DNA from: Thermodesulfobacteriota bacterium
GTDB lineage: Bacteria; Desulfobacterota; GWC2-55-46
Length of the DNA stretch: 64,000 nucleotides
Reading direction: 5' to 3'
Assembly (NCBI GenBank): GCA_030583865.1
Contig: CP129479.1
Coordinates: 2,008,819 to 2,072,818 of the forward strand
The notes under the pieces are model-generated. The model had not been told where the DNA came from. It did no database searches and saw only the letters and a program-made list of their open reading frames with translations. The position numbers were made by a program, and so were the translations under genes. How positions within the stretch are numbered: position 1 is the first letter of the stretch; each line of letters opens with the position of its first letter. Below are positions 1-64,000 of the stretch, one piece after another.

Positions 1-440
1 AGGATAGCGGGTGCCTGGTCGGGGATTCCATAATATCGTCCTTTGGCGGCCACTTTGCGGCAGTAATCGAAGTAATCGGAAAGGACCGGAAGACCCTTGT
101 AAGGGCCGTAAACAGGGTAAAGGGCCTGTTGACCCTGAAATCAAAGGAGCTTGCAATCGAAAAAAGCCGGACCTTCGGAAACGTGCATATCATGCTACAC
201 GGCCCGAACAGGCCCGACGCCCTCTACATGGTCTCGAAGCTCCTTGACGGCTCCAAGGCGGCAGTGACCTGCATTGAGTCCAAGTCCGATTCAGGGGGCA
301 TGCTATTCGCGGTAACGATAGAGGCCTATTGCCCTTCCAGCTCCGCCCGGAAAAAGCTTGAGGGCCAGGTCCATTCACTTGCCCGGCGGCTCGGCGTGAA
401 ATCCTCTGTAAGCTTCCTGGACTCGGACGAGATCCCCTGA
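1..440 (+). CDS. Tandem ACT-domain regulator, GcvR-like (5' end outside window)
   Basis: The reading frame is open from the first full codon (position 3) to TGA at 438-440, giving 145 visible residues; the start lies upstream. The visible N-terminal part (CLVGDSIISSFGGHFAAVIEV) resembles the second half of a first ACT domain. The second part begins HIMLHGPNRPDALYMVSKLL and alternates strands and helices like a second ACT domain (the GpDrPGiv signature of GcvR and PurU N-termini). Proteins of this family sense small molecules, often amino acids, without a DNA-binding domain of their own. The ligand cannot be read from the sequence. An internal ATG at 129 is unlikely to be the true start because the ACT fold extends upstream of it. 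Confidence 0.7.
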   Translation, partial: DSGCLVGDSIISSFGGHFAAVIEVIGKDRKTLVRAVNRVKGLLTLKSKELAIEKSRTFGNVHIMLHGPNRPDALYMVSKLLDGSKAAVTCIESKSDSGGMLFAVTIEAYCPSSSARKKLEGQVHSLARRLGVKSSVSFLDSDEIP

Positions 441-497
441 TTTCACATGTCTACCTTTTCGCACCAGATTATGCCTATGAAACAAGGCCGTTCCGCC

Positions 498-548
498 CGC
501 AAGGGCATTGTCAACCTATTCTATGTTTAAGTTGACAATGCCCTTGCG
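498..548. promoter_or_regulatory. Candidate BirA (biotin repressor) operator upstream of bioB
   Basis: A perfect 18-bp inverted repeat (498-515 and 531-548) with a 15-nt loop contains the half-sites TTGTCAAC (508-515) and GTTGACAA (531-538). This resembles the known BirA consensus TTGTAAACC-N14/15-GGTTTACAA, and the site lies just upstream of the biotin operon. With 9-mer half-sites the spacer is 13, shorter than the published spacing. The alternative is a rho-independent terminator of the upstream gene, but no T-run follows the stem. Confidence 0.55.
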
Positions 549-560
549 CTATGCTATTCA
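532..560 (+). promoter_or_regulatory. Candidate sigma70 promoter of the biotin operon, inside the operator
   Basis: A perfect -35 box TTGACA (532-537) is followed after 17 nt by TATTCA (555-560). The -35 box is part of the right half of the inverted repeat at 498-548, so a repressor bound there would block the promoter. The -10 box is weak (3 of 6). Confidence 0.45.
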
Positions 561-590
561 AATCCTGGGAACATACTTCAAATAATTGGA

Positions 591-660
591 GGCAGCCTCT
601 AAAAAATCAGAGCTTTTTCCCGCAGAGTCCTGGGAAAAGATCAATTTTAGAAGGCTGCCT
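591..660. repeat. Repeat A, short form, in the bioB leader
   Basis: Terminal inverted repeats GGCAGCCT (591-598) and AGGCTGCC (652-659) enclose TCTAAAAAATCAGAG on the left and AGAGTCCTGGGAAAAGATCAATTTTAG-like sequence on the right. The same end sequences flank the long copies at 41542-41685 and 63233-63375, but the roughly 70-bp central hairpin present there is absent here. It lies between the promoter and the bioB start, in a frame that stays open into bioB. Confidence 0.8.
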
Positions 661-669
661 GGAAAGACA

Positions 670-1653
670 ATGGAAACCATACTGAAGACCGCCCTTGAAA
701 AGGGCCTCTCGGGCGAAGGCCTCTCCGAAGGCGAGGCCCTTGAGTTTGCAAGCCTGCCGGATTCGTCCATTTACGAATCACTCGCAATTACCGAGAAAGT
801 CAGGCGCCGTCACAAGGGGGTCGAGGTAAACCTCTGCGCCATCGTAAACGCAAAGAGCGGCCTGTGCAAGGAGGACTGCTCCTTCTGCTCCCAATCCGTC
901 AAGTACCCCACGGGAGCGGCCGAATACCCCATGTCCGGGCCATCCGAGATCATCGGCGCGGCAATAGAAGCGGCAAGGACCGGGGCGCGCGAGTTCTCGA
1001 TAGTCGCAAGCGGCACCCGGATAGAGAAGGAGAAGGACATATCCGCGCTTTCCGAAGCCATAAGAGGGATGCGGGGCATGGAGCTTGAGAGCTGCGCCTC
1101 GCTCGGCATGCTCACGAGAGATACCCTGAAGAAATTAAAAGAGAGCGGGCTTGAGAGCTACCACCACAACCTCGAGACCGGTCGGAGCTTCTTTCCAAAG
1201 GTTTGCACGACACACGAATACGAAGAGGACGTTGCGGTTATAAAGGCAGCCAAGGAACTCGGGTTTCACGTCTGCTCGGGCGGCATATTCGGGCTCGGAG
1301 AGGGCTGGGATGTGAGGATAGAGCTACTTTCCACCTTAAGGGAGCTTGAGGTCGATTCCATCCCCATAAACTTCCTGAACCCCAGGCCGGGCACGCCGCT
1401 CGAAGGGGCGAGCTACCTTACCCCGATAGAGTGCCTGAAGATAATAGCCCTCGCGAGGCTCATGCTCCCTGCGAGGGACATAATAATCTGCGGCGGCAGG
1501 CAGGTGAACCTCCGCGACCTGCAGCCCCTCATATTCGCGGCAGGCGCGAACGGCATGATGATAGGCAACTACCTCACCACACCCGGGCGGGCCCCTGAAG
1601 AAGACCTCCGGATGCTCTCGGACCTGGGCCTCAGGCCCCGCGGCTACAAGTAA
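670..1653 (+). CDS. bioB: Biotin synthase BioB
   Basis: Radical-SAM enzyme that inserts sulfur into dethiobiotin, the last step of biotin synthesis. With ATG at 670 it has 327 residues, normal for BioB. The radical-SAM cluster ligands C66-x3-C70-x2-C73 (CKEDCSFC) are present, followed by the BioB-type SQSVKYPTG; later cysteines in ESCASLG and HVCSGG and the arginine of CGGRQ fit the second iron-sulfur site. The frame is open up to TTG at 586, but the extra 28 codons lie in repeat A. ATG 670 has GGAAAG five bases upstream, so it is chosen. First gene of bioBFHCAD. Confidence 0.97.
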   Translation: METILKTALEKGLSGEGLSEGEALEFASLPDSSIYESLAITEKVRRRHKGVEVNLCAIVNAKSGLCKEDCSFCSQSVKYPTGAAEYPMSGPSEIIGAAIEAARTGAREFSIVASGTRIEKEKDISALSEAIRGMRGMELESCASLGMLTRDTLKKLKESGLESYHHNLETGRSFFPKVCTTHEYEEDVAVIKAAKELGFHVCSGGIFGLGEGWDVRIELLSTLRELEVDSIPINFLNPRPGTPLEGASYLTPIECLKIIALARLMLPARDIIICGGRQVNLRDLQPLIFAAGANGMMIGNYLTTPGRAPEEDLRMLSDLGLRPRGYK

Positions 1654-1690
1654 TCTTTATATAGCAGCTTTCTAAAACTCCGTTTTTATC

Positions 1691-1822
1691 CAGGCTGCTC
1701 AAAAAGCTCCAGATGCGAGGCCCCACTGGAACAGGGGAGCAAGGAATGAGGCGTACTTTTCGTGTACGCCGGAGTGTCCAGCGACGTAGCCTTCGACGCA
1801 GATGGACTTTTTCAGTAGCCTG
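1691..1822. repeat. Repeat B between bioB and bioF
   Basis: Ends CAGGCTGCTCAAAAAG (1691-1706) and CTTTTTCAGTAGCCTG (1807-1822) are imperfect inverted repeats, and a central hairpin GGCGTAC/GTACGCC lies at 1750-1756/1764-1770. A second copy with the same ends lies at 42977-43095. The element ends four bases before the bioF ATG and occupies the place where a Shine-Dalgarno would be expected. Confidence 0.75.
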
Positions 1823-1826
1823 ATAG

Positions 1827-2990
1827 ATGAACCCCATGCTCAAATACATAGATGAAGAGCTATTGAGGCTCGACTCCCTGGGCCTTTTGCGGAAGCTCAA
1901 GACCGTTCACGGGCCGCAGGGGCCGAGGGGCGTCGTGAACGGCAGGGAAGCGCTTATAATGTGCTCTAATGATTACCTGGGCCTTGCCGGACACCCGCTC
2001 GTAAAGGAGGCCGCAATCGAGGCCGTCAGGAAGTGGGGGGCCGGGGCCGGGGCGTCGAGGCTCGTATCAGGCACAATGGAGCCCCATGTAATGCTCGAAG
2101 GGCGGATAACGGCCTTCAAAAAGGCCGAGGCCGCGCTCCTATTCAATTCCGGCTATAATGCGAACCTCGGCGTCATCTCCGCCCTTATGGACAGGTCCTC
2201 CGAGGTATTCTCGGATAAACTTAATCATGCGTCCATCGTGGACGCCTGCGTACTCAGCCGGGCCAAGGCCAGGAGATACCCTTCAAGGGACGTAAACGCC
2301 CTTGAAAGGCTCCTCAAGGCTTCGAAGGCTAAAAGAAAGCTGATAGCCACCGACAGCGTCTTCAGCATGGACGGGACCATAGCGCCATTGAACGATATTA
2401 CAGGACTCCTCGATAAATACGGGGCCATGCTCCTTGTCGATGACGCGCACTCAACCGGCGTCCTCGGCCCCGGAGGCCGCGGGAGCCTCGAGCATTTCAG
2501 CATCAGCCACCCGGCTGTAATCGTAATGGGCACTCTCGGCAAGGCGCTCGGCTCATTCGGAGCGTTCGTGACAGGGGGCCGCGCCTTGATAGGCCTCCTG
2601 GTCTCGAAGGCACGGCCGTTCATCTACACGACCGCCCTTCCACCCTCGGTCTGCGGCGCGGCCATGAAGGCGTTCGATATCGTGGAGAACGAGCCCGGCC
2701 TCAGGCAAAGGCTCTGGGAGAATACGGCAAGGCTCAAGGAAGGCCTTTTGGGTTTGGGGCTCGACACACTGGGGAGCGAAACGCCCATTGTGCCGGTAAA
2801 GCTCGGCGCAGCAAAAAAGGCAATGGACATATCGGACAGGCTCCTTGAAAGGGGCGTCTTCATACAGGCCATCAGGCCTCCGACCGTGCCCGAGGGGACC
2901 TCGCGCCTCCGGATGACATTGTCCGCATCGCACACCGCGGAGGACGTCGATTCCGTGCTCTCCGCGCTGAGGGATGCCCTCTATGGCTGA
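1827..2990 (+). CDS. bioF: 8-amino-7-oxononanoate synthase BioF
   Basis: PLP enzyme that condenses pimeloyl-thioester with alanine to give KAPA. It has 387 residues, the family length. Visible signatures are LNHAS (H134), the PLP-ring aspartate in VDDAHSTG (205-211) and the Schiff-base lysine K239 in GTLGKALGSFG. The start at 1827 is the first in-frame ATG after repeat B; no clear Shine-Dalgarno precedes it or the alternative ATG at 1836. It follows bioB on the same strand and overlaps the next gene. Confidence 0.95.
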   Translation: MNPMLKYIDEELLRLDSLGLLRKLKTVHGPQGPRGVVNGREALIMCSNDYLGLAGHPLVKEAAIEAVRKWGAGAGASRLVSGTMEPHVMLEGRITAFKKAEAALLFNSGYNANLGVISALMDRSSEVFSDKLNHASIVDACVLSRAKARRYPSRDVNALERLLKASKAKRKLIATDSVFSMDGTIAPLNDITGLLDKYGAMLLVDDAHSTGVLGPGGRGSLEHFSISHPAVIVMGTLGKALGSFGAFVTGGRALIGLLVSKARPFIYTTALPPSVCGAAMKAFDIVENEPGLRQRLWENTARLKEGLLGLGLDTLGSETPIVPVKLGAAKKAMDISDRLLERGVFIQAIRPPTVPEGTSRLRMTLSASHTAEDVDSVLSALRDALYG

Positions 2991-3768
2991 GGGCGGCTTA
3001 GTATTCGTCCACGGATGGGCGACAGACAGCCGGTCCTGGGACGCGGCAACGGAAAGGCTCGGGAGCGGACATATAACGGTAAATCTGCCCGGCCACGGCG
3101 GCCAAAGGGCCTGGGACGAACCTACCCTTGCCCCGGCAATAAGGGAGCTATCGGAGCGCACGCAAGGCCTCAGGGACGCGGTCGGCATAGGATGGTCACT
3201 CGGCGCGGAGGTGCTTATTGCGGCATATCCGGCTCTTAAGGAAAGGTTCCGCGCCCTCATACTCGTCGGCTCGACCCCGTGCTTCGTTGCAAAGGATGAC
3301 TTCCCCTGGGGCCAGTCCAGGGCGCTCGTGAAACGCATGATAACGGACATGAAAAAAGACCCGGCCTCGACGGTCGAAAGGTTTTATAAGCTCAACTTCA
3401 CGGACGAGGAGCTGGCTTCTGCCGGGGCCACGGCCTTTCTTGGGCGATACAGGTATCCGGGGCCGATATCCTGCGAAGGCCCGGTCCCCGGCTGTTTTCC
3501 GTCTTTCAGGTACGATGAAATAACCAGGGCGCTTGAGGCGCTTTACTCCGCTGACCTGAGGGACAGGCTAAAGGAAATAAACTTGCCGGTACTCCTCGTA
3601 CACGGGGCGATGGACACCGTTTGCCCGCCAGGGGCCGCCGAGTACATGGCCGAAAAAATAAAAAACGCCAGGCTCGAAATAATGAGGGGGACCGGGCATG
3701 CGCCCTTCATTACAAAGCCCGATTCGTTCATGTCCGTCGTAAACGATTTTATTTCCTCATCGGGGTAG
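2983..3768 (+). CDS. bioH: Pimeloyl-[ACP] methyl ester esterase, BioH-like
   Basis: Alpha/beta-hydrolase of 261 residues. It shows the oxyanion-hole HGW near the N-terminus, the nucleophile elbow GWSLG (S72), an acid in VHGAMD and a catalytic histidine in GTGHAPF near the C-terminus. In the BioC-BioH route this enzyme removes the methyl ester from pimeloyl-ACP methyl ester, and bioC lies directly downstream. The ATG at 2983 overlaps the end of bioF and has GAGGG nine bases upstream; an ATG at 2974 is possible. Assignment as BioH rather than another biotin-operon hydrolase rests on the triad and context. Confidence 0.8.
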   Translation: MAEGGLVFVHGWATDSRSWDAATERLGSGHITVNLPGHGGQRAWDEPTLAPAIRELSERTQGLRDAVGIGWSLGAEVLIAAYPALKERFRALILVGSTPCFVAKDDFPWGQSRALVKRMITDMKKDPASTVERFYKLNFTDEELASAGATAFLGRYRYPGPISCEGPVPGCFPSFRYDEITRALEALYSADLRDRLKEINLPVLLVHGAMDTVCPPGAAEYMAEKIKNARLEIMRGTGHAPFITKPDSFMSVVNDFISSSG

Positions 3769-3774
3769 GTTTGC

Positions 3775-4581
3775 ATGCTAAAGGCCTGTTTCGACAAATC
3801 AGCGGTCAGGAGGTCCTTTTCGCGGGCGGCATCCACCTACGACGAGTTCGCGGACTTTCAGTACGAAACCGCCAATAAAGTCTCGGCAGCGCTGAGAGAA
3901 CTCCTTCCGGAAGGCGGAATCGGCAAGGGCATGTCCGTCCTCGATATAGGCTGCGGCACAGGCTCGCTCGCGGAGCTTATACTGTCATGCCTTCCGGGGG
4001 CCAGGGTCTTCGGGTGCGACCTGGCCTTCCCTATGCTCCGCAGGGCAGGCGAGAAGCTCGGACAGAGGCTTACGGGCCTTGCAGGGGCGGACTGCGAAGC
4101 CCTTCCGTTCAGGGATTCCACCTTTGATTGCGCGGCATCAAGCCTTACATACCAGTGGGCCGGGGACCTCTCCTCGGCTTTTGCCGAGGCGTGCCGCGTG
4201 CTCAAGCCGGGCGGCCTCTTCGCCATCTCTACGCTCGGGCCAGGGACCTTGTCCGAATTGAGGGAATGCTACCCCGGATACCGGGGCCTTGAGTTCAAAG
4301 CTTCCGATGAAGTCACGAACGAGGCGGAGAGGGCCGGTCTTGAGATAATAAGTGCGGATAAAAGAATTGTCAAAAAGGCCTATAAGGATTTCTATGAGCT
4401 TCTACGGACGCTCAAGCACATAGGCGCCGCGCCTCCGTTGGAGCGCGGCAAAGGGCTTGCGCCCGTAAGGGAGCTCAGGGAGGCAGGGGCTGCCTATGCC
4501 CGGAAGTTCCCGGCTGATGGCCAGGGCGTCACCGCAAGCTACGGGCTTATAATAATCACCGCAAGGAAAAAACGGCCATGA
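3775..4581 (+). CDS. bioC: Malonyl-[ACP] O-methyltransferase BioC
   Basis: SAM-dependent methyltransferase that caps malonyl-ACP so that the fatty-acid machinery can build pimelate. The 268-residue protein opens with the BioC-type segment SFSRAASTYDEFADFQ and carries SAM motif I VLDIGCGTG (55-63), motif II around GCDLAF and the ALPF / W-G-DLSSAF region typical of BioC. It starts six bases after bioH and overlaps bioA by four bases (ATGA), indicating translational coupling. Confidence 0.93.
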   Translation: MLKACFDKSAVRRSFSRAASTYDEFADFQYETANKVSAALRELLPEGGIGKGMSVLDIGCGTGSLAELILSCLPGARVFGCDLAFPMLRRAGEKLGQRLTGLAGADCEALPFRDSTFDCAASSLTYQWAGDLSSAFAEACRVLKPGGLFAISTLGPGTLSELRECYPGYRGLEFKASDEVTNEAERAGLEIISADKRIVKKAYKDFYELLRTLKHIGAAPPLERGKGLAPVRELREAGAAYARKFPADGQGVTASYGLIIITARKKRP

Positions 4582-5948
4582 AAAAAAAGACAGCCGGGCT
4601 AGTCGGGCTGGATAAAAACCACGTGTGGCATCCCTTCACGCAGATGCGCGAATGGGAGGCTTCCGACCCCCTTGTAATCGAGCGGGGACAAGGGAGCTAC
4701 CTCATCGATACCGAGGGCAGGCGCTACCTGGACGGCGTATCCTCCCTTTGGGTCAATGTCCACGGCCACAGGAAAAGGGAGGTAGACCGGGCCATAAAAG
4801 AGCAGCTGGGCCGAATCGCCCACTCGACTCTCCTCGGGCTCGCAAACGTCCCATCCATAAAACTTGCGGAAAGGCTCGTAAAGGCCGCGCCGAAGGGGCT
4901 TACCAGGGTCTTCTATTCGGACAACGGCTCTACTGCCGTCGAGATAGCCCTCAAGATGGCCTTCCAGTTCTGTGAAGAGACCGCAAAACCCGGGAAGAAA
5001 CGGTTCGTCGCCTTCACCGGGGCCTATCACGGCGACACCTTCGGGTCAATGAGCGTCGGCGAGATAGACATATTCGTAAAGAAGTACAGGCCGCTCCTCT
5101 TCAGGCCCTTCCGCGCTCCATACCCGTACTGCTACAGGTGCCCGATCAAGGCGAAAAAAGCCTTCCCGGACTGCAAGACCGCGTGCCTCAAGGCTTTCGA
5201 GGATGTGTTAAAGAAGCACCACAAGGAGATCGCGGCCTGCGTGATCGAGCCGATCCTTCAGGGCGCGGCGGGCGTGGTCATCTCGCCCCCCGGGTTCCTC
5301 AAGGAAGTAAGAAGGCTTACGAAAAAATATGACGTCCTCCTCATAGCCGACGAGGTCGCTACAGGCTTCGGCAGGACCGGCCATATGTTCGCCTGCGATG
5401 CCGAAAAGGTCTCCCCTGATTTCCTCTGCCTTGCCAAGGGCCTTACAGGGGGCTACCTCCCGCTTGCCGCGACCCTCACGACGGACAGGGTCTATAAGGC
5501 ATTTTTAGGCAAATACGAGGAGTACAAGAGCTTCTTCCACGGGCACACCTATACCGGGAACCCGCTAGGTTGCGCTGCCGCAATCGCCAGCCTCGATGTA
5601 TTTGAAAAGGAAAAGGTGCTGCAAAAACTCGCACCAAAAGTGAATATTTTCAACGTGTTACTTGAGAAGCTTAAAGGACTGCCGCATGTCGGCGACGTCA
5701 GGCGGATAGGGCTCGTTGCCGGGATAGAGCTCGTAAAGGACAAAAGGACGAAAGAGGCCTACACTGCCCGCGAGCGGGTGGGCTACCGGGCCTGCCTCCG
5801 CGCCAGGGACTACGGGGTAATACTCCGGCCCCTCGGGGACGTTGTCGTCATAATGCCGCCCTTGAGCGCTACCGCAAGAGAAATAGAGAAGATAGTGGAT
5901 GCGGCCTACAGGGGGATAAGGGAGATTACGGAGGGCATTGCCCAGTGA
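4578..5948 (+). CDS. bioA: Adenosylmethionine-8-amino-7-oxononanoate aminotransferase BioA
   Basis: Class III PLP aminotransferase converting KAPA to DAPA with SAM as amino donor. The 456-residue protein starts with the characteristic HVWHPFTQM (14-22), has the PLP aspartate D258 in ADEVATGFGRTG and the PLP lysine K287 in LAKGLTGGYLPLAA. An unusual cysteine set, C185-x2-C188-x10-C199-x3-C203, sits in the middle of the protein; such cysteines occur in some BioA subfamilies, and whether they bind a metal is unknown. Overlaps bioC and bioD by four bases each. Confidence 0.96.
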   Translation: MKKKTAGLVGLDKNHVWHPFTQMREWEASDPLVIERGQGSYLIDTEGRRYLDGVSSLWVNVHGHRKREVDRAIKEQLGRIAHSTLLGLANVPSIKLAERLVKAAPKGLTRVFYSDNGSTAVEIALKMAFQFCEETAKPGKKRFVAFTGAYHGDTFGSMSVGEIDIFVKKYRPLLFRPFRAPYPYCYRCPIKAKKAFPDCKTACLKAFEDVLKKHHKEIAACVIEPILQGAAGVVISPPGFLKEVRRLTKKYDVLLIADEVATGFGRTGHMFACDAEKVSPDFLCLAKGLTGGYLPLAATLTTDRVYKAFLGKYEEYKSFFHGHTYTGNPLGCAAAIASLDVFEKEKVLQKLAPKVNIFNVLLEKLKGLPHVGDVRRIGLVAGIELVKDKRTKEAYTARERVGYRACLRARDYGVILRPLGDVVVIMPPLSATAREIEKIVDAAYRGIREITEGIAQ

Positions 5949-6634
5949 AACGCGCCTTCTTCATCACAGGCACCGACACCGGAGTCGGCAAGACCGAGGC
6001 CGCCTGCATGCTCGCAAGGGCCTTCAGGGCAGCGGGCTTGAAGCCCGGGGTCATGAAGCCGGTGGAGACCGGCTGCCCTGAAAGGGACGGCAGGCTCGTG
6101 CCGACTGACGCCCTGAGGCTCAAGGAGGCATCCGGCACCGAAGCCCCGCTTGAGCTTATAAACCCATACAGGTTCGCGCCGCCGCTCGCGCCTTTTACCG
6201 CTTCTGAGCTTTCAGGCGCAACAATTGATTTTGAGAGGATAAGATCCTGCCTTAAAGAGCTTTCGAATATGCATGACCTCATGCTCGTCGAGGGTGCGGG
6301 CGGACTCCTTACGCCGATCGCTCAGGATACATACATGGCAGACCTTGCCCTCGACCTCGGCCTCCCTGCCATCATCGTTTCAGCCAACCGGCTCGGCACA
6401 ATCAACCACACGCTCATGACGATTAAGTGCGCCGGGTACATGGGCATCAAAGTGGCCGGGATAATCCTCAACAACCCCGGCCCCAACGGAAGCGACCCGA
6501 GCCGCGCACACAACCGGGCCTCAATCGAAAGGCTCTCCCCAGCGCCAATCCTCTTCGAAGCGCCGTTCTCCTCAAAAAACGAGGCCCCCTTCCTTCCGGA
6601 AGAGGGCCTCGTCGCAAGCCTTCTCAGGGCCTGA
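5945..6634 (+). CDS. bioD: ATP-dependent dethiobiotin synthetase BioD
   Basis: Closes the ureido ring of dethiobiotin from DAPA, CO2 and ATP. The 229-residue protein begins with GTG (GTGA overlap with the bioA stop). It has the P-loop GTDTGVGKT (9-17), the MKPVETG motif and the VEGAGGLLTPI motif of the family. Last gene of the operon; it converges with the aconitase gene, leaving only 15 bases and no obvious terminator between them. Confidence 0.95.
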   Translation: MKRAFFITGTDTGVGKTEAACMLARAFRAAGLKPGVMKPVETGCPERDGRLVPTDALRLKEASGTEAPLELINPYRFAPPLAPFTASELSGATIDFERIRSCLKELSNMHDLMLVEGAGGLLTPIAQDTYMADLALDLGLPAIIVSANRLGTINHTLMTIKCAGYMGIKVAGIILNNPGPNGSDPSRAHNRASIERLSPAPILFEAPFSSKNEAPFLPEEGLVASLLRA

Positions 6635-6649
6635 CCCTTTCGGATCCGC

Positions 6650-8584
6650 TTAAGCCCTTGCGGCGGTCGTGTAATTGAGCGTGCCGCCCGCGAGTATGGT
6701 CTCTATCTGCCTCGGCGAATAGCCGTGCCTGAGCTTGTATTCGCTGCCCTTGGTCACGTTCTTGAGCGTTACCGTCTCGCTTGAGGTCAGGGCCTGCCTG
6801 AGGCCGGGAAGCTCGAGCTCGTCGCCGTCGGCAATGGAGTCATAATCCGCCGGGTTCTCGAAGGTAAGGGGCAGTATGCCGAAGTTCACGAGGTTGTCCT
6901 TGTGGATGCGGGCGAAGCTCTTGGCGATAATCGCCTTTATCCCGAGGTACATGGGGCAGAGGGCCGCGTGCTCGCGCGAAGAGCCCTGGCCGTAGTTCTC
7001 GCCGCCCAGCACGAACCCGCCTCCGGCGGCCTTGGCCTTCTCGTGGAACTTGGCGTCTATCTGCGAAAAGACGCTCTCGGAATACTTGGGCACGTTAGAG
7101 CGGTACTTGAGCCACGTGCCCGCAGGGGTTATGTGGTCGGTCGTAATGTTGTCCCCGAGCTTTATGAGCACATTGCCCTTCAATGAATCCGGCAGGGCGG
7201 CCTGCTTGGGTAGCTCCTTTATGTTCGGGCCCCTGGCTACGGTCACCTTCGAGGGGTCCTTTGCCGGGGGTATTACCATCGAATCGTCTATGAGGAACTT
7301 GGCCGGCGCCTTGACCTTGGGGAACTTGCCGAGCTTCCTCGGGTCGGTTATTACGCCGTATACCGCGGCGGCCACAGCCACCTCGGGGCTGCAGAGGTAG
7401 ACCTTGCCGTCCTTGGTGCCGGACCTTCCCTCGAAGTTCCTGTTGAATGTGCGGAGAGATACGCCTCCGGACGGGGGCGACTGGCCGTTCCCTATGCACG
7501 GGCCGCAGGTGGCTTCGAGTATCCTCGCGCCAGCCTCTATCAGGTGCGAAAGCCCCTTGTTCAAGGCCATCATGTCGAGCACCTGCTTGGAGCCCGGGGA
7601 GATGGTCATGCTTACCTCGGGGTGCACCTTGTGCCCGCCCTTGTGAAGGACCTCGGAAACGAGCATCAGGTCCCTGTATGAGGAGTTCGTGCAGCTTCCC
7701 ACGCAGACCTGGTCGACCTTAAGCCCCTCGACTTCCGAGACCTTGCAGACCTGGTCAGGCATGTGGGGCCTGGCTATCATGGGCTCGAGCTTGGAGAGGT
7801 CTATGTCTATCACCTCGTCGTACTTCGCGTCCTCGTCCGCCTTGAGCTCTATCCAGTCCGCTTCCCTGCCCTGCGCGGCGAGGAATTCCATTGTGACCTC
7901 GTCGGAGGGGAAAACCGAGCTTGTGGCGCCGAGCTCCGCGCCCATGTTGGTTATCGTGGCCCTCTCCGGGACCGAGAGGGATTTCACGCCCTCTCCGCCG
8001 TACTCGATTACCTTGCCAACGCCGCCCTTCACGGTCATCCTGCGGAGGAGCTCGAGGATCACGTCCTTGGCGGACACCCAGGGCTTGAGCTTGCCCTTGA
8101 GCTTGACGAGGACTATCTTCGGATAGGTAAGGCTGAACGGGCCGCCGCCCATGGCGACGGCAACGTCGAGGCCGCCCGCGCCTATGGCAAGCATGCCTAT
8201 GCCGCCGCCCGTGGGGGTGTGGCTGTCGGAGCCGAGCATGGTCTTGCCGGGCTTTCCGAACCTTTCGAGATGGACCTGGTGGCAGATGCCGTTCCCGGGC
8301 TTTGAAAAGTAGATGCCGTATTTGGAGGCGAGGGTCTGGAGGAACCTGTGGTCGTCGGCGTTCTCGAATCCGCCGTACTGGAGCGTGTTGTGATCTACGT
8401 AGCTCACCGAAAGCTCGGTTGCGACCCTCGGCACGCCCATCGCCTCGAACTGCAGGTACGCCATCGTGCCCGTGGCGTCCTGGGTGATGGTCTGGTCTAT
8501 CCTGATGTTCACCTCTTTGCCCTTTACGGGCTCACCTGAGACCAGGTGGCTGTCAATCAGCTTTTCCGCAACGCTCTTGCCCAC
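6650..8584 (-). CDS. Aconitate hydratase, short (Aquifex-type) form
   Basis: TCA-cycle enzyme interconverting citrate and isocitrate through a [4Fe-4S] cluster. The 644-residue protein is shorter than AcnA (about 890) and matches the Aquifex-type aconitase family. Likely cluster ligands are C298 in VGSCTNSS and C360/C363 in CGPCIGNG; the active-site segment GSDSHTPTGGG is at 118-128. The C-terminal swivel domain shows GDNITTDHITPAGTW and GENYGQGSSREHAA. It starts with GTG at 8584, preceded by GGAGGAG with a five-base spacer. Homoaconitase or isopropylmalate isomerase large subunits lack the fused swivel, so aconitase is preferred. Confidence 0.9.
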   Translation of the reverse strand: MGKSVAEKLIDSHLVSGEPVKGKEVNIRIDQTITQDATGTMAYLQFEAMGVPRVATELSVSYVDHNTLQYGGFENADDHRFLQTLASKYGIYFSKPGNGICHQVHLERFGKPGKTMLGSDSHTPTGGGIGMLAIGAGGLDVAVAMGGGPFSLTYPKIVLVKLKGKLKPWVSAKDVILELLRRMTVKGGVGKVIEYGGEGVKSLSVPERATITNMGAELGATSSVFPSDEVTMEFLAAQGREADWIELKADEDAKYDEVIDIDLSKLEPMIARPHMPDQVCKVSEVEGLKVDQVCVGSCTNSSYRDLMLVSEVLHKGGHKVHPEVSMTISPGSKQVLDMMALNKGLSHLIEAGARILEATCGPCIGNGQSPPSGGVSLRTFNRNFEGRSGTKDGKVYLCSPEVAVAAAVYGVITDPRKLGKFPKVKAPAKFLIDDSMVIPPAKDPSKVTVARGPNIKELPKQAALPDSLKGNVLIKLGDNITTDHITPAGTWLKYRSNVPKYSESVFSQIDAKFHEKAKAAGGGFVLGGENYGQGSSREHAALCPMYLGIKAIIAKSFARIHKDNLVNFGILPLTFENPADYDSIADGDELELPGLRQALTSSETVTLKNVTKGSEYKLRHGYSPRQIETILAGGTLNYTTAARA

Positions 8585-8785
8585 GATTGCTCCTCCTGTT
8601 ATGGTATGGAAGACGACTTCTTATTATATCTTACCAGGGTCCTTTATTCCACAAAAACAGGCACTTACGTTTTGAGGAATTTGGAGCAAATGAGGATACA
8701 CAAATAAGCCCGAAAAGTCAATCTAAACCGGAGGGAAGCAAGGTGAGATAAAGGGCGGCACAGTGTGCGGAGCGCGCAATTAAAA

Positions 8786-8810
8786 AGGCCTCCCCTTTGG
8801 GGGGAGGCCT
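8786..8810 (-). terminator. Rho-independent terminator after the chemoreceptor gene
   Basis: A perfect 10-bp stem (AGGCCTCCCC 8786-8795, GGGGAGGCCT 8801-8810) with a five-base loop is followed on the minus strand by TTTTTA. It lies 26 bases beyond the stop of the gene at 8836-10716. Confidence 0.85.
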
Positions 8811-8835
8811 CTGGCAAATCGAATTCGGACACTTC

Positions 8836-10716
8836 TTATTTCACGAGGGCGAGCTTCCTTTTCCGCTCTACCGGCCGCTCCTGGACCGAAGGCGCCTCGG
8901 GCTTGTCGCCGTGGGCGGTCTTGAAGAGCGATATCATCTCCTTGAGCCTTGCCGAGAGCTTGGCGAGGTCCACCGCGGCGTCGGCCACGTGCCCCACGTC
9001 GTCCGCCCTGCTCTTCGCCACCTCGGCAACGGCCTCGATGTCGCGGCTTATCTGGCCCGCGGCTGTGGACTGCTGCTCCGAGGCGGTCGCTATCTGCTGG
9101 ACCATCACCGAGACCTGCTCGACCTGGAGGAGTATCTCGTCAAGCGCTGCCCCGGCTTCCTTGGCGTAGCCCGACGCTTCCTCGACGGCCTTGACCTCCT
9201 TGTCGGTGCTCTCTATGGCCTTCTTCGTGTCCTCCTGGATCGCCTTTATCATGACGCTTATTTCCTTGGTGGCAAGGGTCGTCCTCTCGGCGAGCTTCTT
9301 CACCTCGTCCGCGACCACGGCAAAGCCCCTGCCCTGCTCGCCGGCCCTCGCGGCCTCGATCGCAGCGTTCAGCGCAAGCAGGTTCGTCTGGTCGGCGATG
9401 TCGTTGATGACGCCGACTATCTTCCCTATCTCGGCGGAGCGGCTGCCGAGCTTGGATATGGTCTCCGAAGACTCGTTCACTATCGGCACTATGGAGCTCA
9501 TGCCGTTTATGGAATGGGCCACTATGTCCGCGCCCATCCTCGCGGCGCTGCTGGCCTTCTTGGCGGCCTCGGCCGCGCCGTGCGTATTGCCGGCGACCTC
9601 GTTTATGGTGGCCGAGAGCTCCTCGGACGCGGTAGCGACCTGCGCGGTCTTTGCCTTCTGGGCGTCCGTGCCGTTCACTATCTGGGTAGACGAGGCCGAG
9701 AGCTCCTCGGAGGTGACCGCCATCTTGACCGTAGCGTCCTGTATCTCGCCTATCATGCCGTTGAACCTGTCGACGAACGAGTTGAAGCCGCGGGCGAGCT
9801 TGCCCATCTCGTCCTCGCTCTCGACCTTGAGCTTGGCGGAAAAGTCGCCGCCTGATAGCCTGTTGAACCCGGCGAGGAGCGACCTCACGTTCCTTATGAC
9901 GAAAACGGACATGAAGAACGAGAGTATGCCGAGTATTATCGCAAGCCTCACGGCGCCGACCCCGGCGGTCTTCAGGTTATTGGCGACTATGTCCTTCTGT
10001 ATGTCGGCTATCGAGAACTCCATGCTTATCGCGCCGAGGACGTCGCCCTCCCTGGCCATCTTATGGCAGCCGCTCGTGGATGCGCAGCTCTTCTGCGCGA
10101 TATAGGGGATGAGGACCCTGCCCTTGTCGCCGGCGAAATGGTATATCGGCTGGCCTGTCGCGAGCACTTCCCTGTCGAGGTCGTCCTTGGGTACCTCCCT
10201 AGGGTCGGTCTCGCGGACGAGCCTGGCATTCGTTATCTTCTCCTCGGCGTCGGCTATGTAGCCCTTTATGTCCTCTATCTCCTCTTTTATCTCGTCCCTT
10301 TCATCGGGGTCCCTCGCGGCCATGAGGTCGTCCTCAAGGCTTGCGATGTCGTCCTTGAAGGCCTTTATGGCCTCTATCTCCCTGGGGATGAGCTCCTGCT
10401 CGTTCATCATCCTGAAGCCCTCGTCGACCTTGGGGCCCCTTATTATCCTCACGTGCTCGACGCCGCTTATCTCCTTTGACATGGCGTCGAGCATGGAGAA
10501 GCGGATGTCCATCTTGTCCTCGCGCATGAGGGTGTTGAGGGTGGTCCTCACGTTCTCGGCAAAGACGAAGGTCCACTTCTTGATGTCCTTGTACATTATG
10601 TCCTTTTCCTTTTTCATGCTGAACCACACGTCAAAGGCCGTAAGGACCACAAGGGCGGCGCCGATGGTTATCATCACCTTCGCGCCAAGGCTCAAATTCC
10701 GGAACTTTTTCTTCAT
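8836..10716 (-). CDS. Methyl-accepting chemotaxis protein with Cys/His motif in the sensor domain
   Basis: Membrane chemoreceptor of 626 residues. Order: TM1 (about 13-31), periplasmic sensor (32-250) containing a charged coiled-coil stretch (118-161), TM2 (about 252-275), HAMP (about 275-328), then the signalling hairpin with the conserved tip from [20 protein letters not shown] to [18 protein letters not shown] (440-478). The sensor ends with C211-x5-C217-H218 in [11 protein letters not shown] shortly before TM2, the place where related receptors of metal-reducing bacteria carry a CXXCH haem site; the spacing here is not the canonical one. Start has GGAG four bases upstream. Last gene of the cytochrome operon, 14 bases after the tetraheme gene, suggesting it senses redox state or an electron acceptor. 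Confidence 0.9.
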
Positions 10717-10730
10717 CGATCTCCCCGGAC

Positions 10731-11297
10731 TCAGTGTTTACCCTCGAGCGGGTAATATTCATGGAAGGCGCGGTTTTTCTTGAGCGCATCCTGCACGTTG
10801 AAATCATCGCTCCTGAAGGGGTTGTCCTTGTGCTTGTGGCACGAGTTGCAGACCTCGGGGTCGAGCGAGCCGTAGAGCTGCCCCGCAGCCATCGCCTCCG
10901 CCCGGGTGAACTTCGTCGTCTTCTCCTTATGGAGCGCCCTGTATTCGCTTCCCGGGCCGTGGCACATCTCGCAGCCCACGCCGGTCATCTTCGGAGTCGA
11001 GGCCGTATTGGCGAAACCGCCGTCCTTCTCGTATCCGGTTGTATGGCATTTGAGGCATTTGGCGTCGTTCCCGTAGTCCTTGTCCGGCTCAAGCCCGGCG
11101 CTCTTCTTCTTTGAGGCTTTCTTCCCCGACTGCAGCAGGTCTACGGCCTTTGAATGCACGCTCCGTTCCCAGTCGGCTATCTCGGATTTATGGCACTTGC
11201 ACCCGTCTACCCCCACGTATTTCGGCGCGGTCTCCGCCTCTGATGCCGAAAGAGTCAACACAAACGCCGCTGATACCACCATGCCCCAGAACCTCAT
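10731..11297 (-). CDS. Tetraheme cytochrome c554-like protein, periplasmic
   Basis: 188 residues with a signal peptide (about 1-22). Three canonical haem c sites are visible: C81LKCH, C109EMCH and C150NSCH. The first expected site, in [17 protein letters not shown], is C33-K-C35-H36, i.e. CX1CH rather than CX2CH. The flanking sequence (YVG...C.CH...W..S.H) matches the cytochrome c554 family, which binds four haems. Lies between the MtrB-like porin gene and the chemoreceptor gene in one operon, so it probably carries electrons in the periplasm to or from the outer-membrane conduit. Whether the first site binds haem is open. Confidence 0.82.
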
Positions 11298-11363
11298 CTG
11301 AATCGCGCTCCTTTCAATCCTTGATGATTTTTATTTCTGCTCCATTGCCTGCTGCGCCGGACT

Positions 11364-13391
11364 TCAGCTGCCGAAACGGTATGTCAGGAACAAGAGCGCC
11401 TGGTGCGCCTCGTAGTCCTGGACCGGGCCGCTAAGGGTGATTACGTTGGCGATATCAGCCGAACCCGGGTCTACGACATCGGTCTGCCAGTCGTCGGACC
11501 GGTAGTTCTCATATCTGTACCCGGCACTGAGGCTCAGGTTTTTATCGATATTGTACGTGCCTGTAAGGGCGGCGGAGTGGAGCCTCGTAACAAGGTCCGG
11601 CATAGGCGGGCGGCCAGGCAGGAAGGTCAGTCTCGCGGTGCTCTGTGAATATGAGTAGTCCGTCTTGAATACGAGCCTGTTCTCCAGGAACCCGAAATTG
11701 ACCCCGATACCGGCCGTGTCTATGTCCTCGTCATGGTTTACGGCCCAGTCCAGATTACCGCCCGTCCTGCCGACCTGGCCGGTGTCTATGCGCTCCCTCG
11801 TATAAAAGCCGTAGAAGGCTGCCTCCCTGGAGAACGTCCAGTTGGCGTCAACGGTATAGGTATTCCCTTTCCTAACCTGAAGGCCGAGGGCTGAGTTGTC
11901 GAAATCGTCCTGGAAATACGAAGCCGCCGCTGAAAAGGCGAGGGCCGCCGAAGGCAGGTAGGTAGCGCTTGCGCTCACCTTCGTCCTGTCGCGGTCGGCA
12001 AGGTCGATCTGGAGTATAGTATCCCCCTCCTCGGCCTTCCTTTCGGAATAGGCCACGTTCAGGCCGAGCGACAGGTTACCGAAATACCCGCTCTGTACCC
12101 CTGCCTTCAGGGTATTCTCCCTTGTCTTCTCCGCGTCGCGGTGGGACCTCTTGACGACCTCTTTTTCGTACCCGGCCCTCAAGGTGGTCGCGCCGGAGAG
12201 GAAGTACGAGCCGTCGAGGCTCAAGTTGTTCGAGGTGTAATCGAAAGGCTCGCTGGTCAATGTTGTCGTGGTCACGGTGTTGTCGTTCCGCAGGTATACG
12301 AAAGTCTCCTCGGGCGTCCTGTTGTCGGTCGAGTAGTACCTGTACCTGAGGTTCAGCCCGAGCCTGGGCGCGGGCCTGGAAGCCGCGTTGAAGACCAGCG
12401 TCTTGGTCCTTATCTCGGCCTCCGCGCTCTCCCTGGGCGGGATATTGGCCGGGTCGTTCTCGGGGAGGTTGACCGAAAAGGGCAATAGCTTCTCGTCCTG
12501 CTCCATCATCCCGTACTCGGCGAGGAAGTTCACCCTCGTCGAATAGAACGGAAGGGCCGTGCCGCCGGAAAGGCTGAACCTCTGGTGCCTGTTGTCCGGG
12601 GGCAGGGATATCCTCGCGAAATCAACCGTGGTAAAAGGACTTTCCCATGAAAGCGTCTCGATGCTGTTGTCGAAGTCGGAAAGGAGATAGTCGAACCGGA
12701 TATAAGACGCCTCTTTCTGCCAGTCCAATCCGGCCCTCAACTCGTCAACCCTGTAATCGACAGGCTCCGGCAGGATCACTCCTCTTGCGCTGGCTGGGCT
12801 GCCGGACGTACCGACGGTGCCGCCGATTGATTTCAGGCCTTCCTTGTCCTCCCTGGAGACCGCAAGCGAGTAACCGAACCCGCTCCGAAGCCTCTCGGAG
12901 AAGCCAAGCGCAGCCTTCTTCCTTTTCAGCTCAAGCTTTACGTCCTGAAGGTTATCTCCGATGTTGGTCAGGGCGGGTGTGTTGGTGCCTCGTACAAAGC
13001 CTGCAGGCAGCGTAAGGTTTGAACTCCCCACGCCGTCGAAGAACGTCCTGCTGTTATTGGATATGAGCCTTGGCGTCTGGCTGAACGATATGAACGAATC
13101 GAACCTCCCGAACTGCCCGCCCCTCAGGAAGAGCTCCCTGCTGTCGAGCCCGATGTCACTGGCAGCGAACTCGAGATAATAGGGCCCGCTGTAGCGCCCG
13201 ATATCCGCGCTCCCCAGGAGATACGCGCCGTCCTTTGCAAGCCCGGAGTATTCCCCGAACTTGTATGACTCGTTGTCGATATCGAGGATGCCGACCCCGA
13301 TCGAAGCCGAACCGGCAAGCTCTGCCCCGCTTGAGTCGGCAGGAGCCGCGAGAAGGGCGGCGACTGCGGCGATATAAAGGAATCTTTTCAT
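11364..13391 (-). CDS. MtrB/PioB-family outer-membrane beta-barrel of an electron conduit
   Basis: 675 residues from ATG 13391, with a signal peptide (MKRFLYIAAVAALLAAPADS) and then alternating-polarity strands throughout, ending in LLFLTYRFGS. Size, N-terminal region (NNSRTFFDGVG, LPAGFVRGTN) and the neighbouring decaheme gene fit the MtrB/PioB family, which forms the barrel around a decaheme cytochrome. No cysteine is visible, unlike Shewanella MtrB, which has an N-terminal CXXC. The frame is open to 13526, but that would add 45 residues without signal character and overlap the upstream gene. Confidence 0.8.
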   Translation of the reverse strand: MKRFLYIAAVAALLAAPADSSGAELAGSASIGVGILDIDNESYKFGEYSGLAKDGAYLLGSADIGRYSGPYYLEFAASDIGLDSRELFLRGGQFGRFDSFISFSQTPRLISNNSRTFFDGVGSSNLTLPAGFVRGTNTPALTNIGDNLQDVKLELKRKKAALGFSERLRSGFGYSLAVSREDKEGLKSIGGTVGTSGSPASARGVILPEPVDYRVDELRAGLDWQKEASYIRFDYLLSDFDNSIETLSWESPFTTVDFARISLPPDNRHQRFSLSGGTALPFYSTRVNFLAEYGMMEQDEKLLPFSVNLPENDPANIPPRESAEAEIRTKTLVFNAASRPAPRLGLNLRYRYYSTDNRTPEETFVYLRNDNTVTTTTLTSEPFDYTSNNLSLDGSYFLSGATTLRAGYEKEVVKRSHRDAEKTRENTLKAGVQSGYFGNLSLGLNVAYSERKAEEGDTILQIDLADRDRTKVSASATYLPSAALAFSAAASYFQDDFDNSALGLQVRKGNTYTVDANWTFSREAAFYGFYTRERIDTGQVGRTGGNLDWAVNHDEDIDTAGIGVNFGFLENRLVFKTDYSYSQSTARLTFLPGRPPMPDLVTRLHSAALTGTYNIDKNLSLSAGYRYENYRSDDWQTDVVDPGSADIANVITLSGPVQDYEAHQALLFLTYRFGS

Positions 13392-13416
13392 CTCAGGCCT
13401 TTTCCTCCAGCTTCGG

Positions 13417-14292
13417 TTACCTCTGGAACCTTGCTCCAGAAGGATGGTTTGAGCCGTGCACCTGGCTGTGGCAATTGAGGCAACCTTTTCCGGCAAGCTG
13501 TTGCGCTGTAAGATTGCCGCCGTCATACCTGTTTCGCGGATGGCTGCCCAGAGTGGTGTGGCACGTCTGGCAAAGGTACGGGTTCTTTATCTTGAGGAGC
13601 GATTCGAAGTTCGACCCGTGCGGGTCGTGGCAGTTCGCGCAGTTCTCCCTAACGGGCGGGTGCTCCCATATCACGGGCCCGCGCTTCTCCTGGTGGCAGG
13701 CGTAGCAGTTCTCGTTCACGGACGCCTGCCTCAGAGCGCTCGGTCCCGGGCCGCCGTGGGGGTTGTGGCAGTTATTGCAGGTCATCTTCCCTTCACGGAG
13801 CGGCATGTGGGAAGTCCTCTGGAGCTGCGCCCTCCTCTCCTGGTGGCAGGCGAAGCATACGTCCATCGCGGGCCTCGCCTCCTCGGCGTGTATCTTGTGG
13901 CAGGACGCGCACCTCATGCCCGAGAGTTCGTGCCGGCTCCCTTTCCAGAAGCCCCTTTCGCCGTTCTCGTGGCAGGCGAGGCACCTTGCGTTAGCCTCGG
14001 TCGGAATGCCCTTTTCCGGCCTGAAGTTCTGTATCCTCAGGTCGAGGTCCTCCCTGTCCACGGCGTCTATATGCTCGGCGCCGGGACCGTGGCAGGCCTC
14101 GCAACCCCTGGCCTGGAGCTCGCCGTTGGGGGCCGAGGTAAATACCCTCCCGTGCCTGTCCTTCGCGTATTCCGCCCTTATCTCCTTGTGGCAGGCGTAA
14201 CATTCCCTTTCACCGACATATCCGCCGTTGTCAGCGGCGTATGCCGGGGATATGGCGAGAAACAAGATGGCGACATAGAACAACCTGAGCAT
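13417..14292 (-). CDS. Decaheme c-type cytochrome, MtrA/DmsE/PioA-like
   Basis: 291 residues from ATG 14292 (GGGGGGAAG just upstream), with signal peptide MLRLFYVAILFLAISPAYA. Exactly ten CXXCH sites: C31, C64, C104, C128, C146, C172, C196, C218, C241 and C271. The even spacing and the repeated CHNPHG/CHDPHG motifs match the MtrA/DmsE family, whose members thread an MtrB barrel and move electrons across the outer membrane. First gene of the four-gene operon, upstream of the barrel gene. No outer-surface MtrC- or OmcA-type cytochrome is present in the window. Confidence 0.9.
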   Translation of the reverse strand: MLRLFYVAILFLAISPAYAADNGGYVGERECYACHKEIRAEYAKDRHGRVFTSAPNGELQARGCEACHGPGAEHIDAVDREDLDLRIQNFRPEKGIPTEANARCLACHENGERGFWKGSRHELSGMRCASCHKIHAEEARPAMDVCFACHQERRAQLQRTSHMPLREGKMTCNNCHNPHGGPGPSALRQASVNENCYACHQEKRGPVIWEHPPVRENCANCHDPHGSNFESLLKIKNPYLCQTCHTTLGSHPRNRYDGGNLTAQQLAGKGCLNCHSQVHGSNHPSGARFQR

Positions 14293-14379
14293 GACTTCCC
14301 CCCGAGCCTGTTTCTTTCCTTGCTTATCGTCCGGCGTCCTGGAAACTTTATTCTTTTTCACAACCAGGCGCATTTTCCC

Positions 14380-14419
14380 CTGATTTGACAATCAGATAAC
14401 ATATGTTTAAATCGATTTA
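14380..14419. promoter_or_regulatory. Three consecutive palindromes between divergent operons
   Basis: In the gap between the cytochrome operon and the DUF2267 gene lie CTGATT-tgac-AATCAG (14380-14395), AACATATGTT (14398-14407) and TAAATCGATTTA (14408-14419), each a perfect inverted repeat. They cover the candidate plus-strand promoter. They may be operator sites; the regulator is unknown. Confidence 0.4.
14385..14412 (+). promoter_or_regulatory. Candidate sigma70 promoter of the DUF2267 gene
   Basis: TTGACA (14385-14390), 16-nt spacer, TTAAAT (14407-14412), about 50 bases before the ATG at 14465. Confidence 0.5.
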
Positions 14420-14464
14420 GAAGCGGTAATTATTCCCCTGATCCTCATTCAAAGAGAGGGCTTT

Positions 14465-14845
14465 ATGGAGTACGTACGGTTCATAGACGAGGTAAAAAAA
14501 TTCGACTTCATAGGAAGCGAGGAGCGGGCCGATTCCCTCGTCAAGGCGGTCCTCGGCATTCTCGCAAGCTCGGTTGACGAAGAAACGGCGCGCAAATTCA
14601 CCGAAAGGCTTCCGGACCCGCTTACGTTCGAAAAGCTCCGGGGCCATCAGGCGAGGCCCGTCGAAATAACCATGGAGGAGTTCTTTTCCGAGATAGGCGC
14701 GCAGTTCAAGATTAACCCTGACGAGGCCAAGACGGCTGTGGACGCCGTCTTCCACCTTGTAAAAGAGGCGGTGGGTGCCCCTACGCTCTCTGAAGTGGAA
14801 TACTCCATGCCTCCGGACGTGGCCGAGGAACTCGAGGCGGCCTGA
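14465..14845 (+). CDS. DUF2267 domain protein
   Basis: 126 residues, soluble, mostly helical, with no signal peptide. The pattern DSLVKAVLGILASSVDEETARKF...LP...L, then EFF..IG......P.EA...V.AVFHLVKEAV, matches the two-repeat DUF2267 family, whose function is unknown. GAGAGGG four bases before the ATG supports the start. It is divergent from the cytochrome operon and is followed at 48 bases by a dehydrogenase gene. Confidence 0.7.
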   Translation: MEYVRFIDEVKKFDFIGSEERADSLVKAVLGILASSVDEETARKFTERLPDPLTFEKLRGHQARPVEITMEEFFSEIGAQFKINPDEAKTAVDAVFHLVKEAVGAPTLSEVEYSMPPDVAEELEAA

Positions 14846-14893
14846 GCGCCCTCCTCCCCGCCACCTGGGCGCCTTTACGAACGGCGAGTCCCC

Positions 14894-15901
14894 ATGAAGA
14901 TAATCTTCTTTGAGACAGGGCCGTGGGAGGAAAAGGCGCTTGAAGGGCTTTCCGGGCATGAGGTCGTGTTCAGCGCCGAGCCGCTTACCGTCGAAAACGC
15001 CGGGCTCGCTTCGGGCGCCGAGGTCGTATCCGCCTCCATATACTCGAATCTCTCATCCGGGGTGCTGGAAAAGCTCGACCGCCTCGGCATGGTGGCCGTC
15101 CGCTCGGTCGGGTATGACAACGTGGACGTGGGCTATTGCCTCAAGCGCGGCATCGTGGTCTCCCGGGTGCCAGAGTACGGCGGGAACACTGTAGCCGAGT
15201 TCACCCTCGCGCTCATGCTCGCGGCGAGCAGGAAGGTGGTCCGGGCGGCTGCCAGGGCCAGGGAGGGGGATTTTTCGCTCGCGGGCCTGAACGGGTTCGA
15301 CCTGGCCGGGCGCGTCCTGGGCGTCATAGGGACCGGGAGGATAGGGAAGCAGGTTATAAAATACGCCGGGTGCATGGGCATGGAGGCGGTCGCGTTCAGC
15401 AGGACGAGGTACGCGGACCTCGAAAGGGAGCTGGGCTTCAGGTATACGGGGTTCCGCGAGCTCCTCTCCCTCTCCGATATCGTCTCGCTCCACGTGCCAG
15501 CCACTCCCCAGACCCGGGGCATGCTCTCCGACGGCGAGTTCGCGGCAATGAAGAAAGGCGCGGTGCTCGTAAACACATCGAGGGGTGAGGTAGTGGACAC
15601 AAAGGCGCTCCTCCGGGCCCTCGCGTCAGGAAGGGTTTCGGCGGCGGCGCTCGACGTGCTGCCCCGCGAAAAGACACTGAGGAGCGAACCGGAGATGCTC
15701 CGCGCCGCATGCGAGGGGTGCGAAGACCCGGAGGGGCTGCTCGCGGCTGAGGCGCTCCTTCGCCACAGGAACGTGATCGCAACCCCGCATATCGCCTTCT
15801 TCACGGACGAGGCCATGAGGCGCGCCCTGGAGGTCACCATCGAGAACATAGCCTCCTATATAAAGGGACAGCCCGTCAACTCGGTAACCCGGGCCGCTTG
15901 A
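14894..15901 (+). CDS. D-2-hydroxyacid dehydrogenase, D-lactate dehydrogenase-like
   Basis: 335 residues with the NAD-binding GVIGTGRIGKQ (143-153) and the catalytic triad of the family: R230 in NTSRG, E259 in LPREK and H299 in ATPHIAFF. Together with the N-terminal half (SVGYDNVD at 71-78) this points to the LdhA-like branch that reduces pyruvate to D-lactate, though other 2-oxoacids are possible. Cytosolic. Only three bases separate it from the GH15 gene, so the two are probably cotranscribed. Confidence 0.85.
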   Translation: MKIIFFETGPWEEKALEGLSGHEVVFSAEPLTVENAGLASGAEVVSASIYSNLSSGVLEKLDRLGMVAVRSVGYDNVDVGYCLKRGIVVSRVPEYGGNTVAEFTLALMLAASRKVVRAAARAREGDFSLAGLNGFDLAGRVLGVIGTGRIGKQVIKYAGCMGMEAVAFSRTRYADLERELGFRYTGFRELLSLSDIVSLHVPATPQTRGMLSDGEFAAMKKGAVLVNTSRGEVVDTKALLRALASGRVSAAALDVLPREKTLRSEPEMLRAACEGCEDPEGLLAAEALLRHRNVIATPHIAFFTDEAMRRALEVTIENIASYIKGQPVNSVTRAA

Positions 15902-15904
15902 CCC

Positions 15905-17728
15905 ATGTACAAGAAGATATCTGATTACGGCGTAATCGGGAACTTCCACTCCCTCGCGCTGATAGGGCTCGACGGCTCGATAGACTGGCTCTGCCTCCCC
16001 CACCTCTATTCCCCCAGCATCTTCGGCGCGCTCCTGGATTCCGAAAAGGGCGGCTACTTCTCCGTGACCCCTGAGGGCGAGTACGACTCCACGGCCGAAT
16101 ACCTGGAAAACACGAACATACTCTCGACCTGTTTCAGGACCCGGCAGGGAGAGGCTACCCTTACCGACTTCATGACCGTGCCGTTCGGGCCGGAGGAGGA
16201 AAGAAAGAAGGAGCGGCATGAGCTCTACAGGCGTATCGAGGTAGTCAAGGGGGGAATGGAATTCCGCGTGCGCTTTGAGCCGCGGCTCGATTACGGAAGG
16301 GCCGCTGCAAAAATCAGCGGCATTGACTGCACGGTAAAGGCCGTGGCCGGGCGGGATAGTATTCATCTCGAGGCCACCAGGCCTCTTGAGATCCTCGGAG
16401 ACAGGGCCGAAGGCGCCTGGGTCGTGAGGGAGGGCGAGACGGCCTGGCTCCATATGAGATACGGCATCGGCATAGAGGGCGGCTTCGACGCCGCGAAGGC
16501 CGAACGGGCGCTCGACCAGTCTGCCAGGTACTGGAGGATATGGGCCAAGAAGAGCGAGACCGGGGTCAGGGTGGACCTCGGGCCCTACAAGGAGATGATA
16601 ATGCGCTCGGCCCTCATATTGAAGCTCCTCTATTTCTACCCGAAAGGGACGATGGCGGCCGCGGCCACGACCTCGCTCCCCGAAGTGGTCCGGGGCGTAA
16701 GGAACTGGGACTACAGGCACGCGTGGCTCAGGGACACGTTCTTCACCCTGGAGGCGCTCTTCAACATAGGGCACGGCGAGGAGGCGCACGGGTACTTCGG
16801 CTGGATAGAGGAGCTTGTGATGAAGTACGGCCCGGCAATCCAGAGCGTATACGGCCTGAACGGCGAAAAGGACCTGCCTGAATGCGAGCTCGGCCATCTG
16901 GACGGGTACAAGGGCTCGAGGCCGGTACGCATAGGCAACAACGCGGCTCTGCAGCGCCAGAACGATATCTACGGGGATATACTCAATGCCGTGCACAAGC
17001 ACGCGGAGCTCACCGGCGAACTCAACCCGAGGCTGTGGCCGTCGCTACGGAGCATCTGCGATTTCGCCGCCGAAAGCTGGCGCGACAAGGACTACGGCAT
17101 ATGGGAGATGAAGAGCGGGCCGCACCATTTCACGTATTCGAAGGTAATGTGCTGGACCGCGCTCGAAAGGGGCATCAGGCTCGCCGAGAGCTACGGCCTT
17201 AACGGCGACACCAGGGGATGGAAGGACGAGGCGGGCGAGATAAGGCGCGACATAATGGAAAATGGCTGGGACGAGGGCAGGCTGGCGTTCGTCCAGCACT
17301 ATGAGACCGACCGCATGGACGCGAGCAGCCTCCTGATACCGATGGTGGGCTTCCTGCCATTCGACGACCCAAGGGTAATATCGACGGTCGAGGCGACGAA
17401 GCGCGAGCTATCGTTCAATGATTGCTTCTTTTACAGGTACAAGACCGACGACGGGCTCCCCGGAGAGGAAGGCGCATTCCTCATCTGCTCCTTCTGGTAC
17501 ATCGACTACCTTATCGCCAGGTGGAGGCTCGAGGAGGCGGAGACGTATCTCAGGAGGACCGAGACGGTCTCGAACCACCTAGGCCTTTTCTCGGAGGAGT
17601 ACGATTTCAAATGGATGGAGCCGCTGGGGAATTTCCCCCAGGCGTACACGCACCTCGGCTATATAAACTCGGTGCTCGCTCTCAGGAAGGCCAGGGCGGC
17701 CCTCAAAAGGGCCGGGCCTGTGGTTTGA
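15905..17728 (+). CDS. Glycoside hydrolase family 15 (glucoamylase/trehalase-like)
   Basis: 607 residues, no signal peptide. The N-terminal domain (DYGVIGNFHSLALIGLDGSIDWLCLP) is the trehalase-like beta-sandwich domain of GH15; the catalytic (alpha/alpha)6 barrel shows NWDYRHAWLRDTFFTLEAL and a C-terminal LFSEEYD followed by PLGNFPQAYTHLGYI, where the general base of GH15 sits. Expected reaction: release of glucose from alpha-glucans or trehalose inside the cell. The lactate-dehydrogenase-like gene upstream and the GMC oxidoreductase downstream suggest a sugar-use unit. Substrate cannot be decided by reading. Confidence 0.9.
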   Translation: MYKKISDYGVIGNFHSLALIGLDGSIDWLCLPHLYSPSIFGALLDSEKGGYFSVTPEGEYDSTAEYLENTNILSTCFRTRQGEATLTDFMTVPFGPEEERKKERHELYRRIEVVKGGMEFRVRFEPRLDYGRAAAKISGIDCTVKAVAGRDSIHLEATRPLEILGDRAEGAWVVREGETAWLHMRYGIGIEGGFDAAKAERALDQSARYWRIWAKKSETGVRVDLGPYKEMIMRSALILKLLYFYPKGTMAAAATTSLPEVVRGVRNWDYRHAWLRDTFFTLEALFNIGHGEEAHGYFGWIEELVMKYGPAIQSVYGLNGEKDLPECELGHLDGYKGSRPVRIGNNAALQRQNDIYGDILNAVHKHAELTGELNPRLWPSLRSICDFAAESWRDKDYGIWEMKSGPHHFTYSKVMCWTALERGIRLAESYGLNGDTRGWKDEAGEIRRDIMENGWDEGRLAFVQHYETDRMDASSLLIPMVGFLPFDDPRVISTVEATKRELSFNDCFFYRYKTDDGLPGEEGAFLICSFWYIDYLIARWRLEEAETYLRRTETVSNHLGLFSEEYDFKWMEPLGNFPQAYTHLGYINSVLALRKARAALKRAGPVV

Positions 17729-17788
17729 CACCGGTTCAAGTGGTGCTTTACTTGAATCATGGCCTGCCATCCAGGCGCGGAGACTGTC

Positions 17789-18196
17789 ATGGAAAGATGG
17801 GACGCATGGACTCCGGAGCGCTTCTTTTACCTCTTCATCGGGCTCGCGTACCTGATGGTCTGGGTCCAGGCGCTCCTGATGCACTGGAGGGGAGCCTTCC
17901 GCTTCAGGGTCATGTGGGCGCCGGTCATCGAAGGACCGGCGCTTTCTCTCATGGGTGTCGTTTTCGCCTTCGTTCACGGCGGCTGGCTCAATACGCTTTT
18001 CATAATCGTCTTCACTTTGGGCGCGCTTGGCGGCCTGGCCGGGACGTACTTTCATTTAAAGGGAATACGGCGCTACATAGGCGGGTGGACCCTCCGGAAC
18101 TTCTTGGCAGGGCCGCCGCCCATGCTGCCGCTTACCTTCTCCGCGCTCTCGATAGGCGCGCTCCTCGTCTACTTCGCCTGGCACACGGGAGGATAG
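17789..18196 (+). CDS. Small four-helix membrane protein, function unknown
   Basis: 135 residues with about four hydrophobic segments (roughly residues 13-32, 45-64, 67-88 and 108-130). ATG 17789 has GGAG six bases upstream and is preferred to ATG 17759, which lacks one. Followed after one base by the dehydrogenase-subunit gene, so it could be a membrane partner or anchor of that complex; this is inference. I do not recognise a family. Confidence 0.65.
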   Translation: MERWDAWTPERFFYLFIGLAYLMVWVQALLMHWRGAFRFRVMWAPVIEGPALSLMGVVFAFVHGGWLNTLFIIVFTLGALGGLAGTYFHLKGIRRYIGGWTLRNFLAGPPPMLPLTFSALSIGALLVYFAWHTGG

Positions 18197-18197
18197 G

Positions 18198-18794
18198 ATG
18201 GCGCTCACCAGGAAAGACTTCGAGGCCTTCATGGAGAACTGGGACGAAAAGGCCAGGCGCATCATAACCGGGCGCATGGAGGGCCGTTTCGTACGGGAGC
18301 GTCTCCTGAGGTTCACACCCGAAGAGGGAGAGATCCTGAGGGCTCTTCTTAAGCGCCTCATCCCCGGGGACGAGGGCATAGACCTCGTCGGCTTTCTCGA
18401 CTGGGCGCTCGACAAGCCGCTCGGGCGCGGGGACAGGCCTGAAGGCATGCCCGAAGACCACGTCCTTTTCAAGGAAGGGCTGAGGGGAATAGAGGAGAGC
18501 GTAATGGCAGGCTATAATAAAAGCTCCTTCATTGAGCTTGCTCCTGGTGAACAGGACCGGTTTCTAACGGCTCTCCAGGAAGGGCGGCTCAAGGGCGGGG
18601 TGTGGGAAAGGATACCCCCGTCCTATTTCTTTATAAAGCTCCTTACAAGGGCCCTTACGGGCTACTGCTCGCACCCGCTCGTGTGGATGCGTATGGGGTT
18701 CCCCGGCCCGAGCTTTCCCGAGGGCTATGTCTGGATAAGCCGCGAAGAGGTCTCGGCCAGGCGGCGGCACGCGCCCGGCTGGAAGACCCTTTAA
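18198..18794 (+). CDS. Gluconate 2-dehydrogenase subunit 3-like protein
   Basis: 198 residues. The pattern TPEEGEILRALLKRLIPGDEG...DLVGFLDWAL followed by a C-terminal half with WERIPPSYFFIKLLTRALTGYCSHPLVW and GFPGPSFPEGY resembles the small subunit of membrane-bound gluconate/sugar dehydrogenases. Unlike most relatives, no Tat signal is visible. GGAGGA lies four bases before the ATG. It directly precedes a GMC oxidoreductase (13-base gap), the usual large-subunit partner. Confidence 0.75.
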   Translation: MALTRKDFEAFMENWDEKARRIITGRMEGRFVRERLLRFTPEEGEILRALLKRLIPGDEGIDLVGFLDWALDKPLGRGDRPEGMPEDHVLFKEGLRGIEESVMAGYNKSSFIELAPGEQDRFLTALQEGRLKGGVWERIPPSYFFIKLLTRALTGYCSHPLVWMRMGFPGPSFPEGYVWISREEVSARRRHAPGWKTL

Positions 18795-18807
18795 TGAGGA
18801 TTAAGTA

Positions 18808-20382
18808 ATGAAGCCCATGCGCGAGCACATGAGAAGACATGATGGCCCGGTGGACGTCTGCATCGTCGGGGCTGGCGCAGCCGGTGCCGTGCTCGCAAAG
18901 GAGCTGTCCGAGGGCGGGTCGAGTGTCGTAGTAATCGAGGCCGGGCCCTGGCTTGATACCGGTGAAGACTTCGTAAACGACGAATTGACCATGCTCGACG
19001 GCCGCATGGACTGGGACGACCTGAGGATAACTGGCGGGAGCGACCCTATCCCCCTCGGGAGGAACAACACCGGGAGGGCGGTCGGCGGCAGCACGGTCCA
19101 TTATACGGCAGCCACGCTACGCCTCCACGAGGACGACTTCGAGCTTAAATCCCGCGAGGGCCTGGCAGACGACTGGCCCATAAAGTACCATGAGCTGGCC
19201 CCGTATTACGACAGGGTGGAAAGGTATCTAGGGGTGTCCGGGCCCAGGCGCTTCCCGTGGCCTCCGCACCACGGGCCGTTCCCTTACCCGGAACTCCCCT
19301 GGAGCGCGAGGGACCAGTACCTGGGCCGGGGCATGATACGCCTCGGGCTTACTCCCGCAAAGGCGCCTCACGCCATAATAACCGGCTCGAAGGACGGCAG
19401 GTCCCCGTGCATGATGTACGGCTTCTGCACGAGCGGCTGCAAATCCGACGCGAAGTCGAGCACCCTCGTTACCTACATACCGGACGCAGTGAAGGCGGGC
19501 GCCGAGATCAGGGAGGGCTCTTTCGCGGTCAAGGTGAATACGAGGGCCGACGGCCTGGCCAGGTCAGTCACTTACATCCGAGAGGGAAGGGAATACGAGC
19601 AGGAGGCCGCAATAATAATCCTTTCATGCTATGCGGTAGAGACGCCGAGGCTCCTCTTGAACTCCGCGCCCGGAGGCCTTGCGAATTCGAGCGGCATGGT
19701 CGGGAGGAACTTCATGGTCCACCTCGGCGACAACGTCATCGGGAGCTTCGACGAGCCGGTGGACAACTGGGTAACGCCGCCAGTCGGCATCATGAACCAG
19801 GACCGATACGGCACGATAAAGGGCAATGACTTCGTCCGGGGCTATACGCTCGAGGCCTACAACATGTTCCCCATAGAGTTCTACACGGGCTTCGTCGAGG
19901 CGAACCCCCACCTTTGGGGAGGGAAGTTGATGGATTTCATAGACTCCTACCAGAACCGGACCATGATAGGGAACGTCGGCGAGGTCCTCCCGAACGAGGG
20001 CAATTACGTGGGGCTTGCCGCCGAGACCGACCGGCACGGCGTGCCTGTTGCGAAGGTGGTGTTTTCAAGGGACGAGAACACGAGGAAGCTATCGAAAGAC
20101 TCGATGGACCTCTGCGAGGAGATACTCAAGGCTGCGGGGGCCAGGGATGTTATGCGGCAGGAATCGACCATACACGTGCTCGGGACCTGCAGAATGGGCG
20201 ACGACCCTTCGAGGTCCGTCGTTGACAAGTGGTGCCGCTCTCACGACATCCCCAACCTCTTCATCTGCGACGGCAGCGTCTTCGTGACCGGCGGCGCCGT
20301 GAACCCGAGCCTTACGATAGAGGCGCTCGCCACGAGGACCGCGGGACACATACTGGAATACGGCGGAGCGAAGGCCGCCTGA
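18808..20382 (+). CDS. GMC-family FAD oxidoreductase (sugar/alcohol dehydrogenase large subunit)
   Basis: 524 residues. FAD-binding GAGAAG (21-26) in VDVCIVGAGAAGAVLAKEL, the GMC motif GRAVGGSTVHYTAA, and the C-terminal active-site region with IHVLGTCRMGDDP and FVTGGAVNPSLTIEALA. The pairing with a subunit-3-like protein matches gluconate/2-keto sugar dehydrogenases that oxidise a sugar and pass electrons onward. The third, cytochrome c subunit of classical enzymes is not next to it. No signal peptide; the site of action may be cytosolic. It converges on the adaptor gene at 20391 with an eight-base gap. Confidence 0.88.
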   Translation: MKPMREHMRRHDGPVDVCIVGAGAAGAVLAKELSEGGSSVVVIEAGPWLDTGEDFVNDELTMLDGRMDWDDLRITGGSDPIPLGRNNTGRAVGGSTVHYTAATLRLHEDDFELKSREGLADDWPIKYHELAPYYDRVERYLGVSGPRRFPWPPHHGPFPYPELPWSARDQYLGRGMIRLGLTPAKAPHAIITGSKDGRSPCMMYGFCTSGCKSDAKSSTLVTYIPDAVKAGAEIREGSFAVKVNTRADGLARSVTYIREGREYEQEAAIIILSCYAVETPRLLLNSAPGGLANSSGMVGRNFMVHLGDNVIGSFDEPVDNWVTPPVGIMNQDRYGTIKGNDFVRGYTLEAYNMFPIEFYTGFVEANPHLWGGKLMDFIDSYQNRTMIGNVGEVLPNEGNYVGLAAETDRHGVPVAKVVFSRDENTRKLSKDSMDLCEEILKAAGARDVMRQESTIHVLGTCRMGDDPSRSVVDKWCRSHDIPNLFICDGSVFVTGGAVNPSLTIEALATRTAGHILEYGGAKAA

Positions 20383-20390
20383 AAGGAGCC

Positions 20391-21590
20391 TCACCTCTTC
20401 ATCCTGGTTATCCTCGAGCCGTCCTCGAGCGCTTCGTCCGGATGCACAACTACCTCCTCGCCTTCCGACAGGCCTGATAACACCTCTGCCGTGAAGCCGT
20501 TCCTGTGTCCTATGGAGATCATCCTCTCCCTGGCCCTCCCGTTATCCGCAATGAATACAGCGTCCCGGTCCCCGGACCTGAAAAGGGCGCTCACGGGGAC
20601 CTTGAGGACGCTCTCGTCCTCCCAGACAATGAAGCTCGTCTCGACCCTGTAGCCGTCCCCGAGCCTGTGCCAGGTCCCGGCAGGGGAGAGAATATCCACG
20701 GTCACGAAGACCCTCTGCTCCTCGACGCCGAGGCTCGATACCTTCGTGAATGCCGAGGGCTCGACAATCCTGACGCTCCCGTCGAGCGGGACGCCCCCTC
20801 CCCACCGCTCTATGACGACCGGGGTGCCGGGGCGAAGGAGCACCGCGTCCGACGAGAGCACCTCCGCGCGTATCTCGAGGGCTCCTGTGTTGCCGATGTC
20901 AACAAGCGGCTCCCCTGCCCTCACGGCCCCTTCGCTCTCGCGGTGGAGCCTCAAGACCCGCCCGACTATCGGGCTCCTGACATGGACTGTCCTCAAACCG
21001 CCGTTTTCAGCCCCTTCTCCAGCCGGAATGAGCGCGGCCCGCGCCCTCTGGAGCTCCGAGCGCGCGGCGTTCACGTTGGCCTCGGCCGAGTTAAGGACCG
21101 CCTCGGCCTGCCTGGCCGCGGCCTCGACCCGGTCCATCTCGCTCCTCGGGACGTGCCCGCCGCTAAAGAGCTCCCTGGTCCTCGAAAGCGTTTCCCTGGC
21201 GTATTCGGCTTCCGCGCGCCTCGCTTCAGCCACCTCCCTCGCCGCGCGTAACGACGCCTCGGCTGCCGAGACCGCCGCCTCGGAAGCAGCCCTTGTCCTC
21301 GGGTCGAGCGGCTCGGCCCTCAAGGGCTCGATTTCCGCGAGCGCCTCGCCTTCGGCCACGAGCGCGCCTGCCCTCAGGCCTATGCGCCTCATATGGCCGG
21401 ATACGGGGGCCGATACGACGAACCTGTCGGTCACGATCGCCCTGCCCTCCTCGCTCACGGTAACCGACATGGGGCCGCGCTCTACTCGCGCAGTCTCGAC
21501 CCTTGCGGGCCCGGGCATGAGCCCGTATACGACGGCCAGGACGACGAGGGCCGTTCCCGCCGCTATCAATATCTTCTTTCTTCTATCCAT
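20391..21590 (-). CDS. HlyD-family periplasmic adaptor of an ABC exporter
   Basis: 399 residues with one N-terminal membrane anchor (about 8-27), then a beta-barrel/lipoyl part (VSAPVSGHMRRIGLRAGALVAEGEALAEI), a long alpha-helical hairpin (about 90-185, rich in A, E, R) and the returning lipoyl half (VRSPIVGRVLRLHRESEGAVRAGEPLVDI). This is the membrane-fusion-protein layout. It follows an FtsX-type permease and an ATPase in one operon, so it probably links the inner-membrane pump to an outer-membrane channel; none is encoded nearby. Confidence 0.88.
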   Translation of the reverse strand: MDRRKKILIAAGTALVVLAVVYGLMPGPARVETARVERGPMSVTVSEEGRAIVTDRFVVSAPVSGHMRRIGLRAGALVAEGEALAEIEPLRAEPLDPRTRAASEAAVSAAEASLRAAREVAEARRAEAEYARETLSRTRELFSGGHVPRSEMDRVEAAARQAEAVLNSAEANVNAARSELQRARAALIPAGEGAENGGLRTVHVRSPIVGRVLRLHRESEGAVRAGEPLVDIGNTGALEIRAEVLSSDAVLLRPGTPVVIERWGGGVPLDGSVRIVEPSAFTKVSSLGVEEQRVFVTVDILSPAGTWHRLGDGYRVETSFIVWEDESVLKVPVSALFRSGDRDAVFIADNGRARERMISIGHRNGFTAEVLSGLSEGEEVVVHPDEALEDGSRITRMKR

Positions 21591-21593
21591 GTT

Positions 21594-23957
21594 TTATTCC
21601 CTTGCCTTCAGGACTTCCACCAGGTCCAGCCTGTCGAGCCTCCTCCTGACTATGAGGCCGGAGACCGCGGCAGAGCCGAGGACCACGGCCGCCGACATGG
21701 CGTAAGTCGACGTGTCTATCACAAGAGGGAGGCGGAAGAGGTCGGAGCCCAGCTCGTTGACCATGTACGCCGCTATCCCTCTCCCGAAAAGGAACCCGAG
21801 CGGCACCGAGGCGAGCGTAAGGACCGCAAGCTCGCCGAGGAGTATATATGATATCTCCCCCCTGGTATACCCTAAAACACGGAGGCTCGCAAGCTCCCTG
21901 CTCCTTTCCGAGAGCGCAATGCGGGCGGTATTGTAGATCACGCCGAAAGCTATCGTCGCCGCCAGCAGAGTCGCGATGAACGTGAAAAACAGGAATACCT
22001 CCGCCTGGGTCTCGTAGAAGTTCCTTATGTCGTCGGTCCTCACCGCCGTGCCCGCTACCCTGGGCATGCCCGAAAGCTCGCCGTATATCGCCGGGAGGCG
22101 CGCCCTGTCTATCACGAGGTTTGCCCCGGTCACCGCCCTCCCCTCGCCCGCGAGCCTGTTAAGCTCGTCAATGTCCATGTAGGCCGAAACGCCGATGTAT
22201 TGCTTGACGAGCATCGCTACAGGCGCCTCCACGACCGGCTTCGCGCCCTCGAGGACTTCGATCGTCACGAGGTCGCCGGGCCCGGCCCCGAGGATGCTCC
22301 CCAGATGGTCCGTAAGCACGAGCCCCTTGGGCGGCACCTCTATCGGATTGAGGTCTGTATCAAGGAGGTCCTGGAGGCGGTTTTCAGGCGCCACCCCCTG
22401 CACCGCGGTCCTGTAGCTCCTGTGCCTGAACCTGAGCGTTGCCGGGACTGACCTCGCCGGCTCGGCCCTGTAGACCCCCTCGACCCCTTCAAGGCCGTAA
22501 AGCGCCGTCCATGAGACCGGGCCAGTGAAGGTCACCCTCATGTCCTCCCTCTGGGCGAGCCTGAACTGCACGTCTACAAGGAAATCGATTGCGTCGTTGA
22601 AGAATATGCCAGCGATGAGAATCGCGCCGGCGAGCGAAATGCCGATAATCGACAAGAGGGACTTTATCGGCCTCCTCTCTATGTTCCTGATTATCATCCT
22701 CGACGGCTGCGAGAGCACGCGGCCGTACCCGAGGGTATCGAGGAGCGTCTGCCTGTACCGTGCCGGGGGCTCGGGCCGCAAGGCCTCGGCGGGCGGGAGC
22801 GCGGCCGCCCTGTAGACCGCGAATATCGTCCCGGCAAGGGCCGCGGCGCCGGTTATGGCGGAAGCAATGATGACGACCCCGGGCCTCAGGTCGTAAAGGA
22901 GGTGCGGGAACCTGTAGAAATCCATGTAGAGCTCCGAAAGCCTTGTGCCTAGCCACACGCCGGCCGCGAGCCCTCCCGCCGTGCCGGCAATGACGATAAG
23001 GAACATGAGCTGCACGTAATGCAGGCCTATTGCGAAGTTGCCGTACCCGAAGGCCTTGAGCGCGGCTATCTGCTCGCGCTGCGTGCTCACCGTGCGGCTT
23101 ATGACGACGTTAAGGAGGAACGCGGCCACCCCAATGAATATGGCCGGGAATATGGTCGCGCTCCTTTCGAGCTGGTTGAACTCCTCGGTAAGGTACCTGT
23201 GCGAGACCTGGTCTTCGCGCGTGGTAGCGCCGAGCGCGCCGTAGCGGGCGAGAAGCTCATCCAATCCTGCTATCACCCGGGAGGGGTCCGCCCCTGAAGA
23301 GAGCGAGGCTACGACGTCGTTGAAGGCGCCCTCCATGTCATAGGCCGCCTCTACCGCGTCCCTTGACATCCAGACTATCGCGTACCGCTTGAAATCCGGG
23401 CTCAAGGCCCCGGGCCTTACCTGCAGGATGAACTCCGGCGAGAGCGCGATCCCCGAAATGCTCAGCTCCTTCATCCGACCTTCGATGACGGCTTTTACGG
23501 TGTCCCCGATGCCCAGTCCGTGCGCCTCGGCAAAGGCCTCGCTCAAGACCGCCTCGTCGTCCCTATCCGGGTCCGGGAGCCTACCCTGCCTGAGGTACAG
23601 CCTGTTGAGGTGCGCGGGCCGCTCCGGCGGAAGCGAGACGAGCATGCCAGATACCGGCTCACCGAAGCCGCTTACCTCAAGCCTTATGTCGGCAACGACC
23701 CTGGTCTCTGCCAGCTCGACCCCGGGAATCTCCTCTATCCTCTCCTTGAGGCCCTCGGGCGCGCGCTTGAGCCTCGAGAAGACCTCGGCAAAGCCGTATT
23801 CCCTGTAGAACGAGTCCCTCATCAGCTTCAGGGAATCCATCGTGCTCGCGAGGAGGATGAAGGTGGCCACCCCGCTCGCGATGACCAGGGAGATGGCAAG
23901 GGCCTGCCCCCTCATGAGCCAGAGGTCCCTTATGAGCTTCCTGTCAAGCGCCTTCAT
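21594..23957 (-). CDS. ABC transporter permease with two FtsX domains
   Basis: 787 residues. The N-terminal membrane helix is followed by a large periplasmic domain, then FtsX helices around 265-400, a second anchor (ISLAGAILIAGIFFNDAIDFL, near 440), another periplasmic domain, and a final FtsX domain (about 665-775). This duplicated arrangement is found in MacB/LolCE-related permeases that act on substrates from the periplasmic side or inner membrane. It lies one base after the ATPase gene and three bases before the adaptor gene. Substrate unknown. Confidence 0.85.
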   Translation of the reverse strand: MKALDRKLIRDLWLMRGQALAISLVIASGVATFILLASTMDSLKLMRDSFYREYGFAEVFSRLKRAPEGLKERIEEIPGVELAETRVVADIRLEVSGFGEPVSGMLVSLPPERPAHLNRLYLRQGRLPDPDRDDEAVLSEAFAEAHGLGIGDTVKAVIEGRMKELSISGIALSPEFILQVRPGALSPDFKRYAIVWMSRDAVEAAYDMEGAFNDVVASLSSGADPSRVIAGLDELLARYGALGATTREDQVSHRYLTEEFNQLERSATIFPAIFIGVAAFLLNVVISRTVSTQREQIAALKAFGYGNFAIGLHYVQLMFLIVIAGTAGGLAAGVWLGTRLSELYMDFYRFPHLLYDLRPGVVIIASAITGAAALAGTIFAVYRAAALPPAEALRPEPPARYRQTLLDTLGYGRVLSQPSRMIIRNIERRPIKSLLSIIGISLAGAILIAGIFFNDAIDFLVDVQFRLAQREDMRVTFTGPVSWTALYGLEGVEGVYRAEPARSVPATLRFRHRSYRTAVQGVAPENRLQDLLDTDLNPIEVPPKGLVLTDHLGSILGAGPGDLVTIEVLEGAKPVVEAPVAMLVKQYIGVSAYMDIDELNRLAGEGRAVTGANLVIDRARLPAIYGELSGMPRVAGTAVRTDDIRNFYETQAEVFLFFTFIATLLAATIAFGVIYNTARIALSERSRELASLRVLGYTRGEISYILLGELAVLTLASVPLGFLFGRGIAAYMVNELGSDLFRLPLVIDTSTYAMSAAVVLGSAAVSGLIVRRRLDRLDLVEVLKARE

Positions 23958-23958
23958 G

Positions 23959-24669
23959 TCACCAGTGGAGCTCCCTAGGGGGTTTCTTCACGGGATTGGA
24001 GAGGACCTCGGAGATATGGCCGTTGCTCAGGTGGATGACGCGGTCGGCCATGCCCGCGATATCGGAGTTGTGGGTTATGACCGCGGTCGTGGTGCCGAGC
24101 TCCTTGTTTATCCTGTCGAGGGCCTCAAGAACGACTATGCCGGTCTCGGAATCGAGCGCGCCGGTGGGCTCGTCGCAGAGGAGCACGTCGGGGTTCTTCG
24201 AGATGGCCCTGGCTATGGCGACACGCTGCTGCTCGCCGCCCGAGAGCTGGGCCGGAAAGTGGTCGAGCCTTTCGCCGAGCCCCACAATCGATAGCGCGTC
24301 CTCGGGCCGCATGGGCTTCGCAGCTATCTCCGTGACCACGGCGACGTTCTCCCTCGCGGTGAGGCTCGGTATGAGGTTATAGAACTGGAAGACGAAGCCT
24401 ACGTGGAAGCGGCGGTATTCGGTAAGCTCCGCCTCGTTTGCCCTCGTAAGCTCCCTTTCCCTGTACATGACCCTGCCGCTCGTCGCGACGTCAAGCCCGC
24501 CCATGATGTTCAAGAGGGTCGATTTGCCGCTCCCGGACGGGCCGAGGAACACTACAAGCTCGCCTGACCAGAGCTCGAGGTCAACGCCCCGGAGAGCGTG
24601 CACCTCCACCTCTCCCATCCGGTAGACCTTTGTAAGGCCCTGTATGCTGAAGACCAGGTCCCTTTGCAT
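23959..24669 (-). CDS. ABC transporter ATP-binding protein, MacB/LolD type
   Basis: 236 residues. Walker [10 protein letters not shown] (43-51), Q-loop [16 protein letters not shown], signature [14 protein letters not shown] (142-155), Walker B VLLCDEP (162-168) and the H-loop in [11 protein letters not shown]. The sequence after Walker A (LLNIMGGLD) is typical of the LolD/MacB/FtsE group that works with FtsX-type permeases. GGAGGAG just before the ATG; first gene of the three-gene export operon. Confidence 0.93.
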
Positions 24670-24830
24670 CGCTCCTCCGAAGAACCGTTTTTCACAGGCG
24701 ATTATAAGCGGATACCGAGTACAATGGAAGGCTATCCTGAAATGGAGCCGGACCAGGGAAGGGGGCTAAAGAAATTTGAGATCATGCGCTTAAATGCCTC
24801 ATGGCATCAATCATCGACATGGGCATGCCG

Positions 24831-25859
24831 CTAAGGCAACAACCCCTTGAGCGAACCGTAGAACGCCCTCATGGGCGCGGTCAGCTTCCTGCCGAATGCC
24901 TGGAATATCGAATGGCGTTTTTTCTTAAACCCGGCGAATGTCTCAAGTGCCCTCAGGACCCTGAAGTCGTCCTGGGGGTCTGAGACAAGGATCTGATGCA
25001 AAAACCCCATTGCGTACCTCTCCTGGCATCTCATCGTAAATTCCGGCACGCCCATGGTCCTCTCAAGATCCCTGGCCGAAAGGCGGAGCTGGGTGTAAGG
25101 ATATGTTCTCAAGGCGCTCCCCAGTACGGCATCGGAACGGCCCTGCCAATAAAAGCGGCGCAAGAACCACCTCTTGTTGAGCCTCGACGCGGATATCTTA
25201 TGGTGCACCACGGCCCCCGGCACGAGGACCGTGCGCTTCCCTTCACGTTTAATCCTCGCGCAAAGGAGTATCTCCTCGTTGGACAAGAGGAGCTTCCCCT
25301 TCCTCCCGAGGTCTTCGGGAAATCCGCCGAACTCCTCGAAGACGCGCCTCCTGAAGGCCATGTTGGCGCCCCAGGGGTTGTCGTTCTCGTCCTTGAACTC
25401 GTTGCCGTTTTTGCGGGCCTCCATGAATTCGCTTACGGCGAGGAAGCCGAGGAACCCGTCGGTCAGCCATTCAGGACGCTGCCCCGGCCAGACCGGCCTT
25501 AAGGGCCCTCCGGCGGCATATACCTCCGGGTCCCTGAATGCGGTGTCATATTCCCTGAGCCAGCTCGGGTCGGCCTCTATGTCGTCGTCCGTAAAGACGA
25601 TGACCTCGCCTTCCGCGTGCATTACGCCCGTGTTCCTGGCGTTCGAGAGCCCCTGCCTGCCCTCGAAGACATACTTTATCCTGACCGGGGAGGATGAAGC
25701 GAAGCCCTCGACGACCTCTTTTGTCGAGTCGTTCGAGTTGTTGTCCACCACGACTAATTCGTATTCGCCCTTGGGGAAGTCCTGGCTGATTATGGAGCGC
25801 ATGGAATCCTTCAGCAGGGCCGAACGGTTGTATGTGCAGATTATTACCGATACCCTCAT
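24831..25859 (-). CDS. Family 2 glycosyltransferase
   Basis: 342 residues from ATG 25859, which has AAGGAG five bases upstream; the longer frame to 25898 would overlap the upstream gene. The GT-A fold signature RVSVIICTYNRSALLKDS at the N-terminus and the metal-binding VIVFTDDDIEADP are visible, and a later conserved NMAFRR and (ED)EIL region fits inverting GT2 enzymes. Last gene of the surface-polysaccharide cluster; donor and acceptor unknown. Confidence 0.85.
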   Translation of the reverse strand: MRVSVIICTYNRSALLKDSMRSIISQDFPKGEYELVVVDNNSNDSTKEVVEGFASSSPVRIKYVFEGRQGLSNARNTGVMHAEGEVIVFTDDDIEADPSWLREYDTAFRDPEVYAAGGPLRPVWPGQRPEWLTDGFLGFLAVSEFMEARKNGNEFKDENDNPWGANMAFRRRVFEEFGGFPEDLGRKGKLLLSNEEILLCARIKREGKRTVLVPGAVVHHKISASRLNKRWFLRRFYWQGRSDAVLGSALRTYPYTQLRLSARDLERTMGVPEFTMRCQERYAMGFLHQILVSDPQDDFRVLRALETFAGFKKKRHSIFQAFGRKLTAPMRAFYGSLKGLLP

Positions 25860-25894
25860 CTTTGCTCCTTGGGGCGGGCAAGCCGGGGGGGCTT

Positions 25895-26770
25895 TCATCT
25901 TACATACCTCTTCGTGAAATGATTACCCTTGAATATGAATACCGGCCTTATGAACGGAAAAAGGAACTCGGCTGGCCGCCTCATCTCGAACCGCGAGAGG
26001 CCGCGTATATACCCAAGCATAACGCCGAAGTTGAAAAAATCACGCACCATATCGGTTGCGGAGTAATCCTGCCCTACGTTCCTCCAGCCGAGTCCTTCGT
26101 TTTCGCACCTTTTGGCAAGCTCGGAAAAACCATATTGATGCGAATGGAATACAACGGACTTCTCTTGCAATACAATTCTCTGCCCTTTCTCCGTAAGCTT
26201 TTTCTGGAAGACCTTGTCCTCGCTCATCTCTACCAGGCCGAGCCTGTTCTCCTCCCAGACGCTCCTACGGACCGCGCAGCAGACGAATGAAAGCCCGAGG
26301 CCTCCGTTCCGACTAATCCAGTCCGCGCATTCCCTCGTATAAAAGAAAAGCCGGGCCTTATGCCAGTAAAATGCGTCAGCGCCCCGGGGAATCTCTTCGA
26401 CCCCCTGGACGGCGGCGACCGAGGGGTCGTCAAAAGGCGAGAACAGGTCCTTCAACCAGTTCCGCCCAACAGGCACCGCGTCCTGCGAGAGTGTAATGAG
26501 TATCTCGCCCTTCGCAAGGGAGAAGCCGTAGTCGCGCGTAAGCCCGAAGTTGAACTCTTCCGGCCTTATCGAATGCACCCTCACGGGACGCTCTTTCATT
26601 ATTCCGAGCGTCCCGTCGGTCGAGCCGGAATCGACCGCTATCACCTCGAACTCGAAGGGCGCCTCCTGCGAAAGGACGGCATCGAGGGATTCCCTGAATA
26701 CCGCGCCACCGTTCCTGGTCAAGTATATTATAGAGGCTTTAACGCCCACGGCTGCTGCCCTATCATACAA
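25895..26770 (-). CDS. Family 2 glycosyltransferase, rhamnosyltransferase-like
   Basis: 291 residues. GT-A motifs: ASIIYLTRNGG at the N-terminus, AVDSGSTDGT, then ITLSQDAVPVGRNWL where the DXD-like site (QDAVP) is the variant common in rhamnosyltransferases. The ATG at 26770 has no clear Shine-Dalgarno; a GTG at 26749 is an alternative. Ten bases follow the upstream gene. Part of the polysaccharide cluster. Confidence 0.8.
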   Translation of the reverse strand: MYDRAAAVGVKASIIYLTRNGGAVFRESLDAVLSQEAPFEFEVIAVDSGSTDGTLGIMKERPVRVHSIRPEEFNFGLTRDYGFSLAKGEILITLSQDAVPVGRNWLKDLFSPFDDPSVAAVQGVEEIPRGADAFYWHKARLFFYTRECADWISRNGGLGLSFVCCAVRRSVWEENRLGLVEMSEDKVFQKKLTEKGQRIVLQEKSVVFHSHQYGFSELAKRCENEGLGWRNVGQDYSATDMVRDFFNFGVMLGYIRGLSRFEMRRPAEFLFPFIRPVFIFKGNHFTKRYVR

Positions 26771-26779
26771 GGCCGGGGT

Positions 26780-28006
26780 TCATGCCTGTCTTGCGGCCTT
26801 TTTATCTATTTCCTGGAATATCTCGCCCAAAAACCCGGCGACTATCTCAGGCGAGTATTTGTTTTTTATGTAGTTGAAGCTGTTCCCTGAAACGCTCCTG
26901 TAAAGCGCTTCATCCTCGCTGAGCCTCAATATGCATTCGGAAAAGGCCTCGGGCGTGTCGCCCACCATTATATCCCGACCGATGCGGGCATCCATGCCCT
27001 GCACCCCTATGGAGGTCGTAACTACCGGAAGGCCGATGGACATTGCCTCGCCTATCTTGCCCTTTAGTCCAGCGCCGAACCGGAGCGGCGCTATTGAGAT
27101 ATGGCTCGTCCGGAGATATGGCATGGTATCCGGCACGCGCCCGGTCACCTCTATGGAACCCGACCGCAGGGCGGTGATCGAGGGCGGGGGGCTGTCGCCG
27201 ACAATCCTGAGCCTCACTCCAGGCATTCGTTTCCTCACGAGCGGCAGCACCTCGTTGCAGAAATAGAGCACCGCGTCCTCGTTCGGCCTGTGCCTGAACC
27301 CGCCGACGAACACGAGGACGCCCTTTTCCCTTTCGGAGGTGTCGGACGGAGCGGCGCTCATCTCATGCACGTTGGGGACAATGGCTACGTTCAGCCCAGG
27401 CTCCTCAGCGAGAAGTACGTCCATGTCGAGCCCGGTAACGGTCCAGACCATGTCCGATTTCTTGTATACGTCGAGCTCCCTTTTCCTGGTCTCAAGGGCG
27501 CTCCTGCGCATTTCGCCGTCGTTATAGACCTCGGCCATCTTCATCTCGCGGTAGAAAAAGACGTCGACCGAGTCGGTGATTATGAACGTATCCGGGCTCC
27601 GGGCCCTGATCTCATCGATGTATTTCTCCGCCGTTGAGTAGACCTCGAGCAGGGCGAACCGGAAATTCTCCTTGAGTATGCTCTTGAGAGTGAAACGCGC
27701 CACATGGACAGTAACGCCCAGTTCTCGAAGCGCGTCTACATACTTGTCGCTTCTCCCTTTCCTGTACCCTTGGTGGCGCTCCCGGGAGAGATAGGTGATG
27801 TTGTAGCGCCTGGAAAGAAGCCTTATTATCGAAAGAAACCTGAGCTCGCCCGACCCGCGGTCGAATTCCGGGACGAACCTGGAGATTATGAGGAGGTTCA
27901 TCTTCCCGTTATCTTCAGGGGGATGCGCGGGTGTGGACCCGGAAAGGAGTGTCTCGCATGCGGCCCGGAAAGGCGCCATCAATTTTTTAAAGCCCTTCAC
28001 CTTCAT
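26780..28006 (-). CDS. Family 4 (GT-B) glycosyltransferase
   Basis: 408 residues. The first about 35 residues look like an added basic tail; the Rossmann start is MNLLIISRFVPEFDRGSGELR (ATG 27901 is an alternative start). The second domain has GVLVFVGGFRHRPNEDAVLYF, RLRIVGDSPPP and the acceptor/donor loop APLRFGAGLKGKIGEAMSIGLPVVTT with the conserved glutamate, as in GT4 enzymes of cell-surface glycan synthesis. Confidence 0.85.
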   Translation of the reverse strand: MKVKGFKKLMAPFRAACETLLSGSTPAHPPEDNGKMNLLIISRFVPEFDRGSGELRFLSIIRLLSRRYNITYLSRERHQGYRKGRSDKYVDALRELGVTVHVARFTLKSILKENFRFALLEVYSTAEKYIDEIRARSPDTFIITDSVDVFFYREMKMAEVYNDGEMRRSALETRKRELDVYKKSDMVWTVTGLDMDVLLAEEPGLNVAIVPNVHEMSAAPSDTSEREKGVLVFVGGFRHRPNEDAVLYFCNEVLPLVRKRMPGVRLRIVGDSPPPSITALRSGSIEVTGRVPDTMPYLRTSHISIAPLRFGAGLKGKIGEAMSIGLPVVTTSIGVQGMDARIGRDIMVGDTPEAFSECILRLSEDEALYRSVSGNSFNYIKNKYSPEIVAGFLGEIFQEIDKKAARQA

Positions 28007-28031
28007 CGCTTATGCATTCCGTTTTTTCGCC

Positions 28032-28907
28032 TTAAAAATCAAGCATGGAAGCAAGGTCGAAGTTCGGATTTCTGGCTCCGATAATGACGCCTTGCCGCGG
28101 GACGCCCAGTTGAGCCAACTCCCTTTCGAAATAAATGGTTGTGAACCCGACGCCCCTCATCGCATCAAGGAGGTCCCGGCCGTAATCGCGGTACACGAGC
28201 GTCCGGCCCCCGTGGTAGACCGGCGGCAGCAGGTGGTGGTCCTCGTCACCCCTCGTCTCCACGCGAGTTACGGTCTTCTCCATCGAATGGTCGTAGGGTA
28301 TCTGAAGGAGAAAGACCCCATCTGTGTCAAGCACCCTGCAGACCTCCTTCAAAGCGGCCTCGTACAGCCGCACGTGCTCAAGGACATCCGAAGCTATAAC
28401 GACATCAAAGGAGCGGTCAGGGTAGTGCAGGGACTGGAGGTCGGCGTATTTCCTGCGGTCGAAGGTCCTTTTTTTTAGCACCCCGGGGTCGTACTGCGCG
28501 TTTATGTAGTCGAATGTCCTGGCAAGATAACTGCAGTATCTTGCGACCCCGCTCGCCTCGAATATCCTGACGCTCCTCTCTTTTCCAAGCATGGCCAGCG
28601 GCTCTTCCTTGAATCCAAGCACCAGCCCGAGCGTATAGACCAGGAACCTGTTCCTGCTCGTCGAATTGCATAAGGGGCAGCGAAAGCTTTCCCTGGGGCT
28701 TGAGGGCTCGACATCCTCGAAGGCGACCTCGCAGCCGCATATATTGCAAATGCCCCTGGGCGATCCCGGGCGCTCCGCCCTGAACCCGTAGGTCATCCTC
28801 CTTGAAAGGTGCTCAAGCTCGCCGTAGATCTTTCTGAGTAATTGCGCTCTCATAGTGCGCCGCAGCCCTCCAAAACAGGCTCGCCCTTCTACCTGGGAAT
28901 TATCCAT
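28032..28907 (-). CDS. SAM methyltransferase with N-terminal zinc ribbon
   Basis: 291 residues. A zinc-ribbon-like C54-x2-C57 ... C77-x2-C80 precedes a class I methyltransferase core with RIFEASGVARYCSYLAR and FDVVIASDVLEHVRLYEAALKEVCRVL (motif post I and the DVLEH signature). The zinc ribbon plus methyltransferase layout is seen in sugar-modifying enzymes of polysaccharide clusters. Overlaps the upstream gene by eight bases. Confidence 0.78.
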   Translation of the reverse strand: MDNSQVEGRACFGGLRRTMRAQLLRKIYGELEHLSRRMTYGFRAERPGSPRGICNICGCEVAFEDVEPSSPRESFRCPLCNSTSRNRFLVYTLGLVLGFKEEPLAMLGKERSVRIFEASGVARYCSYLARTFDYINAQYDPGVLKKRTFDRRKYADLQSLHYPDRSFDVVIASDVLEHVRLYEAALKEVCRVLDTDGVFLLQIPYDHSMEKTVTRVETRGDEDHHLLPPVYHGGRTLVYRDYGRDLLDAMRGVGFTTIYFERELAQLGVPRQGVIIGARNPNFDLASMLDF

Positions 28908-29922
28908 TCCCGAATATGCCCAGGAACTCGGTCGGGCGGAGCGCTTTTGAATCTACGCTCCTGTCGTCCTCTTGAATGAGGTAATCAAGTACGCCCCTGG
29001 CCTCGGCCGTGTCCTCGGAGAGGTTCCTCCCCAGAACGGGATGGGTTGCGATGAACCTGATGAACGCGTTATGGGGGTAGACGAACTTCGTTTTCATGTG
29101 GTCGAGAAGGATGCCGTACAGCTCCTCCTGCCTGATCCCCTCCATGCCTTCCCCCTTGCTGATGGATATCTTCTTTATCAGGCGGCCTCTCTCGTCCCTC
29201 CTGAACCTCTCCGGTATTTCACGGACGAGCCTGTTAAGGAACCTGAGGTTCTCGTCCCAGAGGATAACGCGATTCTTTCCGATTATGTCAGCTATGTAAA
29301 ACTCGCCGTTCTCCGATAGGGCCTTCCTTATCTGATCGAAGAGGTGCTCGAGGTTCATTATATGATGGAGGGAGGCCTGCGAAAAGATGAAATCAAATCC
29401 GCCCTCGGGAAGGGATATGTAGTTCAGGTCCGCGCACTCGAACTTGATGTTCAGTTTCTCGCGGGCCGCCGTCTCGCGCGCCGTCTTCAATATGTTCTCG
29501 TTCAGGTCGAGCGCGGTTATATGGTAGCCTGTCCTGAGCCTCCTCGCCAGGCCCAGCTCGTGCCCCCCGTGGCCGCAGCCCAGGCTCAATATCCTGGGCC
29601 GCTCCATCGCGTTCGCGTTTTTTTCCATTAGTGGCCATATGTTGGAGCAGCCCAGGCGCTCCTCGACCCTTCTGTTCACGTGCTTCCAGTAATAGTGCCA
29701 CGCGCCCATGTCATGTATCCCGCCAAGCTTCAAATCCTTCGTTATCTCGACGCTGCTGTACTCGGCTATCTCCTCCTGCACGAGTTTCTTGTACTCCTGG
29801 TTGTCGCACCTGTCGTTTTTGACGTTCCCGACCTGCCAGGGGTGCTTTATGGATGGGGCCGCGTCAGGCGTGCCCCGCCCGGCGAACCTACCGGAGAGAA
29901 TAGAGAAGAGCTTGTTCAGCAC
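28900..29922 (-). CDS. Class I SAM methyltransferase in polysaccharide cluster
   Basis: 340 residues. SAM motif RILSLGCGHGGHELGLARRL, ITALDLNENILKTA and GFDFIFSQASLHHIMNLEHLFDQIRKAL identify a class I methyltransferase. The N-terminal 70 residues and the long C-terminal part (from about 230) are not recognisable. Position between glycosyltransferase genes suggests O-methylation of a sugar or a chain end. Confidence 0.8.
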   Translation of the reverse strand: MLNKLFSILSGRFAGRGTPDAAPSIKHPWQVGNVKNDRCDNQEYKKLVQEEIAEYSSVEITKDLKLGGIHDMGAWHYYWKHVNRRVEERLGCSNIWPLMEKNANAMERPRILSLGCGHGGHELGLARRLRTGYHITALDLNENILKTARETAAREKLNIKFECADLNYISLPEGGFDFIFSQASLHHIMNLEHLFDQIRKALSENGEFYIADIIGKNRVILWDENLRFLNRLVREIPERFRRDERGRLIKKISISKGEGMEGIRQEELYGILLDHMKTKFVYPHNAFIRFIATHPVLGRNLSEDTAEARGVLDYLIQEDDRSVDSKALRPTEFLGIFGNG

Positions 29923-29941
29923 GGCTGCTCCACAAGTAATG

Positions 29942-30145
29942 TCAGGACTTTTTCATCATCCCGAGTATGCGCCGTACAGGCGCGGTTATTTTCCAGCTCC
30001 ATGAGTTCAGTATAGACTGGAGCTGGCGGTCTTTTTCCGCAAGCTCGCTTGAGAGCTTCCGGTTACGCTCCACGAGATTACGGAGCCTATCTCCCACTTC
30101 TCCGGGAGTGAACTCCCATTCGGCCTTATTTCCCGTGTTCTTCAT
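29942..30145 (-). CDS. Stand-alone SWK-tail coiled-coil mini-protein
   Basis: 67 residues. A polar N-terminal part (about 1-15) is followed by a coiled coil (RNLVERNRKLSSELAEKDR) and a C-terminal basic/aromatic segment SILNSWSWKITAPVRRILG. The coil and end closely match the C-terminal tail of the glycosyltransferase just upstream (30163-31575) and of the mini-protein at 34594-34821. No catalytic motif. Gap to the upstream gene is 17 bases; the Shine-Dalgarno is weak. The motif is known to me as a tail on some glycosyltransferases and methyltransferases of glycan clusters; its role is unknown. Confidence 0.65.
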   Translation of the reverse strand: MKNTGNKAEWEFTPGEVGDRLRNLVERNRKLSSELAEKDRQLQSILNSWSWKITAPVRRILGMMKKS

Positions 30146-30162
30146 ATGCCATATTCTTCAAG

Positions 30163-31575
30163 TCAGGGCTTCCTTGCGCTTTCAAAAACGCGGCGGAGCG
30201 GCCCTGTGACCTTCCAGCTCCAGGAATCGAGCAGCGCCTGTATCTGGCGGTCCTTCTCGGCTAGCAGGCGGTCCTTCTCCGCAAGCTCGCGCTCCATTTT
30301 GGCGAGCTTGCTTATCTGCATGAAAATCCCGTACAGCTCGTCAGGCCCTATTATGGAGGAGACATCATAGAGCAGCTTCTCATGAGTGGATGGCCGGGGA
30401 GCTTCTTTTTCGTATCGTCCGTGAACTTCCCTGAATACGCTCTCGATGCCCGAAATGTAATTCTCTTTTGTGAACACATTCAGGACGCGCTCCCTTCCGG
30501 CTGCCCCCATCCTTTCGGCAAGCGCGGGGTCGCCGAGTATCCTCATTATGGCCTCTGCCATTCTGTCCGGGGCGCGCACAGGCACGAGGAGCCCTGTCAC
30601 GCCGTCGACAACTATTTCCGGAGACGCGCCGGTATTTGTCGCGACAACGGGTTTTCCAGCTGCCATCGCCTCGATGGTCGTCCTCCCGAAGGGCTCGCCG
30701 AGCGAGGCGACGACTATTATATCCAGCTCGCTGAAGACCTCGGGCATGTCGTTACGGAAGTCGACGAATTTGACGGAGTCGCCGAGGCTGTGCCTTTCAA
30801 TAAGCTCAAGGAGGACGGGCTTGTATTCGCGGTCGGGCTGCCCGATTATAAGGAGCTTCGCCTTGCTCTCATCCTTTTTGAGGTGCGCGAACGCGTTCAG
30901 GAGGTCTTCGTGGTTTTTGTGCCTGTGTATGGTGCCGATTATCCCGACAAGGGGGCAGTCCTGGCCGATGCCGAGCTCGTTCCGGAGTTTCCCGGCCGGC
31001 TTCGCGCTTACGAACGCGCCGGTATCGACCGCGTTGTACACGACCGAGACCTTGCCCTCCGGGGCGGACGGGAACTGCGCTGCCACGCTCTTCGAGTTGG
31101 TTATGAGCCGGTCGGAGAGACATTCGACAATGCCGAATGTCGCGTCGATGCTGAAAGGGCTCCTTAGAGGGTGGTCCTTCAACACCTCCCTTATGTGCCA
31201 GACATGCGGCTTTCCGGCGAGCCTGGCCGCTATGGCCCCGGAAATCCTGGTCATGGTGTTCGTATAGACAATGTCTATCGACTCGTCGCGTATGAGATTT
31301 ACGAGGGGCCCGACGAGCTTAAGCTCGCTAACGAGCCCTGCCGCGGCCTCCAAAGGGGCAGCCGGGCGTATCCACGAGGTCGGGGCTTCAAGGACAATCT
31401 TTTTAAGGCCCAGGCCGTCGAGCTTATCGACAAGCGCGCCCTTCCCTCCCGGGAGCACGACAACGGGCTCGAAGACGCCCCTGTCCATGTGCCGGAGCAG
31501 AAAAAACATGCTCTGCTCCGCGCCGTAGAACGCGGAGGAATGGGAGATGAAGAGGATTTTAATTTTTTTGTTCAT
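30163..31575 (-). CDS. Family 4 glycosyltransferase with fused SWK-tail
   Basis: 470 residues. GT-B N-terminal domain starts KILFISHSSAFYGAEQSMFFLL; the second domain has VGIIGTIHRHKNHEDLLNAF, LLIIGQPDREYK and SLGEPFGRTTIEAMAAGKPVVATNTGASPEIV with the conserved glutamates. After the catalytic part (about residue 400) comes a coiled coil with the tandem heptad LAEKDRLLAEKDRQIQ and the ending SWSWKVTGPLRRVF, the same tail that occurs alone in two nearby mini-proteins. Overlaps the upstream gene by 17 bases. Confidence 0.88.
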   Translation of the reverse strand: MNKKIKILFISHSSAFYGAEQSMFFLLRHMDRGVFEPVVVLPGGKGALVDKLDGLGLKKIVLEAPTSWIRPAAPLEAAAGLVSELKLVGPLVNLIRDESIDIVYTNTMTRISGAIAARLAGKPHVWHIREVLKDHPLRSPFSIDATFGIVECLSDRLITNSKSVAAQFPSAPEGKVSVVYNAVDTGAFVSAKPAGKLRNELGIGQDCPLVGIIGTIHRHKNHEDLLNAFAHLKKDESKAKLLIIGQPDREYKPVLLELIERHSLGDSVKFVDFRNDMPEVFSELDIIVVASLGEPFGRTTIEAMAAGKPVVATNTGASPEIVVDGVTGLLVPVRAPDRMAEAIMRILGDPALAERMGAAGRERVLNVFTKENYISGIESVFREVHGRYEKEAPRPSTHEKLLYDVSSIIGPDELYGIFMQISKLAKMERELAEKDRLLAEKDRQIQALLDSWSWKVTGPLRRVFESARKP

Positions 31576-32653
31576 GGCAATTTACGCGGCCTAAAAGAGT
31601 CCCGAACGCCATGCGTGAAATCTCCGCCGACCTCTCCCAGCTGTAGGCTGATGCCTTTACACAGGCGGCCTCAGACGCCTTCGCAAAATCAACCGTTCTT
31701 ATCTTCCGCATGGCTTCTAAAAGGTTTTCGTTAGCCGCGTCCGGCGAATACTTTACCCCGCAGCTATCGTCCACCACCTCCGAGATTATGCCCATATCCG
31801 GTGCGACCACCGGCCTGCTGAAGGTCAACGCCAGGAAGAGATTGCCGGACGTGAATACCTGTCTGTACGGGAGCAGAACGGCATCCGAGGCGTTAAAAAA
31901 ATACTGGACTTCGTTTTTTTCTATGAACCTGAGGAAAGGGAATATCCGGGTGTTCGACCTTGCCTCGTCCGAGACGAAGTCGCCCAGGTGCTTGTCTTTC
32001 GGGTTCCCGGCGACGATTAGGACCGAGCCCTTGTCGTCCATCTTTTTGAAGGCCTGAATCGCGCTCTCAATCCCCTTATAGGGCCTTACCGGACCGAAGA
32101 GGATGTAGACGAATGCATCCGGCGGGATGCCGAGCCGTTTTCTCGCCTCATCCCTGCCGCATTTATTTTCGAAGATTGCGCTGAAATTGCCGTGGGGTAT
32201 CATATAGACATCTTTCTTTCTCAGAAAAAACCGGGACACCATTCCTTTCGCCTCAAGAAAATGCACGAATACGACATCCGAAAACCACGATATGGCAAGC
32301 CGCCCAGCGTATTCGAGCGCCATATTGTTCCGCTCATGGGGGAAGAGGTTGTGAACTGTCCACGCTATCTTATATCCCATTGATTTTGCGCGGCGGAGGT
32401 TCAGGATGAAAAGAAGAAGCTTTTTCAAAAAAACAAGGGCGTTCCGGTCAGAATACAAATACGCTGGCCAGTGGAAATGCAATATCCGCACCCTGCCGCT
32501 GTTCTCCTTGAGCCAGGCCGGGCCGAAGGATTTACCCTTCGTGTCCACTATCTTATACCCATGCTTCGCAAGCGCGTCATAGTAAAGCCTGAAATAATAG
32601 GTGTCCTCGTCGGGCATGGGGAAGGAGGCGATTTCTATTGCTCTCTCAGCCAT
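31559..32653 (-). CDS. Family 4 (GT-B) glycosyltransferase
   Basis: 364 residues. N-terminal domain with ILHFHWPAYLYSDRN and KIAWTVHNLFPHE; second domain with YILFGPVRPYKGIESAIQAFKK, SVLIVAGNPKDK and ASDAVLLPYRQVFTSGNLFLALTFSRPVVAPD, where the usual E-x7-E is replaced by TSGNLFLAL. This HFHWP/PYKG type occurs in several exopolysaccharide clusters. The gene is slightly AT-richer than its neighbours. Confidence 0.82.
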   Translation of the reverse strand: MAERAIEIASFPMPDEDTYYFRLYYDALAKHGYKIVDTKGKSFGPAWLKENSGRVRILHFHWPAYLYSDRNALVFLKKLLLFILNLRRAKSMGYKIAWTVHNLFPHERNNMALEYAGRLAISWFSDVVFVHFLEAKGMVSRFFLRKKDVYMIPHGNFSAIFENKCGRDEARKRLGIPPDAFVYILFGPVRPYKGIESAIQAFKKMDDKGSVLIVAGNPKDKHLGDFVSDEARSNTRIFPFLRFIEKNEVQYFFNASDAVLLPYRQVFTSGNLFLALTFSRPVVAPDMGIISEVVDDSCGVKYSPDAANENLLEAMRKIRTVDFAKASEAACVKASAYSWERSAEISRMAFGTLLGRVNCHEQKN

Positions 32654-32655
32654 AT

Positions 32656-33609
32656 CTACCTGACCCAGAACCGGCGGAAGTCGAGGTTGTTTCTTTTCCC
32701 TAATCTTCCCAGCATGAAATCGAGCTCGCCCGCGAACATCGCAAAAAGCCTTTCAATCCGCTGTTCGGGGTTCTCCAATTCAAGCCACCTTAAATTCCTT
32801 CTCAGGCATTTAAGATAGGCTTTCAGGCGGGCAAGGCCGCTAAGGTGGCGGTTTACCAGGAGGAGATTATTCCTGACGTAATAGTATATCCAGGAAGGCG
32901 CGCGGGCCGCCCGTTTGGCGCGAGGCTTGCCGAAGGAAAAGGAGGTAGAGCATTTATGGTAGACTCTTGCGCCGGGCACATAGAATATCCCGTATCCCGC
33001 CTTTCTTGCCCTGAGGCACCAGTCGGTCTCTTCAAAGAGCAGAAAATAATCGGGGGACATGAGCCCGACCTCGTTTATGACACCTGCCTTTATAAGAAAT
33101 GCGCAGCCCGTTATGTAATCCGTCTCGACGGCCTCGTCGAACTTACCGTCGTCGGGCCTGCCGCCGCCCCTGTGAGAGGAGCCCTTGTCGAAATCGACGA
33201 TACCGCCAGCGAACCATATCCTTCCGGGCTCAGAATAAAAAAGGATCTTCGGCCCGACTATGCCTGTCCTTGTATCTGTTTCCGCAAAATCGACCAGATG
33301 GCCCAATGCGTCCGGCTCTATCGTCGTGTCGTTATTCAGTAGAAAAACATATTCCGCGCCGTTCTTAAGCGCGTATCTTATCCCGACGTTATTTCCTTCC
33401 GCAAAGCCGAGGTTCTCCCCGGTCTCTATCAGGCGCAACCCGGGGAATTTCTCTTTTAGTGCCTCTACGGAACCGTCACTTGACCCGTTATCAACGACTA
33501 TGGTCTCGAAGTTGGGATAGCTGAGCTTGCCGACGGACTCAAGGCATTCCAGCGTGTCCTTCTTCCCGTTCCAGTTAAGGATGATAAGGTGGACCTTCGG
33601 GCGGTTCAT
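32656..33609 (-). CDS. Family 2 glycosyltransferase, WbbL-like
   Basis: 317 residues. HLIILNWNGKKDTLECLESV, VVDNGSSDGSVEAL, AEGNNVGIRYAL and the DXD-type site FLLNNDTTIEPDAL are the hallmarks of rhamnosyltransferase-like GT2 enzymes; FLLFEETDWCLRARKAGY supplies the catalytic ED region. It overlaps the upstream methyltransferase gene by four bases. Confidence 0.9.
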   Translation of the reverse strand: MNRPKVHLIILNWNGKKDTLECLESVGKLSYPNFETIVVDNGSSDGSVEALKEKFPGLRLIETGENLGFAEGNNVGIRYALKNGAEYVFLLNNDTTIEPDALGHLVDFAETDTRTGIVGPKILFYSEPGRIWFAGGIVDFDKGSSHRGGGRPDDGKFDEAVETDYITGCAFLIKAGVINEVGLMSPDYFLLFEETDWCLRARKAGYGIFYVPGARVYHKCSTSFSFGKPRAKRAARAPSWIYYYVRNNLLLVNRHLSGLARLKAYLKCLRRNLRWLELENPEQRIERLFAMFAGELDFMLGRLGKRNNLDFRRFWVR

Positions 33610-34619
33610 CCCCGTGTTTTTTTCCTCATCCAGAAGCTGCCGCCGCCCCAGAACGGCTCCGAATTGGGGAAAGCGGCCTTCATCTCCGGAAGGAACTTGA
33701 GCGCCATATAGCTGTTGCAGAAGAGCACTTCGTATTGGTTGTTAAATGCCAGAAAGCCCTGGAGCAAATACTGCTCCGTCCAGGAGCGGTACAGCTTGAA
33801 CATCCAGCTCTTCGGGTATTCCTTCGGGAAGAATATGTCATGCACATGGATAATGACCCCCGGCGCGAGCCTCGGGATTATCTCCAGGTATATCCTGTGC
33901 ACGTCGTTGCCGCACCTCAACACATGAGACGTATCGATGAATAAGATGTCCCCATCCTTCAACTCGCTGAAGATGGACAGGTCGACCTCTTCTATCTTCT
34001 GCACGCTGAGCCTTGAGAGCCCTGGAAAACCCTTTTTAAGGACTTCGGAAGGATAAGGCTCTATCGAGGTCAGTTCGGTATTCCCGTTCATCAGTGCGGC
34101 CTTTGCGGACATGAGCGTCGAGAAGCCCGAACCGCACTCGATTATCCGTTTGGGCTTGAAATGGCGCACCATGCAGTAGAGGACGAGCGCGTCCGTGCCG
34201 TCGAACATCCTGTTATTGAAGTGGAACTCGTGCGGAACGCCGGTCGGCCCCTTCGGGAACCCGTCATACTCTTCCCTGAACCGGGGGAATATGTTTAGAA
34301 GGAAATCCTTCTGGGCCTCGACTCTCATGTCCACGCCAGGCATCTCTGATTCGCGTTCCCATAATTCGTCCTTTAGAGTCCGGGTGTCGGGTATGGGCTG
34401 GTAATAGTGGTTCGGGGTGACATGGAAGCCGTTCTTTTCCCAGAAAGGGAACCACTTCATGTAATTCGTTCCCTTGACATACTTCGGCAGAAGCTTCGCT
34501 ATCAAGGAGGCGACCTCCACCTCGTTCTCTTCGTGGCCGGCGTACTTGAGGACCTCGCCCATCAGGTCCTTTTTTTCAGTTTCCGCCTTTTCCCTATTTA
34601 GTATCTTTGAAAAAACCAT
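33606..34619 (-). CDS. Class I SAM methyltransferase-like protein
   Basis: 337 residues. The core RIIECGSGFSTLMSAKAAL, TSIEPYP and DGDILFIDTSHVLRCGNDVHRIYLEIIPRLAPGVIIHVHDIFFP resemble the Methyltransf_24-type family near glycan clusters. The ATG at 34619 lies inside the end of the mini-protein gene and has AGGAG five bases upstream, so translation is probably coupled to it. Substrate unknown. Confidence 0.78.
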   Translation of the reverse strand: MVFSKILNREKAETEKKDLMGEVLKYAGHEENEVEVASLIAKLLPKYVKGTNYMKWFPFWEKNGFHVTPNHYYQPIPDTRTLKDELWERESEMPGVDMRVEAQKDFLLNIFPRFREEYDGFPKGPTGVPHEFHFNNRMFDGTDALVLYCMVRHFKPKRIIECGSGFSTLMSAKAALMNGNTELTSIEPYPSEVLKKGFPGLSRLSVQKIEEVDLSIFSELKDGDILFIDTSHVLRCGNDVHRIYLEIIPRLAPGVIIHVHDIFFPKEYPKSWMFKLYRSWTEQYLLQGFLAFNNQYEVLFCNSYMALKFLPEMKAAFPNSEPFWGGGSFWMRKKTRG

Positions 34620-34821
34620 ACAAGCTCCTCAGAGGCCCCGTTATTTTCCAGCTTATGCTGTTATAAATAGCCTGAATCTCGTTTTCCAACCGGAATACCT
34701 GCGCTTCGAGAATTTTTATGCGCTCGTTCTTCCGTGCATGATTTTTTTTGTATTCGGTCAGTTTCTCAATAATGGCGCTGCTGTCCTTCTGAAGGATCCT
34801 GCTACTCTCGCCATCGCTCAT
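34594..34821 (-). CDS. Stand-alone SWK-tail coiled-coil mini-protein
   Basis: 75 residues. Coiled coil from about residue 10 to 52 (LQKD... KILEAQVFRLENEIQ), then the motif YNSISWKITGPLRSLYGFF near the C-terminus. GGAGGG lies seven bases before the ATG, and the stop TAA of the upstream glycosyltransferase abuts the ATG (TAAATG). The upstream enzyme also ends in a coiled coil, so the two look like a glycosyltransferase and its tail split into two chains. Its 3' end overlaps the next gene by 26 bases and holds that gene's ribosome-binding site. Confidence 0.7.
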   Translation of the reverse strand: MSDGESSRILQKDSSAIIEKLTEYKKNHARKNERIKILEAQVFRLENEIQAIYNSISWKITGPLRSLYGFFKDTK

Positions 34822-36153
34822 TTAGCTGCCCTCCCCGATGCAGGTTTTCTCAAGCTCGTCGACGTATCGGCTGATATTCTGAAGCTCTCTCTCGTATGCG
34901 CGTATCTTCCCGGATTTTACATTCAGTTCCTCTTTCTTTTGCTGCAAATCGCTCTCAAATTCGGCGGCAAAGCCCCTCACCCTTTCTTCGAGCATTTGCC
35001 TGAGGCTTCCGGAAAGTCCGGATATGGGCTCCCGCCCTTTCAGCAGTCCCTTGAAAAGGCCTTCGAGCCTTTCCATCTCAGCCCCGTGGCTGTAAAGCCT
35101 TTCTATATTTGCCCTGCCCTCTTTTCCCATCCGCCTTCTCAGGTCAGGGTCGCGGATAAGCTCCTTTAGCCTCCGGGCAAGCAGGGCAGTGTCCTTCTCG
35201 GGCGCAAGGAATCCGGTCTTCCCGTCTATGACGACCTCCGGGATGCCGGTGTGCAGGCTCGATACCACCGGCAGGCCAGTTGCCGAGGCCTCCATTATCG
35301 AGACTGGCACGCCCTCCCTGTCGCCGTTTTCAGCGGTAACGGAGGGAAGGAGGAATATGTCAGCTCCTTCCATCTCTTTCAAGACGGCAGACTGCGGCAT
35401 GGGGCCGAGGAGCACGACCTTCTCTTGGAGGTTGAAGGCGTTTATCATCCCGACGATTTCGTCCTTCAGCTCCCCGTCGCCGATTATCCTTAGTTCCGCA
35501 TTGCCTATCTCAGAGGCGACATCTTTGAATGCCTCAATCGCGTGGCGGATTCCTTTTTTCTCGACAAAGCGTCCGACAAAGAGAATCCTTACCTTGTCTC
35601 CGGGATTCCTCTCGACTAAATTAAAATCCTCAAGCCTGACCCCGCACCTTACGACCTCTATCTTTTCCCTCAGGTCCTCGCCGAGCAGTTTTAAAAGATA
35701 GTCCTTGTTGAAATGCGAAATCGTAATCGCCTTTGATGCCGCTTCGAACTTCTCGCGGAGCGCGCCTGCATCCGGGTTTACGAATATGTCATAGGCATGG
35801 GCCGTGAAAACATACGGGATGCCGAACGACCTCGCAATTTTCAGGGCTACTTCCGTCTGTCTCGCCGCAAAGTGGGCGTGGATGATATCGGTGAAAAAAA
35901 GGGCGGAGACGAGCCTCTCGTTAAGCTCGAAACCGATGGTTGACTGGTTTCTCGTAAGGTAATGGGTCTTCCGGAGAAGGCCGTATCGCTCAACGCTCTC
36001 GTGGACGACCTCTTCCTTCGGCCTGTTCGCTGATATTATCTCGACGTCGTGACCCATGTCAATGAGGTCGGTTATCTGGTTCAGCACGAACGTCTCTGAT
36101 AGCTTGGGGAAAATGCCGACTATGTATGTTATCTTCACTCTATTACCCTGCAA
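34822..36153 (-). CDS. Family 4 glycosyltransferase, WcaL-like, with C-terminal coiled coil
   Basis: 443 residues. KITYIVGIFPKLSETFVLNQI and DIIHAHFAARQTEVAL are typical of WcaL/AmsK-type enzymes; the second domain shows RILFVGRFVEKKGIRHAIEAF, LRIIGDGELKDEI and LPSVTAENGDREGVPVSIMEASATGLPVVSS with the conserved EGVP...E. From about residue 385 the chain is a charged coiled coil. The following mini-protein starts at its stop codon. Upstream lies a repeat-filled gap rather than another gene, so a separate promoter may exist there. Confidence 0.88.
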   Translation of the reverse strand: MQGNRVKITYIVGIFPKLSETFVLNQITDLIDMGHDVEIISANRPKEEVVHESVERYGLLRKTHYLTRNQSTIGFELNERLVSALFFTDIIHAHFAARQTEVALKIARSFGIPYVFTAHAYDIFVNPDAGALREKFEAASKAITISHFNKDYLLKLLGEDLREKIEVVRCGVRLEDFNLVERNPGDKVRILFVGRFVEKKGIRHAIEAFKDVASEIGNAELRIIGDGELKDEIVGMINAFNLQEKVVLLGPMPQSAVLKEMEGADIFLLPSVTAENGDREGVPVSIMEASATGLPVVSSLHTGIPEVVIDGKTGFLAPEKDTALLARRLKELIRDPDLRRRMGKEGRANIERLYSHGAEMERLEGLFKGLLKGREPISGLSGSLRQMLEERVRGFAAEFESDLQQKKEELNVKSGKIRAYERELQNISRYVDELEKTCIGEGS

Positions 36154-36162
36154 AAAGAAGGT

Positions 36163-36303
36163 TAGGGAAGGTCTGATTAATTCGGAAATTCATTCTGAGC
36201 GAAGCGAAGAATCTCGTATTTAGGAAACAACAAGTTACGAGATTCTTCGGTCGCTTTCGCTCCCTCAGAATGACAGAAAAAGGAATTAATCAGACTTTCC
36301 TTA
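36163..36303. repeat. Repeat C, CATTCTGAGCGAAGCGAAG type
   Basis: Outer inverted repeats TAGGGAAGGTCTGATTAATTC (36163-36183) and its near complement at 36283-36303 enclose CATTCTGAGCGAAGCGAAG and, on the other arm, TTCTTCGGTCGC...CTCAGAATGACAG. The near-identical unit recurs at 46386-46530, and partial versions occur at 44386, 45525 and 61709. Confidence 0.85.
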
Positions 36304-36385
36304 GTCATTGAGCGGCTCAGTTTGCTTTAGAGCTTTCTCCCGAACGGCGAATTAAAAATTACTGGTCGGCTGAAAGCCCGGCTGA

Positions 36386-36490
36386 ATAATCCCCCTTTTC
36401 TAAAGGGGGACAGAGGGGGATTAATAATGGTGCGCATAGCGCAACAAGATAATCTCCCCTCCCCCTCTCTAGAAAAGATGGGAGCAGAAC
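36386..36490. repeat. Repeat D, AATCCCCC...GGGGGATT type
   Basis: AATCCCCCTTTTCTAAAGGGG followed by ACAGAGGGGGATTA and AGATAATCTCCCCTCC...AGAAAAGATGG. The same units reappear at 41200-41335. Confidence 0.7.
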
Positions 36491-36502
36491 TTTTCTTAGC
36501 CC

Positions 36503-37228
36503 TCAAACCGCCTTCGTCTTTATGACCACCTGATACCCGAAAAGGTTCGGGTATTTTCTCATGAACCCGTTCACCATGCCTTTCGGGAGGTACTTCTGCA
36601 TGAACTTGGGCGGGATGAACTCGCCGCCTATTTCCAGCGACTCAAGCCCGGAGTCCTTCAAGAGCTTCATGAAAGTGTGCATAGTGAAATCATGCAGGTG
36701 CTCGGCATGATGGTAAAGCCTGCTCTCCTCAGGGAAGTGCCCCTTAAGGAGCGTCAATCTGTATTTCCACCAGGCGATATTCGGGAAGGAGACTATCATC
36801 CTGCCGTCCTTTGAAAGGAGGCCCTTCAACTTCTTTAGCGCCCTGTCCGGGTGCATGAGATGTTCGAGTATCTCGACGCATACGATATAATCGAACCTCT
36901 CGTTCCCGACCCTTTGCTCAAGGCTGTCGTTATCAAGGTCCACCTGGGCCGTCTTGTCGTAAAAGGGGCGCGCGAGCTCGACGGTGTTTTCGGAAATGTC
37001 GCACCCGACAGCGTAGAGGTCCTTGAACTTCTCCTTGAGGAGCATCCCCAAGGTGCCCTCGCCGCAGCCCATGTCGAGCACCTTTATTTTTCTGCCGTCG
37101 GCGGGCATGAGGGAGACAACGGCCTTTAGCCTCTCCGGGATATAATATCCCTTCTTGGTGTGTATCTTCCCTATCTGTTTCCGGTGCTCCCAGTAGCCTT
37201 CGTAGAAATCTTTGAAATCTCTGCTCAT
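36503..37228 (-). CDS. Class I SAM methyltransferase (UbiG/Methyltransf_11-like)
   Basis: 241 residues. SAM motif KVLDMGCGEGTLGMLL, AVGCDISENTVELA and FDYIVCVEILEHLMHPDRALKKLKGLL. The C-terminal part (FPEESRLYHHAEHLHDFTMHTFMKLLKDSGLE) is shared with methyltransferases of O-antigen clusters. It lies 28 bases downstream of cysC and is the last gene before the repeat-filled gap. Confidence 0.85.
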   Translation of the reverse strand: MSRDFKDFYEGYWEHRKQIGKIHTKKGYYIPERLKAVVSLMPADGRKIKVLDMGCGEGTLGMLLKEKFKDLYAVGCDISENTVELARPFYDKTAQVDLDNDSLEQRVGNERFDYIVCVEILEHLMHPDRALKKLKGLLSKDGRMIVSFPNIAWWKYRLTLLKGHFPEESRLYHHAEHLHDFTMHTFMKLLKDSGLESLEIGGEFIPPKFMQKYLPKGMVNGFMRKYPNLFGYQVVIKTKAV

Positions 37229-37256
37229 AACCTATTCGCCCCTTCGGGAATACAGT

Positions 37257-37808
37257 TCAGATAAGCCCTTTTTCGGAGATATGCTTCAATATCATATCCA
37301 CGCCTTGTTGCACCGAGACCTGGTCGGTCCTTATATGGATTTCAGGATTGTGCGGCGGCTCGTAAGGGTCGTCAACCCCGGTGAAGAGCTTAAGCTCGCC
37401 GGCCCTCGCCTTTGCATAAAGGCCCTTCACATCCCTCTTTTCGCAGACCTCGACCGGGCAGTCGACGAACACCTCAATAAACTCTCCCCCGGTGTGTTCT
37501 ATCAAGTTCCTGACCTCGTCCCTGACTTCCCTGTATGGTGAAATGGCGGATACGAGATTCGGAACCCTGTGCTTGGAAAGGAGGTGGGCGACCCAGCCTA
37601 TCCTCCTTATGTTGGTGTCCCTGTCTTCCTTGGTGAAGCCCAGCCCCTTGGAAAGGTGCGTCCTTACGACATCGCCGTCAAGCACCTCGACGTTTGTCAC
37701 GCCCCTTTCCTGAAGGCTATGGTGCAGGAGGTTCGAAAGCGTCGTTTTTCCCGCGCCGGATAGCCCGGTGAACCAGATTGTGAAGCCTTTTTGCATGTAT
37801 GAGCCCAT
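37257..37808 (-). CDS. cysC: Adenylylsulfate (APS) kinase CysC
   Basis: Makes PAPS, the sulfate donor, from APS and ATP. From ATG 37808 the protein has 183 residues, close to the usual 200. Walker [10 protein letters not shown] (15-23), DGD (44-46), and the conserved serine S90 in ISPYREVR. The frame is open to 37856, but that would overlap the sulfotransferase gene, which ends two bases before the chosen start. No ATP-sulfurylase or PAPS-reductase gene is nearby, so the purpose here is probably to feed the adjacent sulfotransferase rather than cysteine synthesis. Confidence 0.93.
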
Positions 37809-37810
37809 CC

Positions 37811-38551
37811 TTACTTCAACTCCGAATAGGAAAACTCTTTCAAATAAGGCCTGCAAACGTCATTAATTATCCCAATGTTACTTTTCCCGAAAAATTCCGC
37901 GAGAGGCTTGCCCCTTCCAGAGCCCCTTGACTGATATTGGATATCGAGAAGCCCTGAAATGTCATTCTTCTGCTCGATTCCAAGTTTTTCAGCGGTCCTT
38001 TTTATGAAACCGTATTTATCGCAAACAAAATCTTCGTATTTCGCCAGCAGCATCCTGTCCCTGTTCTTCAAATATACTTCTGTAGCAATGACCCATCTCC
38101 TTGCGAGCCTTTCAATGTACTTTTCACTTCCTTTCAGATTTAGAAGGGAGCCGTAAAAAACATCCCTCCAGGCCTTGTGAAATCCATCGGCAAGCTCGAC
38201 ATCTTCAAGGTCTCCAGGCACTTTCAGCCTGTCCAGCATACTCCTGATATTGTCAGCCGGATGCCGGACCACAAAAATATGCCGCGAATCAGGGAAAACC
38301 TTCAGGACATCATCGTAAAAAAATGTCAGGCATGGCTCTTTGAGCAAAGAAACCGCATACCTGTGCGGATTAGCATTTACAAAAGACTCGAAAGACAATC
38401 TGCCGGAATGAATGCTCTGCTCGGCTTCCCAAAATTCGGGAATATCCATTTGCTTCGACAAGCCTCCGAAATCCGCTATGAGACTGGCTATTGCAGTAGT
38501 CCCCGACTTTTGATTGCCAAACACTATGTATTTCAGAAGAGCGCGGTCCAT
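37811..38551 (-). CDS. Sulfotransferase
   Basis: 246 residues, cytosolic. The PAPS 5'-phosphosulfate loop GNQKSGTT (12-19) and the 3'-phosphate site [11 protein letters not shown] (R96, S104) are both present. Expected role: transfer of sulfate from PAPS to a sugar of the exported polysaccharide or its carrier. It sits between the exporter genes and cysC. The gene is visibly AT-richer than its neighbours, a sign of separate acquisition. Confidence 0.85.
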
Positions 38552-38562
38552 AATCGTTCGCC

Positions 38563-39852
38563 TTATATATTTGTCATATCGATCCGGCTTAGTGAAATCG
38601 AACTATTGCAATCAATCAGTCCGTGAGATCCTGTCGTACCTATCACCTTGAAAAATATCACGTCAAGCCTTCTGTCGTGGAATACCCTTTCGCTCTTGTC
38701 GAATTCCGCAACCGAGGAAGTTATCGCGTACTGGCCGGGGTTGAGGTTCATTTTCTGGTCGAAGCGTATCTCCCTGACATCTCCCTTCTTTACAGCCCCT
38801 ATCGGGGTCTTCGCAGATTCGGTGCTCGCGCCTGAAAGCTCCAGGCCGTTCAGCGTCTTTATCATGAAGCCCAGGACAGGCTCTTCCATGTCCTTTTTAA
38901 AGAGCACCCTGGCTCTGACTGTATACGGCTCTCCGGCCTCGACGAATGTCGTCGGCTCGCCATTCCCGTTCAGAAGCTCGATTTCCTTCAATTCCGCGCC
39001 GCCCGCGCCGAAGCGAAATTCGCCGGTGCCCTCGACCCTCTCGTCCTCCCCGTCCTCCGTCCAGTTCGTTGCCGCAGCATCTTTCCCGCCGCTCATCTTC
39101 CTGGCGTACTCGGCCTCCCTCTCAGCCAGCGCCTTGCTGTATGCGTTCACCACCTCTTTGGGGCTTCCCATGCACACCACCCTGCCCCTGTCAAGGAACA
39201 TGGCCTGCGTGCAGATGCTCGTGACGGTGCCGACGTTGTGCGAGACGAACAATATCGTCTTCCCGCTCTTCTGGAACTCCTCAAGCCTCCGGTAGCACCG
39301 CCTTTGGAACATCGCGTCGCCCACGGCAAGCGCCTCGTCCACTATGAGTATCTCCGGGTCTATGTTTATGGCGCAGGCGAAGGCGAGCCGCACGTACATG
39401 CCGCTCGAATACTTCTTAACGGGCTGGTCTATGAAGTGGCCTATGTCGGCAAAGGCCGTTATGGAGTCGAACTTCTCCTCCATCTCCTCCCTCGATATTC
39501 CCCGCATCGCGCCCTGCAGGAAGACGTTCTCCCTGCCGGTGAATTCCTTGTTAAAACCAGCGCCGAGCTCAAGAAGGGCCGATATCCTGCCGCTTACCTC
39601 AACGCTCCCCGTAGTGGGGCTGAGTATCCCGGCGATTATCTGCAAAAGCGTGCTTTTCCCGGAGCCGTTCTGCCCGACTATGCCGAAGGTCGTGCCCTTC
39701 GGCACCTCAAGGCTTACGTCCCGGAGCGCCCAGAAGTCCTTGTGGTATTTCTTGCCGAAGGGATGGAGGAGCTCCTTCATCCTGTCGGCAGGGGCGGGGT
39801 ACATACGGTAGCTCTTGCTTACGTTATTTATGCGTATGGCGGTCCCGGACAT
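38563..39852 (-). CDS. wzt: Polysaccharide ABC exporter ATPase Wzt with C-terminal carbohydrate-binding domain
   Basis: 429 residues. Walker A GQNGSGKST (60-68), signature YSSGM, Walker B EILIVDEALAVGD and a late H-loop typify the Wzt/TagH group. From about residue 270 there is an extra beta-sandwich domain (EFRFGAGGAELKEIELLNGNGE...) like the Wzt C-terminal domain, which recognises the modified end of the finished chain. That fits a cluster rich in methyl- and sulfotransferases that could cap the chain. Follows the permease gene by four bases. Confidence 0.93.
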   Translation of the reverse strand: MSGTAIRINNVSKSYRMYPAPADRMKELLHPFGKKYHKDFWALRDVSLEVPKGTTFGIVGQNGSGKSTLLQIIAGILSPTTGSVEVSGRISALLELGAGFNKEFTGRENVFLQGAMRGISREEMEEKFDSITAFADIGHFIDQPVKKYSSGMYVRLAFACAINIDPEILIVDEALAVGDAMFQRRCYRRLEEFQKSGKTILFVSHNVGTVTSICTQAMFLDRGRVVCMGSPKEVVNAYSKALAEREAEYARKMSGGKDAAATNWTEDGEDERVEGTGEFRFGAGGAELKEIELLNGNGEPTTFVEAGEPYTVRARVLFKKDMEEPVLGFMIKTLNGLELSGASTESAKTPIGAVKKGDVREIRFDQKMNLNPGQYAITSSVAEFDKSERVFHDRRLDVIFFKVIGTTGSHGLIDCNSSISLSRIDMTNI

Positions 39853-39856
39853 AGGC

Positions 39857-40675
39857 CTACAGGACCTCCGCGAAGCCGGGCTTCAGGCGCCTGAAAAAGA
39901 GGCCGCCGATGCCGAAGGTTATTAACGAAACGAACGCCAAATAGGCGATGACCTGCGGGTTCGGAAGCCTGCCGGAGAGGAGCGATTCCCTGAACCCCTC
40001 TACCACCAGGAAAAGCGGGTTGAACTTGAGGAATGCCATCATGCCCGGCGGCACTATGGACGGCGGATAGAATATCGGAGTGAGGAAGAACCACGCCAGC
40101 ATGAGCATGTCGATTACCTGCTTCAAATCCCTGAGATACACGCTTACGCTCGAAAGTATCCAGCCGAGCCCTATCGCGAAAAGGGAGATGAAGAAGAGAT
40201 AGGGGATTATCAAAGGCGCATACAGCGGGACATGCCACTCTATGAGCACGAGCGCGGCGAACAAAAGGCCCAGCCCGATGAGGTGGTTGATAAAGCTGCT
40301 CATTATCGAGATTATGGGCAGAAGCTCCGACGGGAAGCCCACGGCCTTCTTGACGAGGTTGCTGTTCGAGTTTATGGAGCCCATTGCCGATGTGACGCCC
40401 TGCTGGAAGAACTGCCAGGGGAGTATGCCGGTGAGGAGGAAAAGGATATAGCTGTCGGTGCCGTATGACTCATCGGGCCTGGACTTGAAGATGACGCCGA
40501 AGACCAGGCCGTATACCAGGACCTGCACTAGCGGGTGGACGACCGCCCAGGTGAGGCCGAAGACGCTCCCCACGTATTTGGCCTTGAGGTCGCGGAGGGC
40601 CATAGCCCAGAGCATCTGCCTGCTTTTGAAGAGCTTCCGCACGAAATCAACGGAGATAAGTACGCTTTGCTTCAT
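39857..40675 (-). CDS. wzm: Polysaccharide ABC exporter permease Wzm
   Basis: 272 residues with about six membrane helices and the ABC-2 features LKAKYVGSVFGLTWAVVHPLVQVLVYGLVFGVIF at the N-terminus and FFLTPIFYPPSIVP toward the end. With Wzt it would carry a complete lipid-linked polysaccharide across the inner membrane. First gene of the long minus-strand cluster; the promoter should lie in the repeat-rich gap beyond 40675. Confidence 0.92.
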   Translation of the reverse strand: MKQSVLISVDFVRKLFKSRQMLWAMALRDLKAKYVGSVFGLTWAVVHPLVQVLVYGLVFGVIFKSRPDESYGTDSYILFLLTGILPWQFFQQGVTSAMGSINSNSNLVKKAVGFPSELLPIISIMSSFINHLIGLGLLFAALVLIEWHVPLYAPLIIPYLFFISLFAIGLGWILSSVSVYLRDLKQVIDMLMLAWFFLTPIFYPPSIVPPGMMAFLKFNPLFLVVEGFRESLLSGRLPNPQVIAYLAFVSLITFGIGGLFFRRLKPGFAEVL

Positions 40676-40887
40676 CGGCTATTTTCAGCTCTCTGCGGGG
40701 ATTTTTCAGGCCTTTTCGGCCCCGGCAGCCACACAAAACCGCGCCGGATAGAACATGGGGCGCATGGTCTGTTCACAAAATGAACATAGCATGGCAAAGG
40801 AACCCCTGTCAAGGCCAATGTCGGGCGGAAAGGCTTCGGCGAGGGGGGTGAAATACCATTTTCTAAGGGGGGGGAAGAAGGGGGAAT

Positions 40888-40947
40888 GAACCTCCCCGCA
40901 GCAAGCTGCGGGGTATCTTCAAACATCCCCTCCCTTGATGGGAGGGG
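40888..40947. repeat. Repeat E
   Basis: GAACCTCCCCGCAGCAAGCT followed by GCGGGGTATCTTCAAACATC and a CCCTCCCTTGATGGGAGGG hairpin. An inverted, diverged copy lies at 51864-51922 between two ATP-synthase genes. Confidence 0.7.
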
Positions 40948-41061
40948 ATAAGAGGGGAGGGTGACTTATCCTTCACCCCTCCCAACCTCCCCCATCAAGG
41001 GGGAGGAGTTAAAAGACAGCGCAGCAAGCTGCGGGGATTTGACCCGAACATGATTAAAACC

Positions 41062-41196
41062 AAGGAAGGTCTGATTATCATTGCGAGCGGTAGCGAAGCA
41101 ATCTGATCTTTTTGAAAATCAAGCACTTTGAGATTGCTTCGGAGCTAAAGCTCCTCGCAATGACGGCAGAAACGGGAATTAATCAGACCTTCCCTA
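41062..41196. repeat. Repeat C, CATTGCGAG type
   Basis: AAGGAAGGTCTGATTA on the left and AATTAATCAGACCTTCCCTA on the right enclose CATTGCGAGCGGTAGCGAAG and CTTCGGAGCTAAAGCTCCTC...GCAATGACGG. Same frame as the copy at 36163-36303, with a different inner hairpin. Confidence 0.8.
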
Positions 41197-41199
41197 ATC

Positions 41200-41335
41200 T
41201 CCCCCTGCCCCTCTTTATGAAAGAGGGGGTGCAAGGGTGCAACATCCCCCTTTCCTAAAGGGGGATGAAGGGGGATTACAAATGACTTCAAGATAATCTC
41301 CCTTTCCCCTATCTAAAAAAGATGGGTGGAATAAT
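41200..41335. repeat. Repeat D
   Basis: AATCTCCCCCTGCCCCTCTT, then CATCCCCCTTTCCTAAAGGG with GATGAAGGGGGATTACAAAT, then AATCTCCCTTTCCCCTATCT...AAAAAAGATGGG. Shares its parts with 36386-36490. Confidence 0.65.
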
Positions 41336-41400
41336 CATGAAGCCGAAAACATGATGATCCGGGGGTTACGAGGGTATGCGGCGCGAAAAAAGGGAGAAAA

Positions 41401-41475
41401 TGGAGGCGGCGAGCGGATTCGAACCGCTGGATGGCAGTTTTGCAGACTGCTCCCTTGCCACTTGGGTACGCCGCC
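41401..41475 (-). tRNA. tRNA-Cys (GCA)
   Basis: The minus strand folds as a cloverleaf: acceptor GGCGGCG/CGCCGCC, anticodon stem GCAGT/ACTGC with loop CTGCAAA (anticodon GCA), T-stem AGCGG/CCGCT with loop TTCGAAT, discriminator T and an encoded CCA. Length 75 with CCA. Confidence 0.97.
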
Positions 41476-41541
41476 TTAAGTTTTCATCTTAATCAACCGG
41501 GCTCGGTATTGTCAACACAAAAAACAGGGGGAGCTCCCTCC

Positions 41542-41685
41542 AGGCAACCTCTAAAAATTAGAGATTTTTCACGCAATCAAGGAAGGCCGGGAATAAAAAG
41601 CGGAGCATATATGATAATATGTGAGCATTTTTATTCCCGGCCTGACACAGAGTCCGTGAAAAAGATCAATTTTTAGAGTTTGCCT
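41542..41685. repeat. Repeat A, long form, overlapping the 3' end of the nuclease gene
   Basis: Ends AGGCAACCTCTAAAAATTAG and, inverted, AATTTTTAGAGTTTGCCT. The centre is a strong hairpin, GGCCGGGAATAAAAA (41585-41599) with TTTTTATTCCCGGCC (41628-41642), and inside it a CATAT/ATATG stem. Nearly identical to 63233-63375. The right end lies within the coding sequence of the gene at 41666-42430 and supplies its last codons and stop. Confidence 0.92.
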
Positions 41686-42430
41686 CTATCCTCGAAGGCG
41701 AGTCTATGAGTATCTCCAGGCCGCTCCTGCCTTCATGAAGTATGCCTGTTACGGTTATAGTCTTTCCCTTGAAGGAATGCAGGCTTATGCCCCTTCTCTC
41801 GAACTCGAAGAAGGCCCTCGGCATGACGACGGCCTTCACGTCATCCGGCCAGAACTCCAGGAACCAGGTGTCGCCGAACCTGACCGCGTCGCTCACCTCT
41901 CCCGTCATCCTGACCATCTCGCCAACGTGCATCCAGGCCTCGAACGGGGCTATCGAGAGCGCCTGAGATTTGGCCGCGCTCCCCCAAATTCCGCGCTTCT
42001 CGGACTTTGCCTCGGCTTCGACAGCCGCAAGCCTCTTCGCGGTCCTCACCCCGCAGGGCGGTATGGCAAGGGCCCTGCCGAGCCCCTCCCTTATGAGGGT
42101 CTCGCTCACGAGCTCGCCTTCAGGCGAGTAGACCCACGCGAGCACCCTGCCGTACTTGTCCCGTTTTTCAGCCCCGCAGACGTCCACGCGGACAAGCCTG
42201 CCGAGCACGAGAGACATGTTCCTCACCCTGGCCTCCAGCCAGTGGAACTCGTTCACCTCAGGGGTGTCCACCCCTATATACCTGACCGTCTCTCCGTTCG
42301 AGAGTATGACGGTGTCGCCGTCAATCACCTCGCGCACCCGGTAGTCGCCTGAGGGCATTGCAAAGGCATACTCGGAAAATATGACAATCGCCGCCATTGC
42401 GAGCGCCATTATGCGGATTGCCCGGATCAT
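41666..42430 (-). CDS. Secreted thermonuclease-family (SNase-like) protein with OB-fold tail
   Basis: 254 residues with signal peptide MIRAIRIMALAMAAIVIFSEYAFA. The SNase-like domain shows VIDGDTVILSNGETVRYIGVDTPEV, DKYGRVLAWVY and LIREGLGRA, including the catalytic arginines and glutamate expected for the family. A C-terminal part (about 165-245) resembles an OB-fold nucleic-acid-binding domain (VRMTGEVSDAVRFGDTWFLEF). The last residues EANSKN and the stop come from repeat A. The start overlaps the upstream gene by four bases. Confidence 0.85.
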   Translation of the reverse strand: MIRAIRIMALAMAAIVIFSEYAFAMPSGDYRVREVIDGDTVILSNGETVRYIGVDTPEVNEFHWLEARVRNMSLVLGRLVRVDVCGAEKRDKYGRVLAWVYSPEGELVSETLIREGLGRALAIPPCGVRTAKRLAAVEAEAKSEKRGIWGSAAKSQALSIAPFEAWMHVGEMVRMTGEVSDAVRFGDTWFLEFWPDDVKAVVMPRAFFEFERRGISLHSFKGKTITVTGILHEGRSGLEILIDSPSRIEANSKN

Positions 42431-42963
42431 TTTCCCGCCTCCTTGACCTTGCCGATAAGCTCTTTAAGCTCGGCGCACAGGCCGGGGTCGCCCTTCCCTG
42501 AATCGAGCTCACCGGCTATCCGCTCAAGCCTTGAAAGTATCTCTACCAAGAGCCGTTCCTCGTTCTTTTTAGCGGCCTCGAAGCCGGCAACGAAAGAGTT
42601 TACGAAATTTATGAAGTTCCTTATGTGCAGGTCGTCCTGCGTCCTGACCGAGAGCCGCTTGGACAAGTCCCCGGCCTGTATGAGCTTCATCTCGTATTCA
42701 AGACGCCTGAAAGGTCCCACGAGACGGTAGGTGAAGAAGACGGCAAGTAGGAGCACGATGCCGACGTATCCGGCTGCCAGGAAAACGGCCAGCAGGGGGG
42801 AGCTCATGCCATACCAGGTGATAAGGGCCGAGGACACGGCCTGGAGGAATATGCCCGCAAGGAGGGCGAGCACCACGAGCAGGGCTATGGAGAACTGCAG
42901 GTCCCTGGACGAGAAATACCGCTGCTTGGTAATCCTCGATATGAGGCGGTTCTCCTTCTGCAT
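42427..42963 (-). CDS. Membrane protein with HAMP domain and no output domain
   Basis: 178 residues. Two membrane helices (about 26-48 and 60-80) with almost no periplasmic loop between them, then a HAMP domain (about 80-130: YRLVGPFRRLEYEMKLIQAGDLSKRLSVRTQDDL) and a C-terminal helical coil. No kinase, cyclase or methyl-accepting part follows. Such short HAMP proteins occur in this kind of genome; function unknown. Overlaps the nuclease gene by four bases. Confidence 0.78.
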   Translation of the reverse strand: MQKENRLISRITKQRYFSSRDLQFSIALLVVLALLAGIFLQAVSSALITWYGMSSPLLAVFLAAGYVGIVLLLAVFFTYRLVGPFRRLEYEMKLIQAGDLSKRLSVRTQDDLHIRNFINFVNSFVAGFEAAKKNEERLLVEILSRLERIAGELDSGKGDPGLCAELKELIGKVKEAGK

Positions 42964-42976
42964 GTTTGCCCTTTAG

Positions 42977-43095
42977 CAGGCTGCTCAAAAAGCCCAATCT
43001 GCGTCGTCTTCAAATTCGTCACTGCGGCGTACAAAAAAGTACGCCTCATTCCTCATTTTTCGACTCCTTGCATCTTGGACTTTTTGAGCAGCCTG
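42977..43095. repeat. Repeat B
   Basis: CAGGCTGCTCAAAAAGC (from 42977) and CTTTTTGAGCAGCCTG (to 43095) are near-perfect inverted ends; GGCGTAC-AAAAAA-GTACGCC forms the inner hairpin. Same family as 1691-1822. Confidence 0.85.
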
Positions 43096-43354
43096 CACGT
43101 GCCATGAGTTTTTAAGCAACCTGTTAGTCATGAGCGCCTTGTGTTGCGTCAGGCGTTCGAAAGCAAGCTGTCTTCTTCGAAAGGCCTGCCCGAACGGGAA
43201 GAGTGCGAGGCCCGCTTGAAAAAAAGGTGGGGGCATCCGGAGCGGCCGACCCCTGGACCGCGGTCCAGGTTTATCCGGAAAGCCGAGTTCAGCTTGATAT
43301 ACGCCGCTCACCTGAAATTATTGCAAAAAAGAAGGTCATTGTACACTTAAATTC

Positions 43355-43384
43355 TTGACTACTCCGGGAGCTGCCTAATATACT
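43355..43384 (+). promoter_or_regulatory. Strong sigma70-like promoter of the AbrB-cupin pair
   Basis: TTGACT (43355-43360), 18-nt spacer, TATACT (43379-43384); each box matches consensus at five of six bases. The predicted start near 43391 leaves a leader of about 50 bases. Confidence 0.7.
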
Positions 43385-43402
43385 ATATACGATGGCATGC
43401 AC

Positions 43403-43416
43403 CGTGCTTCGGCACG
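43403..43416 (+). other. UUCG-capped hairpin in the leader of the AbrB-like gene
   Basis: CGTGC-TTCG-GCACG, a stable tetraloop stem, lies in the predicted 5' leader 24 bases before the ATG. No Shine-Dalgarno is visible between it and the start codon (sequence ...ATCTATACCCATG). Confidence 0.5.
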
Positions 43417-43440
43417 CGCTTCAAAAACTCATCTATACCC

Positions 43441-43641
43441 ATGAAAGACAAGATAATAAAAATCGAGAAGGGCAAGGAAGGCGTCGTCCTCCCCGCTGAG
43501 TACCTGAGGTTTTTAGAGCTCATCCCAGGGGCCGAGGTGGAGGTCCTGCTTGACCGCGAAAAAAAAGAGATCATAGTCCGCCCGCTCCGCGGCGAGGACT
43601 TTATCGAGCACTTCAAGGACACGATGGAATCGATGGCATGA
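43441..43641 (+). CDS. AbrB/MazE-like DNA-binding protein
   Basis: 66 residues. The first 50 (IIKIEKGKEGVVLPAEYLRFLELIPGAEVEVLLDREKKEIIVRPL) match the SpoVT-AbrB swapped-hairpin fold, with VVLPAEYLRFLEL in place of the usual (I)TIPKEIREKLGL. In toxin-antitoxin pairs such a protein is the antitoxin and repressor, but the following gene codes for a cupin, not a PIN or MazF toxin. It overlaps that gene by four bases, so the two are translated together and may regulate themselves. Confidence 0.75.
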   Translation: MKDKIIKIEKGKEGVVLPAEYLRFLELIPGAEVEVLLDREKKEIIVRPLRGEDFIEHFKDTMESMA

Positions 43642-44084
43642 AGATATACAGGCTGCCGCAGCTCGCCGAAGCCCGCGAAGACGGGACGTACACCCTCGGC
43701 ATCGAGGAACTGAAGTCCAATGCGGTCTACATGGCATACGCAAGGCTCAGGCCCGGAGACGCGCCAAGGAAACTCGCCCCGCCGGACGGCAGGGAGGAAA
43801 TAATATTAGTTTTGAAGGGGAGCCTCCTCGTAAAGAGCGGCAAGACCTCCGTGCCGGTCGGCCCTGGCGAGGCCTTCCATGTCAAAGGTTCCGACAACAC
43901 CAGCCTTGAGAACAACGGCAGCGAGGACGCGGTCTATATCAGAGCAGGCGGCAGCGCCTTTAAGGCCGAGGAGGTGTTAAGGGAGGAGGCCATCGAGGCC
44001 CCCCCCGTAAACCAGGCCTTTGAGGCCGCACCCGAGGAAGGGGAGCCTGAATTCATAATAACCAGAGAGGGCTCAGGCGAGTAA
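43638..44084 (+). CDS. Small cupin-domain protein
   Basis: 148 residues, soluble. A single beta-barrel cupin is visible: REEIILVLKGSLLVKSGKTSVPVGPGEAFHVKGSDNTSLENNG. The usual metal-binding HXH is absent at the first motif (DGREEI), leaving one His in AFHVKG, so it may bind a ligand without catalysis. The last 35 residues are acidic. Coupled by a four-base overlap to the AbrB-like gene. Its ligand and role are unknown. Confidence 0.7.
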   Translation: MKIYRLPQLAEAREDGTYTLGIEELKSNAVYMAYARLRPGDAPRKLAPPDGREEIILVLKGSLLVKSGKTSVPVGPGEAFHVKGSDNTSLENNGSEDAVYIRAGGSAFKAEEVLREEAIEAPPVNQAFEAAPEEGEPEFIITREGSGE

Positions 44085-44234
44085 CCGCATAGGGCCGCGC
44101 CATTCCATCCTGACATTCTTTCCAGAAGCAGCCACTTCCAATTCCTGATGAGAGAAATTTCTAAAACCCGTGTGAGCGTTTCACGCGTTTTCAAGCATGG
44201 CCTCTGCCATTCCGGTACGCTGAGCGCAACGGGT

Positions 44235-44330
44235 CATTGCGAGGGACTTTAGTCCTGAAGCAATCCAATTTCTACTGCATTCGGATGAGATTGCCACGGA
44301 GCCAAGCTCCTCGATGACAGACTCATGCCC
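44235..44330. repeat. Repeat C, CATTGCGAG type
   Basis: CATTGCGAGGGACTTTAGTC with CTGAAGCAATCC on one arm and GATTGCCACGGAGCCAAGCT then CTCGATGACAG on the other. Lacks the outer AAGGTCTGATT arms. Confidence 0.65.
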
Positions 44331-44385
44331 TTAGTACGTGAACTACCCTGCGCCAAGAGCGCAGGGCGTCTTGCAAAAAACAGTA

Positions 44386-44474
44386 TGTCATTCTGAGCGC
44401 AGCGAAGGATCTCGTCTTTACAAACCGGCGGCTCATGTGATTCTTCGGTCGCTTGCGCTCCCTCAGAATGACAG
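44386..44474. repeat. Repeat C, CATTCTGAG type
   Basis: TGTCATTCTGAGCGCAGCGA with AGGATCTCG on the left arm and GATTCTTCGGTCGCTTGCGC then TCCCTCAGAATGACA on the right arm. Confidence 0.7.
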
Positions 44475-44605
44475 AAAAAAAATACTCTGAGGCGCTTTCT
44501 TGGCCGATTTTAAAGACCAGAGTATACGTTTGAAATGGTTTATGGTTCAAGAAGAACCGGCCGGCTTGCGGTAAATCGGGGGCTGGAGTTTGCGCGCGCG
44601 GGGGC

Positions 44606-45478
44606 TCAAGCCCCTTCTATTATTTCCACCACGCTCTCTTCCTGGCCGATGGCCATAATGTGAGCGCCGTGGCAGAAGCCTTTAAGCTCCCGCACCTGCC
44701 TTGACGCTATCTCTATGCCTTTTTTCAACTGGTCGGGCGCGGCCTCGAGCTCGTCTATAAGCCCCTGCGGCACGTGGACGCCCGGGACGTTGTTATTCAG
44801 GTAATGCGCCATCTTCGCGGACTTTAAAAGCAGTATCCCGCCGAGCACCTTGACCCCGCTTTTTCCCGCGCCTTCGAAAAACCTCTTGAACTTCTCCATG
44901 TCGAAGATGGCCTGGGTCTGGAAGAACCTGGCCCCGGACGCGACCTTTTTCTCGAATTTTATCCCCTCCGGCCCCCAGGGATTGGCCTCGGGCGCGACTA
45001 CAGCGCCGATATAGAAGTCAGTCTTTCCGCGCAGCTCCGTATCCTTCATGTTCCTGCCGCGGTTCAGGGTGTCTATGAGGCCCACGAGCTGGACAGAGTC
45101 CACGTCGAAGACGGCCTTTGCCTCCCTGTGGTCGCCGAAGGCGACATGGTCGCCGGTAAGTGCCAGTATGTTCCTCACCCCCAGGACCCACGCGCCCATG
45201 ATGTCCGACTGGAGCGCGAGCCTGTTCCTGTCCCTGCAGGTCATCTGGAAGACGGGGTCTATGCCCTCGTTAAGTAGGAGCACAGAGCAGGCAAGCGAAG
45301 AAAGGCGCATGACCGCCCTCTGGTTGTCCGTGACGTTCGCGGCGGCGATCCTGCCCTTCAAGAGCCTGGCCTTTCTCACGAACGCCCCGGTGTCCGTGCC
45401 CCTGGGCGGGCATATCTCGGCTGTTATGACGAACCTTCCTGATTCGAGCTCGTCTTTGAAGCGCGTCTTCGGTTCCAT
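44606..45478 (-). CDS. metF: Methylenetetrahydrofolate reductase MetF
   Basis: 290 residues from ATG 45478 (AGGTGA four bases upstream; the longer frame to 45529 has no support). The TIM-barrel flavoprotein shows VITAEICPPRGTD with the catalytic glutamate, VTDNQRAVMRLS, PVFQMTCRDRNRLALQSDI and NILALTGDH. It reduces methylene- to methyl-tetrahydrofolate for methionine synthesis or a one-carbon pathway. Separated from purQ by a repeat C copy, so perhaps a separate unit. Confidence 0.93.
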   Translation of the reverse strand: MEPKTRFKDELESGRFVITAEICPPRGTDTGAFVRKARLLKGRIAAANVTDNQRAVMRLSSLACSVLLLNEGIDPVFQMTCRDRNRLALQSDIMGAWVLGVRNILALTGDHVAFGDHREAKAVFDVDSVQLVGLIDTLNRGRNMKDTELRGKTDFYIGAVVAPEANPWGPEGIKFEKKVASGARFFQTQAIFDMEKFKRFFEGAGKSGVKVLGGILLLKSAKMAHYLNNNVPGVHVPQGLIDELEAAPDQLKKGIEIASRQVRELKGFCHGAHIMAIGQEESVVEIIEGA

Positions 45479-45524
45479 GTTCACCTGTTCTGATTCAAAA
45501 AAACCAGGATTAAATCGTGTATTC

Positions 45525-45611
45525 GTCATTGCGAGCGCGTGAGCCGAAGCCGCGAGCGAAGCGTGGCGGGAAGCAATGACAGCAAATGAGAATTAATCAG
45601 AGCTTCATTAA
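45525..45611. repeat. Repeat C, CATTGCGAG type, degenerate
   Basis: CATTGCGAGCGCGTGAGCCG, GCGAAGCGTGGCGGGAAGCA, then ATGACAGC...GAATTAATCAGAGCTTCATT. Fills the gap between metF and purQ. Confidence 0.65.
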
Positions 45612-45616
45612 GGAGT

Positions 45617-46309
45617 TTATGCCCTTACGCGGCCAAGTATCGACTCAAATACGCCCCTGCCGTCGAGCGAGCCCAGCTCGCCCTCAAGCGCCCTCTCCGG
45701 GTGCGGCATCATGCCGAGCACGTTCCCCTTCTCGTTCAAGATGCCCGCTATGTTTGAAATGGAGCCGTTGGGGTTTGCCGCGTCGCTAACGATGCCGTCC
45801 GGGGTCGAATACCTGAAGGCAACCCTGCCCTCCCCTTCGAGCCTCGCTATGGTCTCGGGGTCCGCGTAGTAGTTGCCGTCCGCGTGGGCTATGGGTATGT
45901 CCACGACCTGGCCGCCTGAGTAGCGGCTTGTGAAGCGCGATTCATTGTTCTCCACCCTTAAATGGGTGTGCTCGCAGATGAACTTAAGTCCCTTGTTCCG
46001 CATGAGCACGCCCGGAAGGAGGCCGGTTTCGGTCAGAATCTGGAAGCCGTTGCAGATGCCTATTACGAGGCCCCCTTTTTTAGCGAACGAGACGACCTCG
46101 TTCATGACCGGCGAAAAGCTCGCGATCGCGCCGGTGCGGAGGTAGTCGCCGTAGGAAAAGCCGCCCGGCAGTATGACGCAGTCGAAGCCATCGAGGCTCG
46201 TGGACTTGTGCCAGACGTATTCGGCCTCCTGGCCGAATACGTGCTTTACGGCGTGGTAGCAGTCGTGGTCGCAGTTGGACCCGGGGAAAACGATTATACC
46301 GAACTTCAT
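45617..46309 (-). CDS. purQ: Phosphoribosylformylglycinamidine synthase glutaminase subunit PurQ
   Basis: 230 residues. Class I glutaminase: nucleophile C86 in GICNGFQIL and the His-Glu pair in MMPHPERA near the end. It supplies ammonia to PurL in purine synthesis, together with PurS. The N-terminus [19 protein letters not shown] is typical. Lies 220 bases downstream of purS, the gap being filled by nested repeats. Confidence 0.96.
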
Positions 46310-46366
46310 AAATTCCCTTCATCTCGCATACCTGCCATACGGGGCCGGTATGCGCTTTTCTATTCA

Positions 46367-46543
46367 AGGCAGCCTCTAAAAAACAGGGGAAGGTCTAATT
46401 AATTCGCAAACGCTGTCATTCTGAGCGAAGCGAAGAATCTCGTATTTAGGTAATTCAGCAAGTTACGAGATTCTTCGGTCGCTTTTACGCTCCCTCAGAA
46501 TGACAGAAACGGAACTGATCAGACCTTCCTTAGAGGGTTGCCT
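46367..46543. repeat. Composite: repeat C nested between the two ends of repeat A
   Basis: The left end AGGCAGCCTCTAAAAAAC (46367-46384) and right end TAGAGGGTTGCCT (46531-46543) are repeat A ends. The whole centre is a repeat C unit (GGGGAAGGTCTAATTAATTC ... GAACTGATCAGACCTTCC). The right end also codes for the last residues and stop of PurS. Confidence 0.75.
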
Positions 46544-46778
46544 CCAGCTCTATCCTGTAGTTCTCTATCACCGTGTTTGCGAGGAGCTTCTCGCACATCT
46601 CGCGGAGCCTCTTCTCTGCCGCTTCCGGCGAAGCACCGTCAAGCTCCACCTCCATGAACTTCCCGACCCTTACGTCCTGCACTTCATCGAAGCCCATCGA
46701 GCCCAGCGCGCCCATAACCGCCTTGCCCTGCGGGTCGAGTACGCCCTTCTTGAGCGTCACGTATACCTTCGCCCTCAT
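46530..46778 (-). CDS. purS: Phosphoribosylformylglycinamidine synthase subunit PurS
   Basis: 82 residues starting [20 protein letters not shown], with the typical [18 protein letters not shown] and [18 protein letters not shown]. It bridges PurQ and PurL. The ATG at 46778 overlaps the purC stop by four bases. The final codons GAG GCA ACC CTC TAA coincide with a repeat A end. Confidence 0.95.
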
Positions 46779-47479
46779 TCCATCACCTTCCTCAGGACCT
46801 CCTGGTAGGCCTCGCCGACCTTGCCGAGGTCCCTCCTGAACCTGTCCTTGTCGAGCTTCTCGCGCGTCTTCTTGTCCCAGAGCCTGCATCCGTCCGGGGT
46901 TATCTCGTCGCCCAGAAGCACCTCTCCCTTGTGCTCGCCGAACTCGAGCTTGAAATCCACCAGTATTATACCCCTCTCGTCGAAAAACCGGGAGAGTATT
47001 TCGTTTATCCTGAGCGCGGCCACTGACATTTCCTTGAGCTCGGCGTCGGTCGCCCACCCGAAGGCCCTGGCGTGGTACTCGTTTATCATGGGGTCGCCGA
47101 GCGGGTCGCTCTTGTAGAAGAACTCGACGATGGGCTCGCTCAAGGCCGTCCCCTCCTCTATGCCGAGCCTCTTTGAAAGGCTTCCGGCGATGAGGTTCCT
47201 TACGACCACCTCGACCGGGATTATGCGGAGCCTTTTAACCAGCATCTCCCTGTCGTTCAACTGCTCGACGAAATGGGTCTTTACGCCGTTGGATTCGAGC
47301 ATCTTGAAGATGGCCGATGATATCTTGTTATTGAGGACGCCCTTCTCCTCGATAACGCCTTTTTTCTTCCCGTCAAAGGCGGTCGCCTCGTCCTTGAAAT
47401 ACTGTATCAGCAGGTCCTTGTCATCCGTGGAGTACAGGACCTTCGCCTTGCCCTCGTAAAGTTTTTCGCGCTTTTCCAT
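46775..47479 (-). CDS. purC: SAICAR synthetase PurC
   Basis: 234 residues from ATG 47479, which has GGAGGGGGC just upstream; an ATG at 47491 is less likely. Family segments [46 protein letters not shown] and [14 protein letters not shown] are all present. Adds aspartate to CAIR in purine synthesis. Coupled to purS; its upstream neighbour is now an mrr gene. Confidence 0.97.
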
Positions 47480-47493
47480 AGCCCCCTCCAAAT

Positions 47494-48402
47494 CTATTCT
47501 TCTGCAAAGTAATCTGAGTCTATTTTCTTAACATCGTAGGATGCAATCCTTGAAACACCCACATCGTAATCCATCATTAATTGGGATAATGACTCGCCGT
47601 CGATTAAAACTATTTTCGTATCGATACGAGCGGCATAATCGAGGGCCTCTCTGGAAAAATCCGAGGTGGTAATGAAAATCCCCTTTTTTGCTCTAACTCC
47701 TTGCAATGCTCCGGCAAACTTCTGTATTTCTGGGCGACCGACTGTGGACTCCCATCTCTTTGCTTGTAAATAAATAGCATCCAATCCGAGCTTATCCTCT
47801 TTGATTATTCCGTCAATGCCTCCGTCTCCGCTCTTTCCCACAGCGCTTCCAGCATCTTTTCTGGAGCCGCCGTAACCCATTTTGACAAGTAATTCGACAA
47901 CTGTTTTTTCAAAAAAAGATGGGGAGCTATTTTTAACTTTTGTCAATAATTCAAATGCCAAATCTTGTCTGATTTTTTGATAACTATGTTCAAAGACTTC
48001 TTCAGGAGTTTGCCCGTCCGCTCCTGTTTCAATTGCATCAACTTCGTTTATACCGACCTTTGTACTTCTAAATTCAAGAAATTCCGGGAATTGCTTCAAA
48101 AACTTAATATTGATATACTCCGGGTTTTGCTTGACCACATCCAAACCGCTATTGGTTATTTTGAAGCAGCCTCTTTTTGTATATTCGATCAGGCCAGCTT
48201 TTTTCAAATAAGAACGCGCCCAGCCAACCCTGTTTGCAAAAACACCTTGTTGGCCGCTGGGCAACATCTCTTCCAATTCATCATCAGAAAGGCTGAAGCA
48301 TTTTGCGAGGTATTCTCTCGCGTCGCTTATAGTATGCTCTTGCTTATCGCCGGCATATTTCAAGAAAGGGAACATTATGCTCTGGAAATCAGGAATTGGC
48401 AT
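47494..48402 (-). CDS. mrr: Mrr-type restriction endonuclease (type IV)
   Basis: 302 residues. An N-terminal winged-helix domain (about 1-95) is followed by a catalytic PD-(D/E)XK domain (about 160-290): [33 protein letters not shown] (D197) and the QXK motif YLQAKRW (213-215), then [14 protein letters not shown]. Mrr enzymes cut foreign modified DNA. The gene is clearly AT-richer and uses different codons than its neighbours. It begins inside the last 14 bases of purB and ends 15 bases before purC, so it was inserted into the purine operon and is probably read from it. Confidence 0.92.
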
Positions 48403-49699
48403 CTTTCTTCCCGAAGGTCCTCTTGAAGATATAGTCGACGTGCTTCAAATACGGCTTTATGTCGAAAGAGGACTCTATCTCCTTCTCCGTAAGATAGCCC
48501 CTCACTTCATCGTCGTCCATGAGTATGGATTTGAAGTCCCCGAGCCCTTCCCAGACCTTCATGGCGTTTCTCTGCACTATGGCGTAAGCCTCTTCCCTGA
48601 TTACGCCCTTGTCGACGAGCTTAAGGAGCACCTTCTGCGAAAATACGATTCCCTTCAGCCTGTCGATATTTTCCATCATGTTCGCCGGGTATACGACAAG
48701 GTCCCTTACGAGGCCCGTGGCCCTCGAAAGCATGAAGTCGACGAGTATCGTCGCATCCGGCGCTATTACCCGCTCTACCGACGAATGGCTTATGTCCCTC
48801 TCGTGCCAGAGCGGGATGTTCTCTATGGCGCTCACGGAATATCCGCGCACAAGCCTCGCAAGCCCGGTCAGGTTTTCCGAGAGTATGGGGTTTCTCTTGT
48901 GAGGCATGGCGGACGAGCCCTTCTGCCCCTTGGTGAAAGGCTCCTCAGCCTCCAGGACCTCCGTCCTCTGGAGGTGCCGTATCTCGACCGCGAACTTCTC
49001 TATGGACGACGCGATGATGGCGAGCGTGGAGAAGAACTCCGCGTGCCTGTCCCTGTGGACGACCTGGGTTGCGACCGTCTCGGGCTTCAAGCCGAGCTTC
49101 TTGAGGGTATACTTCTCCACCCTCGGGTCTATCTGCGAGAAGGTGCCGACCGCGCCGGAGAGCTTGCCGTAGGAGATTACCTCCCTTGCCCGCTCCATCC
49201 GTTCGAGGTTCCTCCCCATCTCGTCATACCAGAGGGCCATCTTGAGGCCGAAGGTCGTGGGCTCCGCGTGTATGCCGTGCGAGCGGCCCATCATGGGGGT
49301 CGTCTTGTGCTCGAATGCCTTCTTTTCAAGCGCCGCCATGAGGCCCTTTATGTCGGCTATTATCAGGTCTGCGGATTCCCTCAAAAGGAGCGCGAGAGAG
49401 GTGTCAAGGACATCCGACGAGGTAAGCCCCATGTGTATGAAGCGCGAGTCAGGCCCGACGAACTCGGCAACCGATGTAAGAAAGGCGATTACGTCGTGCT
49501 TTACCGTCCTCTCTATCTCGTCGATGCGCGCGACGTTGAAATCCGCTTTCTTTTTGATTACTTCCAGGGATTTTCTCGGGATCTTCCCGAGCCTTTCCCA
49601 GGCCTCGCAGGCCGCGATCTCCACCTCGAGCCACTTCCGGAACCTGTTCTCAGGCTCCCATATGCGGCCCATCTCCTTCCTCGTGTACCTCTCTATCAC
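48389..49699 (-). CDS. purB: Adenylosuccinate lyase PurB
   Basis: 436 residues from GTG 49699, which has AGGGG seven bases upstream; the longer frame to 49762 would exceed the family length. Signature GSSAMPHKRNP (261-271), catalytic histidine H141 in GRSHGIHAEP and MGLTSSDVLDTS (90-101). It splits SAICAR and adenylosuccinate in purine synthesis. Head of purB-mrr-purC-purS-purQ. Confidence 0.96.
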   Translation of the reverse strand: MIERYTRKEMGRIWEPENRFRKWLEVEIAACEAWERLGKIPRKSLEVIKKKADFNVARIDEIERTVKHDVIAFLTSVAEFVGPDSRFIHMGLTSSDVLDTSLALLLRESADLIIADIKGLMAALEKKAFEHKTTPMMGRSHGIHAEPTTFGLKMALWYDEMGRNLERMERAREVISYGKLSGAVGTFSQIDPRVEKYTLKKLGLKPETVATQVVHRDRHAEFFSTLAIIASSIEKFAVEIRHLQRTEVLEAEEPFTKGQKGSSAMPHKRNPILSENLTGLARLVRGYSVSAIENIPLWHERDISHSSVERVIAPDATILVDFMLSRATGLVRDLVVYPANMMENIDRLKGIVFSQKVLLKLVDKGVIREEAYAIVQRNAMKVWEGLGDFKSILMDDDEVRGYLTEKEIESSFDIKPYLKHVDYIFKRTFGKKDANS

Positions 49700-49843
49700 C
49701 TTGAAACCCCTGCGGATGGAATGAAAAAAATTAATATACCAGAAGGGGACGGCCCAATACAAGAGGGATATGAAAGGGAGTTTTCCGATTTTGGGTAGGG
49801 TTGGAAGGCTGCGAGCCGGACAGGATTCAGCCCCAGGCCGGGC

Positions 49844-50485
49844 TCAGCTCCCCTCCCCGGCCTGCCTTTTCGCCTTGTTCCTCTTCAACCTGAATATCTC
49901 TTCCCTCTCCCTTTCCTCGAGCACGCGCTCTATGTATTTTATCCTGTCCTTTATGGAAGGGAGTATTACCTCGCTTATGGCGTTTATCTTACGGGAGTCC
50001 GAGCGTATGACCTCGCCTATGCGGGTTAGCCTTATCTCACGCGAGGCAATCTTTACGATAAGCTCCGTCGCGGCCTCGAACTCTTTTGCCGCGTCGAGCA
50101 CCTCGGCCCTTTCGCCGAGCGGGGAAATGTCCCGCGCCTCAAGCGACCTCGTGAGGCTCACCTCGTCTATCTCGGGTATGAATATGCCCCATATGTTCCT
50201 GGCCTTTATGCTCAAGGGCACGCTCCTTTTCGAGGCATGGGCAAACGATTCTATCGACGCTCCGTCTATGGCCCTCGCGCGCTCTACCCGCCTCTGGGCG
50301 TCGGCAAGGAGATTGTTCAACTCTTCGCGCATTCTTATCGATTCGTCAACGATGCCGAAGAACTCCTTCATGAGCGCTTCGCGCTTGCTCTTAAGGAGTT
50401 CCAGGCCCTTGCCTATGACCTCGTACCTCCGCCGGAGGGCCATGAACTGCTCACGGGTCGGCGCGCTCTTTTCGAGTACCGCCAT
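49844..50485 (-). CDS. atpD: V/A-type ATP synthase subunit D (central stalk)
   Basis: 213 residues of two long helices, starting with PTREQFMALRRRYEVIGKGLELLKSKREALM and ending with a matching helix rich in R and E (INAISEVILPSIKDRIKYIERVLEEREREE). This is the rotor shaft linking the A3B3 head to the membrane ring. The last gene of the operon; it starts one base after the subunit B stop. Confidence 0.93.
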   Translation of the reverse strand: MAVLEKSAPTREQFMALRRRYEVIGKGLELLKSKREALMKEFFGIVDESIRMREELNNLLADAQRRVERARAIDGASIESFAHASKRSVPLSIKARNIWGIFIPEIDEVSLTRSLEARDISPLGERAEVLDAAKEFEAATELIVKIASREIRLTRIGEVIRSDSRKINAISEVILPSIKDRIKYIERVLEEREREEIFRLKRNKAKRQAGEGS

Positions 50486-51838
50486 CTATTTTCTCCTTGC
50501 CACTGCCTCCCTCTCGGGCACGGCCTTAAGGAGCTCAAGCCCGAGGTCCAGTGTCTCGTCAATCGAGCGGTCTTCCCAGCCCTGGCCCACAAACCTCTTT
50601 TCGAACTCGTCGGAGAAAGAGAGGTATCTCCTGTCAAGGTCAGAGAGCCCCTCCTCGCCGACAATGGTCACGAGCCTCCTTACGTCGATGCCCCTTGCGT
50701 AGGCCGAATAGAGCTGGTCGGCTATGGTCCTGTGCCCGTCCCTCGTCTTCCCCTTCCCTATGCCGAGGTTCATGAGCCTCGAAAGGCACGGGAGTACGTC
50801 TATGGGCGGGTATATCCCTTTCCTGTGCAAGGCCCTGCTCAAGACTATCTGCCCCTCGGTGATGTAGCCTGTAAGGTCGGGTATGGGGTGCGTTATGTCG
50901 TCGTCAGGCATGGTTAATATGGGCATGAGCGTCACGGAGCCCTTGCCGCCCTTGAGCCTCCCTGCCCTCTCGTAGAGGGTCGCAAGGTCGGTGTACATGT
51001 AGCCTGGGTAGCTCCGTCTTCCGGGGATCTCCTCGCGCGCGCTCCCTATCTCCCGTAGCGATTCGCAGTATGATGTCATGTCGGTAAGGACCACCATCAC
51101 GTGAAAACCGCGCTCGAAGGCGAGGTACTCGGCTACCGTTAGCGCTATACGAGGCGTAAAGAGCCTTTCTATGGTCGGGTCGTTCACCTGGTTTATGAAG
51201 GCGATCGTCCGCTCAAGCGCCCCCGCCTCCTCAAGCGACCTCCTGAAAAAGAAGCTCTCCCTCGATGTTATGCCCATTGCGCCGAGTATGACGGCGAACT
51301 CTTCCGCCTCCGCGACCCTTGCTTGCCTCACTATCTGAAGGGCCAGCTCCTTTGCCGGGAGCCCGGCGCCCGAGAATATCGGGAGCTTCTGCCCTCTTAC
51401 GAGCGTATTGAGCCCGTCTATCGCGGAGATGCCGGTCTGGACGAAAAAGTCCGGCTTCTCGCGCGCGGCCGGGTTCATGGGAAGGCCGTTTATGTCCTTG
51501 TACTCGTCAGGCACGATGGGCGGCAGGCCGTCTATGGGCTCGCCGAAGCCGTTAAGCACCCTGCCGAAGAGGTCCATCGAGACGCCTACCCTCGCCGTCT
51601 CGCCGGTCGGCAGCACGCTCGACTCGTCCGAGTCTATGCCGGAGGTACCCTCGAGCACCTGTATGACGGCCCTCTCCCCCATTAGCTGGAGTATCTGCCC
51701 GGTCCTCTGCTCGCCCTCGGGGAGGTCGACGACGCACATCTCGCCGAGGCTCCCCCTTGTCATCCTGTCCACGAATATGAGCGGGCCTGATATGGTCGCC
51801 AGCGTCCGGTACTGTCTTTTTATGAGGTCTAATGACAT
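50486..51838 (-). CDS. atpB: V/A-type ATP synthase subunit B
   Basis: 450 residues; non-catalytic nucleotide-binding subunit. The Walker A position is degenerate ([12 protein letters not shown]), as expected for B, and the family segments [62 protein letters not shown] and [11 protein letters not shown] are visible. Gap to subunit A is 118 bases and holds a repeat E copy. Confidence 0.97.
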
Positions 51839-51863
51839 GGTAACCTCTATTGCTATAAATCTT

Positions 51864-51922
51864 CCCTCCCTCGATGAGAGGGGAGGTTTGGAGATACTCC
51901 GGAGCTTCCTGCGGGGAGGTTC
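51864..51922. repeat. Repeat E between ATP synthase A and B genes
   Basis: CCCTCCCTCGATGAGAGGGG, then AGGTTTGGAGATACTCCGGA and GCTTCCTGCGGGGAGGTTC: the inverted, diverged form of 40888-40947. It separates two otherwise closely packed subunit genes. Confidence 0.65.
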
Positions 51923-51956
51923 TTAAAGAGGTTCCTTGGAGATTCTTCCCGCGTTC

Positions 51957-53711
51957 CTATTTTTCCTCCAACATGCTGAACTCGCTCACTACCTCGCCTA
52001 TGAGGGCCCGGGCCTTACCGGAGAAGCCCTCGTTCGGCTCGTCTTTCATGCGCGCGAGCTTCCATTTCACTGGGCTTTCCAGTATGGTCTCAATGAAGAC
52101 CCCTCTTTCCAGGGCCTCCTCTGCGCTCTCAAGGTAGGCGAATATGGACTTGAGCATCCAGTACTGTTTCTCGTAGGTGTTGAAGGCGTCTATCTCGCTG
52201 AATGCGCTCTGCTTCAAGAAGGCGTCGGTTGCGATGTTCGCCGCCTCCAGGGTAAGCCTGTCCGATTCCTGCAGCGCCTCCACGCCTATTATCTGTATTA
52301 TGTCCTTCAATTCCGTCTGCCTCTGGAGTAGCGAGTAGAGCCTGTCCCTGAGCCTCACCATGTCCTCCGCCACCTCCCTTCCGAACCAGTCGTCGAGCTC
52401 GGCCTGGAAGAGGCTGAAGCTCGCAAGCCAGTTTACGGCCGGGAAGTGCCTCCTGTAAGCGAGGTCAGGGTCGAGAGCCCATAGCGTGCCCGCGAACCGG
52501 AGAGAAGCCTGCGTTACGGGCTCGGAGAAGTCCCCGCCCGGAGGAGAGACGGCGCTTATTACCGTGACGGAGCCGGTCCGCTCTTCCGACCCCAGGCACC
52601 TGACCTTCCCGGAACGCTCGTAGAACATGCCCAGCTGGGTCGCCAGATACGGCGGAAAGCCCTCCTCTCCGGGCATCTCCTCGAGCCTCGACGATATCTC
52701 ACGGAGGGCCTCGGCCCATCTCGATATGGAGTCCGCGAGCATGGCTACGCTGTAGCCCATGTCCCTGAAATACTCGGCGATCGTAATGCCGGTAAAGATC
52801 GAGGCCTCGCGCGCCGCAACCGGCATGTTGGAGGTATTGACGACTATGACCGTCCGGAGGCTCAGCGGAAGCCCGGAGGTCGGGTCCTTGAGCTTGGGGA
52901 AATCCGAGAGTATCTCAGACATCTCGTTTCCCCTCTCGCCGCACCCGACGTATACGACTATGTCGCTACGCGAGAACTTCGCGATGGTCTGCTCGACGAC
53001 GGTCTTCCCTGTCCCGAAGCCGCCGGGCACTATGGCCGTTCCTCCCTCGGCGACCGGCAAGAGCGTATCGAAGACCCTCTGCCCGGTTATGAAAGGCGCC
53101 TCGGGCTGAAGCTTCGCCTTGAAGGGCCTGGGCCTTCTCACGGGCCATTCCTGGTAGAGCTCTATGAATTGCCCATTCTCGAGCATGCATATGTACTCGG
53201 CCCCGGAGACCTTCCCGGACTTTATCTCCTTTACAACGCCCCCGAGCCCCGGCGGCACCATCACCCTGTGCGTAATGCGCTCCGTCTCCTCGATGGTGCC
53301 GAGTATGTCGCCGGGCGCGACCGTGTCGCCCTTTTTCCTTATTGGAGTGAACTCCCATATTCTATCCAAGTCGAGCGCCTCGACCTTGACGCCCCTTGTA
53401 AGAAACCCCCCTGCGGTGTCCCGTATCTTGTCGAGCGGCCTCTGTATGCCGTCGAATAGGCCCGAAAGGAGACCCGGTCCGAGCGTGACGCTAAGGGGGA
53501 TGCCGTAGCTTATTACGTCCTCGCCGACCGATATCCCGACGGTGTCCTCGTAGACCTGGAGCGTCGCCATGTCGTCCTTTATGCGGATTATCTCGCCGAG
53601 GAGCCCGTGCCTGCCCACGAGGCAGACGGTATTCATTATCGCGCCGGTCATGCCCTTTACCATGACCGTCGGGCCGGCTACCCCGTATATCTTTCCCCTC
53701 GTCTCTTTCAT
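51957..53711 (-). CDS. atpA: V/A-type ATP synthase catalytic subunit A
   Basis: 584 residues. Walker A GGFGTGKT (230-237), the extra non-homologous region (about 115-200) typical of A subunits, and [33 protein letters not shown] carrying the catalytic site. It hydrolyses or makes ATP in the A3B3 head. The length is family-typical. Confidence 0.98.
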
Positions 53712-53720
53712 GCTATCTCA

Positions 53721-54050
53721 TTATCTCTTTATCTTTATCTGATACCCTATCGCCCTTCTTATAAGGCGCACCACCGGGGACTCGGCTGCCCCGGCCTCGC
53801 CCCACTTGAGCGGCAGACTAATGGGCATGATAATGGGGAGACCCTTTTTCCTCAAGCGCTTCATCGCAAGCTCAGGCACCCTCTCCAGGAGCCGCTCCTC
53901 GACCGCGACGAGCCCGTACTTTCCGGTCGACTGGATATTGAGGAGCGTACCCGATATATCGGCGTCCTCCTTGACCTCAAGGGTGTCGACCCCGGCGCAC
54001 CTGAAACCGAGAGAGGCGCCCGGGCCTGTTATGACCAGAAGTTCCGCCAT
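53721..54050 (-). CDS. atpF: V/A-type ATP synthase subunit F
   Basis: 109 residues with a Rossmann-like N-terminus (LLVITGPGASLGFRCAGVD), then DISGTLLNIQSTGKYGLVAVEERLLE, matching the small rotor subunit F that binds subunit D. Lies between the C and A genes as in archaeal operons. Confidence 0.88.
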   Translation of the reverse strand: MAELLVITGPGASLGFRCAGVDTLEVKEDADISGTLLNIQSTGKYGLVAVEERLLERVPELAMKRLRKKGLPIIMPISLPLKWGEAGAAESPVVRLIRRAIGYQIKIKR

Positions 54051-54062
54051 TTTCTTTCCGGC

Positions 54063-55148
54063 TTATAAAGGAATGAAGATGAGCTTCCGTACCTCGTCTT
54101 CCGGCATCCCGAAGAGCTTTCCCCTGTATATGAGCCTCAGGTTCCTGGTCTCACGGACTTTCATGTGTATGTAAGCCGCGCCCAGGGCTATTGAGAGCGG
54201 CTCCGAGACCGCGATCCCGGCAAGACGCCTCTCGAGCGCCTTTTCAGCCGCCTCTTCAAGGAGCGCAGGGTCGCGCGGGTCAGATGAGTCGAGCACACCT
54301 TTTATGGCAGGCTCGGCTATAACTCCTCTGAGCGCCTCGAAAAGCTCCTCCCTGGTCGTAAGCGACGAAAGCCTTATGAACTCGCTTTTCCTCAGCGCCT
54401 TTCCGCCCTTTACGAAGAACTCCCCCGCGCCCTCGGCGGTATAGGATTCGCCGGAGATCTTGACGAGGGTGGTTATATTGATGAAGTCTATCCTCATCGC
54501 GGTCCAGCCCCTCATTATGCGCGCGTCCAGCCATTCGCCTTCGAGCGCGGAAAGAAGCTCCTCGCCCGAATGCCTGTCGAGGGCTATCTCCATCTCCGCG
54601 GTCCTGCCGTTTTTAAGGAACGCGGGCAGGCCCTTTGAGACCGGCCTGGCGTATGTGCTCCCCCATGTACGGAGGAAGCTCGCAAGGTCCTCGACGTTCC
54701 TGGATGAAAGGAGGGTGTTGAGCGCGGCTGTATCGAGCTCTCCCGCGGGTATGAGGACGTCGCGGATGTCGTCGCTCCTTACGCCCCTCGATATCCCGCG
54801 TATGATGGCCTTGAGGTCAAAGGCCTCCCAGATGCTTAAGACGGCCTTGAGGAAAGGCCTTGCGCCTTCGGGGGCCAGTTTCCAGAGAAGCTTGAACGAG
54901 TCCGAGAGGCTGGATTTGAGGGCCGCCGGGAACGCCTCCTCGATCGAGCCGAAACGCGCCAGTGCGGCTTCCATATCCGCTCCGTAAGCGGTCGAGCGGA
55001 GCCTTTCCGCCGCCTGGGCGGGGCTTTCGGCCTGGATTAGCGCCTCATAGTCCTGGCTCTTGAGGAGCCTTCCCCGTAACCCCCTGACCCTGGAGTTAAA
55101 GTAGCTCAAGTCCGTCCGGGACGGGAGCATAGAGGCAGGCATTATCAC
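54063..55148 (-). CDS. atpC: V/A-type ATP synthase subunit C (AC39)
   Basis: 361 residues, helical, with the AC39 pattern FNSRVRGLRGRLLKSQDYEALIQ at the N-terminus, DLKAIIRGISRG in the middle and a C-terminal ILGAAYIHMKVRETRNLRLIYRGK-like end (here IALGAAYIHMKVRETRNLRL). It joins the central stalk to the membrane ring. Overlaps subunit E by four bases. Confidence 0.9.
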   Translation of the reverse strand: MIMPASMLPSRTDLSYFNSRVRGLRGRLLKSQDYEALIQAESPAQAAERLRSTAYGADMEAALARFGSIEEAFPAALKSSLSDSFKLLWKLAPEGARPFLKAVLSIWEAFDLKAIIRGISRGVRSDDIRDVLIPAGELDTAALNTLLSSRNVEDLASFLRTWGSTYARPVSKGLPAFLKNGRTAEMEIALDRHSGEELLSALEGEWLDARIMRGWTAMRIDFINITTLVKISGESYTAEGAGEFFVKGGKALRKSEFIRLSSLTTREELFEALRGVIAEPAIKGVLDSSDPRDPALLEEAAEKALERRLAGIAVSEPLSIALGAAYIHMKVRETRNLRLIYRGKLFGMPEDEVRKLIFIPL

Positions 55149-55744
55149 GGGAGCGCCTCCCTGAAGAGGAGCTTGTCGATTGGGACCATGAGCTTTCTTG
55201 CCCGCTCGACGACCGACTGGACCGTGTTCTCGAAGACCACCCTGCCGTCGACCGAGGTGAAGACGACCCCGCCCGCCACCTTGGAGTCCGGCTCGACCCT
55301 GGCGCCGTCGGCCCGCACGCGGGCAGCGTCAGCCGGGTTCAGGCGGATAATGGCCTGCTCGCCGGGCCTCGCCTTATCCCATTCGCCCTTCAGGGCTTCG
55401 TAAAGGCTTGTAACAAGCCTTCCGTACTCGGCGTCCGGGAGCGAGACGAGCCTCTTTTGCGCCTCAACGAGAACGCTATCGAGAAGCTCCTGCCTGACCC
55501 CCAGCTTGAGTCCCGCGGCCCTTGTCCTGGCGCTATTCAGCTTCGCGGCCCTCTCGCGGCCAAGCCTTTCGCGCACCATCGAGAGGCGCTCGTCCGCCTC
55601 TTTCGCGGCCTCGGCCCTTGCGCGCCGGAGCATCTCCTCCCTCGCCTCTTCGGCCTCCTCGACGAGCCTAGAAGCCTGGGCCCTGGCGTCCTCCTCAAGC
55701 GCGGCTATGAGCGGGTCCCGGGAGTCCTGTGGGTTGGCGGCCAT
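55145..55744 (-). CDS. atpE: V/A-type ATP synthase subunit E (peripheral stalk)
   Basis: 199 residues: a long charged helix (about 15-90, EEDARAQASRLVEEAEEAREEMLRRARAEA...) followed by a globular C-terminal domain with KVAGGVVFTSVDGRVVFENTVQSVVERAR. Pairs with subunit G/H (57870-58205) as the stator. Nine bases lie between it and the subunit K gene. Confidence 0.88.
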   Translation of the reverse strand: MAANPQDSRDPLIAALEEDARAQASRLVEEAEEAREEMLRRARAEAAKEADERLSMVRERLGRERAAKLNSARTRAAGLKLGVRQELLDSVLVEAQKRLVSLPDAEYGRLVTSLYEALKGEWDKARPGEQAIIRLNPADAARVRADGARVEPDSKVAGGVVFTSVDGRVVFENTVQSVVERARKLMVPIDKLLFREALP

Positions 55745-55753
55745 GCCCGCCCC

Positions 55754-55966
55754 CTATCCGCTTATAACGAGGTACGCGACGACAAAGCCCAGGAGCACCA
55801 TTGTCTCGGGGATGGCGACCAGGATGATGACTATGCCTGTGAGCTCCGGTTTTTCCGCCACGGCCCCGGCCCCGGCAGCGCCTATCTTGCTCTGCGCCCA
55901 GCCGGTAGCCAGGGCCGGCAGCCCTATGGCCAGCGCGGCTGCGAGAGCTATGAGTCCCTCTTGCAT
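55754..55966 (-). CDS. atpK: V/A-type ATP synthase proteolipid subunit K (c ring)
   Basis: 70 residues, a single two-helix hairpin: helix 1 about 4-36, loop EKPEL, helix 2 about 43-68. The ion-binding carboxylate is E54 in AIPETMVLLG. Q25 in helix 1 and T55 next to E54 resemble the ligand set of Na+-binding c subunits, but this cannot be settled from the sequence alone. Many V-type proteolipids are duplicated; this one is not. Confidence 0.92.
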   Translation of the reverse strand: MQEGLIALAAALAIGLPALATGWAQSKIGAAGAGAVAEKPELTGIVIILVAIPETMVLLGFVVAYLVISG

Positions 55967-55995
55967 ATTCGCCTCCTAAGGTTTTTGTGCTTCGG

Positions 55996-57873
55996 CTAAC
56001 GCCTCCTGAAAGGCCTGTATCTCCTCCCGCCGCCCTCGTAGAACTTGCTGAAGAACTCTACATACTGGAGCCTCATGGACTGTATCGAGGGGCTCAGGAT
56101 GCTCAAGAGCAGGTTGAGGACATGCACGAGCCCTGCTACGAGCACGCCGATCGCCAGGCTCTCCGGGATGGACCCCAGCTTGTTCGCGACCAGGGCCATG
56201 ACGACCGAAGCCGTGCCGACTGCCATGATACGGACGTAGGATACGATATTGCCGAGGGCCTCGAGGAAGTCCACGGGGCCGAGTATGCCCTCCAGGAGGA
56301 CGAGCGCCGCAAAGGAAAGGGCCGAAACAACAGCCGCTGCCATGAGGTATTCGCCCGGCAGGTTGCCCGTCGTTGCGCCGAGCACGCAGAGGAACGAGAC
56401 TACGAGCAGGAAGAAAGCCGCCTTTGCCGCCGCCTTTTTGTTTTTTTTCCTGGCGATGCTGCTCTTTATGCCGAGCGCTATGCCCAGAAGCACATGGAAG
56501 ACGCCTATACCTATGGTGACGTAAATGAGCGTAGTAAGGGCCTCTATCCTGTGAAAGATTATGGGATGTAGCCCGAGCCTCTCTCCCAGGTCGCCGAAGA
56601 ACTCGCCGAAAAGAAAGCCGAAGACGATGGCCGAGGCGCTCGCAATCGCAAGCACCGTCGCTATGTCCCTGTATGCCTTTCTTTCCTTGAGCCTTGAGCG
56701 GAGGGTCAAGGCCAGCGCCATCGTGACTGCGCCGTAGCCCATGTCCGCAACTATAAGGCCGAAGAAGGCCGGGAAGAATATAGCCACATAAAGGGTCGGG
56801 TCCACAGAGCCGTATCTCGGCGGCGGCAGCGCCGAGAGGAAGACCTCGAAAGGCCTTATGAACCAGGGGTTCCTTATGAGTACCGGCACCGAGTCGTCCT
56901 GGGCCAAGTCCGTTTCCATGATACTTACCATCACGCTCCCGCCGAACGACCTCCGGAACTCCTCTTTCAGGGCGCCATACCTCTCGGCAGGGACCCATCC
57001 CTCGATTATGAACGCGAAGGAGCTCGCCGCAGCGTACGAGAACGCGCCGAACTCGTCGAGCGCGTTATCTATCGCCCTCGCGGTCCCGTCTATTTCGTCG
57101 TACCATTGCAATGAAATGGTCGACAACTCCCTGTCGATGTCGCTTACGAGGCCCGGTATCAGGGCCCGCCTCCTCCCCATCAGCACCAGGGCCTCTACGA
57201 GGGCCATGTCCGCGTACTCGTCCGGCAGGCGCACCTCGCCGATGGCCCTGCCCGCAAGGAGCGTTTTGACCTGTTGGTCGAAGTGCTTCGGGTATGCGAG
57301 CACCACCCCGATGGTCCCGGCGTCCAGGTCCTTCGTAAGGATCCTGTAGGCGCCTTCGGTTATCCTCGACACCTCGGATTCAAGAAGGCCCGCTATGTCC
57401 TCCCTCGTCCGCTCGAGCGTGACGCCGGTGACCTCGAAGTTCTTCAGGCCCCCGAGCCTCGATACGATGGGCGCGAAGCCGCGGAGCAGCTTCTCGTATT
57501 TCCCCAAGGAGGAAAGCTCCTCCGAGAGCGCGTCCTTCCGCGCCCGGAGCTCCCTTGCCCTCTCGCCGATATGGGCGAGGTCGCCCATGTACCGGGGTAT
57601 TTCCCGGGCCTCGACCCGCACGGGCCTTACGACCGGCGGCTCAGGCAGAAGGGCCGCGAGGTTCTTAAGCGCGTCGCGCGCCTTTTCGAGCTCTTCCCTC
57701 TCCCTTACCCTTTCCGCCTCTATGGGGAGCCTCCGTAGGAGCCCGCCGTTACCGATGTCCTCCTCAGGGACCGTCTCTATATGGAGCACGGCGGCCGAGT
57801 GCAGCGCCTTTACGGCCTCATCGATGCGGCTCTTCGGGCCGATTATCCTCGCCTTGAGCATCTTCTTTATCAC
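55996..57873 (-). CDS. atpI: V/A-type ATP synthase subunit I (a)
   Basis: 625 residues. The first 340 form the cytosolic coiled-coil arm (KARIIGPKSRIDEAVKALHS...), then about seven to eight membrane helices. The essential arginine is in the segment SYVRIMAVGTASVVMALVANKLG near residue 548. It makes the ion half-channels against the c ring. Overlaps the upstream small stalk gene by four bases. Confidence 0.94.
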   Translation of the reverse strand: MIKKMLKARIIGPKSRIDEAVKALHSAAVLHIETVPEEDIGNGGLLRRLPIEAERVREREELEKARDALKNLAALLPEPPVVRPVRVEAREIPRYMGDLAHIGERARELRARKDALSEELSSLGKYEKLLRGFAPIVSRLGGLKNFEVTGVTLERTREDIAGLLESEVSRITEGAYRILTKDLDAGTIGVVLAYPKHFDQQVKTLLAGRAIGEVRLPDEYADMALVEALVLMGRRRALIPGLVSDIDRELSTISLQWYDEIDGTARAIDNALDEFGAFSYAAASSFAFIIEGWVPAERYGALKEEFRRSFGGSVMVSIMETDLAQDDSVPVLIRNPWFIRPFEVFLSALPPPRYGSVDPTLYVAIFFPAFFGLIVADMGYGAVTMALALTLRSRLKERKAYRDIATVLAIASASAIVFGFLFGEFFGDLGERLGLHPIIFHRIEALTTLIYVTIGIGVFHVLLGIALGIKSSIARKKNKKAAAKAAFFLLVVSFLCVLGATTGNLPGEYLMAAAVVSALSFAALVLLEGILGPVDFLEALGNIVSYVRIMAVGTASVVMALVANKLGSIPESLAIGVLVAGLVHVLNLLLSILSPSIQSMRLQYVEFFSKFYEGGGRRYRPFRRR

Positions 57874-58205
57874 CTTGGCGCACCTATCGATTCCATGAGG
57901 AAACGCATGACCTCCGAAACGGCCCCCTCGAACTTCCTTTCGCCCTTTTCCCTCAGTTCACTCGCCTCTCTCCTGCCCCTTTCCCCTATTTCACCGGCTT
58001 CTCTTTCTGTCTTTTCGCGCTCTGACGCGGCAAGCCGAGCCGCCTCGGCATCGGCCGCGGCCACGAGCGACTCCTTGAGCGCCCTGGCTTCCCTGGCCGC
58101 CTCCTCCCTTATGCGGGCGGCCCTTTGCCTGGCGTCGTTTATCAGGGCCTCCATCTCCTCTTCCCTGGCCCTGAGCTCTGAGAGAATGTCATCCGGCATA
58201 ATCAA
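57870..58205 (-). CDS. V/A-type ATP synthase stalk subunit G/H
   Basis: 111 residues, nearly all one charged coiled coil (LRAREEEMEALINDARQRAARIREEAAREARAL...). Position at the head of the operon, directly before subunit I, and its coil match AhaH/VatG, the partner of subunit E in the peripheral stalk. First gene of the ATP synthase operon. Confidence 0.82.
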   Translation of the reverse strand: MIMPDDILSELRAREEEMEALINDARQRAARIREEAAREARALKESLVAAADAEAARLAASEREKTEREAGEIGERGRREASELREKGERKFEGAVSEVMRFLMESIGAPR

Positions 58206-58282
58206 GACCCGCCCTTAAAGAGACCTTCTATGTGCTTGTTTTTCGTGAAAAAATTAGAAGGACGGCTATTTACGGAAGGCTA

Positions 58283-58708
58283 TCATGGAGCGGAACGCGG
58301 CGGCGCGGCGTAGGGCCCGGCAAAGACGAGGGCGCGTATCCTCTCCAACTTGACTTTACCAACCCACTTGACCTCTGTCAAATCGTCGACCGTCCGGAAA
58401 CCGTCCATTTCCGCCCTTTTCTCGACTATCCTCAATGCGGTCTTTTCGCCGATGCCGGGAAGCAGCATCAGGTCTTCGACGGCGGCCTTATTGATGTCGA
58501 GCGGGAATACCGGGATGGAGGGCGGCCTCGGGTCCTCCGGGGCCGCACTTGCGAGCGGGGCGGGAGCATGGCCCGCCTGGGCGGTTGAAAGCGGCTTTTC
58601 CGGCGGTGTTGAAGGGTTTTCAGGAAAGAGCGACGGGTTGCGGTAGATGAATAGAACCAGAAGGGCTATTGAGACGAGGAGGAAAGCAGGGTAGCGCTTG
58701 TCTCTCAT
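58283..58708 (-). CDS. ComEA-like helix-hairpin-helix protein with membrane anchor
   Basis: 141 residues from ATG 58708 (AGGGGGC three bases upstream). An N-terminal membrane helix (about 7-22), a proline/alanine-rich linker (about 27-70) and a tandem helix-hairpin-helix domain (LDINKAAVEDLMLLPGIGEKTALRIVEKR...FRTVDDLTEVKWVGKVKLERI). ComEA proteins bind DNA at the cell surface during uptake; other short HhH proteins have no known role. No other competence gene is in the window. Confidence 0.82.
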   Translation of the reverse strand: MRDKRYPAFLLVSIALLVLFIYRNPSLFPENPSTPPEKPLSTAQAGHAPAPLASAAPEDPRPPSIPVFPLDINKAAVEDLMLLPGIGEKTALRIVEKRAEMDGFRTVDDLTEVKWVGKVKLERIRALVFAGPYAAPPRSAP

Positions 58709-58761
58709 TTTGCCCCCTGACCTTGAAAGGGACCGGTTAAGAACAACTGCAGGCGCAAGGC

Positions 58762-60348
58762 TTACGCGCGGGGCTTGCCTTTCCTTTTCTTCCCGTCCTT
58801 GAAGAGCTTGTATTCGAGGCTGTCGACAAGTGCCTGCCAGCTCGCCTCGATAACGTTTTCGGAAACCCCGACGGTGCCCCATTTATCAGCCCCGTCGCCG
58901 GACTCGACAAGGACGCGCACCTTCGCCGCGGTGCCCTGCATCCCGGCGAGCACCCTCACCTTGAAATCCAGGAGTTCCACTTCCCGGATGGAAGGGTAGA
59001 ACCTCTCAAGCGCCTTCCGGAGGGCCCTGTCAAGGGCGTTTACAGGGCCGTTACCCTCGGCGGCGGTGTGCTCGACCACCCCGTTAACCTCGAGCTTTAT
59101 GGTGGCCTCGGAGTGGGGGGCTTCGTCCTCGCTCTTTTTCTCGTCAATGACCCTGAAGTCGAGGAGCTTGAAGTACCTCTCCTTTTTCTTCATGGCCTTG
59201 CGGATGAGGAGCTCGAACGATGCCTCGGCCCCCTCGTACTGGAAGCCCTGGTGCTCAAGCAGCTTAAGCTCGTTAAGGACGCCCTTTACTACCTCCGAGC
59301 CGCTCGATATGTCGACCCCGTACTCCTCGGCCTTGTAGATGATATTGGACCTGCCGGAGAGGTCGGACACGAGCACGCGCTGGATGTTGCCCACGAGATC
59401 CGGGCTCATGTGCTCGTAGGTCGCGGGGTTCTTAAGTATGGCGCTCACGTGGATGCCGCCCTTGTGCGCGAAGGCGCTGTCGCCCACATAGGGCTGGTGC
59501 TTCAGATGAGGGAGGTTCGCAAGCTCGTTTACGAACCTCGCCGTGCTCCTCAGTTTCCTGAGCCTCTCGGAGGTGATGCAGTCGAGGCCCATCTTGACCT
59601 TCAGGGCCGGTATTATGGAGCAGAGGTTCGCGTTGCCGCACCTCTCCCCGAAGCCGTTCACCGTGCCCTGCACCATTACGGCCCCTTCCCTTACGGCGGA
59701 CAGTGAGTTCGCAACGGCGGTGTCGGAGTCGTTATGCGCATGAATGCCTATCCGGGCCGAGGTATTGAGCCTGACTTCCCTCGTTATCTCGGCGACCTCG
59801 AAGGGCAGGGTCCCGCCGTTCGTGTCGCAGAGGACCAGGAAGTCCGCCCCTGCCTCCTCCGCCGCCTTGAGGGTCTTGAGCGCATAGGCCGGGTCGTCCT
59901 TATAGGCGTCGAAGAAGTGCTCGGCGTCGTAGAAGACCTCGCCGACCCGCTTCTTGAGATAGGCTACCGAGTCGAATATCATCTCGACGTTCTCGTCGAG
60001 CGAAACCCTGATGGCCTTCAAGACATGGAGCTTCCAGGTCTTCCCGAAGATGGCGACAGCCGGGGTGCGCGACGAGACGAGGGCCTTCAAGTTCGCGTCT
60101 TGCGCGGCCCTTGCGCCAGCGCGCCTGGTGGAGCCGAAGCTCACGAGCCTGGAACTCCCGAGCTTCTCCCCGGACATGGACTTGAAGAACTCGATATCGC
60201 GCGGGTTGCTGCCGGGCCAGCCGCCCTCGATGTAGTGGACCCCGAGGTCGTCGAGCGCCCTGGCTATCCGTACCTTGTCCTCGACGGAAAAGGAGATGTC
60301 CTCGGCCTGCGTGCCGTCGCGGAGCGTAGTGTCGTAAAGGAAGATCAT
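58762..60348 (-). CDS. cimA: (R)-Citramalate synthase CimA
   Basis: 528 residues. The DRE-TIM core has [17 protein letters not shown] (4-20) and the metal-binding H203-x-H205 in [17 protein letters not shown]; the C-terminal LeuA-type regulatory domain spans about 400-520. The length and the [10 protein letters not shown] segment separate CimA from isopropylmalate synthase. It condenses pyruvate and acetyl-CoA, the first step of the threonine-independent route to isoleucine, and is expected to be feedback-controlled by isoleucine. Confidence 0.93.
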
Positions 60349-60417
60349 CCAAATACTCTCAAATGAAATGCGGCTGCCTTATGAGATGCCCCGCCGAAAG
60401 CGGCGGGTATCGAACCC

Positions 60418-61659
60418 TTATGCCCCCGCCTCCTCCGTAACCTCGCCCCTGCCGAGGCCGAAGGCCTCGTGGAGGACCCTTACCGCGAGCTCGGTGTACT
60501 TCACGTCCACCACTATCGATATCTTTATCTCCGAGGTGGATATCATCTGTATGTTTATGCCCTCGTTGGCCATGACGTCGAACATCTTCGAGGCCACTCC
60601 CGCGTGGCTCCTCATCCCCGCGCCAACTATGGAGACCTTGGCTATGCCGGTGTCACCCCTGACCTCCTTGGCCTCGATGGAAGCCGCCGTGGCCTCGACG
60701 ATCTTCAAGGCCCTCTTGTAGTCCTCCTTGGAGACCGTGAAGGTCAGGTCGGTGTGCGCGTCGTGGCTTATGTTCTGCACGATCACGTCGACGTTTATGC
60801 CGGCCTCGGTAAGCGGCCTGAAGAGCTTGGCGGCTATGCCCGGCCTGTCCGGCACCCGGAGGACCGAAATCTTGGCCTCGTTCTTATTGTAGGTGATGCC
60901 TGAGACCACCACTTTTTCCATTTCCTTGTCCTCCTTGCAGACGAGCGTGCCCTCTGAATCGTTGAACGAGGACCTCACCATGACAGGCACCTCGTATTTC
61001 TTCGCGAACTCGACGGACCTCGTCTGCAGCACCTTGGCCCCGAGGCTCGCCATCTCGAGCATCTCGTCGTAGGAGACCTTCTTCAATTTCCGGGCCTCCT
61101 GGCAGATGTTGGGGTCGGTCGTGTAGACTCCGTCCACGTCGGTGTATATCTCGCAGAGGTCGGCCTTCAATGCCGCGGCAAGCGCGACGGCGGTGGTATC
61201 AGAGCCGCCCCTGCCGAGCGTAGTTATGTTGCCCTCCGGGTCAACGCCCTGGAAGCCCGCCACAACCACTATCGAGCCCTTCGCGAGCTCGTCCTTTATG
61301 CCCGTTCCGTCGATGGACTCTATCCGGGCGGAGCCGAACTGCGAGTCGGTCACAATCGGCACCTGGTGGCCCGTGAAGCTCCTGGCCTTGAGGCCCATCT
61401 CCTTCAGGACGATCGAGAGCAGCCCTATGGTGACCTGCTCGCCAGTGGAGATTACGACGTCGTACTCGCGGCCTATCGGGAACTCGCTCGCCTCATGGCA
61501 AAGGGCCACCAGCCTGTTGGTCTCGCCGGACATGGCGGAGAGTACCACGACTACGTCGTTGCCTTCTCCCCTGGCCTTGGCGGCCCTCCTGGCCACGTTC
61601 TTGATGCGCTCGACATTGCCTACCGACGTCCCGCCGTACTTCTGGACTATCAATGCCAT
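60418..61659 (-). CDS. lysC: Aspartate kinase LysC
   Basis: 413 residues from ATG 61659 (AGGTAG upstream; an ATG 15 bases earlier is less likely). KYGGTSVGN at the N-terminus, [16 protein letters not shown] and [13 protein letters not shown] in the kinase domain, then two ACT domains (about 265-400; [18 protein letters not shown] and [19 protein letters not shown]). Phosphorylates aspartate for lysine, threonine and methionine; the ACT domains give feedback control. Next to cimA, grouping aspartate-family and branched-chain synthesis. Confidence 0.96.
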
Positions 61660-61708
61660 AAAACTACCTTTCAATGCGTCTGTGCTTTGATAGGCTTCTT
61701 TTGCTTGC

Positions 61709-61795
61709 TGTCATTCTGAGGGAGCGCAAGCGACCGAAGAATCTCGTGATTTGCCGATTCTAAAAACAAAGTCCTTCGCTTCGCTCGGTAAGACA
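61709..61795. repeat. Repeat C, inverted orientation
   Basis: TGTCATTCTGAGGGAGCGCA with AGCGACCGAAGAATCTCG on one arm and GTCCTTCGCTTCGCTCGGTA then AGACA on the other. It fills the gap between lysC and the lipoamide dehydrogenase gene. Confidence 0.65.
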
Positions 61796-61815
61796 CTCAC
61801 CATTTCCTTTTACGC

Positions 61816-63204
61816 CTACCTCTTTCTCCCTATCTTATGGATCGCCATGCCGTGCACGTCCTCCGCGGCCTCCATGACGAGCTCGGGAAGCGTCGGATGC
61901 GCGTGTATTGTCTCCGCGAGATCCTTCACGGTTACCCCGGCCCGCATGGCAATGGCGGCCTCGCCAATGAGGTCGGTCGCGTGCGCGCCCACTATCGAGC
62001 AGCCGAGGACCTTGTCGGTCCCCGGGTCGGCGACTATCTGGACGAAGCCTTCGGTCTCGCCCATGCCGAGCGCCTTGCCGCTCGCAGCGTACGGGAACCT
62101 GCCGACCCTGACCTCGATGCCCTTTTCCACAGCGTCCTTTTCACGCAAGCCGACGCTCGCTATCTCGGGGTCGGTGAATATACCGGCCGGTATCACGGAA
62201 TAGTCCATCCTGGCGTCCTTGCCGAGCGCGGCGTTTGCGGCGACGATGCCCTGTGTCGAGGCCACGTGCGCAAGGAGCATCTTGCCTGTAACGTCGCCTA
62301 TGGCGTAGACGCCCTTGACGTTCGTCTCCATGCGCTCGTCAACCGCTATCCTGCCCTTTTCGATATTCACGCCCAGGGCGTCAAGGCCTATGCCGGAAGA
62401 GTTGAACGAGCGGCCTATGGCGACCATGACCTTCTCGGTAATGAACTCGCGCCCGTCCTTGAGCCTGGTCTTTACGCAGCCGTCCTCGGGGACGACCGCC
62501 TCGACCTGGACGTCCGTAAGCACGTTCACGCCGGTCTCCTTGAACCTCTTGGCGATGACCCTTGAGACCATCCTGTCCTCGGTAGTTAGTATGGAGGGAA
62601 GGAGCTCGACTACCATGACCCTGCTCCCGAAGGCTGAGAAGAGGGTGGCGAACTCGCAGCCCATGACGCCCCCGCCTATCACGAGGAGCGATTCCGGCAC
62701 CTTCTTAACGTCCAGCATCTCCGTGGACGTGAGCACGTTTTTCCCGTCTATGTTGAAGGCGGGTATCATGGCCGGCTCAGAGCCGGTCGCGACTATTATG
62801 GACTTTGCGGCAATGGCCTCGGTCGAGCCGTTGGTAACCCTCACCCTTCCGGCGGACTCAAGGAAGGCGCTCCCCTTTATGACCTCGACCTTGTTGCCCT
62901 TAAGGAGCTGCTCGACCCCTCCGACGAGCTTCTTTACGACCCCGTCCTTCCGCTCTACCGCCTTCGCAAGGTCGAAGGATATCTCCCCCACGTTCACGCC
63001 GAAATCCGCGGCGTGCTTCGAGGCCTCCAGGGCCTTTGCCGAATAATAAAGGGCCTTGGTCGGTATGCAGCCCCGGTTGAGGCAAGTGCCGCCGATACTG
63101 TCCCTTTCGACCAGGGCGGTCTTGGCGCCGAGCTGCGCGGCCCTTATCGCCGCGACATACCCGCCTGGCCCGGCCCCGACTACAACGATATCGAACTCTC
63201 GCAC
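61816..63204 (-). CDS. lpdA: Dihydrolipoyl dehydrogenase
   Basis: 462 residues. FAD-binding GAGPGG (10-15), redox-active disulfide C41-C46 in GGTCLNRGCIPTK, NAD-binding GGGVMGCEFA in the middle, and the C-terminal interface with HAHPTLPELVMEAA containing the catalytic His-Glu pair. It reoxidises lipoamide of 2-oxoacid dehydrogenase or glycine-cleavage complexes; none of the partner genes is in the window. Confidence 0.95.
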   Translation of the reverse strand: MREFDIVVVGAGPGGYVAAIRAAQLGAKTALVERDSIGGTCLNRGCIPTKALYYSAKALEASKHAADFGVNVGEISFDLAKAVERKDGVVKKLVGGVEQLLKGNKVEVIKGSAFLESAGRVRVTNGSTEAIAAKSIIVATGSEPAMIPAFNIDGKNVLTSTEMLDVKKVPESLLVIGGGVMGCEFATLFSAFGSRVMVVELLPSILTTEDRMVSRVIAKRFKETGVNVLTDVQVEAVVPEDGCVKTRLKDGREFITEKVMVAIGRSFNSSGIGLDALGVNIEKGRIAVDERMETNVKGVYAIGDVTGKMLLAHVASTQGIVAANAALGKDARMDYSVIPAGIFTDPEIASVGLREKDAVEKGIEVRVGRFPYAASGKALGMGETEGFVQIVADPGTDKVLGCSIVGAHATDLIGEAAIAMRAGVTVKDLAETIHAHPTLPELVMEAAEDVHGMAIHKIGRKR

Positions 63205-63232
63205 TCTCGAATACCCCCGCTATAAAAATATA

Positions 63233-63375
63233 AGGCAACCTCTAAAAATTATATATTTTTCACGCAATCAAGGAAGGCCGGGAATAAAAAGCGGAGCATA
63301 TATGATAATATGTGAGCATTTTTATTCCCGGCCTGACGCAGAGTCCGGGGAAAAGATCAATTTTTAGAGCTTGCC
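63233..63375. repeat. Repeat A, long form
   Basis: AGGCAACCTCTAAAAATTAT on the left and ATCAATTTTTAGAGCTTGCC on the right, with the same GGCCGGGAATAAAAA / TTTTTATTCCCGGCC central hairpin as 41542-41685; the central 80 bases look almost unchanged between the two. It lies between lpdA and tsaE. Confidence 0.92.
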
Positions 63376-63388
63376 ATAAGTCTTTCAC

Positions 63389-63850
63389 TTATAACACAGG
63401 CTTTCCATGCTTTCCAGCGTCGTCTTTTATCCTGAGCTCGATCTCCCTCTCGGTATCCGAGACGTACCTGAACCGGACCATTATCCTGCAGTCACGGAGG
63501 AGCGATGGCGCGCGCTCGGCCCATTCAATGACGGCGACCCCATTTCCGTGGACATATTCCTCGAGCCCGGCGAAAAGGAACTCCTCCTCGCCCATTATCC
63601 TGTAGAGGTCCATGTGGTAGAGGGGCAGCCTGCCCCCTTCGTAGATATTGAGTATCGTGAAGCTCGGGCTCTTTACGGCCCCTTTTGCGCCGAGGCCCCT
63701 GGCCAAGCCCCTTACGAAGCGGGTCTTGCCGCCGCCGAGCTCGCCTGTTAGCGCAACACAGTCCCCAGCCCCTAGCTTCACCGCAAGCCCTTCGCCTATG
63801 CGTTCCGTCTCTTCAGGGGAGGAAGTCAGGTATGTGAATGCCTCTTCCAT
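63389..63850 (-). CDS. tsaE: tRNA threonylcarbamoyladenosine biosynthesis ATPase TsaE
   Basis: 153 residues. Walker A GELGGGKT (36-43), TRFVRGLARGLG, SPSFTILNIYEG and LYHMDLYRI are family signatures. Partner of TsaB and TsaD in making t6A37 of tRNAs. It starts immediately at the stop of the upstream hydrate-dehydratase gene, an order found in many bacteria. Confidence 0.95.
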   Translation of the reverse strand: MEEAFTYLTSSPEETERIGEGLAVKLGAGDCVALTGELGGGKTRFVRGLARGLGAKGAVKSPSFTILNIYEGGRLPLYHMDLYRIMGEEEFLFAGLEEYVHGNGVAVIEWAERAPSLLRDCRIMVRFRYVSDTEREIELRIKDDAGKHGKPVL

Positions 63851-64000
63851 TCAGGAGTGGTCTACAAAGGAGTTCATCAGGCGTGGGATCTCCGGCACGA
63901 GGTCCATCGCCATCATCCCGAGCTCGCCCTGCGCCCTCTTCACCTCGTCGCCGGCAAGGCCGTGGATGTAGGCGGCAGCGCACGCGGCCTGGGCCGGGCC
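63851..64000 (-). CDS. NAD(P)H-hydrate dehydratase, C-terminal end (partial)
   Basis: The minus strand reads 49 residues with no interruption: QAACAAAYIHGLAGDEVKRA, then GELGMMAMDLVPEIPRLM and stop TGA at 63851-63853. AYIHGLAGD and the (M/I)A.DL...IP end are the C-terminal signature of the YjeF/NnrD dehydratase that repairs hydrated NAD(P)H. The rest lies beyond the window. It abuts tsaE, a common gene order. Confidence 0.85.
   Translation of the reverse strand, partial: GPAQAACAAAYIHGLAGDEVKRAQGELGMMAMDLVPEIPRLMNSFVDHS

Follow-up and report, generated by a model that had tools for sequence, protein, structure and literature searches.

Two short genes of a glycan cluster in a Thermodesulfobacteriota bacterium, mini1 and mini2, encode free copies of a C-terminal tail that is otherwise found fused to glycosyltransferases (GTs), methyltransferases, and sulfotransferases. 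Both free copies are real genes, conserved and subject to purifying selection, and not debris. A trans-acting targeting or scaffold module seems to be the best explanation for both, and we assign this reading a probability of about 0.6. The window, a 64,000-nucleotide stretch of a genome that forms a single contig of 2.75 Mb, carries the cluster on its minus strand. A Wzm-like permease and Wzt come first, followed by a sulfotransferase, a CysC-like kinase, methyltransferases, and GT4 and GT2 enzymes (Table 1). With a Wzm-like gene and a Wzt that possesses a carbohydrate-binding domain (Wzt_C, E 2e-35), this is an ABC-transporter glycan cluster. At its 3'-end, mini2 shares 26 nt (34594-34619) in a different frame with the beginning of the Methyltransf_24 gene downstream, and this overlap is kept in the sister species.

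Table 1. Features of the glycan cluster, with positions in the window
Feature	Position	Strand	Description
mini1	29942..30145	-	67 aa, stand-alone protein of coil and SWSWKITAPVR tail
GT4a	30163..31575	-	470 aa, GT4 with C-terminal fused tail; PF00534 E 1e-39; tail residues SWSWKVTGPLR
GT4a fused coil and tail	30166..30306	-
mini2	34594..34821	-	75 aa, stand-alone protein of helix and SISWKITGPLR tail
Shine-Dalgarno-like GGGGAGGG	34829..34836	-	upstream of mini2, within the final GT4c codons; identical in 3/3 species
GT4c	34822..36153	-	443 aa, GT4 with coil end, without SWK tail; PF00534 E 2e-39
GT4c coil end (...RAYERELQNISRYVDELEKTCIGEGS)	34825..35028	-	presumed partner sequence of mini2
Wzt	38563..39852	-	ABC-transporter ATPase with Wzt_C carbohydrate-binding domain; PF14524 E 2e-35, PF00005
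Wzm-like ABC permease (predicted)	39857..40675	-	polytopic sequence, directly before Wzt; order kept in G004

Both minis and the end of GT4a share a helix followed by S-[WI]-S-W-K-[IV]-T-[AG]-P-[LV]-R. A six-frame scan of the 64-kb window located this motif in a coding context in these three copies only, and a looser pattern added one short, unrelated match. In blastp comparisons mini1 matched the GT4a tail with 51% identity over 45 aa (E 2e-10) and mini2 with E 3e-6, while GT4a and mini2 matched with E 1e-3, all E values referring to an assumed database of 1e6 residues. This similarity is far above chance. The tails of the window satisfy the consensus S-x-S-W-[KR]-[ILVM]-T-x-P-[LVMF]-R. The usual fusion to an enzyme is absent for mini1 and mini2, which are separate ORFs with their own starts and lack a catalytic domain. 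An earlier note on this DNA had described the sizes and positions of these ORFs, the shared tail, and a layout in which GT4a carries the tail in fused form, mini1 lies just behind GT4a, and mini2 begins at the TAAATG stop of the coil-ended GT4c; scan and blastp confirmed this description. Neither Pfam nor NCBIfam contained a family for the minis or the tail, coiled-coil noise apart, and weak PHROGs and Pfam matches of the minis were discounted as such noise. Among solved structures, a profile of coil plus tail matched nothing but generic coiled coils, and a profile of the tail alone gave no relevant match.

The same note had mentioned similar tails on glycosyltransferases and methyltransferases and proposed a profile search for fused and free copies. 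Such tails also occur on sulfotransferases, and in archaea as well as bacteria. Among 63 genomes of the class the search recovered 28 tail copies, of which 6 were free. All free ones belong to one family, with two each in the window genome (G000) and its sister species (G005) and one each in G004 and G009. The latter, a member of another genus, encodes a 117-aa free form that is flanked by a GT2 protein rich in coil and by a GT4, and no fused copy above threshold was found in its genome. Free and fused forms, which the note allowed might never co-occur, are found together in three of the four mini-bearing genomes of the family. In larger samples the tail was present in at least 38 of 297 genomes of the own phylum, with one further true free form, and in at least 47 of 398 genomes of Pseudomonadota, 33 of 367 of Alphaproteobacteria, and 12 of 378 of Bacillota, with no free form in these three samples (in the Alphaproteobacteria after inspection). 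These counts are lower bounds because about 16-22 first-look candidates were scored per genome. The free state was judged by open-frame length first, and short frames were then read individually. Fused copies occurred in Geobacter, Nitrospirae, Proteobacteria, Bacilli, Clostridia, Microbacteriaceae, and Methanobrevibacter. The fused form has a wide distribution among bacteria and archaea, and free tails are rare; hence, the free form is no general requirement.

Further stand-alone cases were found outside this family. Two Paracoccus plasmids carry free-tail genes (147 and 109 codons) that are annotated as hypothetical, each located directly upstream of a divergent GT-like gene with weak Pfam support for a GT. 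Neither a second tail copy on these plasmids nor a fused homologue of the pair of mini and GT was found. A plasmid of Paracoccus fistulariae encodes a 344-aa hypothetical protein with an SWK tail (L146 4748-5782), on the opposite strand beside a GT whose relatives adjoin the free tails of Paracoccus. In G129, which belongs to another family, the order is Wzm, Wzt, a 195-aa coil-SWRITYPLR protein, and a tandem GT4 of 1060 aa, named from sequence appearance. The gene of the 195-aa protein (L155 2509-3096 / L157 9509-10096) overlaps the end of Wzt by 10 nt. Past the motif this protein has a helical C-terminal extension of ~115 aa ending in IYxxLKxAI, and many fused proteins show a similar extension of 110-124 aa, unnamed in Pfam. 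Two apparent free copies were rejected. One was truncated by a contig end (G916:C197), and the other was the frameshifted end of an FkbM-like methyltransferase (G340:C84, L156 2287-3584), in which a frameshift within the coil repeats left coil and tail as a false stand-alone ORF. On a gut contig (MT835577.1, L133 2317-3138) a gene upstream of a GT4 encodes a protein of 273 aa that has an N-terminal domain without annotation, a coil, and SSSWRITSPFRR. This contig, deposited as phage, resembles bacterial glycan genes and may be mislabelled. A scan of viral contigs with GT4a gave distant GT matches only.

The relation between the free and the fused state becomes apparent in Deltaproteobacteria bacterium UBA5799 (G004). 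In this genome mini2 follows a Sulfotransfer_3 protein instead of GT4c. The end of this sulfotransferase, AYEAEFRRISRYVDEIEKTCIGEGGG, matches the GT4c end with 60% identity over 40 aa (E 9e-9). A search of 59 relatives with a profile of the GT4c coil end recovered it in just the three mini2-bearing genomes, where it always immediately precedes mini2, and a fourth match was marginal (E 0.009). The G004 protein most closely related to GT4c (53% over 358 aa) combines GT4 and GT2 and carries a fused tail itself. Furthermore, a GT2 of G004 has a fused tail to which mini1 is homologous over 60 of its 67 residues (53%, E 3e-18). Thus, the module occurs both in cis and in trans in related clusters, as the comparison of G004 with the window demonstrates. 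The simplest history suggested by these sequences would be detachment of a fused tail to give the free form, since the fused form is the widespread state, and mini1 may have arisen in this way because it matches the fused tail of the G004 GT2. Four fused tails lie in one 16-kb stretch of G004 (L044 5000-14900), on a GT4-GT2 protein, a methyltransferase-like and a sulfotransferase-like protein, both named from sequence appearance, and a GT2. Four different tailed enzymes in one stretch suggest that the tail serves as a common address throughout the cluster.

We propose that the minis are free, trans-acting copies of a short targeting module in which a hinge at N-S joins a coiled-coil helix to a basic hydrophobic C-terminal helix (S-x-S-W-K-[IV]-T-x-P-L-R-x...) and which is normally fused to GTs, methyltransferases, or sulfotransferases. 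The coil part would pair with the coils of cluster enzymes. Here mini2 would pair with the coil end of GT4c immediately upstream, and mini1 probably with a coil in GT4a or in another protein that has the tail. The end helix, rich in W, K, and R, would lie in the membrane surface or bind a shared membrane partner. Coil pairing together with membrane attachment of the end helix would keep a tail-less enzyme beside the Wzm-Wzt exporter. This proposal is supported by the pair of coil end and mini2, which is kept in three species while the enzyme changes from a GT4 to a sulfotransferase. Support also comes from the independent stand-alone cases, which adjoin transferases (117 aa in G009, the two Paracoccus plasmids, 195 aa in G129). 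Coupled translation, coil pairing, membrane binding, and a scaffold role are properties that we infer for the minis. The evidence for enzyme docking, membrane binding, and complex assembly is indirect and consists of the predicted helix-hinge-helix, composition, position, and likeness to WbdD. One complex of all cluster enzymes, as put forward in the earlier note, goes beyond the data. Tentatively, the coil-and-membrane-helix module may even represent a plug-in targeting code, exchangeable between cis and trans, that addresses unrelated enzymes to one export-linked complex, with matched pairs of coil end and mini moving between enzymes as docking cassettes.

Free beside fused copies within the same cluster would also suit a regulatory function. 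As competitors or caps for the coils of tailed enzymes, free coils could set the number of enzymes per complex and in this way the chain length. For WbdD systems, chain length depends on the stoichiometry of the complex and on how long the coil is (PMC11231755), which speaks for such a function. We regard regulation as rather unlikely, because it leaves unexplained why GT4c lacks a tail exactly where mini2 comes next, and why the Paracoccus plasmids have no detected second tail copy.

Structure prediction and helix composition bear on the part of the targeting module that would contact the membrane. AlphaFold2 with 41 tails modelled mini2 as a helix from 3 to 54, a break at S55, and a second helix from 56 to 74, with a mean pLDDT of 91. 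The spacing of heptad core positions compared with shuffled sequences (p 0.0005 for mini1 and 0.0015 for mini2) supports a coil before the motif, while a cruder Fourier test of coil periodicity was not significant for mini2. In 66 tails the 18 residues from the motif onward have a mean moment of 0.36 and a median charge of +4, compared to 0.23 and about 0 in 18-mers from enzyme bodies. A lipid-binding discriminant with scale and cut-off of the HeliQuest type was exceeded by 68% of the 66 tails and by 5% of the enzyme-body 18-mers. In within-tail shuffles the amphipathic pattern was weakly significant (p<0.05 in 12% of tails), so that composition carries most of the membrane argument. A membrane-surface helix is thus a plausible form of the tail as modelled.

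Alternatively, the tail may bind neither membrane nor coils but a specific protein partner, e.g. Wzm/Wzt or a lipid-carrier enzyme. Five or six tail residues are invariant or nearly so over many phyla, which is more than a generic amphipathic helix needs, and the free form of G129 lies directly behind Wzt. On the other hand, fused tails occur on very different enzymes, also in Bacillota and archaea, and no single co-occurring partner was identified. On balance, a specific partner is improbable as the explanation of the tail.

Under the trans-acting targeting module, mini2 would be made in a roughly fixed ratio to the enzyme upstream, owing to coupled translation. The start of mini2 abuts the stop of GT4c in the window (GGGGAGGGCAGCTAAATG). 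The junction reads TAAATG in the window, TAATG in G005, and GATGA in G004, and the Shine-Dalgarno-like sequence is identical in all three species despite these differences. The nucleotide identity of G000 to G004 reaches its peak, 0.83-0.87, near the junction, compared to roughly 0.5-0.8 in the body of mini2. This peak fits constraint on the coil end and start signal as well as a past exchange of cassettes. In the window the TAA is in frame with the ATG of mini2, so that readthrough would yield one chain, and the Shine-Dalgarno-like sequence stands just ahead of the junction; both would also accommodate recoding by stop readthrough or frameshift, with mini2 as a regulated extension of GT4c. 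In-frame readthrough is confined to the window. The differing frames in G005 and G004 do not permit a single recoding event for all three species, and an overlap of start and stop combined with a Shine-Dalgarno sequence is a normal sign of coupled translation. The junction pattern therefore argues for coupled translation of two proteins, and recoding is very unlikely. An AlphaFold2 model of GT4c read through into mini2 had low coil confidence and no usable packing, and as a single chain it bears on a covalent hairpin only.

Conservation indicates that the minis are real genes. Among five other genomes of the genus, the sister species G005 retains mini1, mini2, and the fused copy in unchanged order. 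The G005 orthologue of mini1 shares 86.6% aa identity. Compared with G005, dN/dS (Nei-Gojobori) is 0.19 for mini1 and 0.11 for mini2, based on small samples of ~9 and ~7 nonsynonymous changes in intact frames, and seven neighbouring enzymes gave 0.08-0.14. In G004 mini2 is intact as well, with ~59% identity and a dN/dS of 0.13, the synonymous sites being near saturation. Codon-position GC of the minis is like that of neighbouring genes. The idea that the minis are decayed remnants of fused enzymes that have been lost, without a function of their own, raised in the earlier note and suggested by the possible detachment origin of mini1, is largely refuted by these intact, neighbour-like genes and the conserved Shine-Dalgarno-like sequence, and we consider it most improbable.

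How glycan-cluster enzymes come together at the membrane has been worked out in detail for few systems, and there the scaffold is part of the chain-terminating enzyme. A free tail gene would make the scaffold role separable from catalysis, since removing, relocating, or exchanging such a gene leaves the enzymes intact. Searches of the open-access literature gave no account of the tail sequence or of coil proteins that stand alone in glycan clusters. In its fused state the tail is common but has no name in the libraries searched, and the free form is rare and apparently undescribed in the open-access literature. Since the tail occurs in many phyla without a Pfam or NCBIfam model or a solved structure, a family model would allow many glycan enzymes to be annotated better and bring to light small genes that have been missed.

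The fused tails on GTs, methyltransferases, and sulfotransferases have the same invariant residues and helix as the minis and likewise end about 9 residues past the R. In contrast to these, the minis and other free forms are polypeptides of 67-195 aa and not part of an enzyme. In ABC-transporter (Wzm/Wzt_C) glycan clusters, coiled-coil proteins with a membrane helix recruit the polymerase (PMC11231755; PMC6286764). Scaffolds and terminators of the WbdD type (E. coli O9a, K. pneumoniae O3; also WbbB, KpO4, and KpO7) belong to the same type of cluster as the minis. Like the minis they have a coil, which in the WbdD type is followed by a C-terminal membrane-associated region that recruits the polymerase (PMC11231755; PMC6286764); the predicted basic and hydrophobic second helix of the minis may correspond to this region. 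Unlike WbdD, the minis have no enzyme domain, and thus no N-terminal chain terminator, and their coil is much shorter. An Azospirillum protein (WP_247875808.1, MT-coil-SWK-GT2-GT2), encoded behind genes for an ABC-transporter permease and ATPase, has the tail at the close of its coil and before its GT2 modules. This site of the SWK tail resembles that of the membrane-associated region in WbdD, although everything is in one chain and a further domain lies between the tail and the GT2 modules. In view of the WbdD scaffold and the Azospirillum arrangement, the best reading by analogy is that the minis represent a trans-acting version of the WbdD coil-plus-membrane-helix scaffold.
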